DNA from: Streptomyces asiaticus
GTDB taxonomy: Bacteria; Actinomycetota; Actinomycetes; Streptomycetales; Streptomycetaceae
Direction: 5' to 3'
NCBI RefSeq assembly: GCF_018138715.1
Contig: NZ_JAGSHX010000006.1
Coordinates: 8,122,001-8,186,000 of the forward strand
Length of the DNA stretch: 64,000 bases
The notes beneath the pieces were generated by a model. It was given only the letters and a program-made list of their open reading frames with translations. It did not search any database and was not told the DNA's origin. Positions 1 to 64,000 of the stretch are shown piece after piece. The position numbers and the translations under genes were made by a program. Numbering within the stretch: the first letter of the stretch is position 1; the number at the start of each line of letters is the position of its first letter.

Positions 1-503
1 TCAGATGGAGCCCGCCGCCCAGAACGCCGCGCAGCGCCTGAGGATCGGAGAGGACGAGGTGCGGGCGTCCGCACCCGCCAGCGCCGCCTGCCCCACGAGA
101 AAGCCGCAGAGGGACACCACCAGCCCGACCGGCAGCGCCACCGCGATCAGCACCGCGGCTTTGGCGGTCAGCACCGGGATCCGGTGCGGTACGGCGGTCA
201 GCGTGCTGACGATCGTGCGGGCGCCGTACTCGGAGGTGATCACCAGGCCGCCCAGCAGGCCGAGGGCGATCTGCGCCGGCAGGTAGCCGCGCAGACTGGT
301 GGCGAGCGGGTCGAAGGCGGCCCGGTCGGCGGCCGTCATGGTCGCGTAGTCGCCTCCGGCGGATCGGCCGTTGAGCGAGGCGAGACCCGTACAGAACGCC
401 AGGGTGCCGAGGATGACGTAGCCGGTGGACCGCATGGTGCGGATCTTGATCCACTCGGCGTGCAGAGAGTGGCGGAACGTCGCCCGGCCCGCCGGTGCTG
501 GGG
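1..503 (-). pseudogene. ABC-2 type transporter permease, damaged and cut by the window edge
   Basis: Membrane subunit of a two-gene ABC exporter. The readable part resembles the usual Streptomyces permease: a [14 protein letters not shown] start region, a transmembrane stretch, a short extracytoplasmic loop, then a second hydrophobic segment (residues about 80-115 counted from the Met at 435). The open frame ends at a stop on base 3, but the family-like continuation (LSDPQALRGVLGGGL) lies in another frame from about base 55 leftward, so I infer a frameshift there. The 5' end is joined directly to the ATPase remnant at about 503, with no start codon or ribosome site of its own. Probably non-functional. 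Confidence 0.7.
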
Positions 504-653
504 GCCCAGGATCATCCGGAGCGTGGTCGACTTGCCCGCGCCGTGGGGACCGAGGAAGCCGGTCACTTCCCCCGGGCGGACGGCGGACGTGAGGTCGTCG
601 ACGGCCACCACCTTGCCGTAGCGCTTGGTCAGTCCGCGTACTTCGATCATCAT
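504..653 (-). pseudogene. ABC transporter ATP-binding subunit, N-terminal 50 residues only
   Basis: This fragment carries the start of a drug-exporter-type ATPase: [14 protein letters not shown], then a Walker A motif written [10 protein letters not shown] (families usually have Asn where this has His), ending at LRMILG. Intact relatives are near 300 residues with a Q-loop, signature motif and Walker B; all of that is missing. The reading frame runs straight into the permease coding sequence out of frame, so an internal deletion has fused the two genes. Its ATG overlaps the stop of the upstream MFS gene (650-653), which implies that an exporter operon originally continued here. It cannot hydrolyse ATP as it stands. 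Confidence 0.8.
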
Positions 654-2131
654 GACTCCAGAACCGAGGTACGTGCGCGACGCCGCTGCGTGCGCAGGAG
701 GATGACGACGACCACGGCGGCGGCGATGAACGCGCCGGTGGCCATGGCGATGTAACCGTGCACGCCCAGCGCCGAGTTCAGCGTCTCTCCGTCCACAACC
801 GTGTGGGTGGACTTGAGTACGGCCGAACCCACGAACTTCAGGATCACCGCCCCGGTCGCCACCATCACCATGACCATGCTGGACACGACGCCCTGCCGTT
901 CCGGCGGCGCGAGTGTCGCCGCCATGTTGAAGCCGGATGTCACGAGCGTTCCCGCGGTGAGGCTCAGCAGGAAGGAGCAGACGACCGCGAGAGGGAGCAC
1001 GGAGTCCCCGACGAACATCCCGACGGTTCCCACCGTTCCGATCGCCACTCCGCCCGCGAGTGCCACGGCCGGTCCGACCCGGGTGCTGAGCACGCCCGCC
1101 AGGGTGCCGCCGAGCACGATGCCGATCGCCGGTATGCCGTACAGCATGCCCAGCGCTCCCGGGGCGGCGAGTCCGTACCCGAGGCCCTGATCCGCCGAGA
1201 CCTTGGCGATCAGGCCGAAGAGCGTGAGCATGCTCTGGTACGCGCCGGTTCCGAAGACGACCACGAGCAGCGTGAGCACCAGTGGCCTGCCGAGGTTTCT
1301 GATGTCGATCACGGGCTCGGGAATCCGGCTCGCCACCAGGAACCACCGGGTCAGTGCCGCGGCGCCACCGATGAGAAGGGCGAGCGGTCCCACGGTGAAC
1401 CAGCCGAACTCCGACCCGAGGCTCACATAGCTGAGCACCGCCGCCAGCCCGCCACCGAGGAGGACGGCCCCGGCGATGTCGACCTTGCCCGGTGTCCTGA
1501 CCGTGGACTGGGGAACGAGGCGGTGCACCAGGAACGCCGCGATGGCCGCGAAGATCGCCGACGCCACGAACACGCTCCGCCAGCCGAACTCCGCGGCCGT
1601 CAACTCGAAGAGGGCGGGCATGACGATGCTGAGGAGCGCGGAGCCGGAGGTCACCACGCCCGTGACGACCATCGCCATGTCCGGTGCGCACATGTCACGG
1701 ATGAGGGCGACCGTGAGGAACACGGCTCCCACGGCCGCTCCCTGGAGCAGGCGGCCGAAGATGAACACCCAGAGACTGGGAGCGACGAGACACACCAGGG
1801 CACCCGCCAATGCGGTGACCAACGTCCCCACCAGCACCCTGCGCTTGCCGTGGATATCGGCGCTCTTCCCGAGCAGTGGTGCCCACATCGCTCCCGCCAG
1901 CAGCGAGCTGGCGTCGATCCACGCCGACTGGTCGGTGCCGAAGTGGTCGAGCATCTCGGGGAGGACGAGGAGCGGTGCGGTGACGACGGTGTCCACCATG
2001 GTGTTCACCAGAATCAGGATGGCCACCTGGCCGATGAGCCGTCTGTTCCACCTCGTGTGCTGTTCGCCGCTGAGCGGTCCGGTGCTGATGCTCGTGTCGG
2101 TGTTGGCGCTGCCGATGCTGCCGTTGGGCAT
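650..2131 (-). CDS. MFS transporter, DHA2 (14-TMS) drug exporter family
   Basis: A 493-residue multidrug-type proton antiporter of the inner membrane. Long hydrophobic segments run along the whole protein; the loop after TM2 has the motif-A-like sequence [11 protein letters not shown] at about residue 90, and the length and 14-helix pattern fit DHA2 (QacA/EmrB-like) rather than 12-helix DHA1 exporters. I chose the ATG at 2131 because GGAAGA precedes it; the open frame extends to 2233 without a better site. The stop overlaps the ATG of the ABC ATPase remnant (ATGA), suggesting translational coupling in an export operon. The substrate is not evident, and no regulator lies directly beside it. 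Confidence 0.85.
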
Positions 2132-2349
2132 GAAGCGCTCTTCCTTCTGTCCCTGTGGACCTGGTCGCGGTCGCCCGACGTCGTCGTGGCGCGTGGCATC
2201 ACAGTGATCCGCTGTTCTGGGACAGCTCTGCACGAGTCTGGGTGTCGCGTGAGAACCGGAAGTCGAGTACGGGGGAAACCGGCAGGTCGCGGCGGCCGAC
2301 CGGCCGGTGATTCACAGAAACTCACAGAAAGCGGCTGCCCGCGGCCCGC

Positions 2350-3234
2350 TTACGAGACGTCGTCGGCGATCCGGTGTCGTAGCTGGTCGTAGGCCCAGGC
2401 GGCGAGGGTGGTCGGGGTGGTGGTCCGGAGGGTGCGGGGCTGTTCGGGCACGAAGTCCTCGCGGAGGCCCGTCGACATGCCGAGCACGGCCTCGACCAGG
2501 CTCTCGACCATTCCCGCCTGGCGGAGTTGCGCGCGCATGGCGTCGTCGGTGATGCGCTCCACGGCGATCGGCCGGCCGGTGGCGGCGGTGAGGATGTCGC
2601 CGACCTCCCGCCAGGTGAGGTCGGCGGGCCCGTGCACGGCCTGTACGCACCGGCCGGACCAGTCGGGGGACAGCAGACGGGTGGCGGCGACCTCGGCGAT
2701 GTCGCGCGGCGCCACCCACGCCATGGGCTGGTCGAGCGGCAGGATCACCTGGAGGGTGCCGGCGCGCAGGGCCGCGAGCTCGAATTCGAGATTGGTGAAG
2801 AAGTAGCCGCAGCGCAGATGGGTGACGTCGACGCCCGTGCCGTCCAGAGCGATCTCGGTCTCTGCCAGGCCGTCGATCTCACCGGCGCCGTGGCGCTTCT
2901 CGGCGCCGACGCTGCTTTGGAACACCACGCGGCCGATCCGGTTCTCGGTGACGGCGCGCACCACGCTGTCGGTGGCGCGGGCGTATTCGGCGAGGGGATC
3001 CCCGTGGCCGCTGGTCGGGTTCACCCAGAACAGCGCGTCCACATCGCGCGTGGCGGCCACCACCGCGTCGGCGTCGTACTGGTCGACCGGCACCGCGTCC
3101 ACCTCGTCCCGGACGTCGGGCGCCAGCCGCCCGGGGTCGCGCAGCAGGACACGTGGCCGGACCCCGGCGCGGACCAGTGTGGCGACGACGTGGCGGCCGA
3201 CGTTTCCGGTCGGGGTGGTGACGGCGATCCGCAT
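2350..3234 (-). CDS. NmrA-like NAD(P)-binding atypical SDR
   Basis: A 294-residue Rossmann protein of the NmrA/HSCARG-like atypical short-chain group. The nucleotide-binding loop TPTGNVGRHV sits at residues 6-15, followed by a typical LLRDPGR arginine region that favours NADP; there is no canonical YxxxK pair, as usual for NmrA proteins, which may act as redox sensors or quinone/azo reductases. The start at 3234 is supported by GAGGAAG six bases upstream; an ATG 15 bases earlier is less well placed. It is transcribed divergently from the WYL regulator at 3320, which probably controls it. The physiological substrate is unknown. Confidence 0.85.
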   Translation of the reverse strand: MRIAVTTPTGNVGRHVVATLVRAGVRPRVLLRDPGRLAPDVRDEVDAVPVDQYDADAVVAATRDVDALFWVNPTSGHGDPLAEYARATDSVVRAVTENRIGRVVFQSSVGAEKRHGAGEIDGLAETEIALDGTGVDVTHLRCGYFFTNLEFELAALRAGTLQVILPLDQPMAWVAPRDIAEVAATRLLSPDWSGRCVQAVHGPADLTWREVGDILTAATGRPIAVERITDDAMRAQLRQAGMVESLVEAVLGMSTGLREDFVPEQPRTLRTTTPTTLAAWAYDQLRHRIADDVS

Positions 3235-3319
3235 GTTGCTTCCTCTCATCGATGGCTCGACCGCACCCTAGGAACCAAGGCGGCCTGAAACTGTCCTCCT
3301 CTCCTGGAAGCCTGAGGGA

Positions 3320-4036
3320 ATGGAGCTCGATCCGACGATCAGGACCTTGACCATGCTGACGCTGTTGCAGTCAGGGGGCGAGTGGACGGCCGCCGAGCTG
3401 GCCGGACGGCTCGGCACGAGCGTCCGCACCGTGCGACGCGACGCCCAGCGGCTGCGCCGTCTCGGATACACCGTCGAGGCCCGCCCGGGACCGGGCAGCG
3501 CCTATCGGCTGAGCCCCGGGACCAGGATTCCGCCCCTGCTGTTCACCGCCGACGAGATCACCGCGCTGGTGGCCGGGCTGCATCTGATCCGCGCCTTCCT
3601 CCCCGAGGAGGCGGTCGCGTCGAGCGCGCTGCTCAAGCTGGACCAAGTGCTGCCCCGCCCACTGCGACGCCGCGCCGCCGCCACCGACCTGGCCACCGAG
3701 GTGCTCCAGCAGCCCGGCGCCGTGGTCTCGGCGGCGACCGTCGGTGTGATCGCCGACGCGGTGGCCGAGGACGGCAGGGTCCGCTTCCACTACACCGACC
3801 AGCACGGCCGCGCCTCCACCCGGCTGGTCGAGCCGTACCGCCACTTCCTGCGCGCCGGACACTGGTACCTCGTGGCATTCGACGTCGACCGGGACGACTG
3901 GCGCACCTTCCGCCTCGACCGGATCACCGACATCTCCCGCGTGGCGGGCACCTACCGGCCGCACACATTCCCCGATGAGTCCATCGAGCACTGGCTGACC
4001 ACCGACTTCGGCCGCGCCCCTCACGGCGTTGCGTGA
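3320..4036 (+). CDS. HTH-11/DeoR-type transcriptional regulator with WYL domain
   Basis: A 238-residue cytoplasmic DNA-binding protein. Residues 8-60 form a winged helix-turn-helix (TAAELAGRLGTSVRTVRRDA), followed by a linker and a WYL ligand-sensing domain (VRFHYTD, EPYRHFLRAGHWYLVAFD) at about 130-205. Small regulators of this architecture usually govern a divergent oxidoreductase gene, and here the NmrA-like gene starts only 85 bases away in the opposite direction. That the two form a sensor-target pair is inference; the ligand cannot be read from sequence. The last 4 bp overlap the longest open frame of the threonine dehydratase, though that gene's preferred start lies further downstream. 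Confidence 0.88.
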   Translation: MELDPTIRTLTMLTLLQSGGEWTAAELAGRLGTSVRTVRRDAQRLRRLGYTVEARPGPGSAYRLSPGTRIPPLLFTADEITALVAGLHLIRAFLPEEAVASSALLKLDQVLPRPLRRRAAATDLATEVLQQPGAVVSAATVGVIADAVAEDGRVRFHYTDQHGRASTRLVEPYRHFLRAGHWYLVAFDVDRDDWRTFRLDRITDISRVAGTYRPHTFPDESIEHWLTTDFGRAPHGVA

Positions 4037-4104
4037 CGTTCCGGGACCGCCGAGCCCCGCCGGATTCGAAGACGGGGAATCGTCCATGGGCTACATTCGC
4101 GCTT

Positions 4105-5118
4105 GTGCCCGCATCACAGATCCACGCCGCCGCGCACGCCGCCGTGCCCGGCTTCGGCATCGACGCCATCCACGAGGCCGCACGGCGCCTGACCGGCCGT
4201 GTGGTCCGCACGCCGCTGCTCAACTCCCCGATGCTGGACGACCTCGTGGGCGCCCGCGTCCTGGTCAAGGCCGAATGTCTCCAGCTGACCGGCTCGTTCA
4301 AGGTGCGCGGGGCGCTCAACGCGCTGCTCGCCCTGGACGAGGACGCGCGCCGCGCCGGGATCGTGGCCTACTCCGCGGGCAACCACGGGCAGGGCGTGGC
4401 CGCCGCGGCGCGGCTCGCCGGGTGCCCCGCGGTCATCGTCATGCCGAGCACCGCCCCCCGTATCAAGGTCGACAACTGCCGCTGGTGGGGCGCCGAGACG
4501 GTCCTGTACGACGCGCGGACCGAGGACCGGGAGGAGATCGCCCGGAAGATCATCGAGGAGCGCGGGATGACACTGATCCCGCCCTTCGACGACCCCCGCG
4601 TCATGGCCGGGCAGGGCACCGTCGGCCTGGAGCTCGCCGAGCAGGCGCGCGAGCTGGGCCTGACCCCGGACACGGTCCTGGTGAACTGTAGTGGCGGCGG
4701 GCTGGCCGCCGGTGTGATCACCGCGCTCGACGACGCGTTCCCCGGCCTCGCGAACCACATCGTCGAACCGGCGGGCTTCGACAAGATGGCCCGGTCCCTC
4801 GCCACCGGCCGCGTATGCGCCAACCCCCACCCGCCGGGCGGCCTCATGGACGCCATCTCCGGCCCGGCAGCCGGTGCCCGCCCGCTGGCCGTACTCCGCC
4901 ACCACGACGTCACCGGCCTGACCGCCACCGACGAGGAGGCCCTGGCCGCCATGGCCACGGCCCACCGCCTCCTCAAGATCGTGATCGAGCCGGGCGGTGC
5001 CGCGTCCCTGGCGGCCCTGCTGTCCGGGAAGGTGGACGCCCGGGGCAAGGTCGTGGCGCTCGTCGCGTCGGGCGGCAACGTCGATCCGGCGGTCTACCGC
5101 AGGGCCCTGGCGGACTGA
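4105..5118 (+). CDS. Threonine/serine dehydratase, PLP fold type II
   Basis: A 337-residue PLP enzyme of the IlvA/serine racemase group that would deaminate threonine or serine to the 2-oxo acid. The PLP lysine is in GSFKVRGA (about residue 60), the phosphate-binding glycine loop is CSGGGLAAG, and the C-terminal SGGN motif contacts the pyridine ring. There is no C-terminal ACT regulatory domain, so it is the short catabolic type. The frame is open from 4033, but homology starts only after the GTG at 4105; TACATT lies 7 bases before that GTG, so I read it as a leaderless start. Amino-acid family residues are intact, so it should be active. Confidence 0.85.
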   Translation: MPASQIHAAAHAAVPGFGIDAIHEAARRLTGRVVRTPLLNSPMLDDLVGARVLVKAECLQLTGSFKVRGALNALLALDEDARRAGIVAYSAGNHGQGVAAAARLAGCPAVIVMPSTAPRIKVDNCRWWGAETVLYDARTEDREEIARKIIEERGMTLIPPFDDPRVMAGQGTVGLELAEQARELGLTPDTVLVNCSGGGLAAGVITALDDAFPGLANHIVEPAGFDKMARSLATGRVCANPHPPGGLMDAISGPAAGARPLAVLRHHDVTGLTATDEEALAAMATAHRLLKIVIEPGGAASLAALLSGKVDARGKVVALVASGGNVDPAVYRRALAD

Positions 5119-5139
5119 GACCGCTCCACCGAGGAGCGC

Positions 5140-5283
5140 TTACGCCGACATCGCCTCCGCCGGGAAGACCGGTGGGCGATGTGACGCCCAGAGGCGTTCC
5201 GCTTCCAGCTGCGCCGCCACGCACACCAGCAGGTCCTCCCGTCCGTACGCCGCGGCCAGTTGGACACCTATGCCGGCGCCTCG
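5140..5283 (-). pseudogene. Amidase (amidase signature family), C-terminal remnant
   Basis: About 46 codons ending in a TAA stop. The sequence GVQLAAAYGREDLL followed by AAQLEAERLW is typical of the last helix region of amidase-signature hydrolases (families have GVQLVAPYGREDLL and AAQLE). Everything upstream, including the Ser-Ser-Lys catalytic core, is absent: the similarity stops near 5283, where a remnant of an AsnC regulator begins on the other strand. The fragment has no start codon or ribosome site of its own. Identification rests on this short but characteristic motif. Confidence 0.6.
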
Positions 5284-5302
5284 ACGCCTGCCGTTCTGAT
5301 GG

Positions 5303-5490
5303 CCGCAGTCCGCGGTCTACGTCGCGTCCGTACCGGCCCGGTACCTGGAGGAGACGAGCCGTGTGCTGTCCGGCTTCCGCGAGGTCCGCGCGTGCGCGAT
5401 CACGGCGGGCCCGCACAACACATGGGCCGGCTGCTGGACGAGGACGGCCGCTCCGTGGGTGTCGTCCCGCTGCTGCACCCGCACGGCCCG
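5303..5490 (+). pseudogene. Lrp/AsnC family regulator, remnant in two frames
   Basis: The first part (5303-5419) reads VYVASVPARYLEETSRVLSG followed by REVRACAITAGPHN, matching the ligand-binding RAM domain of AsnC regulators. The second part (about 5420-5490), in another frame, reads HMGRLLDEDGRSVGVVPL, which matches the extreme C-terminus of the same family. The roughly 40 residues expected between them, and the N-terminal helix-turn-helix, are gone. It lies head-to-head with the amidase remnant, which suggests an original divergent amidase/regulator pair that lost its centre. From 5490 to 5602 I see nothing recognisable. Confidence 0.6.
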
Positions 5491-5602
5491 TGCCCGCCCG
5501 CGGGCCCCGAACAGCACATCCAGGCCAGGGACGGTCGATGGGCGTGCCGCGGGCCCCGGACACCGATGGCCGACGGTGTCCGGGGCGCGCGGGTGTCCCG
5601 CC

Positions 5603-5833
5603 TCAGGCGCTGGGGACGAGGGAGTCGTCCTCGGGGTGGGCGCCGGGGAGCTGGTGGCGGGCGGCGATCAGGGCGGTGTCGATGTCCCGGGTGCCGGTGA
5701 CGACGCACAGCGTGTACGAGATGTCGGCGAGCCGCTGCTGCGCCTCGGGGCTGCCGTTCTCGGCGTGCAGCGTGTGGAGGGTCTCGTACTGCTGGATGAG
5801 GTCGGTCAGCACGGCGGGGTGGGCCATGAGCAT
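5603..5833 (-). CDS. DUF5133 domain protein
   Basis: A 76-residue cytoplasmic protein matching the small DUF5133 family common in Streptomyces: MLMAHPAVLTDLIQQYETL at the start, then an RLADISYTLCV helix, and a C-terminal TGTRDIDTALIAARHQLPGA segment. It is predicted to be mostly helical, without a membrane segment or signal peptide. The start has GAGAAGGAGCC upstream on the minus strand. It sits 47 bases downstream of the stress-type sigma factor gene on the same strand, an arrangement that suggests co-transcription and a role in the same osmotic/stress response. Its molecular function is not established. Confidence 0.85.
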   Translation of the reverse strand: MLMAHPAVLTDLIQQYETLHTLHAENGSPEAQQRLADISYTLCVVTGTRDIDTALIAARHQLPGAHPEDDSLVPSA

Positions 5834-5880
5834 GGCAGGCTCCTTCTTCTCCCGGACGGGGGTGGGGGCGGGGTGGGGGG

Positions 5881-6702
5881 CTATGTGTGGACCGGGATCC
5901 GGTCGGCCGGGGGATCGGTCTCGACCTGGTTGCGGATCCGGGCGCAGCTGCGGGAGATGAGGCGGGAGACGTGCATCTGGGAGATGCCCAGCTCCTCGGC
6001 GATGCCGGCCTGGGTCATGTCATGGAAGAACCGCAGATACAGGATGTGCTGTTCCCGCTCGGGGAGTCGGTTCAGGCACGGCTTGACCGACTCCCGGGCG
6101 ATGACGGTGTCGTAGCGGGTCTCGGACCGGCCGAGGGTGTCGGCCAGGGAGTAGCCGTCGTCCGCGCCGGCGAGTTCGGCGTCCAGGGACAGGGACCGGA
6201 AGCTGTCGATGGCCTCCATCCCGGTGAGGACGTCCTCCTCGCTCATATCGGCGGCCTGGGCGACCTGGGCCACGGTGGGGGAGCCGTCGGTGCCCTCGGC
6301 CGCGGCGAGGTCCTGAATGGTGGCGCGGACCCTGTTGCGCAGCTCCTGCACCCGCCGGGGGACGTGGAGGTCCCAGGCGCAGTCGCGGAAGTACCGCTTG
6401 AGTTCCCCGACGATCGTGGGGATGGCGTAGGCCTGGAAGGCGCCTCCACGCTGGGGGTCGTAACGGTCGACGGCCTTGACCAGGCCCAGGGCGGCGACCT
6501 GTTCCAGGTCCTCCAGATTCTCCCCGCGGTTGCGATAGCGGCGGGCGAGGCGGTGGGCCATCGGCAGCCATGCCTCGACCAGCTTCTCGGCCAGGGCCTC
6601 CCGCTCCGGGCCCTTGGGCGTCGTGGCCAGCCGCTCGAAGTCGGCCGCGGTGTCAGGAGTGTCGTCGTGGTGGCGGCGGGCGCCCGCACCGGTGGCGCTC
6701 AT
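5881..6702 (-). CDS. RNA polymerase sigma factor, SigB/SigF/SigG group
   Basis: A 273-residue sigma-70 factor lacking region 1, as in the stress and sporulation SigB/SigF class of actinobacteria. Region 2 is visible as PMAHRLARRYRNRGENLEDLEQVAALGLVK in pieces (about residues 50-80), region 3 follows around VPRRVQELRNRV, and region 4 near the end contains LGISQMHVSRLISRS as recognition helix. I set the start at the ATG at 6702 behind AGAGGACC; the frame is open to 6834 but that extension is low-complexity. No anti-sigma or anti-anti-sigma gene is adjacent, which is unusual for the class, so control may be from elsewhere. DUF5133 follows it. Confidence 0.9.
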   Translation of the reverse strand: MSATGAGARRHHDDTPDTAADFERLATTPKGPEREALAEKLVEAWLPMAHRLARRYRNRGENLEDLEQVAALGLVKAVDRYDPQRGGAFQAYAIPTIVGELKRYFRDCAWDLHVPRRVQELRNRVRATIQDLAAAEGTDGSPTVAQVAQAADMSEEDVLTGMEAIDSFRSLSLDAELAGADDGYSLADTLGRSETRYDTVIARESVKPCLNRLPEREQHILYLRFFHDMTQAGIAEELGISQMHVSRLISRSCARIRNQVETDPPADRIPVHT

Positions 6703-6973
6703 CAAGGTCCTCTTCTCTCCCTGCTCAGTTCGCTGTCCAGCAGAGCGGGAGGCCGACACGGCACAGCTGGGGCTCAGAGCGCGCAGTGCGCGCCTCCCGC
6801 CAGGTGTGCCTGCCTTCCGAAGCACCTTGGTCACTCACTCTTCTAGCCGGGGCCACGAACCTCAAACCAATGAATTCATGAATTCTGGTTCGTGTTCGGT
6901 TCTTCCGGTGCTGTCGCTGGTCACGGCGGCCCGGGCGCGGGGTGACGTCGGCCACGCCGGGCTTACGGCCGCG

Positions 6974-7570
6974 TCAGCTGCCCATGACGCGACGCCAGAT
7001 GGCGACGGTGGTCGCGGTCGCGGCGGGGTAGTCCCTCCCGGGGGAGCAGGCGGCGCGGTAGAAGGTCCGTTCCGTCAGCCAGCACAGTGCGTTGGCCAGC
7101 GCGGCGGCTCCCTCGGGGCCGCGCTCGTCGGGGATCCCCGCCCGCGTCAGCACCTGGGTCATGGTGCGGGCGAAGGCCTCGACCGTGTCGTTCCAGGCGG
7201 TTCCGATCACCGGGTGCAGCGCGGAGTAGTCCACGGCCGCCCGCATGACGGTGCCGTGCTCGCGCCAGACCCGCTCCACGCCCTTGACGGCCCGTTCCAT
7301 CACCTCGCCGGGCGGGGACGTCGCGTCCTGCGCGGTGCTGTCGGCCTCGGCGCGGATGGTGCGCAGGGTGCGCTCGACGAGGGCGGCGAGGACCTCGTGC
7401 TTGTTGCCGAAGTAGAAGTAGAGGGACCCGCGTGAGATCCCGGCGCCTTTGGCGATCGCCTCGACCGTGAGCTCCTCGAGGCCGGTGTGCTCGAGCAGCG
7501 CCTCGGCGGCGTCCAGGAGGGCCTGCTCGCGCAGGTCTCCCTTTCTCGGGGCGGCACTGCGCCTTCCCAC
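6974..7570 (-). CDS. TetR/AcrR family transcriptional regulator
   Basis: A 198-residue repressor-type protein. The N-terminal helix-turn-helix spans about residues 15-60 (LDAAEALLEHTGLEELTVE, then AGISRGSLYFYFGNKHEVL), and the remainder is an all-helical ligand pocket resembling EthR-like members. It lies 77 bases downstream of the SDR gene on the same strand, and a perfect palindrome (7598-7608) sits 28 bases ahead of its start, so autoregulation is likely. Whether it also represses the SDR or the quinone oxidoreductase further upstream cannot be told. The effector is unknown. Confidence 0.9.
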   Translation of the reverse strand: MGRRSAAPRKGDLREQALLDAAEALLEHTGLEELTVEAIAKGAGISRGSLYFYFGNKHEVLAALVERTLRTIRAEADSTAQDATSPPGEVMERAVKGVERVWREHGTVMRAAVDYSALHPVIGTAWNDTVEAFARTMTQVLTRAGIPDERGPEGAAALANALCWLTERTFYRAACSPGRDYPAATATTVAIWRRVMGS

Positions 7571-7597
7571 GGTGATCTCCCCTGATCGGCTTCTGCG

Positions 7598-7608
7598 AGT
7601 ACTGTACT
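7598..7608. promoter_or_regulatory. Palindrome AGTACTGTACT, probable TetR operator
   Basis: An 11-bp perfect inverted repeat around a central T/A base, in the 77-bp gap between the SDR stop and the TetR start. Its position just upstream of the tetR start fits an autoregulatory operator. No competing coding explanation was seen. Confidence 0.5.
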
Positions 7609-7647
7609 TCCGCCGGACAGGGACTCAGGACGTGTCCGGCAGTGGGT

Positions 7648-8499
7648 TCACGCGCCGGCGATCTGCGCCCCGTCGGGGAAGTCCGTCGTCCGCGACAGCT
7701 GCTCCCAGCCGCGGATGTCGTCGTCCACCGCCTGCCGGGCCGCCGCGACCAGGCGCAGCGCGTCAGAGCCCAGCAGCAGGTGGGCGGGGGGCTCGGGGAC
7801 GTCGAGGATGTGCAGCAGCGCGTCGGCGGCCTTCCGCGGGTCGCCGAGCTGGTTGCCGCTGGCCGCTGTCCGGGCGTCGCGGATCGGCGTGAACAGCGCG
7901 TCGTAGTCGGCGATGGTGCGTTCCGCGCGGGTCATCGACCGGCCGGCCCAGTCCGTACGGAACGAGCCGGGCTCGACGGCCGTGACATGGATGCCGAACG
8001 CGGTGACCTCCTTACGGATGCTCTCGAGCATGCCCTCCAGGGCGAACTTGCTGCCGCAGTAGGCCGACATTCCGGGCACGGCCATCAGGCCGCCCATGGA
8101 GGTCACGGCCATCAGATGGCCCGCGCGGCGCTTGCGCATATGGGGGAGGACGGCCTGAAGCGTCGCCGCGGCCCCGAACACATTGGTCTCGAACTGTGCC
8201 CTGACCGCCGACAGTGGTGTCTCCTCGAAGATCCCCTCCAGTCCGTACCCGGCGTTGGCGATGGCCACATCGAGCGGACCGACGCTCGCCTCCACCTCGT
8301 CGACCACGGCCCGTACGGCCACGTCGTCGGTGACATCCAGCCGACGGGCGTGGGCCCGTCCCGGCGCCAGGGCCTCGAACGGCCCCCGGTCGGCCTCCCG
8401 GCGCACGGTGCCGACCACCGTGTGCCCCGCGTCGAGCGCTCCCTCGGCGAACGCCCGGCCGAGCCCACTGCTCACACCGGTGATCAGAAAGGTCTTCAT
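7648..8499 (-). CDS. Short-chain dehydrogenase/reductase
   Basis: A 283-residue classical SDR. The cofactor motif TGVSSGLGRAF is at residues 7-17, NAG occurs at about 87, and the catalytic Ser and YCGSK pair (Tyr and Lys of YxxxK) lie near residues 138-155. It would interconvert an alcohol and a carbonyl with NAD(P)H; an Arg-rich stretch after beta-strand 2 (VRREADRG) suggests NADP preference. The gene is divergent from the quinone oxidoreductase at 8717, with a large nested inverted repeat in the shared control region, and is followed by a tetR gene. Substrate unknown. Confidence 0.88.
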   Translation of the reverse strand: MKTFLITGVSSGLGRAFAEGALDAGHTVVGTVRREADRGPFEALAPGRAHARRLDVTDDVAVRAVVDEVEASVGPLDVAIANAGYGLEGIFEETPLSAVRAQFETNVFGAAATLQAVLPHMRKRRAGHLMAVTSMGGLMAVPGMSAYCGSKFALEGMLESIRKEVTAFGIHVTAVEPGSFRTDWAGRSMTRAERTIADYDALFTPIRDARTAASGNQLGDPRKAADALLHILDVPEPPAHLLLGSDALRLVAAARQAVDDDIRGWEQLSRTTDFPDGAQIAGA

Positions 8500-8596
8500 A
8501 TCCGTTCACATCCCTTGGTCGCGGCAGCCGCGCCGCGCATAGGTTTCGGCCTCTCTGCTCATAAATCTACACCACGTCGATTTTTTTCGTCGTGAC

Positions 8597-8632
8597 GTAG
8601 CCTGGGGTTGACAGCCCCTGGCTACGGCTGTC
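8597..8632. promoter_or_regulatory. Nested inverted repeats in a divergent control region
   Basis: GTAGCCTGGGG (8597-8607) pairs with CCCCTGGCTAC (8615-8625) with one mismatch, and GACAGCC (8610-8616) pairs perfectly with GGCTGTC (8626-8632). The two repeats overlap, so only one hairpin or one protein complex can form at a time. A perfect TTGACA -35-like hexamer (8608-8613) lies inside the first repeat. The site is between the divergent SDR and quinone oxidoreductase genes. Confidence 0.45.
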
Positions 8633-8716
8633 CGAGGCGCGAAGACTGAAAGCCGGAGGGGGCCTGCCCGGCCCTCATCGCTTCCTTTCGGACCCTCTCC
8701 CCCCCAGGAGACAGCC

Positions 8717-9646
8717 ATGCGCGCTATCACTCAGCACACCGTCGGCGGCCCATCCGTCCTCGAACTCGTCGAGGCCGACTGCCCGGAGCCGACCTATGGG
8801 CAGGTGCTGATCAGGACCGGCGCGATCGGTGTGAACCCGGTCGACGGGCAGGTGCGTTCCGGGGAGTTGGCGATGCTCGGTGAGCCGCCGTTCACCGTCG
8901 GCTGGGACATCGCCGGGACCGTCGAGGCCGCCGGGCCCGGCGTGTCCGCCTTCGCGCCCGGCGACGAGGTGCTGGGCATGCCGGCCCTTCCCGGGGCGGG
9001 CAACACCTACGCCGAGTACGTTCTGGCCTCGGTCAACGAGATCGTCCACAAGCCCGCCGGACTCACCATGGAGCAGGCGGCCGGTCTGCCGATGGCCGGC
9101 CTCACCGCCTGGCAGAGCCTGGTCGGCCTGGCCCGGATCCAGCCGGGGCAGCGGGTGCTGGTGCACCGGGCCGCGGGCGGGGTGGGCCATCTGGCCGTAC
9201 AGATCGCCAAGGCCCGCGGCGCCCATGTGATCGGTACGGCGAGCGCGGCCAAGCACGATCTGCTGCGCGGCCTGGGCGTGGACCAGCCGATCGACTACCG
9301 CACCCGGGACTTCGCCGAGGCCGGCCGGGTGGATGTGGTGTTCGACCTGCTCGGAGGCGCGTACGGCGAACGCTCCGCCGAGCTCGTCACCCCCGGCGGA
9401 GTGCTGGTCAGCGCGTGTCCCCAGGACACCGGTGTCACCCCGGAGCTGATCGCCCGGCTCGGCGTCCGGCACGCCCTCACCATCGTCAGCCCCTCCGCGC
9501 CCGACCTGGCCCAGCTGTCGGCTCTCGTGGCGACCGGACGGCTCACCGTCCATGTCGACCAGGTGCTGCCGCTGGCCGAGGCCGCCAAGGCACACGAGAT
9601 CGTCGCCACGGGCGGGGTCACCGGCAAGCTCGTCCTGGTGCCCTGA
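8717..9646 (+). CDS. Quinone oxidoreductase-like medium-chain dehydrogenase (no zinc)
   Basis: A 309-residue MDR-superfamily protein. The N-terminal GroES-like fold lacks the catalytic Cys/His zinc ligands and the four-Cys structural lobe, so it belongs to the quinone/enoyl reductase branch. The NADPH-binding loop reads AAGGVGHLAVQIAK (about residues 153-166) and is followed by the usual GTAS and DYR elements (IDYRTRDF). Its start at 8717 follows CCAGGAGACAGCC. It probably reduces alpha,beta-unsaturated carbonyls or quinones in the cytosol. From 9647 to 9845 no further recognisable gene follows. Confidence 0.88.
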   Translation: MRAITQHTVGGPSVLELVEADCPEPTYGQVLIRTGAIGVNPVDGQVRSGELAMLGEPPFTVGWDIAGTVEAAGPGVSAFAPGDEVLGMPALPGAGNTYAEYVLASVNEIVHKPAGLTMEQAAGLPMAGLTAWQSLVGLARIQPGQRVLVHRAAGGVGHLAVQIAKARGAHVIGTASAAKHDLLRGLGVDQPIDYRTRDFAEAGRVDVVFDLLGGAYGERSAELVTPGGVLVSACPQDTGVTPELIARLGVRHALTIVSPSAPDLAQLSALVATGRLTVHVDQVLPLAEAAKAHEIVATGGVTGKLVLVP

Positions 9647-9845
9647 CGCGATCGGTCGCGCGGAGGTGTCCCGAGGTCTGACCCCCATCCGCGCGCATGC
9701 GCCTCAAGACGGACGCCGTCGCGCGCCGTCCGCGCTCTGGCGGTTCGCCGTGGTGCTCGGCGTCCCGCTGGGGCTCGCCGAGTCCGAGTACGACGCGATG
9801 CTCATCCCCGGCTGGGGGTATCTGGTCGTGGACGACGCTGCACTC

Positions 9846-10682
9846 TCACCGCTCTCCTTCACCGCGTGGCTGGACGCGGAAGTCGAAGGCGAGGGTGCCG
9901 GGGTCCAGCGCCGTCGCGCCACCGTCGACGGTGAGCGTCGCGCCGTTGACATAGGACGCGGCGGGGGAGAGCAACCAGCTGATCGCTTCCGCGACCTCGC
10001 GCGGGTCGCCCGGGCGGCCCATGGGCAGGAGTCGGGTCGCCTCCTCGTAGGCGGCCTGCACGCCGCCGCCCTCCACACCGCCGCCCTCCAGCCCCGCTTC
10101 CGTGGCGAAACGCGCCATGCGGCGGTCGGCCATCTCGGTGTGCACCCAGCTCGGGCACACGATGTTGGCCCGCAGCCCCTGGCGCCCGTAGTCCACGGCC
10201 AGGGAGCGGCAGAGTTGCAGCAACGCCGCCTTGGACGTCGCGTAGACGGCGTTGCCGGTGCCATTGCGCAGGGCGGACACCGAGGCGACCGCGACCACGG
10301 CGCCGCGCGTCCGGAGCAGCTGGGGGATGGCCGCGCGCAGGAGCAGCAAGGGGCCGGTGACGTTGGTGCGCATCACCTCGTCCCAGTCCTCGAGCGACAG
10401 GTCCCCCACGGCTCCGCTGCGCCCGATGCCCGCGTTGAGCACGAGCCCGTCGAGTCGGCCGTAGGATTCCAGCGCCGCCTGGACGAGACCGGTGGCGGCC
10501 TCGGGGTCGCCGACGTCGGACGGATGGGCCAGCGCCCCGGTCTCCTCCGCGATACGCCGCAGTGGTTCGGGCCGCCGCCCGGATATGACCACGTGGTGGC
10601 CCGCCTCGCGTAAGAGACGGGCGCTGGCCGCCCCGATGCCCGTGCCCCCGCCCGTCACGATGACAACTCGCCGCTCTGCCAT
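9846..10682 (-). CDS. Short-chain dehydrogenase/reductase
   Basis: A 278-residue classical SDR with TGGGTGIGAAS at residues 10-20, NAGIG near 87, and the YATSK catalytic Tyr/Lys pair at about 148-152. The C-terminal segment ends with the usual GATLTVDGG signature, so the fold is complete, followed by a short extension. An insertion of Gly/Glu-Val-Gly repeats (GLEGGGVEGGGVQ) lies in the substrate-binding loop around residue 200, which is unusual. It is the third gene of a minus-strand set after the NtaA-type monooxygenase and flavin reductase, so it may process their product. Confidence 0.87.
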   Translation of the reverse strand: MAERRVVIVTGGGTGIGAASARLLREAGHHVVISGRRPEPLRRIAEETGALAHPSDVGDPEAATGLVQAALESYGRLDGLVLNAGIGRSGAVGDLSLEDWDEVMRTNVTGPLLLLRAAIPQLLRTRGAVVAVASVSALRNGTGNAVYATSKAALLQLCRSLAVDYGRQGLRANIVCPSWVHTEMADRRMARFATEAGLEGGGVEGGGVQAAYEEATRLLPMGRPGDPREVAEAISWLLSPAASYVNGATLTVDGGATALDPGTLAFDFRVQPRGEGER

Positions 10683-10750
10683 GCCCGTTCAAGCCTCCTG
10701 TCGCGACATCACCCGGAGTGCTCGATCGTACGCGCCGCACACCCGGCGCC

Positions 10751-11272
10751 TCAGGCGGCGTCCGTGTCCCGGTAGCCGCCGAGCCTGCCCTTGTGGAAGA
10801 CCAGGGGCTCGCCGGGGCCGGTGGACATGCGCACGACGCGGGCGATGACGATGAGGTGGTCGCCGCCGTCGAGCTCCTGCTCCGGTTCGCAGTCGATCCA
10901 GGCGACGGCGCCGTTGACGCGCGGGGCGCCGTCGGGGGAGGGGTGCCAGGGCACATCGGCGAACTTGTCGCCGTTCTTACGGGACAGCGAGCGACACACC
11001 GTGTCCTGTCCCTCGGCGAGGACGCTGGCGCTGAACCGGCCGCCGCGGCGGACCTTGGGCCAGCTGCTGGAGGTGCGGGCGATGCTGAAGGCGACCAGCG
11101 GAGGCTCGAGGGAAAGCGATGCGAAGGAGCCGACGATCAGGCCGGCGGGCTGCGCCGAGGTGGGTTCCACGCCGGTCACCGCCACCACACCGGTGGGCAG
11201 GTGGGACATGACGTGCCGGAAGTCCAGCTGGTCGATCCGGAGGCCGGGGGTGGCGGGCGTTGCGGTGGTCAT
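10751..11272 (-). CDS. Flavin reductase family protein (HpaC/NtaB-like)
   Basis: A 173-residue FMN-binding split-barrel protein: the N-terminal LPTGVVAVTG and the AGLIVGSFASLSLEPPLVAFSI segment (in parts) are typical of the small reductase that supplies reduced FMN to a partner monooxygenase. The conserved GDHLIVIARV near the C-terminus completes the domain. The start at 11272 has a nearby GGAGCATCACC. It lies between the NtaA-type monooxygenase upstream and an SDR downstream on the same strand, so it is probably the reductase half of that two-component system. A tandem repeat occupies the gap to the upstream gene. Confidence 0.9.
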   Translation of the reverse strand: MTTATPATPGLRIDQLDFRHVMSHLPTGVVAVTGVEPTSAQPAGLIVGSFASLSLEPPLVAFSIARTSSSWPKVRRGGRFSASVLAEGQDTVCRSLSRKNGDKFADVPWHPSPDGAPRVNGAVAWIDCEPEQELDGGDHLIVIARVVRMSTGPGEPLVFHKGRLGGYRDTDAA

Positions 11273-11314
11273 GGTGATGCTCCTTTCGATGCGGTGGAAC
11301 GGATGAGAACGGCT

Positions 11315-11434
11315 GCCGTACGCCGACGGACCGGGCCGACGCGCCGCCGGATCAGGCCAATGCGCCGCCGGACCGGGCCGATGCGCCGACGGACCGGGCC
11401 GATGCGTCCAAGGCTCAGGCCAATGCGCCTACGG
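11315..11434. repeat. 21-bp tandem repeat, about 5.7 copies
   Basis: Units such as CCAATGCGCCGCCGGACCGGG follow one another every 21 bp (clear units at 11336, 11357, 11378 and 11399, with partial ones either side). The repeat fills the gap between the flavin reductase start and the monooxygenase end and includes that gene's stop codon (11415-11417). The unit is a multiple of three, so expansion keeps the frame. Confidence 0.75.
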
Positions 11435-12836
11435 CGCCCGGCAGCCGGGTGCCCTCGTGCCGCGCGGCGCGGAGCCTGGAAGCGGGGTGGTCGGGCAGGG
11501 TGCGGCGCCGGCCCGCGCCGTAGAAGCTCTCGCGGAGGGTGGTGGCCCGCTCGTCGTAGGCGTCGCGGGCCAGGCCCTGCCGCCGCAGCTCCGGGAGCGC
11601 CAGCTCGATGAAGTCCTCCCAGCCGCCGGGCTTGGTCGCGTAGCTGAGGTTGAATCCGTCGAGGTCCGCCTCGTCCCGCCAGGTGCGCAGTTCGGCCGCG
11701 ACCGTCCGCGGGGAGCCGACGATGACCGCGCCGGTGCCGCCGATGCCGATGAACTCGGCGATCTGCCGGGAGGTCCAGGTCCGGGTGGGGTCCGCCTTGG
11801 AGAACATCTCCACGATCGAGCGCGAGCCGTCCACGTCCGCGTACTGGAGCGGCATGTCCGGGTCGAGCGTGCTCAGGTCGATCCCGGTCCAGCCCGCGTA
11901 CCGGGCCAGCGCGCCCTCGTAGCTCACGTTCGCGAGGTGGCGCTCGTACTTCTCCCGCGCCTGTGCGTCGGTGGGCGCGACGATCACGGTGATCAGCGCG
12001 AGGATCTTCACGCTCCTGGGATCGCGGCCGGCCTGCGCGACCGCGGCCCGGATCCGGTCGACGCTGTGCCGGGTGAGCCCGGGCGTCATCGTGTTCACGA
12101 AGACCGCCTCGGCGTTCCGCGCGGCGAAGAGCAGGCCGCGCGAGGAGGCACCGGCCTGGAAGAGCATGGGCGTCCGCTGCGGTGACGGCTGGCACAGGTG
12201 GACGCCGGGGACCTCGAAGTAGGTGCCCTTGTGGCCGATGGGGTGGATACGCCGCGGATCGAGATAGGCACCGGCCTCCGCGTCGCGGATGACCGCGTCG
12301 TCCTGCCAGGAGCTCTCCCACAGCTTGTAGCAGACCTCCAGGTACTCGTCCGCCATGTCATACCGCTTGTCGTGCGGGATCTACGTACCGAGCCCGAGGT
12401 TGCGCGCGGCCGATTCGCTGTAGGAGGTGACGATGTTCCAGCCGACCCGGCCGGCCGTCAGATGGTCCAGCGTGCTGAACTTGCGGGCCAGCGCGTACGG
12501 CTGCTCGTACGTCAGGGACGCGGTGACGCCGAAGCCCAGGTGGCGGGTGACCGCGGCCATCGCCGGGACGATCAGGGCCGGGTCGTTGATCGGGAACTGG
12601 GCGGCGTCGCGCATCGCGGCGTCGGGGGACCCGCCGTGGACATCGTGATATCCGACGGTGTCGGCGAAGAAGATGCCGTCGAAGCAGGCGTCCTCCAGCA
12701 TCCGAGCCGTATCGGTCCAGTAGTCCACGTCGGTGTAGCGCCGGCCCTCGTCCTCCGGGTCGCGCCAGGAACCCGCGGTCAGATGGGCGGGAGCGGCGAC
12801 GTCGAAGGCGAAGAACTTCAGCGGCTGATTGCTCAT
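11415..12836 (-). pseudogene. NtaA/SnaA/DszA-family flavin-dependent monooxygenase with in-frame TAG
   Basis: A luciferase-like monooxygenase (nitrilotriacetate/pristinamycin/dibenzothiophene group) that would use FMNH2 from the adjacent flavin reductase. The N-terminal part (MSNQPLKFFAFD..., NIVTSYSESAARNLGLGT) and C-terminal part (YDMADEYLEVCYKLWESSW...) are in the same frame and separated only by a TAG at 12381-12383, between NLGLGT and IPHD. Relatives commonly have Gln at this point, so a CAG-to-TAG change explains it. The 473-codon total is normal family length. The start at 12836 has GGAG upstream. Either the gene is dead, the stop is read through, or the base is a sequencing error. Confidence 0.8.
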
Positions 12837-12920
12837 GCTGCGCTCCAGGGCGAGAGGCGGGGCCTTCCTGCGGTGAGGGTTCCGCAGAGCACCTGAGATG
12901 AGGAGAGTGGAGCGATCGAC

Positions 12921-12983
12921 GTTCAGTATCTGAACGCGGCGTCCATATTCAGCATGCTGGAGTCTCGCGAGGGCCGGTGTCAA
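12921..12983 (-). promoter_or_regulatory. Promoter and operator of the monooxygenase operon
   Basis: On the minus strand a perfect TTGACA lies at 12983-12978, with CAGCAT 18 bases on as a weak -10 (within the palindrome CAGCATGCTG, 12950-12959 region). Downstream of it is the perfect inverted repeat GTTCAGTATCTGAAC (12921-12935), whose GTTCA-N5-TGAAC form recurs ahead of the IclR gene. Placement just after the predicted start point fits repression. Confidence 0.55.
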
Positions 12984-13100
12984 CAGGCGGGCCTGACGCG
13001 GCATGTGCCCACGGCGGGGCGGAGTCGATAAATCGCCTACGGGAGCCTGGGAGGCGCCGCATTCGGCCGACAGCGCACCGCGCCACTCCCGGCGGAGCGC

Positions 13101-13895
13101 TCAGGCGGGCGGCGAATCCTGCCAGAACGCCTCGGTCAGGCGGTCGACGATGGACCGCATCTCCTGGAGGGCCTCGGGGATCCGGTCCCGGCCGAACCGG
13201 TACCGGGGCCCGTCGAGGGCCAGGATCGCCACCAGGGTCCCGGACGAGTCACGGATCGGGCGCGCCAGGGACAGCAGCTCTTCCTCGAGTTCGTTGTCGA
13301 TGACGCCGTAGCCCTGCTCGCGGACCTGCTCCAGATCCTTGAGCAGGATCGCGCGATCGGTGATGGTGCGCGAGGCGTAGGGCTCCAGCCGCTCCGGCAG
13401 GAGCGCGAGCACCTGCTCCACGGGCATGTCCGCGAGCAGGACCTTGCCGGTGGAGCTGGCGTGCAGGGGGTAGTGCTCGCCGACCATGTTCCGCGGCACG
13501 ATGCTGACCACGTGGGAGCCCGCGGCCTCGGCGATCAGCTCGACCCCGCCCCTGGGGTCCGGCACCGACAGGGTCACCGACTCGTTGAACCGGTCCGCCA
13601 GCTCCTGCAACAGGGGCTGGGCGCGGGCGGCTAGGCCCGCGTGGGGGTCCGCGTAGCGGCCGAGCCGGGCCAGCTCCCAGCCCAGGATGTAGTTGTTGTC
13701 GACGCGGTCGACGAGCCCGCTCTGTTCGAGGCTGTACAGCAGGCGGAAGGCGGTGGGCCGGGAGATCCCCGCCGCCTTGGCGAGGGTGGTGACGGTGGCT
13801 CCGGACCGGGGCTGGGCCGCCAGCTCGCGGAGCAGCCGGACGCCTTTGGTCAGGGACTTGTTGGTCATGTCCGCCGGTCCGGACGCGTCGCTCAT
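13101..13895 (-). CDS. IclR family transcriptional regulator
   Basis: A 264-residue regulator. The N-terminal winged HTH covers about residues 14-75 (TKGVRLLRELAAQ; LAKAAGISRPTAFRLLYSL), and the C-terminal effector domain shows the family marks LHASSTGKVLLA and YGVIDNELEEELLSLARPI. It lies upstream of the monooxygenase/flavin reductase/SDR set on the same strand and divergent from the amine oxidase. Identical-form palindromes (GTTCA-N5-TGAAC) at 12921 and 13972 bracket its gene, so I infer that it controls both itself and the monooxygenase operon. The start could also be the ATG at 13868. Confidence 0.9.
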   Translation of the reverse strand: MSDASGPADMTNKSLTKGVRLLRELAAQPRSGATVTTLAKAAGISRPTAFRLLYSLEQSGLVDRVDNNYILGWELARLGRYADPHAGLAARAQPLLQELADRFNESVTLSVPDPRGGVELIAEAAGSHVVSIVPRNMVGEHYPLHASSTGKVLLADMPVEQVLALLPERLEPYASRTITDRAILLKDLEQVREQGYGVIDNELEEELLSLARPIRDSSGTLVAILALDGPRYRFGRDRIPEALQEMRSIVDRLTEAFWQDSPPA

Positions 13896-13971
13896 GGGGC
13901 CCTTTCGTCGTGCCGATCGCCGTGCGGAGTCGCTCCGCGCGCGACCTTTTCCTCCACCGTACCGTCGGCCT

Positions 13972-13986
13972 GTTCAGGGAGTGAAC
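13972..13986. promoter_or_regulatory. Operator GTTCAGGGAGTGAAC upstream of iclR
   Basis: An inverted repeat with 5-bp arms (GTTCA and TGAAC) and a 5-bp centre, the same form and spacing as GTTCAGTATCTGAAC at 12921. It lies in the region between the IclR gene and the divergent amine oxidase, 77 bases ahead of the IclR start. Confidence 0.5.
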
Positions 13987-14075
13987 GCCGTCACGGCGAG
14001 GAGCCGGGGGTCATGGCCGAGCGAGCTCTTGACAGCGGGGCGGCGGATGCGGCCCACTAGCCGTACGCGTTGATA

Positions 14076-14090
14076 TGAACGTCACGTTCA
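14076..14090. promoter_or_regulatory. Palindrome TGAACGTCACGTTCA upstream of amine oxidase
   Basis: A perfect inverted repeat with 7-bp arms around a single base, 48 bases before the amine oxidase GTG. It contains the same half-sites as the two IclR-type operators but in the opposite order (TGAAC-N5-GTTCA), so it may be a related site or belong to another protein. Confidence 0.45.
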
Positions 14091-14137
14091 CTCTGTGGAC
14101 GCGCCTCGGAGTCGGAGCTCTACGAAGGAGGATCCAC

Positions 14138-15445
14138 GTGCCCGGGCAGGCAGACGTCGTCGTCATCGGAGCCGGAGTCGCCGGCCTGATCACCGCTCGC
14201 GAACTCGGCCGGAAGGGAGCGGAGGTCGTCGTTCTCGAGGCCCGCGACCGGATCGGCGGCCGGACCTGGACCGATCACCGGCTGGGGCGGGACCTGGAGA
14301 TGGGCGGCACCTGGGTGCACTGGGTCCAGCCGCACGTCTGGGCGGAGATCACCCGCTATGGCCTGGAGATCACCCGCGGCCCCCGCTCGGAGGAGACCTA
14401 CTGGCTCGCCGGGGACCAGGTGCGCCACGGGACCCTGGACGACTTCATGCGGCTCATCGACCCGGGCATGACCCGACTGCTGGAAGACACCATGAAGTGG
14501 ATCCCCCGCCCGAACGCGCCGCTGACCGTCCCCCGGCTGGCCGACGTCGACCAGTTCAACCTCCAGGAGATGCTCGACGACCTCGAGCTGTCCATCGACG
14601 AGAGGAACGCCAACGAGGCCGCGTGGGTCGGGCACTTCAACGCCCCGCTCGACCAGTGCGCCTACACCAGCGCCCTGCGCTGGACCGCCGCCACCGCCGG
14701 GTCCTGGCACCTCATGCACGAGGCATCAGCGATCTTCCGGCTCACCGGCGGCACCCGGAGCCTGACGGAGGCCATCGCCGCCGACGCGGAAGCCGACATC
14801 CGCCTGTCCGCACCGGTCCGTTCCCTCACCCACGACGCCCACGGCGCCGAGATCACCTACGGCGACGGACACACCGTCACCGCCCGGCGTGTGGTGATCA
14901 CCGTGCCGCAGAACGTCCTGCACCAGCTCGACATCACTCCCGCGCTGCCGGACGGCAAGCTCCGCCCCAGCCTGGAGAAGACCGCCTCCCGTGGCGCCAA
15001 GGCGTGGATCCGGGTCCGCGGCCCCATCAAGCCCTTCTTCGCCTACTCCTCCCAGGCCCACCCCCTCGCCGTCGTACGCACCGAGTTCATCGGGGAGGAC
15101 GACGCCGTGATGGTCGCCTTCGGCCCGGACTCGACCCGGATCGACGTCGACGACCCGCGGGCCATCGACGCGGCGCTGAAGGTCTGGCGCGACGATCTCG
15201 AGGTGCTCGAGGTCGGCGGCCACGACTGGATGGCCGACCCCTACTCCCAGGAGACCTGGCTGATCCAGCAACCCCACCAACTCACCCGCTACCACCGCGC
15301 GCAGCAGGAGAACACCGGAGTCCTGCACTTCGCCAGCAGCGACTACGCGAACATCTGGCCCGGTTTCATCGACGGCGCCATCGAAAGCGGCACCCGAGTG
15401 GCCCGCGAGGTCTATGGGGACCTCCAGGGGGCCTCCACCGGCTGA
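14138..15445 (+). CDS. FAD-dependent amine oxidase (flavin monoamine oxidase family)
   Basis: A 435-residue flavoenzyme predicted to oxidise an amine to an imine/aldehyde with release of peroxide. The dinucleotide-binding motif VVIGAGVAGLITARELG is at residues 6-22, followed by the ARDRIGGRTW signature; the C-terminal FAD motif around DYANIWPGFIDGAIESG closes the fold. The GTG at 14138 is the start because AAGGAGG (14125-14131) lies six bases upstream; the open frame to 14075 has no site. There is no signal peptide. It is divergent from the IclR gene with IclR-like palindromes between. The substrate is unknown. Confidence 0.88.
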   Translation: MPGQADVVVIGAGVAGLITARELGRKGAEVVVLEARDRIGGRTWTDHRLGRDLEMGGTWVHWVQPHVWAEITRYGLEITRGPRSEETYWLAGDQVRHGTLDDFMRLIDPGMTRLLEDTMKWIPRPNAPLTVPRLADVDQFNLQEMLDDLELSIDERNANEAAWVGHFNAPLDQCAYTSALRWTAATAGSWHLMHEASAIFRLTGGTRSLTEAIAADAEADIRLSAPVRSLTHDAHGAEITYGDGHTVTARRVVITVPQNVLHQLDITPALPDGKLRPSLEKTASRGAKAWIRVRGPIKPFFAYSSQAHPLAVVRTEFIGEDDAVMVAFGPDSTRIDVDDPRAIDAALKVWRDDLEVLEVGGHDWMADPYSQETWLIQQPHQLTRYHRAQQENTGVLHFASSDYANIWPGFIDGAIESGTRVAREVYGDLQGASTG

Positions 15446-15494
15446 CCTCGCGGGGTGGCGAGTTTCCGCGGCATGAGACACCAAAAGGTGTCCA

Positions 15495-15523
15495 TTGACG
15501 GCGGGTCCTGTGGTCACGACCAT
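15495..15523 (+). promoter_or_regulatory. Possible promoter of the leader peptide / SsuD-like operon
   Basis: TTGACG (15495-15500) is followed after 17 bases by GACCAT (15518-15523), an acceptable actinobacterial -10. Transcription would start at or very near the ATG of the leader peptide (15530). The -10 is weak, so this is a suggestion only. Confidence 0.35.
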
Positions 15524-15529
15524 TGGGGT

Positions 15530-15604
15530 ATGCATTCGACGCACCCGGGCGTGCTCTGCCGCTACGTGGACTATCTGCGCACCTCCAGCGCCCTCTGTCG
15601 CTGA
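15530..15604 (+). CDS. Cysteine-containing leader peptide (24 residues)
   Basis: A short open frame starting MHSTHPGVLCRYVDYL and ending SALCR followed by TGA. It fits the actinobacterial leader-peptide pattern (RxHVDLxRxxSALCR-like) found ahead of sulfur-assimilation and luciferase-like monooxygenase genes. Two Cys codons (at positions 10 and 23) lie at spots where ribosome stalling would report cysteine supply, which suggests attenuation-type control of the SsuD-like gene 147 bases downstream. The stretch 15446-15751 holds this peptide and its promoter and otherwise nothing that I recognise. Confidence 0.7.
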   Translation: MHSTHPGVLCRYVDYLRTSSALCR

Positions 15605-15751
15605 CCGGGCGGTCGCACCGCCCCCGGAGGCCCGGCACCCGTGGCTGACCACCTCCTGCCACCGGACCGGCCCGGAATTCCTCTCTCCCTCGGCACCGTG
15701 CGTTCCGTTCCCTTCGCGTGCAACTCGCCTGCCCCGAAAGGCAATTGACCC

Positions 15752-16915
15752 ATGCCCGCTTCCGCCTCAACACCCGCGTCGTCGGTCGAGTTCATCGGCA
15801 TGATCGAGACCCAGGAGGCCTCCGAGACCCGGCCCGCCACCGGTCCGGTGATCGACCCGGAGTACACCACCCGCTTCGCCCGCGCCCACGAGGACGCGGG
15901 CTTCGACCGGATCCTCATCGGCTACAGCTCCCGTCGGCCCGACGGAACCCAGGTGGCCGCGCATGTGGCGGCCCGTACCGAGCGGATCGGTCTGCTCATC
16001 GCCCACCGCCCCGGTTTCGTCGCCCCCACCCTCGCCGCGCGGAGCTTCGCCACCCTCGACCAGTTCACCGGCGGGCGCGTGGCCGTGCACACCATCACCG
16101 GTGGCAACGGCGCGGAGCAGCGCAAGGACGGCGACTTCCTGGACAAGGAGGAGCGTTACGAGCGCACCGACGAGTATCTGGGCATCCTGCGGCGTGCCTG
16201 GTCCTCCGACGAGCCGTTCAGCCACGAGGGCCGCCACTACCGGTTCGAGGACTACTCCTCCCAGGTCCTGCCGTACCGGGCCACCGGTATCCCGCTGTAC
16301 TTCGGCGGGTCCTCCGAGGCCGCCTACCGGGTGGGCGGCAAGCACGCCGACACCTTCGCGCTGTGGGGCGAACCGCTCGCGGAGACCGCCGAGCAGATCG
16401 CCTCCGTACGCGCCGCCGCGACGGCCGCCGGACGTGCCGAGGCGCCCGGGATCAGCGTGTCCTTCCGTCCGATCCTGGCGGCCACCGAGGAACTGGCCTG
16501 GGAACGGGCCCACCGCGTCCTGGACACCATCAGGGCCGGGGGCGGACGCCCGTTCTTCCACCAGCAGAACGGCGAGCGCGCACCCCAGAACGCCGGGTCC
16601 CAGCGGCTCCTCGCCGCCGCCGCCAAGGCCGACCGCCACGACCGGGCGCTGTGGACCCCCACCGCCACCGCGACCGGCGCGGGCGGCAACACCACCGCCC
16701 TCGTCGGCACCCCCGAGACGGTCGCCCAGGCGCTGCTGGACTATGTGGACATCGGCGCCACCACCCTCCTCATCCGTGGTTACGACCCGCTCGACGACGC
16801 CATCGACTACGGCCGCCATCTGATCCCCCTCGTACGCCAGGAACTCGCCCACCGCGCCGCCACCGCGCCGTCCGCCCAGGCCGCGCCGGTCGCCCAGGCG
16901 GCCCCGGCCAGGTGA
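15752..16915 (+). CDS. LLM class flavin-dependent monooxygenase, SsuD (alkanesulfonate) type
   Basis: A 387-residue luciferase-like TIM-barrel enzyme resembling alkanesulfonate monooxygenase: an early GMIETQE segment, AHRPGFVAPTLAARSFATLD (about 88-107) at the FMN site, TGGNGAEQRKDGDFLDKEERY in parts, and YFGGSSEAAYRVGGKHAD in the C-terminal half, all typical of SsuD. It would release sulfite from an organosulfonate using FMNH2 and oxygen. A cysteine-containing leader peptide precedes it, which matches a sulfur-scavenging role. The Ala/Pro-rich tail (last 25 residues) is not conserved. No dedicated flavin reductase is adjacent; the one at 10751 could serve. Confidence 0.85.
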   Translation: MPASASTPASSVEFIGMIETQEASETRPATGPVIDPEYTTRFARAHEDAGFDRILIGYSSRRPDGTQVAAHVAARTERIGLLIAHRPGFVAPTLAARSFATLDQFTGGRVAVHTITGGNGAEQRKDGDFLDKEERYERTDEYLGILRRAWSSDEPFSHEGRHYRFEDYSSQVLPYRATGIPLYFGGSSEAAYRVGGKHADTFALWGEPLAETAEQIASVRAAATAAGRAEAPGISVSFRPILAATEELAWERAHRVLDTIRAGGGRPFFHQQNGERAPQNAGSQRLLAAAAKADRHDRALWTPTATATGAGGNTTALVGTPETVAQALLDYVDIGATTLLIRGYDPLDDAIDYGRHLIPLVRQELAHRAATAPSAQAAPVAQAAPAR

Positions 16916-16982
16916 ATCGCTCCGCGACAATGGAACGGCAATGGTGTGCGGCGGAGTACGCCGCGGACGCTGGAGGAATCCT

Positions 16983-18005
16983 GTGCCGCTGACCTCGAAA
17001 CCCCTGCGCAAGCTGGGCTTCTTGACCATTGGGCTGTTCGACGCGGCCGACCCCCGCCGGGGCCATGAGTCGACACTCGAGATCATCGAACTGGGTGAGC
17101 GGCTGGGTTTCGACAGCGCCTGGGTGCGCCACCGCCATCTGCAATACGGCATCTCCTCTCCCGTGGCCGTTCTGGCGGCGGTCTCGCAGCGCACCAGCCG
17201 CATCGAACTGGGCACGGCCGTCATCCCCATGGGATGGGAGAATCCCCTGCGGCTGGCCGAGGACCTGGCGACGGTCGACATCCTGTCCGGGGGCCGTCTC
17301 AACCCCGGGGTCAGTGCCGGTCCGCCGCACCACTACGACCAGGTCAAGGGCGCGCTCCACCCCGACACCGCCGACGCCGAGGACTTCAGCCACGAGCGGG
17401 TGCGACGGCTGCTGGACTGCGTACGCGGCGAACCGGTCACCGACTTCAGCGGTGTCGAGGGCTTCGAGGTGTTCTCCGACCGCGTCCAGCCGCACGCCCC
17501 GGGGCTCGGCCGCCGCATGTGGTACGGCGGGGGCAGCCTGCGGTCGGCCCAGTGGGCCGGTGAGCACGGAATGAACCTGCTCACCAGCAGTGTGGTGAAG
17601 GCGGAGGAGTCCGAGGACTTCGCCGGGATCCAGCTCTCGCACATCCGGACCTTCCGCGCCCACCACCCCGACGGCGACCGCGCCCGGGTGTCCCAGGGGC
17701 TCGTCGTCATCCCCACCGACACCGCCTCACCCGAGCAGCGCGCGAAGTACGAGCGGTACGCCCAGCAGCGGCTGCCGCGTACCGCCGCTCCCCAGGGACC
17801 GGCGCGCATGATGTTCGCGCCCGATCTCGTCGGCCCCTCCGAGGACATCGCCGAACGCCTCATCTCGCACGCCGCGTTCCGGGAGGTCGAGGAGGTGGCG
17901 TTCGCGCTGCCCTTCATCTTCGACCACGAGGACTACGTCCAGATCCTCACCGACATCGCCACCAGGCTCGCCCCGGCACTGGGCTGGCAACCGGCCGCCC
18001 CGTAG
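16983..18005 (+). CDS. LLM class flavin-dependent oxidoreductase
   Basis: A 340-residue luciferase-like monooxygenase. Early landmarks are LGFLTIGLFD and the HESTLEIIELGERLGFDSAWVRHRH region in parts, then a GTAVIPMGWENPLRLAEDLA flavin-site helix and DILSGGRLNPGVSAG; the YGGGSLRSAQWAGEHGMNLL segment at about 180 is family-typical. The GTG at 16983 is the start because GGAGGA (16972-16977) lies five bases ahead. It follows the SsuD-like gene by 67 bases on the same strand, so the two are probably one sulfur-responsive operon. The substrate is unknown. Confidence 0.87.
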   Translation: MPLTSKPLRKLGFLTIGLFDAADPRRGHESTLEIIELGERLGFDSAWVRHRHLQYGISSPVAVLAAVSQRTSRIELGTAVIPMGWENPLRLAEDLATVDILSGGRLNPGVSAGPPHHYDQVKGALHPDTADAEDFSHERVRRLLDCVRGEPVTDFSGVEGFEVFSDRVQPHAPGLGRRMWYGGGSLRSAQWAGEHGMNLLTSSVVKAEESEDFAGIQLSHIRTFRAHHPDGDRARVSQGLVVIPTDTASPEQRAKYERYAQQRLPRTAAPQGPARMMFAPDLVGPSEDIAERLISHAAFREVEEVAFALPFIFDHEDYVQILTDIATRLAPALGWQPAAP

Positions 18006-18017
18006 CCCTTATGTGTG

Positions 18018-18461
18018 TCAGTGGCCCTGCTGGTGTGAGTGCCCGTGCCCGTGCCCGTGTGCGTGGCCGTGTCCGTGTGCGTGCCCATGTCCTGCTCCCT
18101 CGGACGGCGCGGGCAGCGCGTCCCCGGCGCGCAGCGGGGCCGCCTCGTATCTGCCCTCGTGGGCGACGATCGGCCGCCGGTCGCCCGCGAGTTCGGGGTA
18201 CCTCTCCTCCAGCTTCTGCCGGGACTCGGCGGTGCGCCGCATGGCGGTGACGTAGTCGCGGTCGCCCCGGTAGGTCCCCTTCCAGGTCTGTGGCATCCGC
18301 TCCGGCGGCGGTGGCACTGTGGCGGTGCCGCCGAGGGCGAAGCTGCTGGGAATCTTGCGGGTCGCGGTCCCGCACTCCGGGCAGCTCGGCAGCGGGGCCG
18401 TGAACGACTGGATCACCTCGAAGCGGTGCCCGGTCTCGCAGGCGAGTTCATAGATGGCCAT
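18018..18461 (-). CDS. FmdB-type zinc ribbon protein with His-rich tail
   Basis: A 147-residue small protein. The N-terminus MAIYELACETGHRFEVIQSF followed by CPECG and KIPSSFALGG is the FmdB regulatory zinc-ribbon pattern (the first knuckle has Cys at 8 and His at 12, the second CPEC). The last 24 residues are almost pure Gly-His-Ala-Ser (HGHAHGHGHAHGHGHGHSH), a likely metal-binding tail that I have not seen as a standard part of FmdB. It lies 9 bases after the Fe-dependent dehydrogenase, so it may handle metal for that enzyme; that is inference. Confidence 0.8.
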   Translation of the reverse strand: MAIYELACETGHRFEVIQSFTAPLPSCPECGTATRKIPSSFALGGTATVPPPPERMPQTWKGTYRGDRDYVTAMRRTAESRQKLEERYPELAGDRRPIVAHEGRYEAAPLRAGDALPAPSEGAGHGHAHGHGHAHGHGHGHSHQQGH

Positions 18462-18470
18462 CGGTCCTCC

Positions 18471-19760
18471 TCACCAGAGCGACAGCGAGCGGTCGAAGAT
18501 CCCGGCGAGGTCGTCCTCGGTGACCTCGCGCGGGGCGGTGGCCAGCAGCCGCTGCTGCTTCATGGCGCCGTCCACCAGCGCGGGGATGTCGCCCTTGTCG
18601 TAGCCGACACCGCCGATGCCGTCGGGCATCCCGATGTCGCGCATCAACCGCTGGATCGCGGTGGGCAGATACTCGGCCGCGTCGGCGGGGCGTTCCATCC
18701 CGGGGGCGAGGAGCTCCGCCGCCCGCAGATGGCGTTCGGGCTGGGCGCTGAAGGTGAAGCGGAACGCCTCCGGCGCGGTGAGCGAGACGGCCATCCCGTG
18801 CGGCACCATCGGCTCGTGTGCGGGATAGCCGACGGGGTGGAAGTCCTTCACCCGCCCGGCGATCGGGTAGGCGTTGGCGTGCGGGATGTGCACGCCCGCG
18901 TTGCCGAACCCGAGGCCGGCGAAGGTGGCCGCCAGGGCCATGTCGGAGCGCGCCTCGGGATCGTCCCCGTCGCGGACCGCGGTACGGAAGGACCGCGCGA
19001 GCAGGTGCAGCGCCCGTTCCGACCACGCGTCGGAGATGGGATTGGCGCCGCAGTACGGCACCCGCTGCTCGGGGTGTTTGCGCGGGTAGGTGTCGTACGG
19101 TCGGGCCGTGTAGCTCTCCAGCGCGTGGCACAGGATGTCCATGCCGCTGGCGGCGGTCACCCCGGCGGGCAGGGTGAAGGTCAGGTCCGGGTCGATGACC
19201 GCGAGCGTGGGCCGCAGCCGGGCGTGGCTGATGCCGGTCTTCACCTTCAGCTCCAGCACGTCGAGCACGCAGATGGTGGTGGACTCCGAGCCGGTTCCGG
19301 TGGTGGTGGGGACCGCGACCAGCGGTTTGAGCGGGTTCTCGGGCGCCAGCGCCCGGCCCACGGGCGCGTTGATGTAGTCCATCAGCGTGCCGGGGTTGGT
19401 GCTGAGCAGGTTGACGGCCTTGGCGGTGTCGATGCTGGAGCCGCCGCCCACCGCGACGAAGGCGTCCCACGGGCCCGACGCCCGCGCGTGGTCGACCGCT
19501 TCCCGCAGGCTGACGTCGGTGGGCTCCACATGCGCGCCGTCGAAGACATGGGCCTCGATGCCGAACGCGGTCATCCGTTCGGCGATGCGGTGTGGCGCGC
19601 CGGTGGCGGCCACCCCGGCGTCGGTGATCACGAGGACCCGGCGGGCCCCGTGCTGGGAGAGGTCGAAGCCGATCTCGTCGGATGCTCCCGGCCCGAACTT
19701 CAGCGCCGGGGCGCCGTAGGTGAACACGGACTCGGGTCGGGCCGGAACGGTGCTGCTCAT
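18471..19760 (-). CDS. Fe-containing alcohol dehydrogenase, hydroxyacid-oxoacid transhydrogenase (ADHFE1) type
   Basis: A 429-residue group III alcohol dehydrogenase. The NAD-loop VGGGSSIDTAKAVNLL and PTTTGTGSE motif lie in the N-terminal half; metal ligands are visible in GMDILCHALESY, HIPHANAYPIAG and PHGMAVSLTAP. The GFGNAGVHIPHA block and overall length match the hydroxyacid-oxoacid transhydrogenase branch, whose known member oxidises 4-hydroxybutyrate to succinic semialdehyde while reducing 2-oxoglutarate. The gene follows an AttM-type lactonase (78 bases), whose product from gamma-butyrolactone would be that very substrate. Assignment to 4-hydroxybutyrate is inference. Confidence 0.85.
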   Translation of the reverse strand: MSSTVPARPESVFTYGAPALKFGPGASDEIGFDLSQHGARRVLVITDAGVAATGAPHRIAERMTAFGIEAHVFDGAHVEPTDVSLREAVDHARASGPWDAFVAVGGGSSIDTAKAVNLLSTNPGTLMDYINAPVGRALAPENPLKPLVAVPTTTGTGSESTTICVLDVLELKVKTGISHARLRPTLAVIDPDLTFTLPAGVTAASGMDILCHALESYTARPYDTYPRKHPEQRVPYCGANPISDAWSERALHLLARSFRTAVRDGDDPEARSDMALAATFAGLGFGNAGVHIPHANAYPIAGRVKDFHPVGYPAHEPMVPHGMAVSLTAPEAFRFTFSAQPERHLRAAELLAPGMERPADAAEYLPTAIQRLMRDIGMPDGIGGVGYDKGDIPALVDGAMKQQRLLATAPREVTEDDLAGIFDRSLSLW

Positions 19761-19838
19761 ACGCGTCCCTCCTGGGGATCGGGGTAGGTCCCGGCGGCGC
19801 GGCGAGCCGGGCTCGGAGCGCCGCCCGGGTCCGGACGA

Positions 19839-20657
19839 TCAAGCGTAGAAGCCATCGGGGGCGAGCCGCATCGAGCGCAGCTGCTCGGCGTCGTGGCCGA
19901 AGACGACGGTGGCGTCCGACCGCTCGGCGATGCCGCGGATCTTCTCCACCGAGGCGTACCAGGCGGTCAGGTCGTTGACGATGGCGGCGGGGGTGGCCGG
20001 CGGGCCGTAGGAGTCCCCCATGTAGACGGCGTCCGAGGTGAACAGCATCGTCCCGGTCTCCGGCAGCTCCACCTTCATCGACATGGTGCCGGGGGTGTGC
20101 CCGGGGGCCTCGATGAGGGTGACACCGGGCAGGATCTCGGTGTCGCCGCTGACGGTGTCGAAGTCGGCCGCCGCGTAGTCCGTCTTGAGGTGGGCACCGT
20201 TGAAGGCGCCCTCGAAGCCGAAGGCGAACTCCTTCTCCTTCTCGTGGCACACCAGCCGTGCGCCGGTGCCGGTGAACATGCCGATGTTCCCGGCGTGGTC
20301 GAAGTGCAGATGGGACAGGACCAGATAGTCGATGTCCCGCGGTTGGACACCGAGCTGGCCGAGCCGCGCGTCGAGGTACTCCTCGTCGCTCACCTGGTCG
20401 TAGGGGAAGTACTCCTGGAGGCCGGTCGGGGCCCAGCGGGTCTCCCAGTCGCGGGGGCAGCTGGTGTCCCACAGCAGCGTCCCCTCGGGGGTCTCCACCA
20501 GGACGCAGTGGGTGGTGCAGGAGTACCACTCCGGGGGCCGCTGGTGCTCGGTGCGCGTGCGCATCGTACGGCCCGCCTTGAGCAGCAGCCACGTCAGATC
20601 GCAGCTCATCGCTCCGCAGCTCAGGACGTGGACCTTGTTCGCGGTCTTCGCGGTCAT
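19839..20657 (-). CDS. AttM/BlcC-type lactonase (metallo-beta-lactamase fold)
   Basis: A 272-residue dizinc hydrolase. The metal motif HLHFDHAGN (about residues 117-125), EAPGHTPGTMS, the Asp in FTSDAVYMGD and the C-terminal GHD are all present, so it should be active. The N-terminal section (CGAMSCDLTWLL; LLWDTSCPRDW) is typical of N-acyl-homoserine lactone and gamma-butyrolactone lactonases. A GGAGGTGA ribosome site lies ahead of the ATG at 20657. In an operon with a 4-hydroxybutyrate-type dehydrogenase and an MHS transporter, gamma-butyrolactone catabolism is the simplest reading; quenching of butyrolactone or AHL signals is the alternative. Confidence 0.88.
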   Translation of the reverse strand: MTAKTANKVHVLSCGAMSCDLTWLLLKAGRTMRTRTEHQRPPEWYSCTTHCVLVETPEGTLLWDTSCPRDWETRWAPTGLQEYFPYDQVSDEEYLDARLGQLGVQPRDIDYLVLSHLHFDHAGNIGMFTGTGARLVCHEKEKEFAFGFEGAFNGAHLKTDYAAADFDTVSGDTEILPGVTLIEAPGHTPGTMSMKVELPETGTMLFTSDAVYMGDSYGPPATPAAIVNDLTAWYASVEKIRGIAERSDATVVFGHDAEQLRSMRLAPDGFYA

Positions 20658-20714
20658 GGAGCTTCACCTCCGGTCGGGACGGCCGCCGCCCGAGGGCCGG
20701 GCGGCGGTCATGGA

Positions 20715-22088
20715 TCAAGGGGTCGGGAAGGGCTCGGTGTGATCGGGGGCGTGATCGGGCGTCAGGTCACACCCCCGGGACTCGTGGACGACGAGCGCGC
20801 ACACCAGCCCGACGAGTGCCGCGCCCGCCCAGATGGCGGCGATCGGCCAGGAGGCGCCGTCGGCCGCGCTGACCAGGGCGCCCGCCACGAGCGGCACGAA
20901 CCCCGCCACCACACCGCCGAGTTGGTAGCCGATCGAGGTACCGGTGTAGCGGACGTCCGCGGGGAACAGCTCGGCGTACATCGCCGCCGTGGGCGCGTAC
21001 ATCCCCGCGTGTGCCACGGCGAGCGCGAGCAGCATGGCCAGCCAGGTGAGCCCGGTCTGCCCGGTGGCCAGCAACCAGAAGAACGGGAAGGCGAGCACGG
21101 CCGCGAATCCGGCGGCGCCCACGAACACGGGGCGCCGGCCCCAGCGGTCCGACAGCGTGCCGAAACAGGGCACCGCCAGCCCCTCGGCCACCGCCGCGAT
21201 GAGCATCCCGGTCAGCAGCACACCCCGCGACAGATCGAGATGGGAGGAGCCGTAGGACAGCACGAAGACCGAGACGATGTAGAAGGGGACACCGGCCGAG
21301 ATGTACATGCCGACCGTGAGGGCGATCGCCTTCCAGTGGCGGCGAAACGCCTCCATCGCCGGCATCTTGCGCGCCTGCCCCGCCGCCTTCACCTGGGCGA
21401 ACGTCTGGGTCTCGGTGATGCGCGAGCGGAGGAAGAGACCGACCGCGATCAGCACGACGCTGAGCAGGAACGGGATGCGCCAGCCCCAGGCGAGGAGGTC
21501 GTCATCGGGCAGCGTGGAGACCGCCGCGAACACGGTCGACGACAGCACCAGCCCCAGCGGCACCCCCATCTGCGGCAGGCTCCCGTAGAACCCACGCCGG
21601 TCGCGCGGCGAGGACTCCACGACCATCGTCACCGCGCCGCCCCACTCGCCGCCGACGGCGAAACCCTGGAGGAAGCGCAGCGTGACCAGCAGGACGGGCG
21701 CCCAGAGGCCGATGGTCCGGTAGCCCGGCAGCAGGCCGACGACGACGGTCGCCGCGCCCATCAGGAACAGCGTGAGCATGAGGACGTTTTTGCGCCCCAC
21801 GCGGTCCCCGAAGTGACCGAAGATCACTCCGCCGAGCGGTCGGGCGACGAAGCCGACCGCGAAGGTGCCGAACGCGGCCAGGGTGCCGGCCGTCGGTGAG
21901 AAGTCGGGGAAGAACTCCGTGCCGAAGACCAGCGCCGCGGCGAGGCCGTAGATGTAGAAGTCGTACCACTCGATCGTGGTGCCGATCATTCCGGCCAGTG
22001 CCGTTCTGCGGATGGCCGCCTGGGATGCCTGGTGATGTCCTTCGGCTCTGGCGTCGGGCGCCGCGTCGGCGACGGGGATATGGCTCAT
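20715..22088 (-). CDS. MFS transporter, metabolite:H+ symporter (MHS) family
   Basis: A 457-residue, 12-helix importer of the ShiA/ProP/KgtP type. The family signature is clear: TTIEWYDFYIYGLAAAL at TM1, GHFGDRVGRKNVL in the 2-3 loop, RFLQGFAVGGEWGGAV at TM4, and FGTLSDRWGRRPV in the 8-9 loop. MHS members usually carry organic acids, betaines or osmolytes. The ATG at 22088 is my choice; an ATG at 22127 would add 13 residues, and neither has a strong ribosome site. Operon position between SDR and lactonase suggests uptake of the lactone, hydroxyacid or related acid metabolised here. Confidence 0.88.
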   Translation of the reverse strand: MSHIPVADAAPDARAEGHHQASQAAIRRTALAGMIGTTIEWYDFYIYGLAAALVFGTEFFPDFSPTAGTLAAFGTFAVGFVARPLGGVIFGHFGDRVGRKNVLMLTLFLMGAATVVVGLLPGYRTIGLWAPVLLVTLRFLQGFAVGGEWGGAVTMVVESSPRDRRGFYGSLPQMGVPLGLVLSSTVFAAVSTLPDDDLLAWGWRIPFLLSVVLIAVGLFLRSRITETQTFAQVKAAGQARKMPAMEAFRRHWKAIALTVGMYISAGVPFYIVSVFVLSYGSSHLDLSRGVLLTGMLIAAVAEGLAVPCFGTLSDRWGRRPVFVGAAGFAAVLAFPFFWLLATGQTGLTWLAMLLALAVAHAGMYAPTAAMYAELFPADVRYTGTSIGYQLGGVVAGFVPLVAGALVSAADGASWPIAAIWAGAALVGLVCALVVHESRGCDLTPDHAPDHTEPFPTP

Positions 22089-22135
22089 GCGGGTGCGCTG
22101 CTCTCTTGGGGAGTCGGGTGAACCCATCGACGGGG

Positions 22136-22909
22136 TCAGAGGGTTGGCACCAGGCCGCCGTCACACCGGAGGGCGGTGCCCGTGATGTACGCGGCCTGGG
22201 TGCTGCACAGAAACGCGGCGGCGGCGCCGAACTCATCGGGTTCGCCGTAGCGCCCGGCCGGGATCGTGGCCTTGGACGCGGCCTCGATCTCGTCCAGCGG
22301 CCGGCCGGTGCGCTGGGCGGCGGCCTCGTCGATCTGCCGGGCGCGCGGGGTGGCGATGCGCCCGGGCAGCAGGGAGTTGACCGTCACGCCCTGTGCGGCC
22401 ACCTCGGCGGCGAGGGTTTTGAGGTATCCGGCGAGCGCCGCGCGGCCGAGGTTGGACAGCGAGAGGTTCGGCAGGGGCGCCTGCACACTCGTCGAGCTGA
22501 TGCTCAGGATGCGGCCCCAGCCCTTCTCGACCATGGCCGGCAGGGTGCCCCGCACCAGGATCTCCTGGGGGGTGACCAGCGTGGCGATCGCCTGCGCGAC
22601 CCCGGCGGTGTCGGTGGCGCGGGCCGGTCCGGGCGCGGGGCCCGGCCCGTTCAGTACGAGGATGTCGAGATCGCCGACGGCCTCGCGGGCGGCCGCGAGG
22701 AGCCGCTCGGCGCCGCCGTCCGCGACCAGGTCACAGCCCACGCCGACCGCGCCCGGGAGCTCGCCCGCCACCTCCTTGGCGCGCTCGGCCGACCGGCTGG
22801 TGACCACGACGTTGACCCCTTCCTCCGCCAGGGCCCGGGCGGTCGCCCGGCCGAGACCGGACGTGGATGCGCAGATGAGAGCGGTTTTGCCTGCCAGACC
22901 GAATTGCAT
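22136..22909 (-). CDS. SDR-fold protein without the canonical catalytic pair
   Basis: A 257-residue Rossmann protein close to FabG-like reductases, but the expected TGxxxGxG loop reads ASTSGLGRA and the position of the YxxxK pair reads SNLGR. The rest is regular: LVLNGPGP replaces NAG, and the C-terminus has ITGTALRCDGG. A known FabG-like subgroup lacks the tetrad in just this manner, so this is probably not decay. It is the first gene of the minus-strand lactonase operon and divergent from the FMN oxidase; a perfect TAAGAC-N3-GTCTTA palindrome sits 37 bases upstream. Function uncertain: reductase with altered chemistry or binding protein. Confidence 0.85.
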   Translation of the reverse strand: MQFGLAGKTALICASTSGLGRATARALAEEGVNVVVTSRSAERAKEVAGELPGAVGVGCDLVADGGAERLLAAAREAVGDLDILVLNGPGPAPGPARATDTAGVAQAIATLVTPQEILVRGTLPAMVEKGWGRILSISSTSVQAPLPNLSLSNLGRAALAGYLKTLAAEVAAQGVTVNSLLPGRIATPRARQIDEAAAQRTGRPLDEIEAASKATIPAGRYGEPDEFGAAAAFLCSTQAAYITGTALRCDGGLVPTL

Positions 22910-22945
22910 GGCACCTTTCCTTTTCGGCTTGCGCCGTCTGAAATC

Positions 22946-22960
22946 TAAGACGCTGTCTTA
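22946..22960. promoter_or_regulatory. Operator TAAGACGCTGTCTTA
   Basis: Perfect inverted repeat with 6-bp arms and a 3-bp centre between the divergent SDR-like and FMN oxidase genes. Near-copies of the same form occur at 25996 and 26092 between the semialdehyde dehydrogenase and the alcohol dehydrogenase, pointing to a shared regulator. Confidence 0.6.
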
Positions 22961-23043
22961 TATGCAAACCAGATGGTGCCCACGGGGGAGTGATGCGTCA
23001 AGGCTTGACGCACGTCGAAGTCGAGAGTCAGACTCCGATTTCT

Positions 23044-23057
23044 CGGACAGTGTCCAA
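23044..23057. promoter_or_regulatory. CGGACAGTGTCCAA motif (shared with the IclR promoter)
   Basis: Contains the 11-bp palindrome GGACAGTGTCC and lies 55 bases ahead of the FMN oxidase GTG. The same 14 bases occur in reverse orientation at 29768-29781, upstream of the IclR gene, which makes that IclR protein the leading candidate to bind here. Confidence 0.55.
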
Positions 23058-23111
23058 TATCTCGTCACTGGTCGAACGGCCATTGACACCCGTACATCGA
23101 GAGGCAAGACC

Positions 23112-24386
23112 GTGACCGTCTCCCAGCCCCCAGTGCCGTCCGCAGCCCCGAAGCGGCCTCGCGTGGCGCGGCAGCGACCCCGGTGGTCCGAGCTCCGCGA
23201 GGTTCTGCACGTGCGCCGGCCGACCCTCAACCCGGTCGAGCGGCGGCTCGGGGCCGCGCTGAGCATCCGCGATCTCCGTAAGGTGGCGGTGCGTACGACA
23301 CCGCGCGCGGTGTTCGACTACGTGGACGGCGCGGCCGACGCGGAGCTGACCGCGCAGCGGAACAGGGCGGCCTTCGCGGCGGTCGAGCTCGTGCCGGAGT
23401 ATCTGTCGCCGGTCGACCATCCGGACCTGTCCACGCGGGTGTTCGACCGGGAGATCGCGATGCCGCTGATCTTCGCGCCGACCGGATACACCCGGATGAT
23501 GCACCACGAGGGCGAGGCGGCGGTCGCGCGCGTGGCCGCCCGCCACGGCCTGCCGTACACGCTGTCCACCGTGGGCACCTCGACCGTCGAGGACGTGGCC
23601 GCGGCGGCTCCCGGCGGCGAACACTGGTTCCAGCTCTATCTGACCCGTAACGAGCGCCTCAACGCGGAACTCCTCGACCGCGCGCTCGCGGCCGGATTCA
23701 CCACCGTGGTCCTCACCGTGGACACACCCGTGGCGGGCCGCCACCCCAAGGACATGCGCAACGGCCTCACGATCCCGCCGTCGCTCACCCTGCGCACGCT
23801 GTTCGACATGGCCCGCTACCCGTCCTGGGTGCTCAACAAGCTGACCACGGCCCCGATCGCGTTCGCGTCACTGCGCAGCATGACCGGCGAGACGGATGTG
23901 ATCGACGCCGTAAAGGTGGCCGACGTGGTCTTCGAACCGACGCTGAACTATGACCATCTGGCCTGGCTGCGCGCCAACTGGCCGCACCGGCTGCTGGTCA
24001 AGGGGGTCCTCAGCCCGCGCGACGCGCGCCGCGCCGTCGAGACGGGCGCGGACGGAGTGGTCGTGTCCAACCACGGCGGACGGCAGCTCGACCGCACCCC
24101 GGCCACCCTCACGGTGCTGCCCGGGATACGCGAGGAGCTCGGCCCCGACGCCACGGTGATCCTCGACAGCGGCGTCACCCACGGCCAGGACATCCTCGCC
24201 GCGCGGGCGCTCGGGGCGGACGCGGTCATGATCGGCCGTGCGTATCTGTACGGCCTGATGGCCGGTGGTGAACGGGGCGTGGAGCGCGCCGTCACCATCC
24301 TGCGCGAGGAGTACTCGCGCAGTCTGCAACTGCTGGGGCTGAAGGCGAGCGACGCCATCGCACGGCATCACGTGCGGATGCCGTGA
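23112..24386 (+). CDS. FMN-dependent alpha-hydroxyacid oxidase/dehydrogenase
   Basis: A 424-residue enzyme of the L-lactate/glycolate/mandelate dehydrogenase family that oxidises an L-2-hydroxyacid to the 2-oxoacid. The active-site motif SNHGGRQLD holds the catalytic His; FAPTGYTRMMHHEGE, LSTVGTSTVEDVA, TVDTPVAGRHPKDMRNG and the phosphate-binding DSGVTHGQDILAARALGADA (in parts) are all in family order. The first 50 residues are a basic, non-conserved extension. The GTG at 23112 follows GAGAGG by seven bases. Two operator-like motifs lie in the divergent region upstream. It could oxidise 2-hydroxyacids made by neighbouring enzymes. Confidence 0.9.
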   Translation: MTVSQPPVPSAAPKRPRVARQRPRWSELREVLHVRRPTLNPVERRLGAALSIRDLRKVAVRTTPRAVFDYVDGAADAELTAQRNRAAFAAVELVPEYLSPVDHPDLSTRVFDREIAMPLIFAPTGYTRMMHHEGEAAVARVAARHGLPYTLSTVGTSTVEDVAAAAPGGEHWFQLYLTRNERLNAELLDRALAAGFTTVVLTVDTPVAGRHPKDMRNGLTIPPSLTLRTLFDMARYPSWVLNKLTTAPIAFASLRSMTGETDVIDAVKVADVVFEPTLNYDHLAWLRANWPHRLLVKGVLSPRDARRAVETGADGVVVSNHGGRQLDRTPATLTVLPGIREELGPDATVILDSGVTHGQDILAARALGADAVMIGRAYLYGLMAGGERGVERAVTILREEYSRSLQLLGLKASDAIARHHVRMP

Positions 24387-24528
24387 GCGGCTGTATGAGG
24401 TGAGCGCCCGTACGCCACGAGCGGCCACGCCATGAGCGCCCGTACGCCGTGAGCGTTCCGGGGACGGGCGTGAGGGGTTCCGGGAACGGGAGAGGGCGGG
24501 GAGGCGGGCCCTCTGGACGGTTCCAGGC

Positions 24529-25965
24529 TCAGGAGACCCGCTGGGGAATGCTCAGCGGGTTCGTGTCGCGCAGTGCGGGCGGCAGCAGGTGCTGCAGCAC
24601 GCCCTGATACGCGACCGGCCGCAGGAAACGGTGGATGGCCTCGGTCCCCACCGAGGTCGTGGCCGGTGCCGTGGTGGCCGGGTAGGGGCCGCCGTGCTGC
24701 TGGGCGTAGGTGACCGACACACCCGTGGGCCACTGGTTCCACAGCACACGCCCGGCCTTGGCGGCCAGCAGCCTGATCAGCTCCGCGGCGACGGTGTCGT
24801 CGTCCTCGCCCTGGATGGACGCGGTGAGCTGGCCGTCGACGGCCTTCGCCACCTCGAGCAGCTCGCTCTCCTCCGTGTACTCGACGACCAGCGCGGTCGG
24901 CCCGAACACCTCCCGGATGAGCGCCTCCGGGTCGCGGAGCAGCTCGGCCGAGGTCGTGCCCAGCACCGTCGGCGACGGATCGGCGCCGTCGTGGTCGCCA
25001 CGCACCAGGACACGCACCCCGGCCGTGTCGCGCAACGTCCGCAGCGTACTGGCGTAGGAGGTCCGGATGCGCTCGTTGAGCAACGTCAGCGGCGTGTCCG
25101 GGACCGCGCCGGGCAACTCGTCCACCAGCTTGGCCGAGGCCGGGACCAGCAGGATGCCGGGCTTGGTGCAGAACTGCCCGGCGCCGAGGGTGAACGACCC
25201 GACGAACTCCGAGACGATCGCGGAACCGCGCCGCTCGGCGGCGGCCTCCGTCACGAACACAGGGTTGACGCTGCCGAGTTCACCGAAGAACGGGATGGGC
25301 TCCGGACGGCCGCTCGCGAGGTCGAAGAGCGCCCGGCCCGCCTCGGTCGATCCGGTGAACGCGCCCGCCTTCACCCGCGGATCCACGATCGCGGCCCGGC
25401 CCGCCTCCGTCCCGAAGACCACGTCGAAGAGCCCCTCGGGCGCGCCGGTGGACCGTAGCGCCTGGTGCACCACCTCCGCCGTGGCGGCCGAGAGCCTGGG
25501 GTGGCCGGAGTGGGCCTTGACCACGACCGGGCAGCCCGCCGCGAGCGCCGACGCGGTGTCCCCGCCCGCCACGCTGAACGCGAACGGGAAGTTGCTCGCG
25601 GAGAAGACGAGGACCGGGCCGAGCGGTTCGAGCACCCGGCGCAGATCGGGCCGCGGGCCCATCGGCCACGCGGGGTCGGCACGGTCGATCGTCGCCCCGA
25701 GGTACTCGCCCCGCGTCACCGTCTCGGCGAAGAGCCGCAGCTGGAACACCGTACGGACCATCTCGTTGCGCAGCCGGGTCTCCCCGAGGGACGTCTCCTC
25801 GTCCGCGATGGCCACGAGCTTCGGCGCGGCCTCCTCGAGCGCGGACGCGATGGCCTCGAGAAACGGGGCGCGGTCGGCCGGCTGGAGGCGGCTCCACTGC
25901 TCGAACGCGCCCGTGGCGGCATCGAGTTTCCGCGCCAGCACCTGCGCGTTTGTCGCATCGGTCAT
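24529..25965 (-). CDS. Aldehyde dehydrogenase, alpha-ketoglutaric semialdehyde dehydrogenase-like
   Basis: A 478-residue NADP-type aldehyde dehydrogenase. The catalytic Cys is in GAGQFCTKPG, the general-base Glu in FGELGSVNPV, and the SASNFPFAFSVAGGDTASALAAG block and HSGHP variant of the cofactor region are those of the type III 2-oxoglutarate semialdehyde dehydrogenases rather than betaine/ALDH2 types. It would make 2-oxoglutarate (or another oxoacid) from a semialdehyde. It is divergent from the Zn alcohol dehydrogenase at 26144, with two TRAGAC-type operators in between, so alcohol and aldehyde oxidation are probably co-regulated. The convergent gap 24387-24528 shows only a short direct repeat. 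Confidence 0.87.
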   Translation of the reverse strand: MTDATNAQVLARKLDAATGAFEQWSRLQPADRAPFLEAIASALEEAAPKLVAIADEETSLGETRLRNEMVRTVFQLRLFAETVTRGEYLGATIDRADPAWPMGPRPDLRRVLEPLGPVLVFSASNFPFAFSVAGGDTASALAAGCPVVVKAHSGHPRLSAATAEVVHQALRSTGAPEGLFDVVFGTEAGRAAIVDPRVKAGAFTGSTEAGRALFDLASGRPEPIPFFGELGSVNPVFVTEAAAERRGSAIVSEFVGSFTLGAGQFCTKPGILLVPASAKLVDELPGAVPDTPLTLLNERIRTSYASTLRTLRDTAGVRVLVRGDHDGADPSPTVLGTTSAELLRDPEALIREVFGPTALVVEYTEESELLEVAKAVDGQLTASIQGEDDDTVAAELIRLLAAKAGRVLWNQWPTGVSVTYAQQHGGPYPATTAPATTSVGTEAIHRFLRPVAYQGVLQHLLPPALRDTNPLSIPQRVS

Positions 25966-25995
25966 CAGACGTGCTCTCTTATGGTGTCGTAAATA

Positions 25996-26010
25996 TGAGA
26001 CGCAATCTCA
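25996..26010. promoter_or_regulatory. Operator-like TGAGACGCAATCTCA
   Basis: Inverted repeat with 6-bp arms (one mismatch) and 3-bp centre, 31 bases upstream of the semialdehyde dehydrogenase start. It is the same size and half-site form as the palindrome at 22946. Confidence 0.45.
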
Positions 26011-26091
26011 CTCTCAAGACACGGTCGCATGTGTCGACGCCTCCGTCAACGCGCTTGACGGCCGCCGAGACGGGCTCACATACTCAACCCG

Positions 26092-26106
26092 TAAGACAAC
26101 GTCTGA
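26092..26106. promoter_or_regulatory. Operator-like TAAGACAACGTCTGA
   Basis: Inverted repeat of the TAAGAC-N3-GTCTTA type with one mismatch, 38 bases ahead of the alcohol dehydrogenase ATG. It matches 22946-22960 in its left arm exactly. Confidence 0.5.
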
Positions 26107-26143
26107 AGTTTCGTACACGGTGGACAGAGTGAGGCGTGGCTCC

Positions 26144-27250
26144 ATGAAGGCAGCAGTACTGCACCGGCCCGGTGCGCCGTTGACCGTCGAGGACGTCGAA
26201 CTCGACGCCCCCGGACCGGGCGAGGTCACCCTCCGTGTGCTCGCCGCCGGGGTGTGCCACAGCGATCTGCACTACATGAACGGCGACCTCAACGTCCGCC
26301 TGCCCGCGGTGCTCGGGCACGAGGGGACGGGCGTCGTGGAGCGGGTGGGGGAGGGGGTGACCCGGGTCCGCCCCGGCGACACCGTCATCACGTTGTGGCG
26401 CCCGCGGTGCGGCGGCTGCGAGTTCTGCACCACCGGCCGCCCCGCCCTGTGCTCGCTCGGCCGGGTGCAGGCGGCCTCCGGCGGTCTGCTCGACGGGACG
26501 TCACGGCTGCATCTGAACGGCGAGAAGCTGCACCACCTCATGGGGGTCTCCTGCTTCGCCGAGCAGTGCGTCGTCTCCGAGTGGTCGGTCCTCGCGATCG
26601 ATCCGGACGTTCCGCCGGAGATCGCGGCGATCACCGGGTGTGCCGTGGTGACCGGGGCCGGCGCGGCGCTGAACGTCATGAAGGACGCCACCGGAGAGGG
26701 CGTCGTGGTCATCGGTGCCGGTGGCGTCGGGCTGAGCGCGGTGATGGGGCTGCGCCTCGTCGGCGCCGATCCGATCGTTGCCGTCGACACGGTGGACGCC
26801 AAGCTGGAGAAGGCACTCGAGCTGGGCGCCACCCATGCGGTCAACGTCCGCACGCACAGCCTCGTCGAAGAGCTCACCAGGATCTCACCGCGTCCGATGG
26901 CCTGGTCGCTGGACGCGGTCGGCGCGCCCCAGACCCTCACCCAGGCGGTCGAGGTCGTGGGCACCGGCGGGACCGCCGTCGCCGTCGGCCTCGGCAAGGT
27001 GGGCGCCACCGCGGCTGTGCCCGTCAACCCTCTGGTGCAGCAGGAGAAGCGGCTGATCGGCAGCCTGTACGGCTCGGCCAACACACCGGTCGACATCCCC
27101 AAGCTGGTCGAGCTCTTCAAGAGCGGCCGACTGCCGCTCGACAAGCTGCTCGGTGAACGGTACGAGCTGTCGGCGGTCAACGAGGCGTACGCGGCGCTGG
27201 CGCAGGGGGCCACCGGCCGTGCGGTGATCGTTCCCGGTCCTAAGCTGTGA
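26144..27250 (+). CDS. Zinc-dependent alcohol dehydrogenase (MDR)
   Basis: A 368-residue NAD-dependent alcohol dehydrogenase. The catalytic zinc site is seen in GVCHSDLHYMNG and GHEGTGVVERVGEGV; the structural zinc lobe in CGGCEFCTTGRPALC; the nucleotide fold in VVIGAGGVGLSAVMG. The architecture is that of class III/aryl-alcohol types (RPRCGGCEFC, GSLYGSANT). The ATG at 26144 is preceded by GAGTGAGG. It is divergent from the semialdehyde dehydrogenase and followed 43 bases later by a hydratase, suggesting alcohol to aldehyde to acid conversion in one pathway. The substrate is not determined. Confidence 0.9.
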   Translation: MKAAVLHRPGAPLTVEDVELDAPGPGEVTLRVLAAGVCHSDLHYMNGDLNVRLPAVLGHEGTGVVERVGEGVTRVRPGDTVITLWRPRCGGCEFCTTGRPALCSLGRVQAASGGLLDGTSRLHLNGEKLHHLMGVSCFAEQCVVSEWSVLAIDPDVPPEIAAITGCAVVTGAGAALNVMKDATGEGVVVIGAGGVGLSAVMGLRLVGADPIVAVDTVDAKLEKALELGATHAVNVRTHSLVEELTRISPRPMAWSLDAVGAPQTLTQAVEVVGTGGTAVAVGLGKVGATAAVPVNPLVQQEKRLIGSLYGSANTPVDIPKLVELFKSGRLPLDKLLGERYELSAVNEAYAALAQGATGRAVIVPGPKL

Positions 27251-27293
27251 CCGCGGATCGGCTCATGAACGGACCGGGTGGCAGGGGAGATCG

Positions 27294-28142
27294 ATGAACA
27301 GGGAACTGGTCGCGGAACTGGGCCGACGGCTGTGGCAGGCGGGCTACGGAGCCGCTGCCGTTGGCTACGCCGCGGCGGACTCGGCTGCGGTTGATCCGGC
27401 TGCGGTTGATTCGGCCGCGGTGGACTCCCCCGCGGTGGACTCGGCCGTGGCCGATCAGCTCGATGGCCTCGAGATGGCCTATGCCGTCCAGAGGGCCACC
27501 CATGACCTGGCGATCGCGGCCGGTGAGCGCGCGATCGGCTACAAGGTCGGCCTCACGGCACAGCCCGCGCGGGAGACCTTCGGCGCCGATGAGCCCGCCG
27601 CCGGTTACCTGCTCGCGAGCAGGCTGCTCGAGGACGGCGAGCCCCTCGCCACGGCCGGGCTGTTCGCCCCGCTGGCGGAAGTGGAGGTCGCGTTCACCCT
27701 CGGCGAGGCGCTGCCCGGTCCGCGGGTGACCGCGCGGGACGTCCGCGACGCCACCGCCGCCGTGGCCCCGGCCTTCGAGATCGTCGACAGCCGGTGGCGT
27801 GGCGGTGCGCGCACGCTCCCCATGCTCGTCGCCGACAACACCAACGCCGCTCGCGCGATGGTGGGGTCCTCGGTCGCGCCCGCGTCCGTGGAGCTGTCTA
27901 AGATCGCCGCCACGCTGACGATCGGCTCCCGTACGGTGCCGGGGAGCGCGGCCGCCGTCATGGGTGACCCCGCCGAGGCGGTGGCATGGCTCGCCCGGCA
28001 TCTGCTGCGCGGCGGCAGGCGACTGGAAGCCGGGGACATCGTCCTGAGCGGCACCCTGTGCGCCCCGACCGCGATCAGCGCCGGCGACCACCTGGTGGCC
28101 GACCTCGGTGAGCTGGGCCGGATCGCACTCGACGTCAACTGA
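27294..28142 (+). CDS. 2-keto-4-pentenoate hydratase-like protein (FAH superfamily)
   Basis: A 282-residue MhpD/fumarylacetoacetase-superfamily enzyme. GYKVGLTAQ (about 81-89), EVEVAFTLGEALPG and SGTLCAPTAISAGD near the C-terminus are the hydratase/decarboxylase marks, with Glu ligands for a divalent metal. It would hydrate a 2-hydroxy-dienoate to a 4-hydroxy-2-oxoacid or catalyse a related step. Residues 27-51 are an insertion of five Ala-Val-Asp-Ser-Ala-type pentapeptides encoded by a 15-bp tandem repeat, absent from relatives I know. GGGGAGATCG precedes the ATG. Same strand as the alcohol dehydrogenase, probably the same operon. Confidence 0.85.
   Translation: MNRELVAELGRRLWQAGYGAAAVGYAAADSAAVDPAAVDSAAVDSPAVDSAVADQLDGLEMAYAVQRATHDLAIAAGERAIGYKVGLTAQPARETFGADEPAAGYLLASRLLEDGEPLATAGLFAPLAEVEVAFTLGEALPGPRVTARDVRDATAAVAPAFEIVDSRWRGGARTLPMLVADNTNAARAMVGSSVAPASVELSKIAATLTIGSRTVPGSAAAVMGDPAEAVAWLARHLLRGGRRLEAGDIVLSGTLCAPTAISAGDHLVADLGELGRIALDVN
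27372..27446 (+). repeat. 15-bp in-frame tandem repeat (five units)
   Basis: Five consecutive units of the form GCGGTGGACTCGGCC encode AADSA, AVDPA, AVDSA, AVDSP and AVDSA near the N-terminus of the hydratase-like gene. The frame is kept, so copy number could vary without destroying the protein. Confidence 0.8.
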
Positions 28143-28199
28143 CCACCATGGGCCGGGGCCAGGACGTATGTGGCCCCGGCCCCGATGTGCGCGGGGGCG

Positions 28200-28970
28200 T
28201 CAGCGCAGCACGCGGTCCGCGGTGAGGACGCGGGGCGTCTCGGCCAGCAGGGCGCGCAGCCGGTCCGCGGACAGCGGGGCGCCCGGGTCCGCGGGGGGCC
28301 GGGTCCGGAACCCACCGCCGGACCTGATCTCCTCGACCATCTTGGCCTTGGCGGCGTTCAGCGCGTCGACGTCGGCGAAGTAGGGCGTCACATAGGCGGC
28401 GGTGTCCGGTTCGAAGCGCCAGCTCTCGGCCAGGGGGCCCGCGTCGACGGTGTCGAAGCCCAGCCGGTCGATCAGGGCGGCGGCGCTCGCCCTCGCCTCC
28501 GGGTCGTCACCGGCGATCGGCAGGGCGGTGCGGTCGGCGGCCCCCGTGGGGCGGGCGAGCGCCGGGATGTGGCCGTCGTTGATGTTGTTGAACGCCTTCA
28601 CGAGCTTCGCGCCGGTCAGATGCCGCTGGACGAGCTCGCTCGTCGTGGTCCTGCCCGAGTCGAGCTCCTCGAACTCCCCGTCGCGGAACGGGTAGTAGTT
28701 GATCGTGTCGAGCACGACCTTGCCCGCCAGCGCGGCGGCCGGGAGTTTGCGGTAGGCGATCAGCGGGATGCTCACCACCACCCAGTCGCCCGCCCGGGCC
28801 GCCTCCTCGGACGTCGCGGCCCGGGCCCGCTCCCCGAGCTCGGCGACCGTGTCGGCCAGGGTCTCCGGCCCGCGGGAATTGGACAGGACGACGTCGATGC
28901 CCGCCGCGATCGCGAGCCGGGCCAGTTTGGTACCGATGTGGCCGCTGCCGATGAAGCCGAGTGTTGCCAT
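28200..28970 (-). CDS. NADPH-dependent F420 reductase family protein
   Basis: A 256-residue Rossmann protein with the N-terminal GFIGSGHIGTKLARLA motif and a following SNSRGPETL loop, the NADP-binding signature of F420H2:NADP oxidoreductase (Fno) and the related NAD(P)-binding proteins. VKAFNNI and the later DAGPLAESW match the family. It would link F420 and NADP pools, or act as a related dinucleotide reductase; the C-terminal half is longer than short Fno proteins, so the cofactor is uncertain. The ATG at 28970 has GAGG upstream. It is divergent from a TetR gene with twin operators in between. Confidence 0.82.
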   Translation of the reverse strand: MATLGFIGSGHIGTKLARLAIAAGIDVVLSNSRGPETLADTVAELGERARAATSEEAARAGDWVVVSIPLIAYRKLPAAALAGKVVLDTINYYPFRDGEFEELDSGRTTTSELVQRHLTGAKLVKAFNNINDGHIPALARPTGAADRTALPIAGDDPEARASAAALIDRLGFDTVDAGPLAESWRFEPDTAAYVTPYFADVDALNAAKAKMVEEIRSGGGFRTRPPADPGAPLSADRLRALLAETPRVLTADRVLR

Positions 28971-29040
28971 GAAAGAGGTCTCCTCATCTGGCGGACTCGT
29001 GGTCCGCGGGCGCTTCTGTCCCAGCCGGCACCGCCGAACC

Positions 29041-29087
29041 GGAGCGGGTGCTCCTGATGAAGGTAACACAACCGGAGCGAGTGCTCC
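29041..29087. promoter_or_regulatory. Two tandem TetR-type operators
   Basis: GGAGCGGGTGCTCC (29041-29054) and GGAGCGAGTGCTCC (29074-29087) are near-identical inverted repeats (GGAGC...GCTCC), each preceded by AACC and spaced 33 bp apart, about three helical turns. They lie between the divergent F420-reductase-like gene and the tetR gene. Confidence 0.7.
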
Positions 29088-29113
29088 GCAAAGCCGCCTG
29101 TACGCTGAATGCC

Positions 29114-29755
29114 GTGACCAGCGCCGACCAGTCCACGTCCCCGCAGCCCCCCGCCAGGCGCGCCCGCCGTGCGGACGCCGAGCGCAACCGCGCCGCGATC
29201 ATCGAGGCCGCCGGTGTGGTCTTCGCCGAGCAGGGGTGCGCCGTCGACGTCCGCGAGATCGCCCGGCGCAGCGGCGTCGGCATGGGCACGCTCTACCGCC
29301 ACTTCCCGACCAAGGACGACCTGCTCGCCACCGTCATGGAGCGGGAATTCACCTCCTGGCTCACCGCCGCCCATGAGGCGGCGGCCGCGACCGAGGACCC
29401 CTGGGAGGCCCTGACCGGCTTCTTCGAGCAGACCCTCGCCAACCAGGCGCACAACCGCGCACTCGTCGAGACCTACACCGCCACCGGCACCCCCGCGCGC
29501 GAGTGCGCCCGGCACCGCGACGCCTTCATCGATGAACTGCGCATCCGCTGTGTGGACGCCGGACTTCTGCGCGATGGCGTCACCACTGCCGACCTCGTGC
29601 TGCTCAGCACCTCCCTGAGCCAGGCCGTCCAGGCCGCCGACGACAGCCGGCCCGGCCAGTGGCGCCGCCTCCTGCGCATCTCCCTCGACGGTCTCAGCAG
29701 TCGCAACACCGAACCACTGCCCGAGTCGGCTCCCCACGCGGGCGCCGCGACATAG
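29114..29755 (+). CDS. TetR family transcriptional regulator
   Basis: A 213-residue repressor-type protein with the DNA-binding domain at about residues 20-65 (IIEAAGVVFAEQGCAVDV; SGVGMGTLYRHFPTKDDLL) and a C-terminal helical domain of the SbtR-like kind. The GTG at 29114 is chosen because TACGCT ends seven bases upstream, compatible with a leaderless transcript, and because upstream codons overlap the operators. Two near-identical palindromes lie just ahead, shared with the divergent F420-reductase-like gene, so it very probably represses that gene and itself. Confidence 0.9.
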   Translation: MTSADQSTSPQPPARRARRADAERNRAAIIEAAGVVFAEQGCAVDVREIARRSGVGMGTLYRHFPTKDDLLATVMEREFTSWLTAAHEAAAATEDPWEALTGFFEQTLANQAHNRALVETYTATGTPARECARHRDAFIDELRIRCVDAGLLRDGVTTADLVLLSTSLSQAVQAADDSRPGQWRRLLRISLDGLSSRNTEPLPESAPHAGAAT

Positions 29756-29767
29756 GCGTCTGATATT

Positions 29768-29797
29768 TTGGACACTGTCCGCGGAAACGTGTTCCGC
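29768..29797. promoter_or_regulatory. Two palindromes ahead of iclR
   Basis: GGACACTGTCC (29770-29780) within the 14-base block shared in reverse with 23044-23057, followed directly by GCGGAA-ACGTG-TTCCGC (29781-29797). The second ends 24 bases before the GTG start. Position fits autoregulation by the IclR protein. Confidence 0.55.
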
Positions 29798-29821
29798 TGA
29801 AACGTGTGCTGGGAGGCCATC

Positions 29822-30595
29822 GTGGCGCGTCTCACCGCTCCGGCCCTTCGCCGGGGCCTGGACATCCTGGAACTGCTCGTCGACCAGGACGAGGGGCTAC
29901 GGGTTCCGGAGATCACCCAACACCTCGGCCTGCCCCGTGCCACCACGCACGAACTCGTCAACACACTGGCCGACCGCGGCTATGTGACGATCTCCAAGGA
30001 GACCGGACGCGTCGCGATAGGGCTCAGCGCCCTGCGTCTCGGCGCCGGCTACGAGCGCGGGCTCGACCTCGCCACCGTGGGCCGGGAGTGCGCCGGCGAG
30101 GTGGCGCGGGCATGCGGCGAAACGGTCCAGGTCGTCGTGCGCGACGGGGGATTCGCGGTGTTCATCGTGCGGATCGACAGCAAGTACTCGGTCCGGCTGG
30201 TGTCCCAGGTGGGAAGCCGCCTGCCCGCCTCCTGCACCGCGGGCGGAAAGGCCCTGCTGAGCGCCCTCTCGGCCCGGGAGCTCGATGAGCTGTTCCCCAA
30301 CGACAAGTCGCTGAAGCAGATGACCTCCAACAGCATCTCCACCCGCAAGCGGCTGCTGTCCGAAGTCGAGACGGCCCGCGAGCGAGGCTGGACCGAGGAG
30401 TTCTGCGAGTCCAACGACCACGCGGCCTGCGTCGCCGCCCCCGTGTACGACCGCCTCGGGAACTGCGTGGCGGCCATGAGCATCTCGGTGCCCACCCCGC
30501 GCTGGGGCGACACGGAGAAGGAACACTACGTCGAGCTGGTCCTGGGCGGCGCAAAGGCCATGGCGCGACGACTGGGGGCGAGCGTGCCGTCGTAG
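29822..30595 (+). CDS. IclR family transcriptional regulator
   Basis: A 257-residue regulator with the winged HTH at residues 5-65 (RRGLDILELLVDQ; HLGLPRATTHELVNTLADRG) and an IclR effector domain (LPASCTAGGKALLSAL; SNDHAACVAAPVYDRLGNCVAAMSIS in parts). The GTG at 29822 follows GGGAGG by six bases. The palindrome ahead of the gene is repeated in front of the FMN hydroxyacid oxidase 6.7 kb away, so I infer that it governs at least part of the 18-28 kb catabolic island. Effector unknown; a small aliphatic or aromatic acid would be usual. Confidence 0.9.
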   Translation: MARLTAPALRRGLDILELLVDQDEGLRVPEITQHLGLPRATTHELVNTLADRGYVTISKETGRVAIGLSALRLGAGYERGLDLATVGRECAGEVARACGETVQVVVRDGGFAVFIVRIDSKYSVRLVSQVGSRLPASCTAGGKALLSALSARELDELFPNDKSLKQMTSNSISTRKRLLSEVETARERGWTEEFCESNDHAACVAAPVYDRLGNCVAAMSISVPTPRWGDTEKEHYVELVLGGAKAMARRLGASVPS

Positions 30596-30735
30596 GCCGG
30601 TGAGCCCCGGTGCGACGGGACAACCTCCTGTCGCACGGGCCCGCCCCGGGACGGGTCACGGAGGAGGGCGCGGACCCTGGTGGGTGTGCGTGTCCGCGCG
30701 CGTGCCGAGAATCGCCCGAACCGAGGAGACCGCCG

Positions 30736-31530
30736 ATGCCCCTCTCCGCCGGCCTCGCGCGCGGAGTCGCGCCCGGCACGCCCGGCATGCTGCACGCCCG
30801 CACGGTGACCGGCGACCTCAGCGCTCCGCCCCGGCCGCGGCTGACGGTCCGCTTCGGCCGGGGCGAGAAGCCGGACGTGGATCTGGGCGTCGGCGTGGAC
30901 GACCTCCGGGTGAGCCGGCGCCACGGCGAGCTGACGTACCGCCAGGGGCAGTGGTGGCTGCGGAACACCGGGCGGCGGCTCGTCCGGCTGCCGCGCGGCA
31001 CGATGATGCACCTCAGCACCGAGCCGATCCCGCTCGACACCGGTGACACCCCGCTGTTCGTCAAGGGCTCCGGCTACCGTGAGCACCTGGTCGAGCTCTA
31101 TGCGGCGGGCCACGACGACCAGGGGCCGGTGTCGCGGCGGCGCGCCGAGACGCTTCGGCCGGAGATCTGGCCGCTCGACGACGACGAACGGCTGCTGCTC
31201 GTCGTCCTCGGCCAGCGGTATCTGCTGTACGAGGAGGATCCGCGCCCCCTGACGTACGCCACGGCGGCCAAACAGCTCGGCTACCTCCGCCCGGACGCGG
31301 GCTGGAACGAGCGAAAGATCGAGTACCGGGTCGAGGCCGTACGCCGCCGACTGCACGGCACCGGCTTCAGATACCCGGTGATGCACGACACGTCGCAGGG
31401 CCGCCCCGCCGACAACGGGCTGCTGCACAACCTGCTCAAGGGGCTGGTGGAGTCCACGACGCTGGTACCGCCCGATCTGGACCTCATCGAGGACGACGCC
31501 CTCTGGCCCGATCCCGCGCCGGAGGCGTAG
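30736..31530 (+). CDS. FHA domain protein with C-terminal DNA-binding-like region
   Basis: A 264-residue cytoplasmic protein. Residues 33-95 form a forkhead-associated phosphothreonine-binding domain: RLTVRFGRGEKPDVDL, the key Ser-Arg-Arg-His in RVSRRHGEL, and LRNTGRR. The second half (DDDERLLLVVLGQRYLL; TYATAAKQLGYL; ERKIEYRVEAVRRRL) looks like a winged-helix effector unit, as in FHA proteins that follow Ser/Thr kinases. No kinase gene is in the window. GAGGAG lies ahead of the ATG at 30736. It is followed by a secreted-type protein gene that is frameshifted. Confidence 0.82.
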   Translation: MPLSAGLARGVAPGTPGMLHARTVTGDLSAPPRPRLTVRFGRGEKPDVDLGVGVDDLRVSRRHGELTYRQGQWWLRNTGRRLVRLPRGTMMHLSTEPIPLDTGDTPLFVKGSGYREHLVELYAAGHDDQGPVSRRRAETLRPEIWPLDDDERLLLVVLGQRYLLYEEDPRPLTYATAAKQLGYLRPDAGWNERKIEYRVEAVRRRLHGTGFRYPVMHDTSQGRPADNGLLHNLLKGLVESTTLVPPDLDLIEDDALWPDPAPEA

Positions 31531-31612
31531 CCCGAGCCGCTCCGCGGTGACCGCCCGTTTCCGGGACCCGTCCCATGATTCCTGTCGCCAAGCGAACAGG
31601 AAGGAACAGTAC

Positions 31613-32244
31613 ATGCGCATCGTCGTCCTCGCGGGCGTCACCGTGGCCGCCACGAGGGCCGCCCTCGCGCTCCCGGCGCGCGGCGAGGCCCCGACGGCGA
31701 CGGGAGGGCTGCCGCGCCGCACCGCGACGCTGGTCCGGCGCCGCCCCTTAGTCCTGGCCGGCGCCGCCGCCGTCACGGCACCGGCCATCGCCGTTCCGTT
31801 CGTCGTGATGAGCCTGGGGGGGGCGAAGACGGGGACAAGGCCACCCCGGCACCGGGCAGAACGGCAACCGCCGCGGGCTTCATCGGCGACCCCCGCACGG
31901 CCGACCCGTGCGCCCTGCTGAACGCCACCGTGTTCCATCGGTACGACGAGGCCCGACTCGACCGTGACTACCGCAACTTCAACCGGGGCGACGTTCTCCT
32001 GAAGGAGCGGAGCGAGGAGGTCGTGGACGTCAGGGTGGAGCTCGACGCGGATTCGCTGCCGGAGGACGAGGGCCCGGGGAGCTGCCGCGTCGAGGTGGTC
32101 CACCGTGACTACACCGGGCTGGACCGGGTGAAGGGCACCGAGCGGGTGGCGCCCGTCCTCAAGGGGGCGGGCCGCAAGGGCCGTCCCTGCGAACTGGCCA
32201 CCGACCTCGCCGGGTCGGCCGCCGCCGCTTTGCCCCCCGCCTGA
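31613..32244 (+). pseudogene. Membrane-anchored hypothetical protein, frameshifted at a poly-G run
   Basis: The first frame encodes a basic N-terminus and a hydrophobic segment (RRPLVLAGAAAVTAPAIAV), then hits a run of eight G at 31816-31823. After a one-base shift the sequence continues as GEDGDKATPAPGRTATAA and GDPRTADPCALLNATVFHRY, a Streptomyces extracytoplasmic domain of unknown function that often begins DPC-LL and carries NFNRCD (here NFNRGD). The complete product would be about 210 residues with one membrane anchor. The start has AGGAAGGAAC upstream. It may be a true pseudogene, a slippage-controlled gene or a sequencing error in the homopolymer. Confidence 0.65.
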
Positions 32245-32858
32245 GAGCCGAAGGGGCGGGGGAGGCGGGCGCGCCGGGTGTGCGATGTCCGTTCCACGCT
32301 CGCGGCCAGCTTCTTGGTGGCCGGGTCGGCGCCGGCCGAGCGCTCGGAGTGGGCGATCTTCGCCGCCTGATCGAGGTGTTCGCGCATGGCCGCGAGGAAT
32401 TGCGCGTCGAAGGTGGCGTCCTTCGCTCGCTCGATGGCGCGCAGTTCGTCCTCCGTCACCATGCCGGGCATGTCGTGCCCCTCATGCGGATTGGTGTCGG
32501 GCACGCCCGCCCGGGCGAGCAGCCCGCGCAGCCGGACGAGTTCGCCACGGTACGCGGTGGCCACCGGTTCCGCCCACTTCTCCACCGCCGCGTCGGAGGA
32601 GCGGCCCGGGACCAGGTCCAGCAGGAGCGCCGCCTGGTCGTCCATCGCGATCATCAGCTGGATCCAGCCGATGTCGCTGGAGTTGAAGGTTCCCGACATC
32701 GCTTGTCCGCTCGGGGCCCGTGTGGCGGGGTGCCGCGCCGCCGACGTCGACGGCGTCTCGTCCGACGGCTTTCCGCCACCCTCGCCGCATCCCGCGGCGA
32801 GCAGCGACACCAGCACCGCTACGGATGCCGCGCGCCGCGCGGCGGTGGCCGCTGCCAT
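32109..32858 (-). CDS. DUF305 lipoprotein, 3' end altered
   Basis: A 249-residue lipoprotein: signal peptide with lipobox LLAAGCG, then a DUF305 domain from about residue 50 (MSGTFNSSDIGWIQLMIAMDDQAALL in parts; PHEGHDMPGMVTEDELRAI; FDAQFLAAMREHLDQAAKIA). DUF305 proteins are four-helix, often copper- or stress-linked, with Met/His residues such as GHDMPGM visible here. The domain normally ends about 20 residues after DPATKKLA; here it changes into an Arg/Pro-rich tail that runs antisense through the last 136 bases of the neighbouring gene. I infer that a deletion removed its natural end. GGGGAG lies ahead of the ATG. Confidence 0.78.
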   Translation of the reverse strand: MAAATAARRAASVAVLVSLLAAGCGEGGGKPSDETPSTSAARHPATRAPSGQAMSGTFNSSDIGWIQLMIAMDDQAALLLDLVPGRSSDAAVEKWAEPVATAYRGELVRLRGLLARAGVPDTNPHEGHDMPGMVTEDELRAIERAKDATFDAQFLAAMREHLDQAAKIAHSERSAGADPATKKLAASVERTSHTRRARLPRPFGSQAGGKAAAADPARSVASSQGRPLRPAPLRTGATRSVPFTRSSPV

Positions 32859-32971
32859 GTCGACTCCCCTCGTCACACGTGTGCGTGGGTGTGGGCGGAG
32901 CCCCCCGTCACGGGGCTCCGCCCACCGGCAGGGCGGGGCCGCCCTGCCGGGCTGTGCGTTCTCCCGCTCGG

Positions 32972-33340
32972 TCAGGGACGGCCGTCGGGGCCACACTTGA
33001 CGATCACATTGATGCAGTCACGCACCCGCCGGGCCATCTCGTCCTCGGGCCAGGCGTTGAAGAAGTCACCATGCATGGTGTGTCCGGCGCCCGACGCCAG
33101 CTTGAGCCGCGCGGGGTCGCCGTTGACCGGGTAGCGGAGCACCTGGCGCAGCTTCGGCACGGCCACCGGGTGGGTCGCCGGGCACTGGCCACCGACCGGG
33201 TACGCCATATGGCTCTTGTGGTCGGGGGAGTCCAGGTCCTTCCCGTTCCAGCACTGGGGGAAGTCCAGGTAGGACTCCAGCATCGAGTCGGACGGGCAGT
33301 TCACGAAGTCCTTGGAGGGGTTGACCTCCCGGTGGAGCCC
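32972..33340 (-). pseudogene. DUF1996 protein, C-terminal remnant
   Basis: The sequence NCPSDSMLESYLDFPQCWNG, then DSPDHKSHMAYP and FFNAWPEDEMARRVRDCINV, is the conserved C-terminal half of the secreted DUF1996 family. Its N-terminal half, signal peptide and start codon are missing: the frame reads back only to about 33340, where the stop of the DUF2165-like gene lies. The ATG at 33304 could start a 110-residue product, but it has no convincing ribosome site. I read it as a 5'-truncated gene. Confidence 0.75.
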
Positions 33341-33343
33341 CGA

Positions 33344-33883
33344 TCAGTCCGTGGCGTCGGGCTCGGTCCGCTCGGCCGCGAGCAGGTGAATGAGCAGCAG
33401 CACGATCCCGGAGATCAGGAAGACGCGCGTGGCGGCTTCCAGGCCGTTCCACGTCTTGGACTGCCACATGGCGAACCACTCGCCACCGATGGCGATGAAC
33501 CCGGCGCCGAACAGCAGCATGAGCATCACCAGCCCCACGGTGCTGGCCTGGCGGGCGCGGCGGACGCTGCCTCCGCGCAGTCCCGCGCCCCACATGGCCG
33601 TCGCGGCGATGAGGACGAGGGCGGCGACGCTCTCCCAGACGATGATGGCTACGTAGGCGGTGTCCTGGAGCGCGGTGGACTTGATGGCCCGCCACATCAG
33701 GTCGTCGTCCTTGAACGTGGTGTCCATCGCCAGGACATGGCGGACGAATTGCTGATTGGTGTCGAAGTCGGTGATGTTACCGAAGGCGACAAGCGCGATG
33801 TACAGCGCGATCGTCCCGGTGAGCAGCCCCGAGACGGCGGAGTAGGTGCGAGGGGAACGTATTCTGCCGGTTCGCTCGCTCAC
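33344..33883 (-). CDS. DUF2165-like small integral membrane protein
   Basis: A 179-residue protein with four predicted transmembrane helices (SGLLTGTIALYIALVAFGN; AYVAIIVWESVAALVLIA; GLVMLMLLFGAGFIAIGG; FLISGIVLLLIHLLA) in the pattern of the predicted small integral membrane family DUF2165. The loop with NITDFDTNQQFVRHVLAMD after helix 1 is characteristic. The GTG at 33883 gives the usual family length; an in-frame ATG at 33928 is possible. Function unknown. It is divergent from the AhpD-like gene and its ECF41-type promoter. Confidence 0.75.
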   Translation of the reverse strand: MSERTGRIRSPRTYSAVSGLLTGTIALYIALVAFGNITDFDTNQQFVRHVLAMDTTFKDDDLMWRAIKSTALQDTAYVAIIVWESVAALVLIAATAMWGAGLRGGSVRRARQASTVGLVMLMLLFGAGFIAIGGEWFAMWQSKTWNGLEAATRVFLISGIVLLLIHLLAAERTEPDATD

Positions 33884-34006
33884 GATGACTCTGTCTCCCC
33901 GTTGTATTCCGTTGATCGGACATTCCATTGATCGGACCGAGCGGTAGCGTACAACTGTTTGGCTCAGTGGGCCCGGTGGTGGGGAGACGCAGGTCACATG
34001 CGTCCA

Positions 34007-34033
34007 TGTCACAGGGGGTGGGGCCATCTCGTC
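34007..34033 (+). promoter_or_regulatory. ECF41-type promoter TGTCACA-N16-CGTC
   Basis: TGTCACA (34007-34013) and CGTC (34030-34033) are separated by 16 bases, matching the published ECF41 recognition sequence. It stands 40 bases ahead of the AhpD-like gene, and the ECF41 sigma gene itself is next in the operon, so this is an autoregulated target promoter. Confidence 0.8.
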
Positions 34034-34072
34034 TCAGGGGTGTAGCCACTGACAACCACGGAGGAGCACACC

Positions 34073-34546
34073 ATGGACGCGCGACTGAACTACTCCGCCA
34101 GCCCGACCGCGGGCAAGGTCCTCAAGCCCGTCATGGCGGCGGGCAAGGCGGTCAAGGACTCGCCGCTGCCGCCCGCCACCCAGGAGCTGGTGGCGCTGCG
34201 CGTGAGCCAGATCAACGGCTGCGCCGTCTGCCTCGACATGCACACCAAGGAAGCCGCCGCGGCCGGTGAGACCGCGGTGCGGCTGCACCTGGTGGCGGCA
34301 TGGCGGGAGGCCACGGTCTTCACCGACGCCGAGCGCGCCGCGCTGGAGCTGGCGGAGGCGGGGACCCGGATCGCGGACGCGGCCGGTGGCGTCAGTGACG
34401 AGGTATGGGCGAACGCCGCCAAGCACTACGACGAGGAGCAGCTCACCGCCCTGGTGATCCTGGTCTCGTTCATGAACATGGCGAATCGGCTGAACGCCAT
34501 CACCCAGCAGCCGGCGGGCAACTACCAGGTCGGGCAGTTCCACTGA
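34073..34546 (+). CDS. Carboxymuconolactone decarboxylase / AhpD-like protein
   Basis: A 157-residue alkylhydroperoxidase-fold protein. The redox motif NGCAVCLDMHTKEA (CxxC followed by His, about residues 43-56) is intact, and ALRVSQIN precedes it as usual for AhpD-type peroxidases. It probably reduces peroxides or other electrophiles. A TGTCACA-N16-CGTC promoter lies ahead and the ECF41 sigma factor gene is directly downstream (26 bases), the standard partner arrangement for ECF41. GGAGGAG precedes the ATG. Confidence 0.92.
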   Translation: MDARLNYSASPTAGKVLKPVMAAGKAVKDSPLPPATQELVALRVSQINGCAVCLDMHTKEAAAAGETAVRLHLVAAWREATVFTDAERAALELAEAGTRIADAAGGVSDEVWANAAKHYDEEQLTALVILVSFMNMANRLNAITQQPAGNYQVGQFH

Positions 34547-34572
34547 CCGGTATCGGCAACGGAGGAATCGGC

Positions 34573-35496
34573 GTGAGCGAGGTCGAGGAGTTCGAGGAGC
34601 TGCGGCCACTGCTGTTCTCGATCGCCTACCGGATCCTGGGCAGTGTGAGCGAGGCCGAGGACGCGGTGCAGGAAACGTGGCTGCGCTTCGACGGCTCGGC
34701 CACCCGGCCCACGTCGACCAAGGCGTATCTGTCGGCCACGGTGACACGCGTCTCGATCGATGTGCTGCGCTCCGCGCGGGTGCGACGGGAGGAGTACGTG
34801 GGCCCGTGGTTCCCCGAGCCGCTGCTCAGCGATCCGTATCAGGATCCGGCCCGGGCGGTGGAGCTGGCCGACTCGGTCTCGATGGCGGCGCTGCTGCTCC
34901 TGGAGCGGCTCAGCCCGCTGGAGCGGGCGGTGTTCGTGCTGCGGGAGGTGTTCGCCTTCGGGTTCGACGAGATCGCCACGGCGGTGGAGCGGTCGGAGGC
35001 CGCATGCCGGCAGCTGCTGGTACGGGCGCGGCGCCACATGCGGGACGGACGGCCGCGGTTCGCGGCGGACCGGCGGGAGCGGCAGGAGCTGGCCACGCGG
35101 TTCTTCGACGCGCTGAAGGACGGCGATGTGGGCGGGCTGCGGAAGCTGCTGGCCGCCGATGTGCGGCTGGTCGGGGACGGCGGCGGCAAGGCCCCGCAGC
35201 TGGCCAGGGCCGTCACGGGCGCGGAGAACGTGGCGCGGCTGCTGGGCGGTGTCTTCCCCTGGCTGCTGCGGATCGATGTGTCGTTGGAGCCGCGCGAGGT
35301 CAACGGCCAGCCCGGCGCGATCCTCCGCGACCGGGACGGCAAGGTGCTCCACACCCTGGTCCTCGATGTGCTCGACGGGCAGATCCAGACCATTCGCACG
35401 GTGGTCAACCCCGACAAGCTCGGCCACCTCGGGCCGGTCGGGGACGCCTGGGCCGTGGACCGCGAGGTGAAGCAGGCACGTCGGCGGCCGAACTGA
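34573..35496 (+). CDS. ECF41 family RNA polymerase sigma factor (SigJ-like)
   Basis: A 307-residue extracytoplasmic-function sigma factor. Region 2 (SIAYRILGSVSEAEDAVQETWLR in parts) and region 4 (AFGFDEIATAVERSEAACRQLL) are followed by a fused SnoaL-like C-terminal domain (residues about 185-290). The two ECF41 hallmarks are present: the linker WFPEPLL and the C-terminal NPDKLGH, with DGGGK in the middle of the added domain. In this group the extra domain controls activity in place of an anti-sigma factor. The GTG at 34573 follows GGAGGA by six bases. The AhpD-like gene upstream and its promoter complete the module. Confidence 0.93.
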   Translation: MSEVEEFEELRPLLFSIAYRILGSVSEAEDAVQETWLRFDGSATRPTSTKAYLSATVTRVSIDVLRSARVRREEYVGPWFPEPLLSDPYQDPARAVELADSVSMAALLLLERLSPLERAVFVLREVFAFGFDEIATAVERSEAACRQLLVRARRHMRDGRPRFAADRRERQELATRFFDALKDGDVGGLRKLLAADVRLVGDGGGKAPQLARAVTGAENVARLLGGVFPWLLRIDVSLEPREVNGQPGAILRDRDGKVLHTLVLDVLDGQIQTIRTVVNPDKLGHLGPVGDAWAVDREVKQARRRPN

Positions 35497-35526
35497 CCGT
35501 GGGACGTGGCCGTTCCGCGCTCTTGG

Positions 35527-35727
35527 TAGTCTCGTCGGAGCCAGTCGTGCCACATCCGAGGCCAGGGAATCCGGTGTGAATCCGGAGCTGACGCGCAGCG
35601 GTGAGGGGGACGGGCGGGGCAGGTGACACCACTGGGAGGAGTCCGTGACGGCCGCGGGGCCGTCGCGAACGAGCACCGGGAAGGGGCCCCGTCCGGACGA
35701 GCCCGAGTCCGAAGACCTGCTGGCACC
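35527..35727 (+). ncRNA. Cobalamin riboswitch
   Basis: The conserved core elements of the adenosylcobalamin riboswitch are in order: GGGAATCCGGTGTGAATCC, GCTGACGCGCAGCGGT, CCACTGGGAGG, GGGAAGG and the B12-box end GAGTCCGAAGACCTGC (35705-35720). It ends about 75 bases before the GTG of the substrate-binding protein gene and should switch off the three-gene importer when cobalamin is plentiful. Confidence 0.93.
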
Positions 35728-35798
35728 TCCGCGCCCGGTGCGCGGAGGACGACCAAAGGCCAGGCTCCGCGTACGAGCCCCGACCACCGAGGCTGCCC

Positions 35799-36839
35799 GT
35801 GCTCCGCTCCGCCCGCCGTACCGCGGCGTTCCTGCTCGCCCCCGCCCTGCTGCTCACCGCGTGCGGTGGCTCGGGCCATGACGGCGCGGACTCCGGGAAG
35901 CGCGCCGGTTCGGGCTATCCGCGCACGATCGACAACTGTGGCCACAAGGTCACGTTGAAATCCGCCCCGAAGCGGGCCCTGTCGCTCAACCAGGGCAGCA
36001 CGGAGATCCTGCTCTCGCTCGGCCTCGCCGACCGCGTGGCGGCCACCGCCACCTGGACCGACCCGGTGATGAAGGGCCTGGAGAAGGCCAACGCCACGGT
36101 GGAGCGCCTGGCGGACAACGCGCCGTCCTTCGAGAAGTCCCTGGACGCCGAACCCGACTTCGTCACCGCCTCGTTCGTCTCCACCCTCGGCAAGGGCGGC
36201 GTGGCCACCCGCGAGCAGTTCGAGAAGCTGGGCGTGCCCACATATGTCTCGCCCTCCGACTGCGCGGCGGGCAGGGACACCGACAGCGGTGGTGACGGCT
36301 CCCGCGGCAAGCCCCTCACCCTTGATGTCGTCTACGGCGAGATACGCGATCTGGCCCACGCGTTCGGTGTCGACGAGCGCGGAGAGAGGCTCGTCGCGCG
36401 GCTGAAGGAGCGCGTGCACAAGGCCACGGAGGGACTGGACGCCTCCGGTGTCTCCCTCATGTACTGGTTCGCCAACTCCCAGTCGCCCTACCTCGCCGGC
36501 TGCTGTGGCGCGCCGGGTGCCATCACCCGGGCCGTCGGGGCGGAGAACGCCTTCTCCGACACCCACGACGAGTGGCCGCAGATCAACTGGGAGACCGTGG
36601 CCGACCGCGACCCGGACGTCATCGTCCTCGGCGATCTCACACGCAGGCAGCAGACCGCGGAGACCGCCGGGGCCAAGATGCGTTTCCTCGAGACCAACGC
36701 CGCCACCCGCAACCTCACCGCGGTGAAGAGGAAGCGGTACATCCTGTTGAGCGGGCAGGCCATGAACCCGTCCATCCGTACGGTCGAAGGGGTGGAACAG
36801 GTCGCCGCCGGGCTGCGCGACTTCGGGCTCGCCAAGTGA
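35799..36839 (+). CDS. ABC transporter substrate-binding lipoprotein, BtuF/FecB type
   Basis: A 346-residue periplasmic-binding-type lipoprotein. The signal peptide ends in the lipobox LLLTACGG; the mature protein has the two-lobe class III fold marks (RALSLNQGSTEILLSLGLADRV, then WETVADRDPDVIVLGD). It would bind a corrinoid, or another metal chelate, outside the membrane. The GTG at 35799 is preceded only weakly by a ribosome site, in keeping with riboswitch control. The upstream cobalamin riboswitch makes vitamin B12 the likely cargo. Its stop overlaps the permease start. Confidence 0.9.
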   Translation: MLRSARRTAAFLLAPALLLTACGGSGHDGADSGKRAGSGYPRTIDNCGHKVTLKSAPKRALSLNQGSTEILLSLGLADRVAATATWTDPVMKGLEKANATVERLADNAPSFEKSLDAEPDFVTASFVSTLGKGGVATREQFEKLGVPTYVSPSDCAAGRDTDSGGDGSRGKPLTLDVVYGEIRDLAHAFGVDERGERLVARLKERVHKATEGLDASGVSLMYWFANSQSPYLAGCCGAPGAITRAVGAENAFSDTHDEWPQINWETVADRDPDVIVLGDLTRRQQTAETAGAKMRFLETNAATRNLTAVKRKRYILLSGQAMNPSIRTVEGVEQVAAGLRDFGLAK

Positions 36840-37864
36840 GTGCCGGCCACCTGAGCACTCGCCTCCTGCCGCTGCTCGCGGGAGGGCTGGCCGCGCTGCT
36901 CGCGTCGGTCGCCTTCGCCGTGACCATCGGCCCGGCCGACATCTCCACGGCCGACGTATGGGCGGCGGTCACCGCCCATCTCGGCCTGGGGGAGAGCACC
37001 TTGCCGCCGCTCCGGGACGGCATCGTGTGGAACCTGCGCATGCCGCGCACGCTGCTGGCCGCGGTGTGCGGGGCGGGTCTTGCCCTCTGCGGGGCCGTGA
37101 TGCAGTCCCTGCTGCGCAATCCGCTGGCCGATCCCTTCGTGCTCGGGGTGTCCTCGGGCGCCTCCACGGGCGCCGTCGCCGTGGTCGTGCTCGGCGTGGG
37201 TGGCGGGGCCGTGTCCCTGTCGGCGGGCGCGTTCACCGGTGCGCTGCTGTCGTTCGGCCTGGTCCTGGTGCTCAGCCACAGCCTTGGTGGCAGCACCGAC
37301 CGCGTGGTGCTGTCCGGAGTGGCCGCCATGCAGCTGTTCTCCGCGCTGACCTCGTTCATCGTCCTCACCTCGGCGGACGCCGACACCACCCGGGCCGTGC
37401 TGTTCTGGCTCCTCGGCTCGCTCACCGGCGCCGGATGGGGCGATGTGCTGCTGTGCACCGCCGTCCTGGCCGCCGTGCTCGTGGTGTGTCTCGGCCACGC
37501 ACGCACCCTGGACGCGTTCGCCTTCGGGGAGGAGGCCGCTGCGGCGCTCGGTGTCCGGGTGGCCCGCACCCGTCTCGTCCTGCTGTGCGCGACCGCGCTG
37601 CTCACCGCGACCCTGGTCAGCTCCGCCGGCGCCATCGGCTTCGTCGGCCTGGTCCTCCCGCACGCCACCCGCGCCCTCACCGGCTCCGGCCACGCCCGTC
37701 TGCTGCCGGTGACCGCACTGGCCGGGGCCATCTTCCTGGTGTGGGTGGACACCGCCGCCCGTACCGTCATCGACCCCCAGGAGGTCCCGGTGGGCGTGGT
37801 GACGTCCCTCATCGGCGTACCGGCCTTCGTCGCCGTGCTCTACCGCGGCCGGAGGACGACATGA
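36836..37864 (+). CDS. FecCD/BtuC family ABC transporter permease
   Basis: A 342-residue membrane protein of the type II importer class with about ten helices. FecCD marks include RMPRTLLAAVCGAGLALCGAVMQ (in parts), RNPLADPFVLGVSSGASTGA, and GFVGLVLPHATRALTGSGHARLLP near the end. The GTG at 36836 overlaps the upstream stop (GTGA), and its own stop overlaps the ATPase ATG (ATGA), so the three genes are translationally coupled. It forms the channel for the riboswitch-controlled importer. Confidence 0.92.
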   Translation: MSAGHLSTRLLPLLAGGLAALLASVAFAVTIGPADISTADVWAAVTAHLGLGESTLPPLRDGIVWNLRMPRTLLAAVCGAGLALCGAVMQSLLRNPLADPFVLGVSSGASTGAVAVVVLGVGGGAVSLSAGAFTGALLSFGLVLVLSHSLGGSTDRVVLSGVAAMQLFSALTSFIVLTSADADTTRAVLFWLLGSLTGAGWGDVLLCTAVLAAVLVVCLGHARTLDAFAFGEEAAAALGVRVARTRLVLLCATALLTATLVSSAGAIGFVGLVLPHATRALTGSGHARLLPVTALAGAIFLVWVDTAARTVIDPQEVPVGVVTSLIGVPAFVAVLYRGRRTT

Positions 37865-38691
37865 CCGACTCCACCGCGGAAACGCCCGGCCTGGGGTCCC
37901 TCGCCACCGGGGAAGCGGTGTCCGGGCTCCGCGCGGACCGCGTCAGCCGCCGCACCGGCGGCCGGCTGATCGTCGACGGCATCTCCCTCACCCTGCGGCC
38001 CGGCGAGACGGTGGGTCTGCTCGGCCCCAACGGCTCGGGGAAGTCCACCCTGTTGCGGCTGCTCGCCGGGATCCTCGCCCCCTCCGCCGGAGTGGTCACC
38101 CTGGACGGCCGTGCCCTGCCACAGGTCGGCCGCCGCGCCACGGCCCGCCGCATCGCCACCGTAGAACAGCACGCCCACACCCAGACCGAGCTGACCGTCC
38201 GCGAGGTGGTGGCCCTCGGCCGTATCCCGCACCGGCGCGCCTGGGCGCCGGCCGACGCGGCGGACACCCGGGCCGTCGACGCGGCCCTGGAGCGCGGCGG
38301 ACTGACCGGCCGGGCCGGTCAGTCGTGGCACACCCTCTCCGGTGGCGAACGCCAGCGCACCCAGATCGCCCGGGCCCTCGCCCAGGAACCGCGCGAGCTC
38401 CTGCTGGACGAGCCGACCAATCACCTCGACATCCAGCACCAGCTCGATCTGCTCGACCTCGTCGTCAGCCTGCCGATCGCGACCGTGATCGCCCTCCACG
38501 ACCTCAACCTCGCCGCGATGTACTGCGACCGGCTGCTCGTCCTCCGCGAGGGACGCGTCGTGGCCGAAGGCACGCCCGGCGAGGTGCTGACCCCGTCCTT
38601 GATCAAGCGGGTCTACGGCGTCCAGGCCGATGTCACCCACGACCCGGGCCACCCGGTCATCCGCTTCCTGCGCCGGACACCGGAGCCGTGA
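37861..38691 (+). CDS. ABC transporter ATP-binding protein, BtuD/FecE type
   Basis: A 276-residue ATPase with all key motifs: Walker A GPNGSGKSTLL, Q-loop VEQHAHTQTELTV, signature LSGGERQRTQIA, Walker B ELLLDEPTNHLD and the H-loop His in IALHDLNLAA. It energises the corrinoid importer encoded by the two preceding genes; the start codon overlaps the permease stop. Downstream, its own stop overlaps a GTG that begins a CGNR zinc-finger remnant. Confidence 0.93.
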   Translation: MTDSTAETPGLGSLATGEAVSGLRADRVSRRTGGRLIVDGISLTLRPGETVGLLGPNGSGKSTLLRLLAGILAPSAGVVTLDGRALPQVGRRATARRIATVEQHAHTQTELTVREVVALGRIPHRRAWAPADAADTRAVDAALERGGLTGRAGQSWHTLSGGERQRTQIARALAQEPRELLLDEPTNHLDIQHQLDLLDLVVSLPIATVIALHDLNLAAMYCDRLLVLREGRVVAEGTPGEVLTPSLIKRVYGVQADVTHDPGHPVIRFLRRTPEP

Positions 38692-38819
38692 GACGGTGGG
38701 CGGACTGCCAGTGGGTCTTCTACAACAACTCCGGCCCGGGCCGGGCCCAATGGTGCTCACCCCAGCTGTGCGGCAACCGCGCGAAGACGCAGGCGTATCG
38801 CCGCCGCCGATCGACCTGA
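38688..38819 (+). pseudogene. CGNR zinc-finger protein, C-terminal remnant
   Basis: A 43-codon frame beginning with a GTG that overlaps the ATPase stop: DCQWVFYNNSGPGRAQWCSP and LCGNRAKTQAYRRRRS match the C-terminal CGNR zinc finger found in ABATE-type stress regulators. The N-terminal ABATE domain (about 130 residues) is missing. It may be translated as a tiny zinc-finger peptide through coupling, but truncation is the simpler reading. The gap to 38928 holds only the epoxide hydrolase promoter. Confidence 0.7.
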
Positions 38820-38928
38820 ATCGTGCCCCACGACCGGAGCATCGGCGACGGGGGACATCTCCCGTGCCCGCCCTCGGCACCCCCGGCATCCCCGACGGCT
38901 GACATGGGCGGCTTGTAGGGTGAGTGGC

Positions 38929-40104
38929 ATGCCGGAAACCTCGCCCCGACCCGAGCCGTTCACCCCGCGGGCCGACCCCGCCGCCCTCGAGGACCTCCGC
39001 GCGCGGCTGCGCGCGACGCGCTGGCCGGACGCGCCCGAGGACGCCGGGTGGGCGCTCGGGACCGACCTCGACTACCTCCGTGAGCTCGTCGCCTACTGGG
39101 CGGACGGGTTCGACTGGGCGGCGCAGGAGGCGGCGCTCGCCCGGTTGCCCCGGTTCCGGGTCCGGCTCGGCGGCCTCGGGATCCACTTCGCACACGTCAA
39201 GGCCGCCGCCCCGGCCGGGCCCGCCCTGCCGCTGGTGCTCAGCCACGGCTGGCCGGACTCGTTCTGGCGCTATACGAAGGTCATCCCGCACCTCACCGAC
39301 CCCGGTGCGCACGGCGCCGACCCCGCCGACGCGTTCGACGTGGTCGTGCCCGACGTGCCGGGCTTCGGGTACTCCGACCGGCCCACCGGCCCGCCGCTCG
39401 ACTCCATCGCCGTCGCCGGGCTGTGGGCCGAGCTGATGGACGTCCTCGGCTATGAGCGGTTCGGCGCGGCGGGCGGGGACATCGGCAGCCATGTGAGCCG
39501 CTACCTCGCGCTCGACCACCCCGACCGGGTGGTGGCCGTGCACCGCATGGACGGGGGCCTCCCCCGCTTCAGCGGCGACCCGGCGGACCTCACGCCCGAG
39601 GAGCGCGCCTGGTTCGAGAGCGTCGCGGCCTGGAGCGCGGCCGAGGGCGCCTACGCCGCCATGCACAGTACGAAGCCCCAGACCGCCGCCTTCGGGCTCA
39701 CCGACTCACCGGCCGGGCTCGCCGCGTGGATCGTCGAGAAGCTGCGGGCGTGGAGCGACTGCGACGGTGACATCGAGCGGAGCTACACCAAGGACGAGAT
39801 CCTCACCAACGTCACGCTCTACTGGCTCACGGGCACGATCGGCTCCTCGATGCGCATGTACCGCGCCAACGCCGCCATCCCGCTCGCGCAGCACGCCCGC
39901 CGGGTCGAGGTGCCCTCCGGCTTCTCGCTCTTCCGCGGCGACATCGTCCGCCCGCCGCGGGCGTGGCTGGAGCGCACCACGAACTTCGTGCGGGTGACCG
40001 AGCCCGAGCGCGGCGGACACTTCGCGCCGTTCGAGGAGCCCGAGCTCTACGCGGAGGAGCTGCGCGCCTTCTTCCGCCCCTACCGGGCGGCGGCGACGGG
40101 CTGA
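38929..40104 (+). CDS. Epoxide hydrolase (alpha/beta hydrolase, EHN domain)
   Basis: A 391-residue enzyme. The N-terminal EHN segment (RARLRATRWPDAPEDAGW) is followed by the alpha/beta core with oxyanion motif SHGWPDSFWR (about 108-117), nucleophile Asp in AAGGDIGSHVS (about 186) and the charge-relay His in RGGHFAPFEEPELYAEE. It opens epoxides to diols, as in detoxification or aromatic-epoxide pathways. The ATG at 38929 lies seven bases after TAGGGT, a -10 hexamer, so the mRNA is probably leaderless. It converges with the aryl-CoA hydroxylase gene. Confidence 0.9.
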   Translation: MPETSPRPEPFTPRADPAALEDLRARLRATRWPDAPEDAGWALGTDLDYLRELVAYWADGFDWAAQEAALARLPRFRVRLGGLGIHFAHVKAAAPAGPALPLVLSHGWPDSFWRYTKVIPHLTDPGAHGADPADAFDVVVPDVPGFGYSDRPTGPPLDSIAVAGLWAELMDVLGYERFGAAGGDIGSHVSRYLALDHPDRVVAVHRMDGGLPRFSGDPADLTPEERAWFESVAAWSAAEGAYAAMHSTKPQTAAFGLTDSPAGLAAWIVEKLRAWSDCDGDIERSYTKDEILTNVTLYWLTGTIGSSMRMYRANAAIPLAQHARRVEVPSGFSLFRGDIVRPPRAWLERTTNFVRVTEPERGGHFAPFEEPELYAEELRAFFRPYRAAATG

Positions 40105-40132
40105 CACCCGGTTCCGGCACCGCTCCCACCCC

Positions 40133-42514
40133 TCAGGGCACGGGAGCCGGAGCACGCGTCGGCGTCCAGCGCAGATGAACGGCCTGGTCGGCGGGGTCGG
40201 GCCGGAGCAGTGACAGTCGGGGCCGTACGGCGTCGGTGCGGGCGGCCGGGGGCTTGCGGCCGCCCGCGCCGAACTGCACCGGCCATGTGGCGCCCGGGCC
40301 CCGGTACTCCTGCTCGGCCGCCGCGTGCAGGGTCCAGTGCGGGTCGTACAGATGGGTGCGGCCCACGGCGCACAGATCGGCGCGGCCCGCCAGCAGGAGG
40401 GAGTTGACGTCGTCGTACGAGGCGATCGCGCCCACCGCGATGACCGCGGCGCCGGTGGCGGCGGCCACCTCGTGGCGGATGCGGTCGGCGAACGGGGTCT
40501 GGTAGGAGCGGCCGAAGGCGGGCCGTTCGTCCTTGGTGACCTGGCCGGAGGAGACATCGATGGCGTCCGCGCCGTGGGCGATGAACGCGCGGGCGATCTC
40601 CACGGCGTCGTGTTCGGTGTTGCCGTCCGGCACCCAGTCGGTGGCGGAGATGCGCACGATCACCGGCCGTTCCGCGGGCCAGACGTCCCGCACGGCGTCG
40701 AAGACCTCCAGCGGGAAACGCAGCCGGTTCTCCAGCGGGCCGCCGTACGCGTCGGTGCGGCGGTTGGCGATCGGGGAGAGAAAGGAGGAGAGCAAGTAGC
40801 CGTGCGCACAGTGCAGTTCGAGGAGATCGAACCCGGCCTCGGCACCCCGGCGGGCGGCGGCCACGAAGTCCTCGGCGATCCGGTCCATATCGGCGCGGGT
40901 GAGCTCGCGCGGCACGGCGGAGCCGGGGCCGTACGGCAGCGGGGACGGTCCGACGACCTCCCAGTTGTCCCGCGGCAGCGGGTCGTCCATGCCCTCCCAC
41001 ATCAGCCGGGTGGAGCCCTTGCGGCCCGAGTGGCCGAGCTGGAGGCCGATACGGGCGGTGCTCCGTTCATGGACGAAGGAGACGATCCGCCGCCAGGAAT
41101 CGCGCTGCTCGTCGTTCCACAGACCGGTGCAGCCGGGGGTGATGCGGCCCTCGGGCGAGACGCACACCATCTCGGTCATCACCAGTCCTGCGCCGCCCAT
41201 GGCCTTGGAGCCGAGGTGGACGAGGTGGAAGTCGCCGGGCACGCCGTCGACGGCGGAGTACATGTCCATCGGCGACACGATCACCCGGTTCCTCAGCTCC
41301 AGCTCGCCCAGCCGGTACGGCTGGAACATCGCCGGTGCCACACCGTCGAGGCCCTGCGCGGCGGCGAAGGCCACATCGACCCGGTCGGCGAACTCCGGGT
41401 CCCGGGTGCGCAGGTTGTCGTAGGTGATGCGGCGCGAGCGGGTCAGCAGATTGAAGCAGAACTGGGTCGGCTCCTGGTGGACGTACATCCCAATGTTCTC
41501 GAACCACTCCAGTGAGGCCTGCGCCGCCCGCTGGGTGGACTCCACGACCGGGCGCCGCTCGGTCTCGTACGCGGTCAACGCGTCCTCGGTGTCGGGGTGT
41601 TCGTGCAGACAGGCGGCGAGGGCGAGCGCGTCCTCCATCGCCAGCTTGGTGCCCGAGCCGATGGAGAAGTGCGCGGTGTGGGCGGCGTCGCCGATGAGCA
41701 CGAGGTTGCCGTGGTGCCAGCGCTCGTTGCGTACGGTCGTGAAGTTCAGCCATTTGGAGTTGCTGGCGAACACCTGGTGGCCGTCGAGTTCCTCGGCGAA
41801 GAGCTCGCGGACGCGCGCCACCGCGTGCTCGTCGGAGGCGCCCGGGGCGAGGTCGGCTCCCTCGGTGGCGTCGAAGCCGGCCCGCCGCCAGACGTCCTCG
41901 TGCATCTCGACGATGAAGGTGGAGCCGGTGGCGGAGTAGGGGTAGCCGTGCACCTGCACGACGCCCCATTCCGTCTGTTTGACGAAGAACTGGAACGCCT
42001 CGAAGACCCGGTCCGTGCCGAGCCACATGTACGTGCTGTGCCGACGGTCCAGGGAGGGGCGGAAGACCTCCGCGTGGGCGGCCCGTACCAAGGAGTTGAC
42101 GCCATCGGCCCCCACCACCAGGTCGTACGACGCGCGCAGCCGCCCGGTGTCCGGGGCGGGGGTGGAGAAGTGCAGGGTGACGCCGAGTTCGTGGCAGCGC
42201 TCCTGGAGCAGGTGGAGCAGCTCCTTGCGGCTCATGGCGGCGAAGCCCTGGCCGCCGACGGTGTGGCTCTCGCCCCGGTAGTGGATGTCGATGTCGGTCC
42301 AGCGGGCGAAGCGCCGGGCCATGCCCCGGGCGATGGTGGTGTCCGCGTTCTCGATGCCACCGAGGGTCTCGTCGGAGAAGACGACGCCGAAGCCGAAGGT
42401 GTCGTCGGGGGCGTTGCGTTCCCAGACGGTGATGTCGTGGGCGGGGTCCAGCTGTTTCATCAGGGCCGCGAAGTACAGCCCGCCGGGACCGCCGCCGATG
42501 ATCGCGATCTTCAA
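40133..42514 (-). CDS. Bifunctional salicylyl-CoA 5-hydroxylase / 2-aminobenzoyl-CoA monooxygenase-reductase type
   Basis: A 793-residue two-domain flavoprotein. The first 380 residues are an FAD monooxygenase (IIGGGPGGLYFAALM; GADGVNS; VLIGDAAHTAHFSIGSGTKLAMEDA in parts); the rest is an old-yellow-enzyme barrel (PMDMYSAVDG; LQLGHSGRKG; ELHCAHGYLLSSFLSP). This fusion is known in 2-aminobenzoyl-CoA monooxygenase/reductase and in salicylyl-CoA 5-hydroxylase. The start is a TTG at 42514 with GAGAGGA upstream; no ATG or GTG fits. It lies 11 bases after the CoA ligase gene. RidA and cupin neighbours make an amino-substituted substrate plausible. Confidence 0.9.
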   Translation of the reverse strand: MKIAIIGGGPGGLYFAALMKQLDPAHDITVWERNAPDDTFGFGVVFSDETLGGIENADTTIARGMARRFARWTDIDIHYRGESHTVGGQGFAAMSRKELLHLLQERCHELGVTLHFSTPAPDTGRLRASYDLVVGADGVNSLVRAAHAEVFRPSLDRRHSTYMWLGTDRVFEAFQFFVKQTEWGVVQVHGYPYSATGSTFIVEMHEDVWRRAGFDATEGADLAPGASDEHAVARVRELFAEELDGHQVFASNSKWLNFTTVRNERWHHGNLVLIGDAAHTAHFSIGSGTKLAMEDALALAACLHEHPDTEDALTAYETERRPVVESTQRAAQASLEWFENIGMYVHQEPTQFCFNLLTRSRRITYDNLRTRDPEFADRVDVAFAAAQGLDGVAPAMFQPYRLGELELRNRVIVSPMDMYSAVDGVPGDFHLVHLGSKAMGGAGLVMTEMVCVSPEGRITPGCTGLWNDEQRDSWRRIVSFVHERSTARIGLQLGHSGRKGSTRLMWEGMDDPLPRDNWEVVGPSPLPYGPGSAVPRELTRADMDRIAEDFVAAARRGAEAGFDLLELHCAHGYLLSSFLSPIANRRTDAYGGPLENRLRFPLEVFDAVRDVWPAERPVIVRISATDWVPDGNTEHDAVEIARAFIAHGADAIDVSSGQVTKDERPAFGRSYQTPFADRIRHEVAAATGAAVIAVGAIASYDDVNSLLLAGRADLCAVGRTHLYDPHWTLHAAAEQEYRGPGATWPVQFGAGGRKPPAARTDAVRPRLSLLRPDPADQAVHLRWTPTRAPAPVP

Positions 42515-42525
42515 GGGGATTCCTC

Positions 42526-44193
42526 TCAACTCTCGGCGACGGCCTCGGCGGCCGGCTCGTCCTCGACGACCGTGCGCAGCAGCTTGAAGCGCTGTAGTTT
42601 GCCGCTGGTGTTGCGCGGCAGGGCGTCCTGGAACCGCACCTCGCGCGGGTACTTGTAGGGCGCCAGGACCTGTTTGACGTGGTCCTGGATCTCCTTCGCC
42701 TTGGCCGCGCCGCCGGGCACGCCGTCCCGCAGCACCACGAAGGCGCACACGATCGAGCCGCGCTCGGGGTCGGGGCGGGCCACGACGGCGGATTCGGCGA
42801 CGTCCGGGTGGGTGTCGATGGCGGCCTCGACCTCGGGGCCGCCGATGTTGTACCCGGAGGAGACGATCATGCTGTCGCCGCGGGCGTGGTAGTGGAAGTA
42901 GCCGTCCTCGTCCCGGTGGAAGATGTCACCGGTGATGTTCCAGCCCTCCAGGACGTAGTCCCGCTGGCGTTCGCCGCCCAGATAGCGGCAGCCGACCGGG
43001 CCGATGACACCGAGTCTGCCCGGCTCCCCGGGGCCGAGTTCCGCGCCGTCGGGGCCGAGTACGGTGGCGCGGTAGCCGGGGACCGCCTTGCCCGTGGCGC
43101 CGGGCCGGATGTCGTCTCCGGCCGCGGAGATGAAGATATGCAGCAGCTCGGTGGCGCCGATGCCGTCGACGATCCTCAGACCTATGCGTGTCCGCAGCTC
43201 CTGCCAGGTGGCGCGGGGTATGTGCTCGCCCGCGGACACGCCGATGCGCAGCCCGTCCAGCCGCCGCTCGGCGCCCTCGCGCAGGATCGCCCGGTAGGCG
43301 GTGGGCGCGGTGGCCAGGGCGGTGACGCCGTGCCGCTCCACCAGCTCCGCGAGGTGCGGGGGAGTGGCGGACTCGGTCAGCAGGGCACAGGCTCCGGCGC
43401 GCAGCGGGAAGACGACCAGCATGCCGAGGCCGAAGGTGAAGGCCAGGGGCGCGGTGCAGGCCACCAGGTCGTCGGGGACCAGGCCCAGGGTGTGGCGGCC
43501 GAAGGTGTTGTCGATGGACAGGATGTCCCGGTGGAAATGCATGGTGATCTTGGGCGCGCCGGTGGATCCGGAGGTGGGGCCGAGCAGCGCCACATCGTCG
43601 GCGGCGGTGTCCACGCCGGTGAACTCACCGGACTTGGCCGCGGCCCTGGCCACCAGGTCCGCCGGGCCGCTGCCGCCGTACTCCACCACCGTGAGACCGG
43701 GCAACGCGGTGTCCCGGACCGTGCGGACGTCATCGGCGAACCGGTGGTCCACCAGGGCGATCGACGGCAGGGTGCGCTCGGCCACGGGGACGAGCTCCCG
43801 GGTGCGCAGGGCGGCCATCGTGGCCACCACCACACCACCCGCCTTGAGGATGCCGAGCCAGGCGGCCACCGTCCAGGGGTTGTTGGGCGAGCGCAGCAGG
43901 ACCCGCTGCCCCGGCACCAGGCCCAGGTCCTCGGTGAGCACCTGGGCCACCTGATGGGCGCGGACGCGCAGTTCGCCGTACGTCCACACCTCGCCGGACG
44001 GGGTGCGCAGGGCGGGGCGGTCGGGGCCGAACAGCGCGGTGGGGGTGTCGATGAGCTCGGTGGCCGCGTTGAGCCGGTCCGGGTAGCGCAGTTCCGGCGT
44101 GGTGAACTCGATGACCGGCCACAGGTGTGCGGGGGGCAGCTGGTCGCGGGTGAAGGTGTCGAGGTGCGCCGAGGGGGAGAGGGGAAGAGTCAC
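42526..44193 (-). CDS. Aryl-CoA ligase (benzoate/2-aminobenzoate-CoA ligase family)
   Basis: A 555-residue adenylate-forming enzyme. The P-loop reads GPTSGSTGAPK, the A8 region has GWNITGDIFHRDEDG, and the C-terminal catalytic Lys is in PRNTSGKLQRFKLL. The DGIGATELLHIFIS stretch is typical of benzoate-CoA-type ligases. It activates an aromatic acid for the hydroxylase encoded next. The start is a GTG at 44193 with GGAAGGA upstream. It is the third of four minus-strand genes (cupin, thioesterase, ligase, hydroxylase). Salicylate or anthranilate are the main candidate acids. Confidence 0.9.
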   Translation of the reverse strand: MTLPLSPSAHLDTFTRDQLPPAHLWPVIEFTTPELRYPDRLNAATELIDTPTALFGPDRPALRTPSGEVWTYGELRVRAHQVAQVLTEDLGLVPGQRVLLRSPNNPWTVAAWLGILKAGGVVVATMAALRTRELVPVAERTLPSIALVDHRFADDVRTVRDTALPGLTVVEYGGSGPADLVARAAAKSGEFTGVDTAADDVALLGPTSGSTGAPKITMHFHRDILSIDNTFGRHTLGLVPDDLVACTAPLAFTFGLGMLVVFPLRAGACALLTESATPPHLAELVERHGVTALATAPTAYRAILREGAERRLDGLRIGVSAGEHIPRATWQELRTRIGLRIVDGIGATELLHIFISAAGDDIRPGATGKAVPGYRATVLGPDGAELGPGEPGRLGVIGPVGCRYLGGERQRDYVLEGWNITGDIFHRDEDGYFHYHARGDSMIVSSGYNIGGPEVEAAIDTHPDVAESAVVARPDPERGSIVCAFVVLRDGVPGGAAKAKEIQDHVKQVLAPYKYPREVRFQDALPRNTSGKLQRFKLLRTVVEDEPAAEAVAES

Positions 44194-44233
44194 GGAAGTG
44201 TCCTTCCGGGAGCCCGCCGGGGAGAGCGGCGGA

Positions 44234-45136
44234 TCAGGTGGGGCGGATCAGGCCCTCCTGGACCACGGTGGCCAGGTGGCGGTGATCGCGCGTGAAGAAG
44301 CGCCCCGTGCCCAGGCCCCGGCCCGCGTCGGCGGCGACGGCCTCCTGGACGTAGAGCAGCCAGCCGTCCACCGGCCCCGGGCGGTGGAACCACATCGCGT
44401 GGTCGAGGCTCGCGGTGACCAGCCCGGGCCTGGCCCAGGGCAGGTCGAGCACCCGCAGCACGGGTTCGAGGATCGTGTAGTCGCACACATACGCCAGGGC
44501 GGCCAGATCCCGCTGGGCGTCGGTCAGCCCGTCGACCGGGCGGAGGGTGTCGAAGGGCCTGAGCCAGACCGCCTGGTGCGGAAGGCGCTCTCCTTCGACG
44601 GTGAGATAGACCGGGCCGGGGACGTGCCGCATGTCGAAGCCGCGGCCGCCGGACCAGTACGCCTTGGACTCCTCGGTCATGGTGCCGCCACCGCGCTCGG
44701 CGAGGTACTCCGCCGAACTGGGCAGGCCCTCCGGGTCGGGCACGTCCTCGGCGAAGTCGGTGTGGAAGGCCGCACCGGCCTCGCCCGCGGCGAATCCGGC
44801 CAGGCAGACGTACAGCGGCTTGCCGTTCTGGTAGCCGCGCACCTGCCGGGTGCTGTAGCCGCGGCCGTCGCGCACCACCTCCACCTCGTAGCGCACCTCG
44901 GCGCCGATGTCGGCGGGGCGCAGGAAGTAGCTGTGCATCGAGTGCGGCGACTTGCCGTCGGTCACCGACCGCATGGCCGCCGCGGCGGCCTGGGCCACCA
45001 GATCGCCGCCGTACGCCTTGGGCCAGGGGCAGGGCTGGGTGGTGGCGGTGAAGGCGAGGTCGAAGTGTTCGGGCTGGGTGGGCTTCAGGGTGACGGCGGC
45101 GGTGAAGACGGCCGAGGTGGGGGACGTCGCGGTCAT
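44234..45136 (-). CDS. Acyl-CoA thioesterase II (TesB-like, double hot dog)
   Basis: A 300-residue double-hot-dog thioesterase: YGGDLVAQAAAAAMRSV, MHSYFLRPADIG and YEVEVVRDGRGYSTRQVRGYQ (in parts) in the first domain, and SLDHAMWFHRP with the catalytic Asp/Gln/Thr region in the second. It would release CoA from a ring-cleavage or hydroxylated intermediate, or rescue stalled CoA. The ATG overlaps the cupin stop by four bases, so the two are coupled. Acts within the aryl-CoA cluster. Confidence 0.9.
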   Translation of the reverse strand: MTATSPTSAVFTAAVTLKPTQPEHFDLAFTATTQPCPWPKAYGGDLVAQAAAAAMRSVTDGKSPHSMHSYFLRPADIGAEVRYEVEVVRDGRGYSTRQVRGYQNGKPLYVCLAGFAAGEAGAAFHTDFAEDVPDPEGLPSSAEYLAERGGGTMTEESKAYWSGGRGFDMRHVPGPVYLTVEGERLPHQAVWLRPFDTLRPVDGLTDAQRDLAALAYVCDYTILEPVLRVLDLPWARPGLVTASLDHAMWFHRPGPVDGWLLYVQEAVAADAGRGLGTGRFFTRDHRHLATVVQEGLIRPT

Positions 45137-45618
45137 CGGCGGTCCAGCCAGTCGCGCAGCTCGGTGTCGGCGATATCGGGCAGGTTGACCACGATGTTCT
45201 CCGGTGTCCGGGTGGTCATCCAGGTCAGCGGCTTGGTACGGGAGAGGTTGCACTCCACGTGCGGCATGTACGGCGGCACGAAGACCCAGTCGCCCTCCTC
45301 CATGTCCACGTAGTCCCGGAGCTCCTCGCCGAAGTAGATGCGGGCCCGGCCGGACAGGACATAGCCACCGGTCTCGGCCTCGCCGTGGTGATGGGTCACC
45401 GAGCGATAGCCCGGTTCGTTGCTGACCTTGCCGAACCACAGGCGGGTGGCCGGGGTGTGCTGGATGCTCACCCCCGAGACCCGGACGGCGCCGCCCGAGT
45501 CGGCGGTGTTCGCGCTCTCGAGGCCGCCACGCGTCACCACGGGGGCGACGATGCCGCTCGGCAGCCGGTACATCGAATTGTCGCCCTCGAGGCGGTACTT
45601 GCTCAGATCGGGCTCCAT
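45133..45618 (-). CDS. Cupin domain protein of the aryl-CoA cluster
   Basis: A 161-residue single-domain cupin. Metal-binding motifs are THHHGEAETGGYVLSG (two His and Glu) and the later FVPPYMPHVECN with the third His, so a mononuclear metal centre is expected. It is the first gene of the four-gene minus-strand operon and starts at an ATG behind GGAG. It could be a dioxygenase or isomerase acting on the aryl-CoA product, or an intermediate-binding protein; it is too short to be a gentisate dioxygenase of the usual bicupin kind. Confidence 0.85.
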   Translation of the reverse strand: MEPDLSKYRLEGDNSMYRLPSGIVAPVVTRGGLESANTADSGGAVRVSGVSIQHTPATRLWFGKVSNEPGYRSVTHHHGEAETGGYVLSGRARIYFGEELRDYVDMEEGDWVFVPPYMPHVECNLSRTKPLTWMTTRTPENIVVNLPDIADTELRDWLDRR

Positions 45619-45742
45619 GGGGTCGGCTCCGTTCAGTCGGGGACCAGGATCCGATGTCTCGTGTTTCTCACGGTCGTCATCTAAAGTCAATACACCTGCC
45701 CGGCCGTGGGGCAGGACGGAACACAACCGAGCCGGAGGCGCC

Positions 45743-46162
45743 ATGACCCCCGTCCCCGTGAACCCGCCCGATCTGCCGAAGCCCAGCGGCTACTCACACG
45801 GAACACTCGCCGGAAACACCCTCCACCTGGGAGGACAGACCGCCCTCGATGCCAATATGAAGATCGTTCCGGGGGGTATCGTCGAGCAGTTCCGGCAGGC
45901 GTTCGGCAATGTGCTCACCACGCTGCGCGAGGCCGGCGGGCGGCCCGAGGACCTGGTGAGCGTGACCATCTACCTCACCGACATCCCCGACTACCAGGCG
46001 CACGGCAAGGAGATCGGCAAGGTCTGGCGCGAGCTCGCCGGGCCGGTCTACCCGGCCATGGCGGGCATCGGCTGCACGGCGCTGTGGCAGCCCGAAGCCA
46101 TGATCGAGATCCTGGGTGTGGCCGTGATACCGGAGGAGCGACTCGTGGCGCCGCGCCCGTAG
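45743..46162 (+). CDS. RidA family (YjgF/Rid) imine/enamine deaminase
   Basis: A 139-residue Rid-fold protein: LHLGGQTALDANMKIVPGG, QFRQAFGNVLTTLREAGG, and the C-terminal GIGCTALWQPEAMIEIL. Canonical RidA has an Arg near residue 105 in a TRVCVEV-like motif; here that region reads CTALWQP, so it belongs to another Rid subgroup. GGAGG lies five bases ahead of the ATG. The gene is divergent from the aryl-CoA operon and is followed by the PaaX regulator. A Rid deaminase makes sense if the pathway produces an aminated intermediate. Confidence 0.9.
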   Translation: MTPVPVNPPDLPKPSGYSHGTLAGNTLHLGGQTALDANMKIVPGGIVEQFRQAFGNVLTTLREAGGRPEDLVSVTIYLTDIPDYQAHGKEIGKVWRELAGPVYPAMAGIGCTALWQPEAMIEILGVAVIPEERLVAPRP

Positions 46163-46224
46163 GGGGCCGCACCCGGGCGAGAGCGGTGATCACCATCGCC
46201 GCGCCAGACGTTAGGGTGCCGGGA

Positions 46225-47076
46225 ATGACCGCGCAGACGACACCGGCCACCACCGTGGCGGGCGAACGGGAGTCCCGCCACGCCCCGCTCATCCTCACGC
46301 TCTACGGCCTCTACGCCCGGGGCGAGCACAACTGGCTCTCGGTCGCCTCGCTGATCGGCCTCATGGCGGACCTCGGCGTGGAGAGCCGGGCCGTGCGGTC
46401 CTCGGTCTCCCGGATGAAACGCCGCGAGGTGCTGCGCGGCGAGCGCCGTGAGGGCGTCGCCGGGTACTCGCTCGCCGCCTCCACCCTGCACACGCTCGCC
46501 GAGGGCGACGTACGCATCTTCCGGCAGGCCAGGGCGTCCCGCGAGGACGGCTGGGTGCTCGTGGTGTTCTCCGTCCCCGAGTCCGAGCGCGAGAAGCGGC
46601 ACGCCCTGCGGACGGCCCTGACCCGGCTGGGCTTCGGCACCGCCGCGTCAGGCGTCTGGATCGCCCCCGGACACCTGGCGGACGAGGCGCGACGGACCCT
46701 GGAACGCCGGGAGCTGTCCTCGTACGTCGACATCTTCACCGGCGACCACGTGGCCTTCGGGGACCCGCGGCAGAAGGTCCGCTCCTGGTGGGACCTCGAT
46801 GAACTCACCGCCATGTACGCGGACTTCCTGCACCGGTACGGCCCCGTGCTGGACGCGGTGACGCACCGCGAGCCACAGCCGCTGGAGGCGTTCCGGACGT
46901 ACGTACCGATGCTGACCCAGTGGCGGCGCATGCCCTACCGCGACCCGGGGCTCCCCCTGGAGCTGCTGCCGCCGGAGTGGAACGGCGTGGCCGCGGGCGA
47001 ACTCTTCGACCGGCTCCACACCCTGCTGAGCGCCCCCGCGGCGGCACATGCCGCGGGAGTCTTCCCCGCGCGCTAG
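46225..47076 (+). CDS. PaaX family transcriptional regulator
   Basis: A 283-residue repressor of the phenylacetyl-CoA-sensing PaaX family. The N-terminal winged HTH includes WLSVASLIGLMADLGVESR and VRSSVSRMKRREVLRG; the central ferredoxin-like domain (VLVVFSVPESEREKRHALRTAL in parts) and C-terminal helical domain follow. PaaX members respond to aryl-CoA thioesters, so this one probably senses the product of the ligase in the adjacent cluster. The ATG is seven bases from TAGGGT (46212-46217), which suggests a leaderless transcript separate from ridA. Confidence 0.9.
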   Translation: MTAQTTPATTVAGERESRHAPLILTLYGLYARGEHNWLSVASLIGLMADLGVESRAVRSSVSRMKRREVLRGERREGVAGYSLAASTLHTLAEGDVRIFRQARASREDGWVLVVFSVPESEREKRHALRTALTRLGFGTAASGVWIAPGHLADEARRTLERRELSSYVDIFTGDHVAFGDPRQKVRSWWDLDELTAMYADFLHRYGPVLDAVTHREPQPLEAFRTYVPMLTQWRRMPYRDPGLPLELLPPEWNGVAAGELFDRLHTLLSAPAAAHAAGVFPAR

Positions 47077-47083
47077 GGCAGAG

Positions 47084-47168
47084 GCATCATCGGATCTATC
47101 TTCGCTTACGATGTGGACGCATCATGCTCTGAGCGCTAGCTTCTGGGAAAAGTCCAGACCTGCATCAT
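47084..47168. repeat. GCATCAT element repeated three times ahead of the lyase gene
   Basis: The heptamer GCATCAT occurs at 47084, 47119 and 47162 in an AT-richer control region upstream of a secreted protein gene. It may mark binding sites for a regulator of that gene; the motif is short. Confidence 0.3.
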
Positions 47169-47191
47169 ATCTCCCCGAGAGGATTGATCGG

Positions 47192-47986
47192 ATGTTAGCG
47201 AAACGGGTCGGCAAACGGATCCATCTGCTCTGCGTCACCGGCGCACTGGTCGGCGGCCTCGCCCTCAGCGGTGGCACCGCGGAGGCGGGCAGCGCCCGGA
47301 GCGACGCGGGTGTCCGGGCGCTGCCCGCCGGGGTCTACTTCCAGAACGAGGGCACCGTCGAAGGGTGGTCCAACTACCCGCAGAAGCCCCAGAAGCAAGG
47401 CGTCATCCGCGATGTCACCACCCCCGCCTACAAGGGTGGCAACGCCATCGAGGCCAAGCAGACGTACATCAACGAGGGTGGTGGCTACCACTCCGAGACC
47501 GTGCAGGCGTCCACCCAGGCCGTCGGCCAGGACCGCTACTACGGCCAGGCCGTCTACATCGCCCCCAACTGGCAGTTCCACAACCAGAACGTCACCTTCC
47601 AGCAGTGGTCGCCCGAGGATCCCGAGGGCCCCTGGGAGCTGATGTTCATCCAGAACGACGAACTGCGCATCGGCGGATCCGGCGGCTTCAGCGCCAACGT
47701 CGCCAAGGTGACCGATCTGCGTGGCACATGGATCCGGATCGTCACCCGCCTCAAGTTCCACGCGACCGACGGCGCCATCGAGATCTGGGTCAACGGTGTG
47801 AAGAAGTACAGCAAGACCGGCGTCACCGTGCTGCCCAAGACGTCGAACACGGCCCGCTGGTCGTCCGGGATCTACTGCACCGGCTGGCGCGAGAACCCGC
47901 CCGCGGGCCCGTCGGAGCTCTCCGTCTTCCACGACCAGGCGCGCATCGCCAACTCCTACCGCCTCGCCGAACCCGCCAACTGGTGA
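47192..47986 (+). CDS. Secreted polysaccharide lyase-like protein (jelly-roll)
   Basis: A 264-residue exported protein with a signal peptide (basic start MLAKRVGKR, hydrophobic core, cleavage after GTAEA near residue 33). The mature part (YFQNEGTVEGWSNYPQ; AIEAKQTYINEGGGYHSE; YYGQAVYIAPNWQFHNQNV; GTWIRIVTRLKFHATDG; IEIWVNGVKKY) has the beta-jelly-roll pattern of secreted heparin-lyase-I/glucuronan-lyase-like enzymes. It probably cleaves a uronic-acid-containing glycan outside the cell. The ATG at 47192 follows GAGAGGA. It stands alone between PaaX and the inclusion-body operon. The substrate is a guess from fold. Confidence 0.7.
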   Translation: MLAKRVGKRIHLLCVTGALVGGLALSGGTAEAGSARSDAGVRALPAGVYFQNEGTVEGWSNYPQKPQKQGVIRDVTTPAYKGGNAIEAKQTYINEGGGYHSETVQASTQAVGQDRYYGQAVYIAPNWQFHNQNVTFQQWSPEDPEGPWELMFIQNDELRIGGSGGFSANVAKVTDLRGTWIRIVTRLKFHATDGAIEIWVNGVKKYSKTGVTVLPKTSNTARWSSGIYCTGWRENPPAGPSELSVFHDQARIANSYRLAEPANW

Positions 47987-48063
47987 CATACGCCCGTAGG
48001 CGGTGCGGGTGTCCGCGCCGCCTACGGGAGGCCGCTACCTGACCGCGGCCGCGGGGAGGGCCG

Positions 48064-48570
48064 TCAGGAGCGCTTCTCGATGGTGATGAACGGGTCCCAC
48101 TGGAAGTACCCGACCAGCTGCTGGTCGCTGTCCAGGATCTGGAAGTAGAAGTGGTACGTGACCTCGCCGGTCTTCTTGACGTCCGCCTCCCAGAAGTGAT
48201 CCTCGTAGTCCTGCGTCTCGAAGTCCGGCCGGTCGGCGGCCCCGTCCTTCGGGATCGGATAGGTGGCGTCGCCGATCACGACCTGCGGTGTGCTGATGAG
48301 CGGGTCGGCGCTCACGTACCGGTACAGCAGGGCGCAGTACTCGCTGTTGAGCGACAGCGTCGTCTCGCGCCACCTGATGATGTCCCTGGGGTTGGCGCGG
48401 AAGTTCAGCTCGGCCCCCGAGGTGCCGACGACGCGGTCCTGGCGCGTCGTCATATAGATCAGGCTCTGGTCGACATACGTCGGCTCGGTGTAGTCCTTTG
48501 ACGCGTCGGGATACTGCTTGGCGATCGAGTACGCGTCGAACGCGATCAGCACGTTAATGATTTCCGACAT
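48064..48570 (-). CDS. PixA/AidA-type inclusion body protein
   Basis: A 168-residue cytoplasmic protein of the inclusion-body family: MSEIINVLIAFDAYSIAKQYP, YVDQSLIYMTTRQDRVVGT, AELNFRANPRDIIRWRETTLSL (in parts), then a C-terminal YHFYFQILDSDQQLVGYFQWDPFI. PixA makes crystalline inclusions in Xenorhabdus and AidA is a quorum-sensing-controlled protein of Burkholderia; molecular function is unknown in both. Here it is the last gene, four bases after the TPP enzyme, in a three-gene operon. Association with amino-acid oxidation enzymes is not one that I know as described. Confidence 0.85.
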   Translation of the reverse strand: MSEIINVLIAFDAYSIAKQYPDASKDYTEPTYVDQSLIYMTTRQDRVVGTSGAELNFRANPRDIIRWRETTLSLNSEYCALLYRYVSADPLISTPQVVIGDATYPIPKDGAADRPDFETQDYEDHFWEADVKKTGEVTYHFYFQILDSDQQLVGYFQWDPFITIEKRS

Positions 48571-48574
48571 GTTC

Positions 48575-50422
48575 CTACTCCCCTTTGACTTTGTACGCCA
48601 TCGCCCGCGGGTAGTCGTGCCGGTGCAGGCGGACCCGGACCAGCAGTGGTCCGGAGTTGACCGGGTCGGTCGGATCGGTGAGGCGGGCCAGCAGCTCGTC
48701 CAGCTCGGAGGTGTGCGCCACGCTGACCCCGTGCGCCGGGGTCTTCTTGCCGGAGAAGACATCCGCCAGCCGCTCGTAGTGCCACGGGTGGAGGACGTTG
48801 TAGAAGTCCGCGCCGTCCGTGTCATCGGCGCCGTGGGCGTCCCGGTCCGCGTAGTAGGACGGGTGCACCAGCATCTGCTCGATGCCGTAGAAGTGTCCGT
48901 TGTCCATCACGAACACCACCGACCGCAGCCCCAGCCTGGTGTGGGTGGAGATCTCCTGGCAGGTCTCCTGGAAGGCACCGTCGCCGACGAACACCATCGG
49001 GCGGGCGTGGCCGCGCTCGGGGGCGAGCGCCGCGCCGGTGGCCGCGCCCACGGACCAGCCGATGGACAGCCAGCTGACCTGCGACAGGAAGCCGCCCGCT
49101 GGCAGGGTCAGGTTCATCGAGCCGATGAGGGAGAACGCGGCGTCGGAGACCACCGTCCAGCTCTCCCGGGTCTCCTTGGCCAGGAAGTGGTTGATCCGGT
49201 CGAACACCCCGTCGTACGTGAGCCGTTCGCCGGACCCGGACGACGAGCCGCCGGCGCGGAGCGTCGTGGCGCGGTGCTCCTCGAGGGAGGCGGGACGGTC
49301 CTCGGCCGCGCCGTGGTGGGCGTGGGCCTCGGCGAAGTAGTCGGCGGTCAGGCCACCGGAGCCGAAGCGCGCCACCAGCGCGTCCTGGAGGGCGGGTATC
49401 AGCCGGGCGAGCTGGACGTCGGGGAAGTACTGGGTGCCGACGCTGACACCGCCCCGGGCGGCCACCACCCAGTCCGTGCCGACAGCCAGTTCACCGCCGA
49501 GGTTCTTCGAGGTGGACCAGGTGCCGAGGCCGATCCGGCAGGTGGCCCAGTCCTTGAAGATGGAGTGCACCTCCGGGTGGCTGGCCTTGCCGTTGTAGAC
49601 GCCGTGGAACTGCGGCAGCCGCTCGTCGAGGACGGCCTTGGCGCCGACGGTGGTGCAGAACGGCACGCCGGTGGCCTGTGTCAGATCGCCGAGCTGCCGG
49701 TCGAGGCGGAACCGCTCGACCTCCTCGCCCGCCCATACGATCGGGCGGGGCCTGCCGTCCGGGCCGGGGTGCTCCTCGACCAGCGCGAGGATCGCGGCGA
49801 CGGCCTTGTCCAGCATGGCCTGGTTGCGCGCGCTGAACGGCCGCTCGCGGCGCAGCAGCGGCTCCTCGGCGACGGCACACGGCTCGTCCCACAGATCCTC
49901 CATCACCTCCAGATAGACGGGCCTGCGCGTCGACAGACAGGCGGTGAGCGCGGCGTCGATCTGGCCCGGGGCGAGGCCGGGGTTGGAGATGACCTGCGCT
50001 TCCACGGTGACCTGCCGGTAGGCGTCCAGATTGCTCTCCCGGCGCGGGCTCATATGGGAGGTGAACAGGCCGAGAGCGCGGTAGTTCTGCCACTGCTCGT
50101 ACGGCGGGCAGGCGTTGATGGCGATGAGCGGGACATGCTCCACATACGCCCCGCCGCAGGCGTTGAGCAGGTTGAACGCGCCGACACTGTAGGTGACCGC
50201 GGCCGCGCCGATGCCGTGGAGACGGGCGTAGGAGTCGGCGGCCTGGCCCGCGCCGCCCTCGGTGGGGGTGCCGACCCACTCGACATCCCCCTCGGCCCGC
50301 AGGGTGGTGAGGAACGGGCCGAGGTGGTTGCCGGGTACCCCGAACAGATGGGTGATGCCCAGCTCGGCCAGGCGGCGGGCCAGATAGCGGGCGACCGTGC
50401 ACTCGGGGGTGATCGCGGTCAT
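48575..50422 (-). CDS. TPP-dependent enzyme related to 2-oxoacid decarboxylases, catalytic residues altered
   Basis: A 615-residue thiamine diphosphate enzyme with the PDC/IPDC layout. The cofactor-activating Glu (E55 in GTPTEGGAG) and the metal motif [14 protein letters not shown] are present. But the decarboxylase Asp is Asn (N32 in VPGNHLG), and the His-His pair of pyruvate decarboxylases is Asn-Tyr (N113-Y114 in [10 protein letters not shown]). So it may be a carboligase, or a lyase with other chemistry. The ATG overlaps the stop of the oxidase gene (ATGA), so a 2-oxoacid made by that oxidase is the logical substrate. Confidence 0.85.
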
Positions 50423-52455
50423 GAACCGCCCTCCTGGTCCGGGCCCGGGGTGGTGAGGGGCGGTGCCTGGTGGACGGCGGTGGCGGCGCGGACGGCGCTC
50501 TCCAGGGCGCCCTCGATCCAGGCGTGTTTGAGGGAGGTGTGCTCCCCGGCGAAGTGCACCGGGCCCTCGGGGCGGGAGGCGTCCAGATGGAAGCTGGTCA
50601 TCTGGTGCGGGGTGTACGTGGCGGCCTCGCCGAAGGCGTACGGGTCGCGGGCCCAGCTCTTGGTGGCGCCCAGGCCGGTGAAGAACACCTCGATACGGCG
50701 CCCGTGCAGGGCCTGGAGGTTGCGCAGGGCGTAGACATAGCGCTCCGCCTCACGCATGGAGTCCCAGCGCGCGGCGTCGTCGGACCAGGAGTACGAGGCG
50801 AGCACCACACCGCCGGTGCTGCCCTCGACCGGGTGCGAGGGGTAGTAGATGAACCGGTTGGGGTTGTCGGTGGCGGAGCCGCCACCGAAGCAGTGGGTGG
50901 CGGGTCGTACGGCCGGGCCGCGCAGTGGCATGACGCTGTTGACCTGGCGTAACTCCTCGGTGACCCCGCTGTCCTTGACCGCCGCGCCGAGCAGGTCGCG
51001 GCCCGCCTCGGCGAGCGCGGGCACGGGATCGGGTCCGGTCTCGCCGCCGCGCTGGTAGTACTCGTAGAGGCCCGGGGTGATGCTGTCGAGTTCCTCGCGC
51101 CAGTCGTCCTCGGTGAACTCCCACCACCGGTGGCTGAACTCCAGCAGCACCTTGGTGGCCGAGTCGTAGTGGGTCTCGATGATGGCGCGGCGCTTCTTGT
51201 ACGCCATCGAGGGGACGATCTCCACGAAGCGCAGGGTGGAGAACGGGATGGTGACGATGGCCAGGTCAGCGGTCCACAGCCGGGTGGGGCCCGCCGGGTT
51301 GTCCTCGGCCACGGTCTGCACGGCCACGCCCCATCCGTCGGGTCCGACGGCACCGGTGCCCTCGGGGGTGGAGTCGCGGCTGGGGTCGAAGTACTCCAGG
51401 CGGATCATGCGGTGGCCGAACCGCACCTCGTCGCGCAGGCCCCGGTGGAGGGCGTCCGGGAGTCGCCAGCTGCCGCCGGGTATCTCCCAGTAGCGCACAC
51501 CGGGGTTGATGTCGGTGTGGCTCAGGAAGCTGTGGAAGAAGGAGAGATGGAGCCGCGAGGACATGTTCTCCAGCGTTCCGACCGCCTCGATGGCCTCGTC
51601 GCTGAGCCCGGCGTAGTCGCGCAGGAAGCCGCCCATCGAATAGCCGTCGAAGTCATGGATCACCCGGGCCCAGCCCTCGATCCACTCCTCGAGCGGCTTG
51701 TTGACCCGCTTCCCGTCCACGACGTCGGAGTAGTAGTCCCGCACGCTCTCCAGCGCGTCGTCGACCATCTGCACGGCGGGGGCGCGGACCTCGTCATCGG
51801 TGAGGTGGAAACCCTCGTTGATCTTCTCCGGGACGGCGCTGTAGTCGGCGCGCCGCACCTGGACGCGGTTGGTGCGGATCCAGGTGTTGCCGCGCTTGTC
51901 GGGCGCGCGGAAGTCGGGGCTGTCGTCGCCGTAGGTCCAGGTGCGGCCGGTGAAGGAGGTGTACGTCACCGGGGGGAGGGGGACATCGGGGCCGCTGCCG
52001 GTGGCGGGGTCGACGTCCACGTTGTAGAACAGGCGGCGGCCGAGCCCGAGTTTGTCGACGAGGGCGAGGACGAGCGGGTGGAAGTCGGGCAGCCGCATGG
52101 CGCCGGCCTCGGCGTACTGGGCGGCGTCGTCGAACGGCTGGTGGTGCTTGGTGGTGCGGAAGGTCTTGATGCGCCCGCCGACACGGCCGGTGTTGGCCTC
52201 CAGGATGGTGACGTCGTGGCCCGCGTCCTTCAGCAGCCGGCCGGCCACCAGGCCGGTGATACCGGCGCCGATGATGAGGATCTTCTTGCGGGGGTGGCGG
52301 GTGACGCCGAGGCTGCCCGTGTCGATGAGGGTGTGGAGATAGCCGAGTTTGAGGTCGGTGTTGTCCGGTCCGATGAGGAGGAGTTCGCGGGCCAGCTTGA
52401 GACAGGTCTGCCAGCGCGCACGGGTGGCGGAGTTATCGCGTGGAGCGTCGGTCAT
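50419..52455 (-). CDS. L-amino-acid oxidase-like / flavin monoamine oxidase family protein
   Basis: A 678-residue FAD oxidase. The dinucleotide motif [17 protein letters not shown] lies at about residues 59-75, with VGGRIKTF following; the C-terminal FAD site reads [26 protein letters not shown] (in parts). Length and the 55-residue N-terminal extension resemble Streptomyces L-glutamate oxidase and bacterial L-amino-acid oxidases, but no signal peptide is seen. It would yield 2-oxoacid, ammonia and peroxide for the coupled TPP enzyme. The start lacks a ribosome site and TACGAT lies eight bases upstream, so it may be leaderless; a perfect palindrome overlaps that promoter. Confidence 0.87.
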
Positions 52456-52463
52456 AGCTTGCG

Positions 52464-52489
52464 ATCGTAGATTTGCAGAAACGGTTTCT
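52464..52489 (-). promoter_or_regulatory. Promoter with overlapping operator for the oxidase/TPP/inclusion operon
   Basis: On the minus strand TACGAT (52469-52464) is a -10 eight bases from the ATG. The perfect palindrome AGAAACGGTTTCT (52477-52489) fills the -10/-35 spacer, where a bound repressor would block polymerase. No regulator gene is adjacent. Confidence 0.5.
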
Positions 52490-52874
52490 CGTTTCCTTCA
52501 CAAGGTAATGTATGGGTAAAGTCCTAAAAAGGCGGACCTTGCGGCTGACGGAATTTCGACTTGCTGGATTTTCCCTGGCGGGAGCCCGAGATCCGGCTGA
52601 GGCGGGTGCTTCACCAGGGGGCGGAGGGGAAGGGGGCGTGGCGGCGTCGGCGCCTCGGCGAACTCGGTGGCTATGGCGGCGAAGGACGCAACGGGGCCAG
52701 GTCGGCCATGCTCGCGATATGGACGGACGTCGAACTCCTGCCCGATAATGAAGAAATGCGCGTCGCACTAATACCTATGGCCGCTCGGGTACTGTTCAGA
52801 AACCTATTCCGACGGGTCCGGCCGCCCATCCGAATGGGTTTCAGGCCGTCAAGGACGTGGCGTACGGGAAATGA
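52490..52874. other. Stretch without a recognisable gene
   Basis: The 385 bases between the operon promoter and the terminator contain several short open frames on both strands, including a 78-codon frame from 52512, but none has a ribosome site plus family-like sequence. Base composition is less GC-rich than in the neighbours (for example 52745-52805). I see nothing I can name. Confidence 0.5.
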
Positions 52875-52913
52875 GATGAGCGGGTTTCCGGGCGCGCCGG
52901 AAACCCGCTCATC
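52875..52913. terminator. Strong 17-bp hairpin, bidirectional terminator
   Basis: GATGAGCGGGTTTCCGG (52875-52891) pairs perfectly with its reverse complement (52897-52913) around a five-base loop. There is no U-run, as is usual for actinobacteria. It lies just beyond the stop of the MFS remnant on the minus strand. Confidence 0.8.
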
Positions 52914-52926
52914 CGCTGTGTGGGGA

Positions 52927-53399
52927 TCAGTGCGGAGTCGTCACCGCTGCCGGGCTCACCGCGCCGTCCCGCGCGGCCGCGCCCGCCTCCGCGTCCAGGC
53001 TTCGCCGGAAGGTCTCGGGAGCGACCGCCATCGTCGCCGCGGCGATGAGGGCACCCGCGGCCACCAGGACCATCAGGCTCCAGGACGCCCCGCCGCTCCA
53101 CAGGACCACCGACGTGGCCAGCGTCGGGGTGAAGCCGCCGAGCACCACACTGCTCGCCTGGTAGCCGATCGACACTCCGCTGTAGCGGACCCGGGCGGGG
53201 AACAGCTCGGGGCGTAGAACGCGGCCAGCGGGCCGAACACCGCGCCATGTCCCAGGGCCATCATCACGACCAGGGCCAGACAGATCAGCACCGGCGACCG
53301 GGTGTCCACCATCAGGAAGAACGGTCCGGCGAAGGCCGCCATGAAGAGCGCGCCCCCGATGAACACCGGCCGGCGGCCCACCCGGTCCGAGAGCGCACC
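52927..53399 (-). pseudogene. MHS-type MFS transporter, C-terminal remnant with frameshift
   Basis: Begins abruptly at GALSDRVGRRPVFIGGALFM, the loop 8-9 motif of the MHS family, and runs to a normal-looking end (VAPETFRRSLDAEAG). The frame changes near 53205, between FGPLAAFYA and ELFPARVRYSGVSIGYQ, by about two extra bases. The N-terminal two-thirds are missing, and the joint at 53399 adjoins a LacI fragment on the opposite strand. The intact transporter at 20715 is of the same family. Followed by a strong terminator. Confidence 0.82.
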
Positions 53400-53770
53400 A
53401 CATCGGCTGCGACCAGGCCACCGCCGACAACGTCGCCGGAGGGCGGCTCGCCGCCCAGTACCTGGTGCGGGCCGGACACGAGCGCATCGGATTCCTGCGG
53501 GGACCGCAGTCGGCCAGCACCGCGCTCCACCGGGAGCGCGGCTTCCGCGAGATGCTCGACGAACTCGGGCACCCACTGGCGCCCGAGCTGGTGCTGGCGG
53601 GGGACTTCTCCCACGACACGGCGCGCGCGGCGATGCGCGAACTGCTCGACCGCCCGCAGCCCCCGTCCGCCGTCTTCTGCGCCAACGACCTCACCGCCCT
53701 CGGCGCCGTGGACGGCGCGATCTCACTGGGCGTGCGGATCCCCGAGGACGTCTGGGTGGTCGGGTACGGA
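53399..53770 (+). pseudogene. LacI family regulator, central fragment
   Basis: Reads HIGCDQATADNVAGGRLAAQ, YLVRAGHERIGFLRGP, FREMLDELG, and SAVFCANDLTALGAVDGAISLGV ending at VWVVGYG. This is the effector domain of LacI/GalR regulators from about residue 150 to 280; the N-terminal HTH and the C-terminal 60 residues are missing. It is divergent from the MFS remnant at 53399 and then joins, in a different frame, a repeat protein at about 53770. Confidence 0.82.
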
Positions 53771-54977
53771 CCGCCACCGTGGCACCCGCGCCCCCCGACG
53801 GCGAGACGGTCGACTTCATCATCAGCGCCGACGGACCCACGCTGACCGGCGCCCTCAACGGCGGCCTGGCCAGTGTCCCCATCAGCACCCTGACGGTGGG
53901 AAGCCACACGGCGGCGGCCGCCTACCCGGGTGACGGCACCTTCGACCCGTCGAGCTCGGCGTTCGTGCCGATCACAGTGGTTCCGGCGGCGACCACGACG
54001 ACGGTTACGTCGATCAATCCGGCTTCGCCGGTCTGCGGTCAGGCGGCGCAGGTGTGCGTTCAGGTCTCCCCGACGGGGCCGGGCACATGTCAGCCGTCGG
54101 GGACGGTGCAGTTCGCGTTCACCAATGGTCCGACGCTGAACGCGAACCTGAACAACGCCGGTCAGGCATGCGTGACCGTCAATCTGTCCGTCGGTGCCCA
54201 CCCCTTCACGGTCACCTACCCCGGCAACGCCACCACGGGCGCCTCGTCGGCCAGCGGAACGGTCACCGTCGCGCAGGCAACGTCGAACGTCCTCTTCACC
54301 TCGACGCCGGCTTCACCGGTGTGCGGTCAGACCGTACAGCTCTGCGCGCATGTGGCGGCCGATTCGCCGAGCACGTACCAGCCGACCGGGCAGGTGACCT
54401 TCGCGGTCTCCGGTGGGCCGACGCTGCTCGGGAACCTGGACGCCAACGGGAACGTGTGTGTCCACAGCCGGCATCGCCCCGGGCACCCACACGGTGACCG
54501 TCACCTACGCGGGCGACGCGGGCGTACAGGGCTCGTCGGTCACCGGATCGATCACGGTGGCCAAGGCGAACAGCAGCACCTTGCTGACCCCCTCGCCGAA
54601 TCCGTCCACCTTCGGCCAGAACGTGACCTTCACCGCCACCGTGGTCGCGGTGGCCCCGGGCGGCGGAGTGCCCACGGGGACCGTGACCTTCACCATCAGT
54701 GGTGGCCCCACCCTCGTGGGCACCCCGAACGGCGCCGGGCAGGCGACGGCCAGCACCAGCGCGCTGACCGCCGGGCCGCACACGGTCACCGCCACGTACG
54801 ATCCTGGGCAGCGCGGTCACGGATGCCACCGGAACGGCGACCCTCACCAACGTCACCGTCCCCTCCACCGTGCGCACCGCCCCGACGTACACCGCCACGT
54901 TCGCGGGTGCGCCGGGCTTCAGTGCGTCGACGGGCTCGGCAGTGCTGGTGTTCCAGCCGCTGCCGTTGCTCCCGTAG
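53771..54977 (+). pseudogene. Ig-like repeat surface protein, fragment with two frameshifts
   Basis: Contains at least four bacterial Ig-like (Big_3-type) repeats of about 90 residues: units such as TTTVTSINPASPVCGQAAQV, GTVQFAFTNGPTLNANLN, and GPHTVTATYDPG. The frame breaks at a (GT)4 tract (54454-54461), where one more GT would restore NVCVSTAGIAPGTHTVTV, and again near 54805, with one extra base between YDPG and SAVTDATGTATL. It ends with a normal-looking VLVFQPLPLLP and stop. The N-terminus and any signal peptide are missing; joined to the LacI fragment. Confidence 0.75.
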
Positions 54978-55081
54978 GGCGCCACGTCTGCTCGCCCGCG
55001 CCGGACCGCCGCCCCGCTCGCGTTCAGCTGCGATGCAGCGGCGTGCGGGGCGATGTCCCGGCGCGGTGCTGTGGCGGCCCG

Positions 55082-55510
55082 TCAGGCGGCTGAGCCCGCC
55101 AGGGTGTTGCGCAGGGCGGCGAGCCCGTCGGCGTAGATGCCGTGGAAGAGCGCGACGGCTTCGTCGTCGCTGACGCCGGTGGGGGTGAACGTCCCGGACC
55201 ACTCGACGCGCGACGCGTCGGACCGGCCGGGGACCTCGCGCACGCGCAGCGTGGAGAGGTAGTCGGTCACCGGGAACGGCGCCTCCAGGATGGCGTAGCT
55301 GTACGAGCGCGCCGCGTCGTCGAAGGCCACGAGCCGCTCGACGATCACGCCGCCCTCCTCGTTGCGCAGCCGGCGGACGCGGCCGCCCTCGGCGGCGACG
55401 CTCTCGGAGATGTACGGCAGCCAGTCGGGCAGCGCGTCGAAGCCGCCGATGAGCTGCCACACCCGATCGGGGGGTACGGCCACGTCGAGGGTGGCGGTGG
55501 TGGTGGCCAT
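55082..55510 (-). CDS. SRPBCC family protein (polyketide cyclase/START-like)
   Basis: A 142-residue helix-grip protein: VAVPPDRVWQLIGGFDALPDWLPYI (in parts) at the start, a central RVRRLRNEEGGVIVERLVAFD, YSYAILEAPFPVTDYLSTLRV, and a C-terminal amphipathic helix (ALFHGIYADGLAALRNTL). Such proteins bind small hydrophobic ligands; family names mention cyclases, but function varies. It lies 37 bases after the aldo/keto reductase on the same strand, so they are probably one operon under the divergent LysR. The start at 55510 has AGGAGCATCTCC upstream. Confidence 0.88.
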   Translation of the reverse strand: MATTTATLDVAVPPDRVWQLIGGFDALPDWLPYISESVAAEGGRVRRLRNEEGGVIVERLVAFDDAARSYSYAILEAPFPVTDYLSTLRVREVPGRSDASRVEWSGTFTPTGVSDDEAVALFHGIYADGLAALRNTLAGSAA

Positions 55511-55547
55511 GGAGATGCTCCTGTCCTAGGTGGGGGGAGGGGGTTCG

Positions 55548-56558
55548 TCAGGCGGTGGGCAGGGGCGCGAGCGGGGAGACCAGCCCGGCCTCGCGGAGCT
55601 CGGTCCAGAACGCCGCGGGGACGTTCTCGTCGAGAGCCGCGACGTCCTCGGCGATACGGCTGGGCCGGGTCGCGCCCGGGATCGCGGCGGCGGCCGCCGG
55701 GTGGGCCAGGGAGAACTGAAGGGCGGCGGCCTTGATGCTGACGCCGTGCCGCTCGGCGAGCTCCTTGATGCGCGCCACCTTCTCGATGATGTGCGCGGGC
55801 GCGTCCTGGTACTCGAAGTGGGTGCCGCCCGCGAGGATGCCGGAGCTGTAGGGGCCGCCGACGACGAGGCTGACGTCCTGGTCGGCCGCCGTGGGGAGCA
55901 GGCGCTGAAGGGCACGGTCGTGGTCCAGCAGCGTGTAGCGCCCGGCCAGCAGGAAGGCGTCCGGCTTCGGCTCGTCCAGGTCGAGGGTGAGCTCGATGGG
56001 TTCGACGCGGTTGACGCCGAGCCCCCACGCCTTGATCACGCCCTCGTCGCGCAGCTGCTGGAGGACGCGGAAGGCGCCGGTGCGGGCGCTCTCGTAGACG
56101 GCGAGCCACTCGTCGCCGTGGAAGTCCTGGGCCACGTCATGGACCCAGACGATGTCGAGCCGGTCGGTGCGCAGCCGCCGCAGGCTGTCCTCGATGGACC
56201 GCTTGGTGGCATCGGCCGTCCAGTCGTGCACGAGCTTGTTGGGGCGGCCGTGTTCGAACAGGCCGCCCTTCTCGCCGAGTTCACGGGCGGCGGGGTCCTC
56301 GATCTCGTCGAGGATGACGCGACCCACCTTGGTGCTGAGCACGTAGCTGTCGCGGGGGCGCCCGGCGAGCGCGTCGCCGAGGCGTATCTCCGCCAGGCCC
56401 GCGCCGTAGAAGGGGGCGGTGTCGTAGTAGCGGATGCCGTGGTCCCAGGCGGCGTCGACGGTCGCGGCGGCCTCCTCGTCGGAGACGTCGCGGAACATGC
56501 TGCCCAGCGGGGCCGTGCCCAGTCCGAGGCGGCCCGGGAGCAGAGACGTGATGGTCAT
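55548..56558 (-). CDS. Aldo/keto reductase (D-threo-aldose dehydrogenase/pyridoxal dehydrogenase-like)
   Basis: A 336-residue AKR with the barrel motifs RLGLGTAPLGSMF at the start, the Asp-Tyr pair in RYYDTAPFYGAG, the Lys in LSTKVGRVI and the His in IVWVHDVAQD. The sequence matches the branch of D-threo-aldose 1-dehydrogenase and pyridoxal 4-dehydrogenase, which act with NAD(P) on sugars or pyridoxal. It is divergent from a LysR gene with a palindromic LysR site in between and followed by an SRPBCC gene. Confidence 0.9.
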   Translation of the reverse strand: MTITSLLPGRLGLGTAPLGSMFRDVSDEEAAATVDAAWDHGIRYYDTAPFYGAGLAEIRLGDALAGRPRDSYVLSTKVGRVILDEIEDPAARELGEKGGLFEHGRPNKLVHDWTADATKRSIEDSLRRLRTDRLDIVWVHDVAQDFHGDEWLAVYESARTGAFRVLQQLRDEGVIKAWGLGVNRVEPIELTLDLDEPKPDAFLLAGRYTLLDHDRALQRLLPTAADQDVSLVVGGPYSSGILAGGTHFEYQDAPAHIIEKVARIKELAERHGVSIKAAALQFSLAHPAAAAAIPGATRPSRIAEDVAALDENVPAAFWTELREAGLVSPLAPLPTA

Positions 56559-56632
56559 GAAGTGTCCTCGCGGAGAGAGGGGGAAGGGACGGACTCATGG
56601 CCTTCGGCCGGTCCGCCGTTCGTTCGCCTTCG

Positions 56633-56680
56633 ACGTTAGGATCGGGACTTCAGACTGTCCAAGACTCTCTTGGATATACT
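56633..56680. promoter_or_regulatory. LysR box and divergent promoters
   Basis: TCCAAGA-CTC-TCTTGGA (56658-56674) is a perfect inverted repeat of LysR type. TATACT (56675-56680) is a -10 for the lysR gene at 56701; on the minus strand TTGGAC (56661-56656) with TAACGT (56638-56633) 17 bases on gives a promoter for the aldo/keto reductase. A protein on the palindrome would overlap both. Confidence 0.65.
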
Positions 56681-56700
56681 TGAGTCCTCGGAGGTCTTAG

Positions 56701-57639
56701 ATGCTTGACCTGCGACAACTGCGCTACTTCATCGCCGTGGCCGAGACCGAACACGTCGGCCGCGCCGCCGAGCAACTCCACATCTCCCAATCTCCGCTCA
56801 GCCGGCAGATCGCTCAGCTGGAGAAGAACCTCGGCCTGACCCTGTTCGAGCGCAGCCAGCAGCGCATCCGCCTCACCCGCGATGGCGCGGTCTTCCTCAG
56901 CGAGGCCCGGGCGCTGCTGCGCCACGCCGACCGGCTGGAGAACCTCGGCCGTCGGCTGGGCAGGGGCGAGGAGGGCGGGCTGTGCATCGGGTACGTGGCC
57001 GACGCCATGCACACCGGTGTGCTCCCGGGCGCGCTGCGCCGGCTCCAGGAGGAGAGTCCCGGCATCCATGTCGCGCTGTACAGCATGGCCGCGGCCGAGC
57101 AGTTCGAGGGGTTGCGCCAGCGCAGCCTGGACATCGCCCTGGTGCGGGAGCCGCCGGACCGCGACGACCCCGTGCTGCGGGCCGCGCCGCTGCTGGAGGA
57201 CCCGTTGCTGCTGGTCCTTCCGGCGGGTCACCCGCTGGCCGCGGGCGAGACGGTTTCGGCGAAGGATCTGGACGGGCAACCGTGGATCGCGGTCGAGGAG
57301 CCGGGCGACCCGGCGTGGCGGGACACGTTCGTCGCCTCGTGCGTGTCCTCGGGCTTCACCCCCGACATCCGGCTCGACGCCGCGGATCCCCTGACGGCAC
57401 TCGGCCTGGTCGCCTCCGGCCTCGGGCTGGCGCTGGTGCAGAAGAGCATGGTGCGCGGCGCCACGGAGGCCGTGGCCGTGCGCGCCCTGCCCTGGCACGA
57501 GGCGTCCGTCCAGCTGTGGGCCGTCTGGCACCACGTCGATCTGCGGCCGGTCGTCGCCTCGTTCCGCGAGACCGTGCTGTCGGACGAGCGGGAGCTGGGT
57601 GCGGCGCCGCTGGCCGGTGGCCTCGCCTCCGGGGTGTGA
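56701..57639 (+). CDS. LysR family transcriptional regulator
   Basis: A 312-residue regulator. The N-terminal HTH is typical (LRQLRYFIAVAETEHVGRAA; LHISQSPLSRQIAQLEKNLG), followed by the two-lobed effector-binding domain (LLLVLPAGHPLA; GFTPDIRLDAADPLTALGLVASGLGLALV in parts). It is divergent from the aldo/keto reductase-SRPBCC pair and shares a perfect LysR-type palindrome with it, so local control plus autoregulation is expected. GGAGG lies ahead of the ATG. Effector unknown. Confidence 0.93.
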   Translation: MLDLRQLRYFIAVAETEHVGRAAEQLHISQSPLSRQIAQLEKNLGLTLFERSQQRIRLTRDGAVFLSEARALLRHADRLENLGRRLGRGEEGGLCIGYVADAMHTGVLPGALRRLQEESPGIHVALYSMAAAEQFEGLRQRSLDIALVREPPDRDDPVLRAAPLLEDPLLLVLPAGHPLAAGETVSAKDLDGQPWIAVEEPGDPAWRDTFVASCVSSGFTPDIRLDAADPLTALGLVASGLGLALVQKSMVRGATEAVAVRALPWHEASVQLWAVWHHVDLRPVVASFRETVLSDERELGAAPLAGGLASGV

Positions 57640-57654
57640 GATCAGCCGGGGTGC

Positions 57655-58161
57655 TCACACCCCGGAATTCGAAAGTGACGAGGCGTCGAGGGGCGACGCC
57701 TCCAACGAGGCCACTGCCGTGACCAGGGTGGTGAGCCTCGGGTCCCGCGCCGCCAGGTCGAGCGCCTCGCGCAGGGCGCCCTCGTACGTCGGCCGGGCCT
57801 GGCCGAGCAGGAGCAGCCCGGCCTCGGTGACATTGGTGTAGATCCCGCGCCGGTCGGTGGGGCACAGGTAGCGGGAGAGGAGTTCGCGGTCCTCGAGCCG
57901 GGCGACCAGCCGGGTGGTGGCGCTCTGGCTGAGGGCGACCGCGTCGGCCACCTGCTTCATCTGGAGATGGCCGTTGTCCCCGTCGTGCTGCCGGCTCAGG
58001 ACGTCCAGCACCGCGTACTCGCGGGCGCTGAGCTCATGGCGGGTGTGGAGAGCCCCCTCGAGATGCGTCTCGATTCTGCTGTGCAGCAGTGACAGGGCGC
58101 ACCAGCTCTGGGCGAGGGGAGTGGCGACGAGGTCCGGTGCGGTCATGGGGGGTGTGGTCAT
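57655..58161 (-). CDS. MarR family transcriptional regulator
   Basis: A 168-residue winged-helix repressor: ELSAREYAVLDVLSRQ, then LQMKQVADAVALSQSATTRLVARLEDRELL as recognition region (in parts), and the wing LCPTDRRGIYTNVTEAG. The start at 58161 has AGGAGG five bases upstream; the open frame goes further but has no such site. It is divergent from the MFS-HbpS-AKR operon, and inverted half-sites overlap that operon's promoter, so it probably represses it. The ligand is likely an exported or redox-active compound. Confidence 0.92.
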   Translation of the reverse strand: MTTPPMTAPDLVATPLAQSWCALSLLHSRIETHLEGALHTRHELSAREYAVLDVLSRQHDGDNGHLQMKQVADAVALSQSATTRLVARLEDRELLSRYLCPTDRRGIYTNVTEAGLLLLGQARPTYEGALREALDLAARDPRLTTLVTAVASLEASPLDASSLSNSGV

Positions 58162-58271
58162 GAATGCCTCCTGATGCGGGGTGGGGCGGGCTGAAGCGGG
58201 GCGGGGCGGGGCCCGGTCGGGGTCCGTGGCGGTGGCGATGACGTGATACACAGCACGAGCAATATAGCGCG

Positions 58272-58300
58272 CTTGCAATTACTGCGTCTGCAAGTATTGT
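58272..58300 (+). promoter_or_regulatory. MFS operon promoter overlapped by MarR-type half-sites
   Basis: TTGCAA (58273-58278 region) and TATTGT (58295-58300) are spaced by 16-17 bases as -35 and -10. CTTGCA (58272-58277) and TGCAAG (58289-58294) form an inverted repeat straddling the spacer. The layout fits a repressor site for the divergent MarR. Confidence 0.6.
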
Positions 58301-58344
58301 GGATGCTCGTAAAGGGCGGTAGCAATCTCTTGGAGTGAACTTTC

Positions 58345-59550
58345 ATGCCCATCGCACTGCTGGCCCTCGCCATCGGGGCCTTTGGGATCGGAACCACCGA
58401 GTTCGTGATCATGGGGCTGCTGCCCGAGGTCGCCGGGGACTTCGATGTGTCCATCCCCACCGCCGGATTCCTGGTGACCGGCTACGCGCTCGGCGTCATG
58501 GTCGGCGCGCCGCTGATGACCGCGCTCGGTACGAAGATCTCCCGCAAGCGCATGCTGATGCTGCTGATGGGGCTGTTCGTGGTGGGCAATCTGCTCTCCG
58601 CGGTCGCCCCCGCCTTCGGCGTGATGGCCGCGGGGCGGATCGTCGCCTCCTTCGCGCACGGCGCGTTCTTCGGCATCGGATCGGTCGTCGCGGCCGATCT
58701 GGTCGCGCCCGAGAAGAAGGCCGGAGCCATCTCGATGATGTTCACCGGCCTGACCATCGCCAATGTCGTCGGCGTGCCGCTCGGCACCTCGATCGGCCAG
58801 TCGCTGGGGTGGCGGACCACCTTCTTCCTCGTCGCGGCGCTCGGCGTGATCGGCCTGGCGGGCATCGCCAAGCTCGTTCCCGACATCCCCAAGCCGGAGG
58901 GTGTGCACCTGATCCATGAGCTGGCGGCCTTCCGCAATGCACAGGTGCTGCTGGCCATGGCGATGACCGTGCTCGGCTTCGGCGGTGTCTTCGCCGCCAT
59001 CACCTACATCGCGCCGATGATGACCGAGGTCGCGGGCTTCGCGGACTCCTCCGTCACCTGGCTGCTGGTCCTCTTCGGGCTCGGCATGGTCGGCGGCAAT
59101 CTCCTCGGCGGCCGGTTCGCCGACCGGGCCCTGATGCCGATGCTGTACGTGTCGCTGGGCGCCCTCGCACTGGTCCTGGCCGCGTTCACCTTCACCGCCC
59201 ACAACAAAATCGCGGCCGCCGTCTCCATCGCCCTCGTCGGGGCCCTGGGCTTCGCCACCGTGCCCCCGCTCCAGAAGCGGGTGCTGGACCACGCGGCGGG
59301 TGCCCCCACCCTCGCCTCCGCCGTCAACATCGGCGCCTTCAACCTGGGCAACGCGCTCTCGGCCTGGCTCGGCGGCCTGGTGATCTCGGCCGGACTCGGC
59401 TACACCGCGCCCAACTGGGTCGGCGCCATCCTCGCCGGATCCGCCCTGGTCCTCGCCGTCCTCTCGGCCGCCCTGGAGCGCCGCGACGCCCGCCGCGGCC
59501 CCGACGGCGCCACCACCGAACCGGCCCGCGCGTTCACCGGCCGGCACTGA
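58345..59550 (+). CDS. MFS transporter, DHA1 family (AraJ/arabinose-efflux-like)
   Basis: A 401-residue, 12-helix exporter. The N-terminus LLALAIGAFGIGTTEFVIMGLLPEV (in parts), TGYALGVMVGAPLMTALGTK at helix 2-3 and FAHGAFFGIGSVVAADLV at helix 4 identify the AraJ/CmlR-like DHA1 subgroup. It probably exports small toxic compounds or sugars. It is first in a plus-strand set with an HbpS/GlcG-like protein and an aldo/keto reductase, and divergent from MarR. Confidence 0.9.
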   Translation: MPIALLALAIGAFGIGTTEFVIMGLLPEVAGDFDVSIPTAGFLVTGYALGVMVGAPLMTALGTKISRKRMLMLLMGLFVVGNLLSAVAPAFGVMAAGRIVASFAHGAFFGIGSVVAADLVAPEKKAGAISMMFTGLTIANVVGVPLGTSIGQSLGWRTTFFLVAALGVIGLAGIAKLVPDIPKPEGVHLIHELAAFRNAQVLLAMAMTVLGFGGVFAAITYIAPMMTEVAGFADSSVTWLLVLFGLGMVGGNLLGGRFADRALMPMLYVSLGALALVLAAFTFTAHNKIAAAVSIALVGALGFATVPPLQKRVLDHAAGAPTLASAVNIGAFNLGNALSAWLGGLVISAGLGYTAPNWVGAILAGSALVLAVLSAALERRDARRGPDGATTEPARAFTGRH

Positions 59551-59606
59551 GCCACCCCGTACCGAACACCGAACAGCACCACCACCATCAAGGAGACCGA
59601 CCCGCC

Positions 59607-60032
59607 ATGAGCACCCCCGAGACCGCCGTCGCCCCGCTGACCACCAAGGACGCCGAGGCCCTCGTCCAGGCCGCCCGCGCCGCCGCCGAGGCGGCCGGGG
59701 TGGCGGCCGCCATCAGCGTCCTCGACGCCGGTGGCCATCTGCTGGCCTTCCGACGCGACGACCGGGCCGTACTGATCGCCGGGGAGACCAGCACCCGCAA
59801 GGCGTTCACCGCGCTCCAGCTGGACGCCCCCACCGCGGGCCTGGTCGACGCGGTCCAGCCCGGAGGTGCCTTCCACACCCTGCCCACCGCCCTCGACCGC
59901 CCGCTGCTGTTCATCGCCGGTGGCGTCCCGGTCCACCGCGACGGCCGGCTGATCGGCGCGCTCGGCGTGGGCGGTGGCGCTCCCGAGCAGGACCACGAGA
60001 TCGCCACCACGGCGGTCGCGACGCTCGGCTGA
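59607..60032 (+). CDS. GlcG/HbpS family heme-binding-like protein
   Basis: A 141-residue single-domain protein: LTTKDAEALVQAARAAAEA, AAISVLDAGGHLLAFRRDD, TSTRKAFTALQLDAPT, GGVPVHRDGRLIGALGVGGG, EQDHEIATTAVATLG. These are the GlcG/HbpS marks. HbpS in Streptomyces binds heme outside the cell and works with the SenS/SenR system; here no signal peptide is present, so an intracellular, perhaps flavin- or heme-sensing role is more likely. AAGGAGA lies ahead of the ATG. Operon with the MFS and AKR genes. Confidence 0.88.
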   Translation: MSTPETAVAPLTTKDAEALVQAARAAAEAAGVAAAISVLDAGGHLLAFRRDDRAVLIAGETSTRKAFTALQLDAPTAGLVDAVQPGGAFHTLPTALDRPLLFIAGGVPVHRDGRLIGALGVGGGAPEQDHEIATTAVATLG

Positions 60033-60088
60033 GCCCCCCGGGCCGCAGAACCGCACAGCACACCACCCACGACCCGACGAAGGACACC

Positions 60089-60913
60089 ATGACCTCCGTA
60101 CCCAACGTCACCCTCCACACCGGCCTCGAGATCCCGCAGCTGGGCTTCGGCGTCTTCCAGGTGGAGGACGAGCGGACCACCGGCGCGGTGCGCTCCGCCA
60201 TCGAGGCCGGCTACCGCTCCATCGACACCGCGGCCATCTACGGCAACGAGGCCGGTGTCGGCCGTGCCCTGGCCGAGTCCGGTGTCCCCCGCGAGGAGCT
60301 GTTCCTCACCACCAAGCTGTGGAACGCGGACCAGGGGTACGACTCCACCCTCGCGGCCTTCGATGCCAGCCTGGCCAAGCTGGGCACCGACTATGTGGAC
60401 CTCTACCTGATCCACTGGCCCACCCCGGCCCGTGACCTCTACCTGGACACCTGGCGCGCCCTGGAGAAGCTGCTGGCCGACGGCCGCACCCGCGCCATCG
60501 GCGTGTCCAACTTCCAGCCCGCCCACCTGGGGCGGCTGCTGGACCACAGTGGTGTGGTCCCCGTCATCAACCAGGTGGAGCTGCACCCCTACCTCCAGCA
60601 GGGGGAGCTGCGGGCCTTCCACGCCCAGCACAACATCGCCACCGAGGCGTGGAGCCCGCTGGCCCAGGGCGCCCTTCTCCAGGACCCCGCGCTCACCGCG
60701 ATAGCGCGGCGGCACGGCAAGACGCCCGCCCAGGTGGTCCTGCGCTGGCACCTCCAGCTGGGGAACGTCGTGATCCCCAAGTCCGTGACCCCCGCCCGCA
60801 TCCGGGAGAACATCGACGTCTTCGACTTCACCCTCACCCCTGAGGACATCGAGGCGATCAGCGCTCTCGACCGCGGTCAGCGCACCGGGCCGGACCCCGA
60901 CACCCTCAACTGA
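60089..60913 (+). CDS. Aldo/keto reductase (2,5-diketo-D-gluconate reductase-like)
   Basis: A 274-residue AKR5-type reductase with the tetrad in order: Asp and Tyr in SIDTAAIYGNE, Lys in TTKLWNAD, His in YLIHWPTP. The NADPH site IPKSVTPARIRENIDVFDF completes it. It reduces aldehydes or diketo-sugars. It lies 56 bases after the HbpS-like gene and is the last gene of the MarR-controlled set, suggesting a carbonyl- or quinone-stress response. A four-copy 13-bp tandem repeat lies 25 bases after its stop. Confidence 0.92.
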   Translation: MTSVPNVTLHTGLEIPQLGFGVFQVEDERTTGAVRSAIEAGYRSIDTAAIYGNEAGVGRALAESGVPREELFLTTKLWNADQGYDSTLAAFDASLAKLGTDYVDLYLIHWPTPARDLYLDTWRALEKLLADGRTRAIGVSNFQPAHLGRLLDHSGVVPVINQVELHPYLQQGELRAFHAQHNIATEAWSPLAQGALLQDPALTAIARRHGKTPAQVVLRWHLQLGNVVIPKSVTPARIRENIDVFDFTLTPEDIEAISALDRGQRTGPDPDTLN

Positions 60914-60938
60914 CCCGGCCACCGCGCCACTGGACCAC

Positions 60939-60990
60939 CCCACTCGACCGTCCCACTCGACCGTCCCACTCGACCGTCCCACTCGACCGT
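60939..60990. repeat. 13-bp tandem repeat, four perfect copies
   Basis: CCCACTCGACCGT repeated exactly four times, downstream of the aldo/keto reductase and 87 bases before a truncated monooxygenase gene. Unit length is not a multiple of three, and no frame crosses it usefully. Confidence 0.85.
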
Positions 60991-61077
60991 GCCGCCGCGG
61001 CCGTGCTCATCAGCCGGCCGGGGCGGCGCGGCCCGTTCCCGCCCCGTTTCCCCTCTCCCGGAAGCCGTCCTCGCATC

Positions 61078-61511
61078 ATGCCCACTGCCCTGAACCGCCT
61101 GACCCACCCCGGTGGCCGCCTCACCCTCGGCCTGGAACTCCCCCTGGACAACGACTGGGGGCAGTCCCGGCTGGCCACCGACCGGAAGGCGGGCCGCCCC
61201 TTCGGCGTGCCGTCCCTCGACGCACACGCCCATCTGGCCCGCCTCGCCGACCGGTCCGGATTCGCCGCCCTGTGGGTCCGTGACGTCCCGCTGTACGACC
61301 CGGTGCACTTCGGCGACGCGGGGTCGGTGTTCGAGACCTTCACCCACCTGGGACATCTCGCGGCGGTCACCGAACGCGCGGTCCTCGGCACCGCGGCCGT
61401 CGTCCTGCCGCTGCGCCGGCCGCTTCTGGTCGCCAAGGCGGCCGCGACCGTCGACGCCCTGTCCTGCGGGCGCTTCGTCCTCGGCCTGGCCAGTGGTGAC
61501 CGTCCCGTCGA
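61078..61511 (+). pseudogene. LLM class oxidoreductase (BA3436-type), 5' fragment
   Basis: The N-terminal 145 residues of a luciferase-type oxidoreductase: LTLGLELPLDNDWGQSRLA, AGRPFGVPSLDAHAHLARLAD, FAALWVRDVPLYDPVHFGD, VLPLRRPLLVAKAAATVDAL and LGLASGDRPVEWP. Intact relatives are near 300 residues. The sequence then changes without a stop into another frame carrying an RpiR-type SIS domain. So the 3' half has been deleted and fused to a second truncated gene. It has an ATG at 61078 but only a weak ribosome site. Confidence 0.82.
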
Positions 61512-62066
61512 ATGGCCCAGACCGCCAAGCAGGTCAGCGGCGACGCCATCAGCCGGGCCGTCGATCTGCTGCACGAGGCGGACGCGGTGGTGTTCTGCTG
61601 CATGGGCTCCTCCAGCATCGCCGCGGAGGAGGGGGTCATGCGGTTCACCCGAGCGGGTAAGAAGTGTCTGCTCTACCGCGACCAGAGCGTGCAGGTCATG
61701 CTGGCCACCATCCTGACGCCACGGGATGTGCTCATCGGCATCAGCGACTCCGGCAAGTCCACCGCCATCGTGGACGCCATGCGGCTCGCCCGGCAGACCG
61801 GGGCCACCTCCATCGGCATCACCTCCGTCCAGGACAGCCCGCTGGCGGAGCTCAGCGATGTGCCGCTGTTCACCTCCAACGTCGCGGGGGAGGGGCTGTA
61901 CGGGGAGTCCGTCACCTCGAAGTGGGGCCGGCTGCTGCTGATCGACATCCTCTACGCCAGCTACGCGGCACGCCACTTCGACGACACCCTCCAGCACCTC
62001 AAGGAGACCTACGAGGCGGGCATCCGCCACTCCCGTTCCCCCGGAAGCCCGCCGGTGGAGAGCTGA
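61512..62066 (+). pseudogene. RpiR/MurR family regulator, SIS-domain fragment
   Basis: Starts at an ATG (61512) with TAKQVSGDAISRAVDLLHEA, then FCCMGSSSIAAEEGVMRF, VLIGISDSGKSTAIVDAMRLA and TSIGITSVQDSPLAELSDV: the sugar-phosphate-binding SIS domain of RpiR regulators. The N-terminal HTH of about 80-100 residues is missing. A 184-residue free SIS protein could be made from this ATG, but the gene's 5' part has been lost at the joint with the LLM fragment, so I call it a remnant. Confidence 0.8.
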
Positions 62067-62079
62067 CCACCGGGGCCGG

Positions 62080-62667
62080 TCACCTGGACATGATGTGCAG
62101 GACCGCCGTACCGTCCTCCCCGGCGGCCATCAGGATCACCACGGCGCCGGGCTGGGCGGCCGGCCGCATGGTGCTCACCCTTCCGCACACGTTGCTGCTG
62201 CCGTGTTCGCGCAGCACGGTGAGGCATCCCTGGCCGGGGCCGCTCGCCCCGCCCCGGGAGCGGTTGCCGCCCGACTCCACCGTGTACGTGACCTTGTTCG
62301 GGCCGATCTCGTCCACGGTCAGCGTCGCCGGACCGGCCGGGCCCTCGAAACGGACCGTCACCCGCTCGGACACCGCGACCTCGCAGTTGCCGTCCGCGCA
62401 GGCGCCGATGTCACGCCCGTCCGCCGCCGACTCCGACGGTTTCGCCGAGGCGCCGGGATCGCCGGAAGGGCTGCCCGAGGGCCGTGCGGAACGGGACTCC
62501 GACGGGTTCCCACCGTGCGAGGGTGCCCCGTCGGTCGTGTCAGAACCGCCGCAACCGGCCACGGTCAGGGCGGTCAGCACCACCATCACGGCCGCCGTAC
62601 GGCCCAGTCCCGGCTGATGCGCTCGCGCCCCGCGCGTTCCACGTACCGATCTCATGGTGGTCATCAT
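62080..62667 (-). CDS. Hypothetical lipoprotein
   Basis: A 195-residue secreted protein with a signal peptide and lipobox (VLTALTVAGCGGSD), a Ser/Gly/Pro-rich linker of about 50 residues, and a small C-terminal domain with four Cys (ACADGNCEV; GQGCLTVLREHGSSNVCG) that may form two disulfides. The DGNCEV...VTVRF pattern recurs in Streptomyces lipoproteins of unknown function. The start could be any of three Met codons (62667, 62664, 62655). It is convergent with the SIS-domain fragment and divides it from the acyl-CoA dehydrogenase. Confidence 0.78.
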   Translation of the reverse strand: MMTTMRSVRGTRGARAHQPGLGRTAAVMVVLTALTVAGCGGSDTTDGAPSHGGNPSESRSARPSGSPSGDPGASAKPSESAADGRDIGACADGNCEVAVSERVTVRFEGPAGPATLTVDEIGPNKVTYTVESGGNRSRGGASGPGQGCLTVLREHGSSNVCGRVSTMRPAAQPGAVVILMAAGEDGTAVLHIMSR

Positions 62668-62715
62668 GACCGGTGTCCCGGCGTGCCCGGGTGCGACATT
62701 CCGTCGCGGGGCCGG

Positions 62716-63855
62716 TCAGGGGGCGAGTTGGCGGCTGATGATGAGCCGCTGGATCTGGTTGGTGCCCTCGAAGATCTGCATGATCTTCGCTTCGCGCATA
62801 TAGCGCTCCACGGGGAAGTCGCGGGTGTAGCCGTAGCCGCCGAAGACCTGGACGGCGTCCGTGGTCACCTTCATGGCGGCGTCGGTCGCCGTCAGCTTGG
62901 CGACGCTGGCCTGCCGGGTGTACGGGCGCCCCTGGTCGCGGCGGCGGGCCGCGTCCAGATAGGTGGCGCGCGCGGAGTCGACCGCGGCGGCCATGTCGGC
63001 CAGCAGGAAGCCGAGCCCCTGATGGTCGATGATCCTGCGGCCGAAGGCGGTGCGTTCGTGGGCGTAGCCGACCGCGGCGTCCAGGGCCGCCTGGGCGAGC
63101 CCGGTGGCGCAGGCGGCGACGCCCAGCCGGCCGGAGTCCAGGGCCTGGAAGGCGATGTGGAGCCCCTGGCCCTCGCCGCCGATGAGCCGGTCGGTGGCGA
63201 GGAGGGCGTCGTCCCAGAAGGCGGAGGTGGTGGGGATGGCGTGCAGGCCCATCTTCTCCTCGGGGCGGCCGAAGGTGAGGCCGTCGGTGTGGCCGGGCGC
63301 GAAGAAGCAGGAGATGCCATCGCTGCCGGGGGCGGTGCGGGCGAACAGGGCGTAGAAGTCCGCCTTGCCGCCGTGGGTGATCCACGCCTTGGTGCCGTTG
63401 ATCCGGTAGGCGTCGGGGGCCTTCTCGGCGCGGCAGGTCAGGGCTGCCGCGTCGGACCCGGCCTGGGGCTCGGACAGGCTGTACCCGCCGATGAGCCGGC
63501 CGCCGAGGATGTCCTCCGCCCAGCGTTCGCGCTGCCCGGTGGTGCCGAACGTGAGCAGGGGGAAGGCGGCGAGGGTGTGGACGCTGGTGGCGATGGCGAC
63601 GGCGGCCCAGCGCGCCGCCAGCTCCTCCAGGACCTGGAGGTAGACCTCGTAGGGCTGGCCGCCCCCGCCGAACTCCTCCGGGTAGGGCAGGCCCAGCAGC
63701 CCGGCGTCGCCCAGCAGGCGGAACAGGCCCTCGGGGTAGGTCTCGCCGCGTTCGTGCCCGTCGACGCGGGGGGCGAGCTCCTTGTCGGCGATCTCGCGGA
63801 CGAGGTCGAGCAGGTCCTCGGCCTCACGGGTGGGAAGCAGACGGTCGACGGGCAT
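62716..63855 (-). CDS. Acyl-CoA dehydrogenase
   Basis: A 379-residue FAD enzyme for alpha,beta-dehydrogenation of acyl-CoA. The N-terminal helical domain is followed by YSLSEPQAGSDAAAL (FAD/substrate contact) and WITHGGKADFYALFA; the C-terminal part has ERTAFGRRIIDHQG, QVFGGYGYTRDFPVERYMREAK (in parts) and the catalytic Glu in QIFEGTNQIQR. All the expected motifs are intact. The substrate chain is not clear; branched- or short-chain types share these features. The preceding gene on this strand runs off the window. Confidence 0.93.
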   Translation of the reverse strand: MPVDRLLPTREAEDLLDLVREIADKELAPRVDGHERGETYPEGLFRLLGDAGLLGLPYPEEFGGGGQPYEVYLQVLEELAARWAAVAIATSVHTLAAFPLLTFGTTGQRERWAEDILGGRLIGGYSLSEPQAGSDAAALTCRAEKAPDAYRINGTKAWITHGGKADFYALFARTAPGSDGISCFFAPGHTDGLTFGRPEEKMGLHAIPTTSAFWDDALLATDRLIGGEGQGLHIAFQALDSGRLGVAACATGLAQAALDAAVGYAHERTAFGRRIIDHQGLGFLLADMAAAVDSARATYLDAARRRDQGRPYTRQASVAKLTATDAAMKVTTDAVQVFGGYGYTRDFPVERYMREAKIMQIFEGTNQIQRLIISRQLAP

Positions 63856-63911
63856 CAGGGGCGCTCCTGAGGTGCGGACGGGCGAGGAGAGGTGCTGAGG
63901 GGGGGCCGGGG

Positions 63912-64000
63912 TCAGACGGAGACGGCCGCGGGGGCGTCGGCGGAGGCGGTCAGATCGTCCAGGGCCGCGCGGGCCGTGGCGCGGAACTCCTCGACCCGGG
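63912..64000 (-). CDS. 3' end of an unidentified gene, cut by the window edge
   Basis: An open frame enters from beyond base 64000 and ends with RVEEFRATARAALDDLTAS, then an Ala-rich tail and TGA at 63914-63912. The 28 visible residues are a helical, low-specificity tail; I cannot assign a family. It lies 57 bases upstream of the acyl-CoA dehydrogenase on the same strand, so it may belong to the same operon. Confidence 0.5.
   Translation of the reverse strand, partial: RVEEFRATARAALDDLTASADAPAAVSV

What the first reader, a model, noticed from the sequence alone, without database searches (positions are those of the whole stretch)
48064..52455. Operon coupling an L-amino-acid-oxidase-like flavoprotein, a non-canonical TPP enzyme and a PixA/AidA inclusion-body protein
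Three minus-strand genes are packed with a 4-base overlap and a 4-base gap. The oxidase would make a 2-oxoacid; the TPP enzyme has the decarboxylase fold but Asn in place of the catalytic Asp (N32) and Asn-Tyr in place of the His-His pair (113-114), while the cofactor Glu (E55) and the QEIS Glu are kept. That points to carboligation or another fate for the intermediate rather than plain decarboxylation. The third gene belongs to an inclusion-forming family with no known activity. The combination is not one I recognise.
Basis: partly seen in the sequence, partly recalled or inferred. Interest (0 to 1): 0.78.

Follow-up and report, generated by a model that had tools for sequence, protein, structure and literature searches.

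The report
Glutamate oxidase, odd decarboxylase and PixA
In Streptomyces, relatives of a glutamate-burning enzyme used in biosensors, whose job in the cell is unknown, sit in one operon with an unusual vitamin-B1 enzyme, and in one branch with an inclusion-body protein, which makes that job testable.

Summary
The three genes are real, tightly packed and conserved. The oxidase is 66% identical to the characterised L-glutamate oxidase of Streptomyces sp. X-119-6 (StLGOX). A 98% identical StLGOX relative in another genome is followed directly by a relative of the same thiamine (TPP) enzyme, giving a context to an enzyme whose physiological function a 2015 review calls unknown. Of 39 close loci, 32 have an intact oxidase and 36 a full-span PixA; in 199 genomes of the genus all 7 PixA hits lie beside this TPP gene. 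Seventeen more distant streptomycete loci lack PixA; 9 have a DyP peroxidase. The TPP enzyme keeps three of five pyruvate-decarboxylase catalytic residues: Asp is Asn32 and His-His is Ser122-His123, not Asn113-Tyr114 as first read. Asn is fixed in the close and very distant relatives examined, but Asp stands in 14 of those 17, so Asn alone does not prove carboligation. Most likely pathway: L-glutamate to 2-oxoglutarate plus peroxide, then decarboxylation on thiamine, release or ligation undecided; PixA is a clade-specific accessory. An oxidase-decarboxylase pairing is published for Pseudoalteromonas luteoviolacea: new variant of a known kind.

The parts
50419..52455 (-). L-glutamate-oxidase-like flavoprotein, 678 aa
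   Evidence: 925 bits to PDB 7e0c, 66% identical in a mafft alignment; R121, R301, H308, Y555, W557, W646 stand at StLGOX positions 124, 305, 312, 562, 564, 653 (the PDB chain used carries E at 305, a designed mutant)
48575..50422 (-). PDC/IPDC-like thiamine-diphosphate enzyme, 615 aa; start overlaps the oxidase stop by 4 bases
   Evidence: TPP_enzyme_N, M and C domains; best PDB hits are ANC27, PDC and KdcA
50327..50329 (-). codon of Asn32, position of the catalytic Asp (D27/D28) of PDC
   Evidence: N in 159 of 160 close rows, 1 gap; N in 120 of 120 distant rows
50258..50260 (-). codon of Glu55, cofactor Glu (kept)
   Evidence: 169 of 169, 120 of 120
50054..50059 (-). codons of Ser122-His123, register of the PDC His-His pair
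   Evidence: H123 169 of 169, 120 of 120
48878..48880 (-). codon of Glu515, position of PDC E473/E477 (kept)
   Evidence: 169 of 169, 120 of 120
48064..48570 (-). PixA/AidA family protein, 168 aa; 4-base gap after TPP, GGGGAG ribosome-site-like stretch inside the end of the TPP gene (by eye)
52464..52469 (-). TACGAT, -10-like hexamer ending 8 bases before the oxidase ATG; no Shine-Dalgarno seen by a simple pattern (leaderless start inferred)
   Evidence: TA[CG]GAT at the same place in 37 of 37 clade A upstream regions examined, window included

Best explanation
A conserved glutamate-processing operon. Step 1 (inferred from close homology): the flavoprotein oxidises L-glutamate to 2-oxoglutarate, ammonia and H2O2. 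Step 2 (inferred): the PDC-like ThDP enzyme takes the 2-oxoacid, decarboxylates it on ThDP and either releases the aldehyde (succinic semialdehyde if the substrate is 2-oxoglutarate) or joins the bound carbanion to an acceptor; the Asn32/Ser122-His123/Glu55/Glu515 site may slow release, by analogy with yeast PDC D28 variants (recalled), so ligation is possible but not shown. Step 3 (open): PixA is a clade-specific accessory, probably not needed for the chemistry because sister operons lack it; an inclusion role is the family's reported behaviour. The genes are probably transcribed together from a conserved leaderless promoter (inferred).
For: Oxidase: 925 bits and 66% to StLGOX; StLGOX is 98, 93, 90 and 89% identical to the oxidases of L066, L068, L070 and L069, each followed by this TPP family. 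Genome scan: TPP in 14 of 199 genomes of the window's genus; oxidases of 64% identity or more in 13, each beside TPP; PixA in 7, each beside TPP. 9 of 9 sampled oxidase paralogues of 44-49% had no TPP, PixA or DyP within the 11-15 kb fetched. Loci: oxidase intact in 32 of 39 clade A and 7 of 9 Kitasatospora-type loci, PixA full-span in 36 of 39 clade A. Elsewhere: a Solirubrobacteraceae-type genome pairs an N-type TPP with a flavin amino-oxidase 8 bases upstream, and P. luteoviolacea has an LAAO with an 'indolepyruvate decarboxylase' in a putative operon (PMC6316408, passages). Arg127 is in 30 of 30 streptomycete rows and 0 of 18 other rows of the tree set, a candidate carboxylate binder. dN/dS 0.02-0.49 in the 16 gene pairs tried. 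Promoter-like hexamer 37 of 37.
Against: No activity of the window proteins is known. R301 and H308 are also in 9 of 9 paralogues of 44-49%, so these residues do not prove glutamate specificity. The oxidase is absent or broken in 7 of 39 clade A loci and absent in 2 of 9 Kitasatospora-type loci while TPP stays intact, so the pair is not obligatory. Asp replaces Asn in some orthologues. No neighbour other than oxidase, TPP and PixA recurs in more than 5 of 48 loci, so no gene that would use an aldehyde or an acyloin is a fixed part. The TPP model was too poor to place the site in 3D (pLDDT 59.6).
Confidence: 0.5

Rival explanations
1. Plain 2-oxoacid decarboxylase: the Asn/Ser-His site is an alternative but ordinary decarboxylase site, and the operon is a simple glutamate (or amino acid) breakdown route to an aldehyde.
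For: Best NCBIfam profile is indolepyruvate decarboxylase (176.6 bits); Asn and Asp alternate among orthologues, e.g. L066/L068 (N) against L069/L070 (D), all four with oxidase plus TPP; the authors of PMC6316408 suggest a catabolic role for the P. luteoviolacea pair (passage).
Against: Catalytic Asp replaced in 159 of 159 readable close and 120 of 120 distant rows, first His replaced in 169 of 169 and 120 of 120; profile score far under the curated cut-off of 946; no conserved neighbour that would use an aldehyde.
Confidence: 0.35
2. The operon is a peroxide weapon: the oxidase makes H2O2 against competitors or grazers when cells lyse; TPP, DyP or PixA dispose of by-products or add a second defence, PixA by analogy with nematocidal AidA.
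For: H2O2 made by Pl-LAAO is antimicrobial (PMC6316408, passages); AidA is required for virulence in C. elegans (PMC9060813, passage); a DyP peroxidase is linked in 9 of 17 sister loci.
Against: Four clade A loci keep start and end of the oxidase but lost its middle in frame, while TPP is intact in all four and PixA is full-span in three and cut short in L041, so the oxidase is not what is always kept.
Confidence: 0.15
3. The TPP enzyme (with PixA) acts on a substrate of its own and the oxidase is an optional supplier being lost.
For: Oxidase absent or broken in 7 of 39 clade A and absent in 2 of 9 Kitasatospora-type loci with TPP intact; in the oxidase-less pair L028/L053 dN/dS is 0.40 for TPP and 0.02 for PixA.
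Against: Oxidases of 64% identity or more are beside TPP in 13 of 13 genomes, in clade A and in its sisters. 2-oxoglutarate is a central metabolite, so oxidase loss does not exclude it as substrate.
Confidence: 0.2
4. One reading: loss of both Asp and the His-His pair makes a dedicated carboligase.
For: Asn32 in 159 of 159 readable clade A rows; position 28 of PDC influences decarboxylase activity (PMC3534367, passage) and a cited title ties D28 and E477 to carboligase side products (title in its reference list only).
Against: The second His is kept; N/D alternation.
Confidence: 0.2

Closest known systems
L-glutamate oxidase of Streptomyces sp. X-119-6 (StLGOX; PDB 2e1m, 7e0c)
   Same: 66% identity, substrate-site residues kept; StLGOX is 98% identical to an oxidase directly upstream of this TPP family
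   Different: The genome of X-119-6 was not available, so its own operon was not seen; activity of the window protein unknown
Pl-LAAO operon of Pseudoalteromonas luteoviolacea (PMC6316408)
   Same: Flavin amino-acid oxidase with an indolepyruvate-decarboxylase-like gene in a putative operon (passage); P. luteoviolacea proteins P0283 and P0294 belong to the N-type relatives of our TPP
   Different: Broad substrate range, Spondin_N and two-component genes instead of PixA (passages); the oxidase is of another family if, as recalled, PDB 7og2 is Pl-LAAO; that P0283 is the operon's own decarboxylase was not checked
Pyruvate, indolepyruvate and branched-chain 2-oxoacid decarboxylases (2vbi, 1ovm, 2vbf)
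   Same: Same three domains, Glu55, His123, Glu515, GDG and N cofactor motif
   Different: Asn for catalytic Asp, Ser for first His, longer chain (615 aa), 28% identity between the L066 relative and KdcA pieces
PixA/AidA family (PF12306; 4lzk, 4pib, 4q52)
   Same: Family score and fold
   Different: In the two annotated Burkholderia regions read, PixA lies beside another PixA gene and glycosyltransferase genes, not beside an oxidase and TPP gene; a Pseudoalteromonas region has no annotation and no oxidase or TPP match
DyP-LGOX-TPP operon of Kitasatospora and Streptomyces plasmids (seen here, no paper found)
   Same: Same oxidase and TPP pair
   Different: DyP peroxidase first, no PixA, TPP with Asp at position 32

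Membership tests
L-glutamate oxidase (StLGOX type) | Close full-length homology to StLGOX | tested here: met
   66% identity, 925 bits over residues 17-666
L-glutamate oxidase (StLGOX type) | Arg305, His312 and the other substrate-site residues | tested here: met
   R301 in 52 of 53 aligned rows (the mutant PDB chain has E), H308 in 53 of 53, R121 in 52 of 53 with one gap; not discriminating, as R121, R301 and H308 are also in 9 of 9 distant paralogues
L-glutamate oxidase (StLGOX type) | Strict L-glutamate activity, proteolytic maturation | not testable with these tools
   needs protein
Pyruvate/indolepyruvate decarboxylase | Catalytic Asp (PDC D27/D28) | tested here: not met
   Asn32, 159 of 159 readable close relatives
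Pyruvate/indolepyruvate decarboxylase | His-His pair | tested here: not met
   Ser122-His123: only the second His kept
Pyruvate/indolepyruvate decarboxylase | Cofactor Glu51 and catalytic Glu473/477 | tested here: met
   E55 and E515, 169 of 169
Pyruvate/indolepyruvate decarboxylase | Curated NCBIfam score for indolepyruvate decarboxylase | tested here: not met
   176.6 bits against a cut-off of 946
PixA (PF12306) | Pfam gathering score and fold | tested here: met
PixA (PF12306) | Forms inclusions in stationary phase | not testable with these tools
   needs cells
Benzaldehyde lyase / AHAS type carboligases | Best sequence match to that group rather than to PDC | tested here: not met
   PDC-group chains score 111-163 bits, benzaldehyde lyase 50-52, the best acetolactate synthase 65 (60 of 79 hits shown)

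The most novel reading that the evidence does not exclude
Position 32 is a natural evolutionary switch: Asn-type enzymes are dedicated ligases that join the C4 unit made from glutamate to an aldehyde or oxoacid acceptor, Asp-type ones release the aldehyde; the switch travels with the partner gene (DyP peroxidase of 60% identity or more in 9 of 14 Asp-type and 0 of 3 Asn-type sister loci and 0 of 39 clade A loci; PixA only with Asn). PixA inclusions would house the pathway or its product. The loci are related, so these counts are not independent.
Probability: 0.18. Interest if true: 0.75.

Novelty: new variant of a known kind. Interest (0 to 1): 0.52.

Why it matters
L-glutamate oxidase of Streptomyces is used in glutamate biosensors, and a review says its physiological function is unknown (PMC4699246, passage). 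The four relatives of 89-98% identity to StLGOX found here each stand before a ThDP-enzyme gene, which makes that function directly testable. The family also offers a natural Asp/Asn series at a catalytic position of PDC-type enzymes, and ties the poorly understood PixA/AidA family to a metabolic operon in Streptomyces.

Tried and rejected
AlphaFold2 on the TPP enzyme with a 32-row alignment gave pLDDT 59.6 and was not used; the PixA model was good (90.0). In NCBIfam no listed match of the oxidase or the TPP enzyme reached its cut-off (25 of 26 and 25 of 48 listed) and PixA had none. Rfam found nothing in 47900-52900. PixA in the phylum sample: 1 of 296 genomes, our own; class sample: 2 of 345, the second a 54-position fragment with a stop and no TPP or oxidase nearby. 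TPP relatives in the phylum sample (alignment A2, E up to 1e-90): 2 of 296, our own and G297. N-type TPP of the distant kind: 1 of 119 genomes in the class of G297, itself. A DyP of the Kitasatospora kind is not evident in our genome: one weak match, 34 bits. A GAAAC..GTTTC palindrome before the oxidase is not conserved (3 of 24). Rhizobium and Sinorhizobium plasmid TPPs (2 regions read of 21 records) have Asp-Tyr and His-His and no LGOX-like match beside them, though one has an FAD-binding oxidoreductase gene on the other strand; taken as ordinary decarboxylases. The gene context of the gammaproteobacterial and Bacteroidota N-type relatives, and of PixA relatives from Kitasatospora, Nonomuraea, Amycolatopsis, Saccharothrix and other actinomycetes, was not read. 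Paper searches: searches found no paper; some searches listed papers on other matters, from which passages of PMC9060813, PMC10694123, PMC11055115, PMC4699246, PMC6316408, PMC3534367 and PMC4428508 were seen (the last gave nothing useful). None of these listings or passages describes the Streptomyces operon; the library lacks most subscription journals.
Full report
What is there. The window is a Streptomyces chromosome stretch (G000, 11.88 Mb in six contigs; nearest named TPP relatives are S. asiaticus and S. violaceusniger-group strains). On the minus strand lie a 678-aa flavoprotein (50419-52455), a 615-aa TPP enzyme (48575-50422) and a 168-aa PixA protein (48064-48570), with a 4-base overlap and a 4-base gap. 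Pfam confirms all three families.

The oxidase. The best solved relatives are L-glutamate oxidases of 925 and 897 bits; that these chains are from Streptomyces sp. X-119-6 follows from PMC10694123 (passage) and recall. Alignment gives 66% identity, and R121, R301, H308, Y555, W557 and W646 stand at StLGOX positions 124, 305, 312, 562, 564 and 653 (the chain used is a mutant with E at 305, and the list of substrate-site residues is recalled; a passage of PMC10694123 describes R305E and R305D variants used with L-arginine). In 53 aligned rows (window, StLGOX, 51 loci) R301 is in 52, R121 in 52 (one gap) and the others in all 53. R121, R301 and H308 are also in 9 of 9 sampled paralogues of 44-49% identity, so they support but do not prove glutamate as substrate.

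The operon holds close kin of the known enzyme. StLGOX is 98% identical to the oxidase of L066, 93% to L068, 90% to L070 and 89% to L069, and each of these is followed by a relative of our TPP enzyme. StLGOX therefore falls inside the TPP-linked group; its own neighbourhood was not seen. In 199 genomes of the window's genus, TPP relatives (E up to 1e-100) occur in 14, and oxidases of 64% identity or more in 13, each beside TPP; the fourteenth TPP locus (G141) has TPP and PixA but only a 223-aa oxidase remnant. The other 54 oxidase hits, 48-54% identical over the aligned part, lie at other places; nine were fetched and none had TPP, PixA or DyP within the 11-15 kb read.

Conservation of the trio. 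A scan of genome contigs with two peptide patterns gave 48 loci. In the 39 closer ones (clade A, 71-97% TPP identity by best segment) the oxidase is intact in 32, partial in 5 and absent in 2; PixA spans over 90% of the query in 36, is partial in 1 and absent in 2; one of the 36, L040, has an internal in-frame gap in PixA. In the 9 Kitasatospora-type loci (57-59%) the oxidase is intact in 7, PixA in 0 and DyP full in 5. Six further Streptomyces loci (L066-L071) and the two plasmid loci read of ten Streptomyces plasmid records (L058, L059) also have oxidase plus TPP and no PixA; with them, DyP of 60% identity or more is linked in 9 of 17 non-clade-A loci, and L046 and L049 hold DyP remnants, L071 a weak one. 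L067 has another DyP (29%), not close-packed. In L047 DyP stands directly before TPP and the oxidase is missing. PixA was found in 7 of 199 genomes of the genus, all 7 just downstream of TPP; G009 has oxidase and TPP without PixA. In a crude ORF clustering of the 48 loci no flanking family other than these genes (and ORFs antisense to them) recurs in more than 5 loci.

Broken oxidases. [quoted passage not shown] breakpoints differ. L033 has a frameshift. TPP is full in all five. L028 and L053 are close kin, so the number of independent events may be three or four. For L028/L053, dN/dS is 0.40 (TPP) and 0.02 (PixA): the rest of the operon is still constrained. This speaks against the oxidase being indispensable and fits a substrate, such as 2-oxoglutarate, that the cell can also make otherwise.

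The TPP active site. phmmer and MAFFT alignments with ANC27, a PDC and KdcA place the catalytic Asp on N32, the cofactor Glu on E55, the His-His pair on S122-H123 and the last Glu on E515; the same register is seen for the distant relative P0247 against 9msa. N32-H33 stands in 159 of 160 close rows (one gap), some rows being the same protein from two sources. N at 32 and H at 123 stand in 120 of 120 distant relatives, with Ser (103) or Ala (17) at 122; the named ones among them come from a Solirubrobacteraceae assembly, gammaproteobacteria, Bacteroidota and a myxobacterium, and only the best 120 of 576 were listed. Asp stands at 32 in the 9 Kitasatospora-type loci, L058, L059, L069, L070 and L071, and Asn in L066, L067, L068. 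The tree needs at least three N/D changes, with L066/L068 (N) beside L069/L070 (D). R127, just after the His site, is Arg in 30 of 30 streptomycete rows and in 0 of 18 other rows of the tree set; I suggest it binds the distal carboxylate (inference).

Wider pattern. In the Solirubrobacteraceae-type genome G297 the N-type TPP starts 8 bases after a 663-aa flavin amino-oxidase that resembles PDB 7c4k (ancestral L-amino acid oxidase) and 7og2 (a 653-residue amine oxidoreductase) at 739 and 725 bits, and matches LGOX only weakly. PMC6316408 (passages) reports Pl-LAAO, 653 aa, in a putative operon with an indolepyruvate decarboxylase in P. luteoviolacea; that 7og2 is Pl-LAAO is recalled. So pairing of an amino-acid oxidase with this kind of TPP enzyme is seen with at least two oxidase families. 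That precedent is why I call this a new variant of a known kind.

Expression. TA[CG]GAT sits 8 bases before the oxidase ATG in 37 of 37 clade A upstream regions examined (window, 32 loci with an intact oxidase, 4 with a deleted one), with no Shine-Dalgarno match found by a simple pattern. I infer a leaderless transcript and a shared promoter, kept even where the oxidase is gutted.

How it likely works. Glutamate to 2-oxoglutarate plus H2O2 by the oxidase (inferred from homology, fairly strong); ThDP-bound decarboxylation by the TPP enzyme (inferred from domains and kept residues); release or ligation undecided; PixA accessory, role open. I put 0.5 on this outline. The rivals and their tests are listed separately.

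Limits. Genome samples are drawn evenly from larger groups; the contig scan used two peptide patterns typical of streptomycete members, so it says little on other lineages; counts are for the sets named, and related loci are not independent. Identity values come from different aligners and differ by a few per cent.

Noticed in passing
52464-52469 and clade A loci upstream of the oxidase: TACGAT/TAGGAT 8 bases before the start codon in 37 of 37 upstream regions examined, suggesting a conserved leaderless promoter, also kept in the four loci with a gutted oxidase.
   Followed up: partly
L028, L029, L041, L053: In-frame internal deletions of the oxidase gene that keep both ends, with TPP intact (PixA full-span in three, cut short in L041).
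   Followed up: partly
L043, L045, L047, L048, L050, L058, L059, L069, L070: DyP-type peroxidase gene close upstream of the oxidase (of TPP in L047), in loci whose TPP has Asp at position 32; remnants in L046 and L049.
   Followed up: partly
L053 (Streptomyces viridosporus NRRL 2414): The oxidase is deleted in this strain although an L-glutamate oxidase from S. viridosporus R111 is used in PMC11055115 (abstract passage); strain difference or another gene.
   Followed up: no
L040 9840-10400: PixA with an internal in-frame gap, open reading frame kept.
   Followed up: no
window 45419-46162 (+) and 42526-44193 (-): By eye, a RidA-like imine deaminase and an acyl-CoA-ligase-like gene near the operon; in the ORF clustering their families recur only in 3 and 4 loci of the nearest species.
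   Followed up: no
L085 7676-7840: A PixA fragment with a stop in another Streptomyces genome, without oxidase or TPP nearby.
   Followed up: partly
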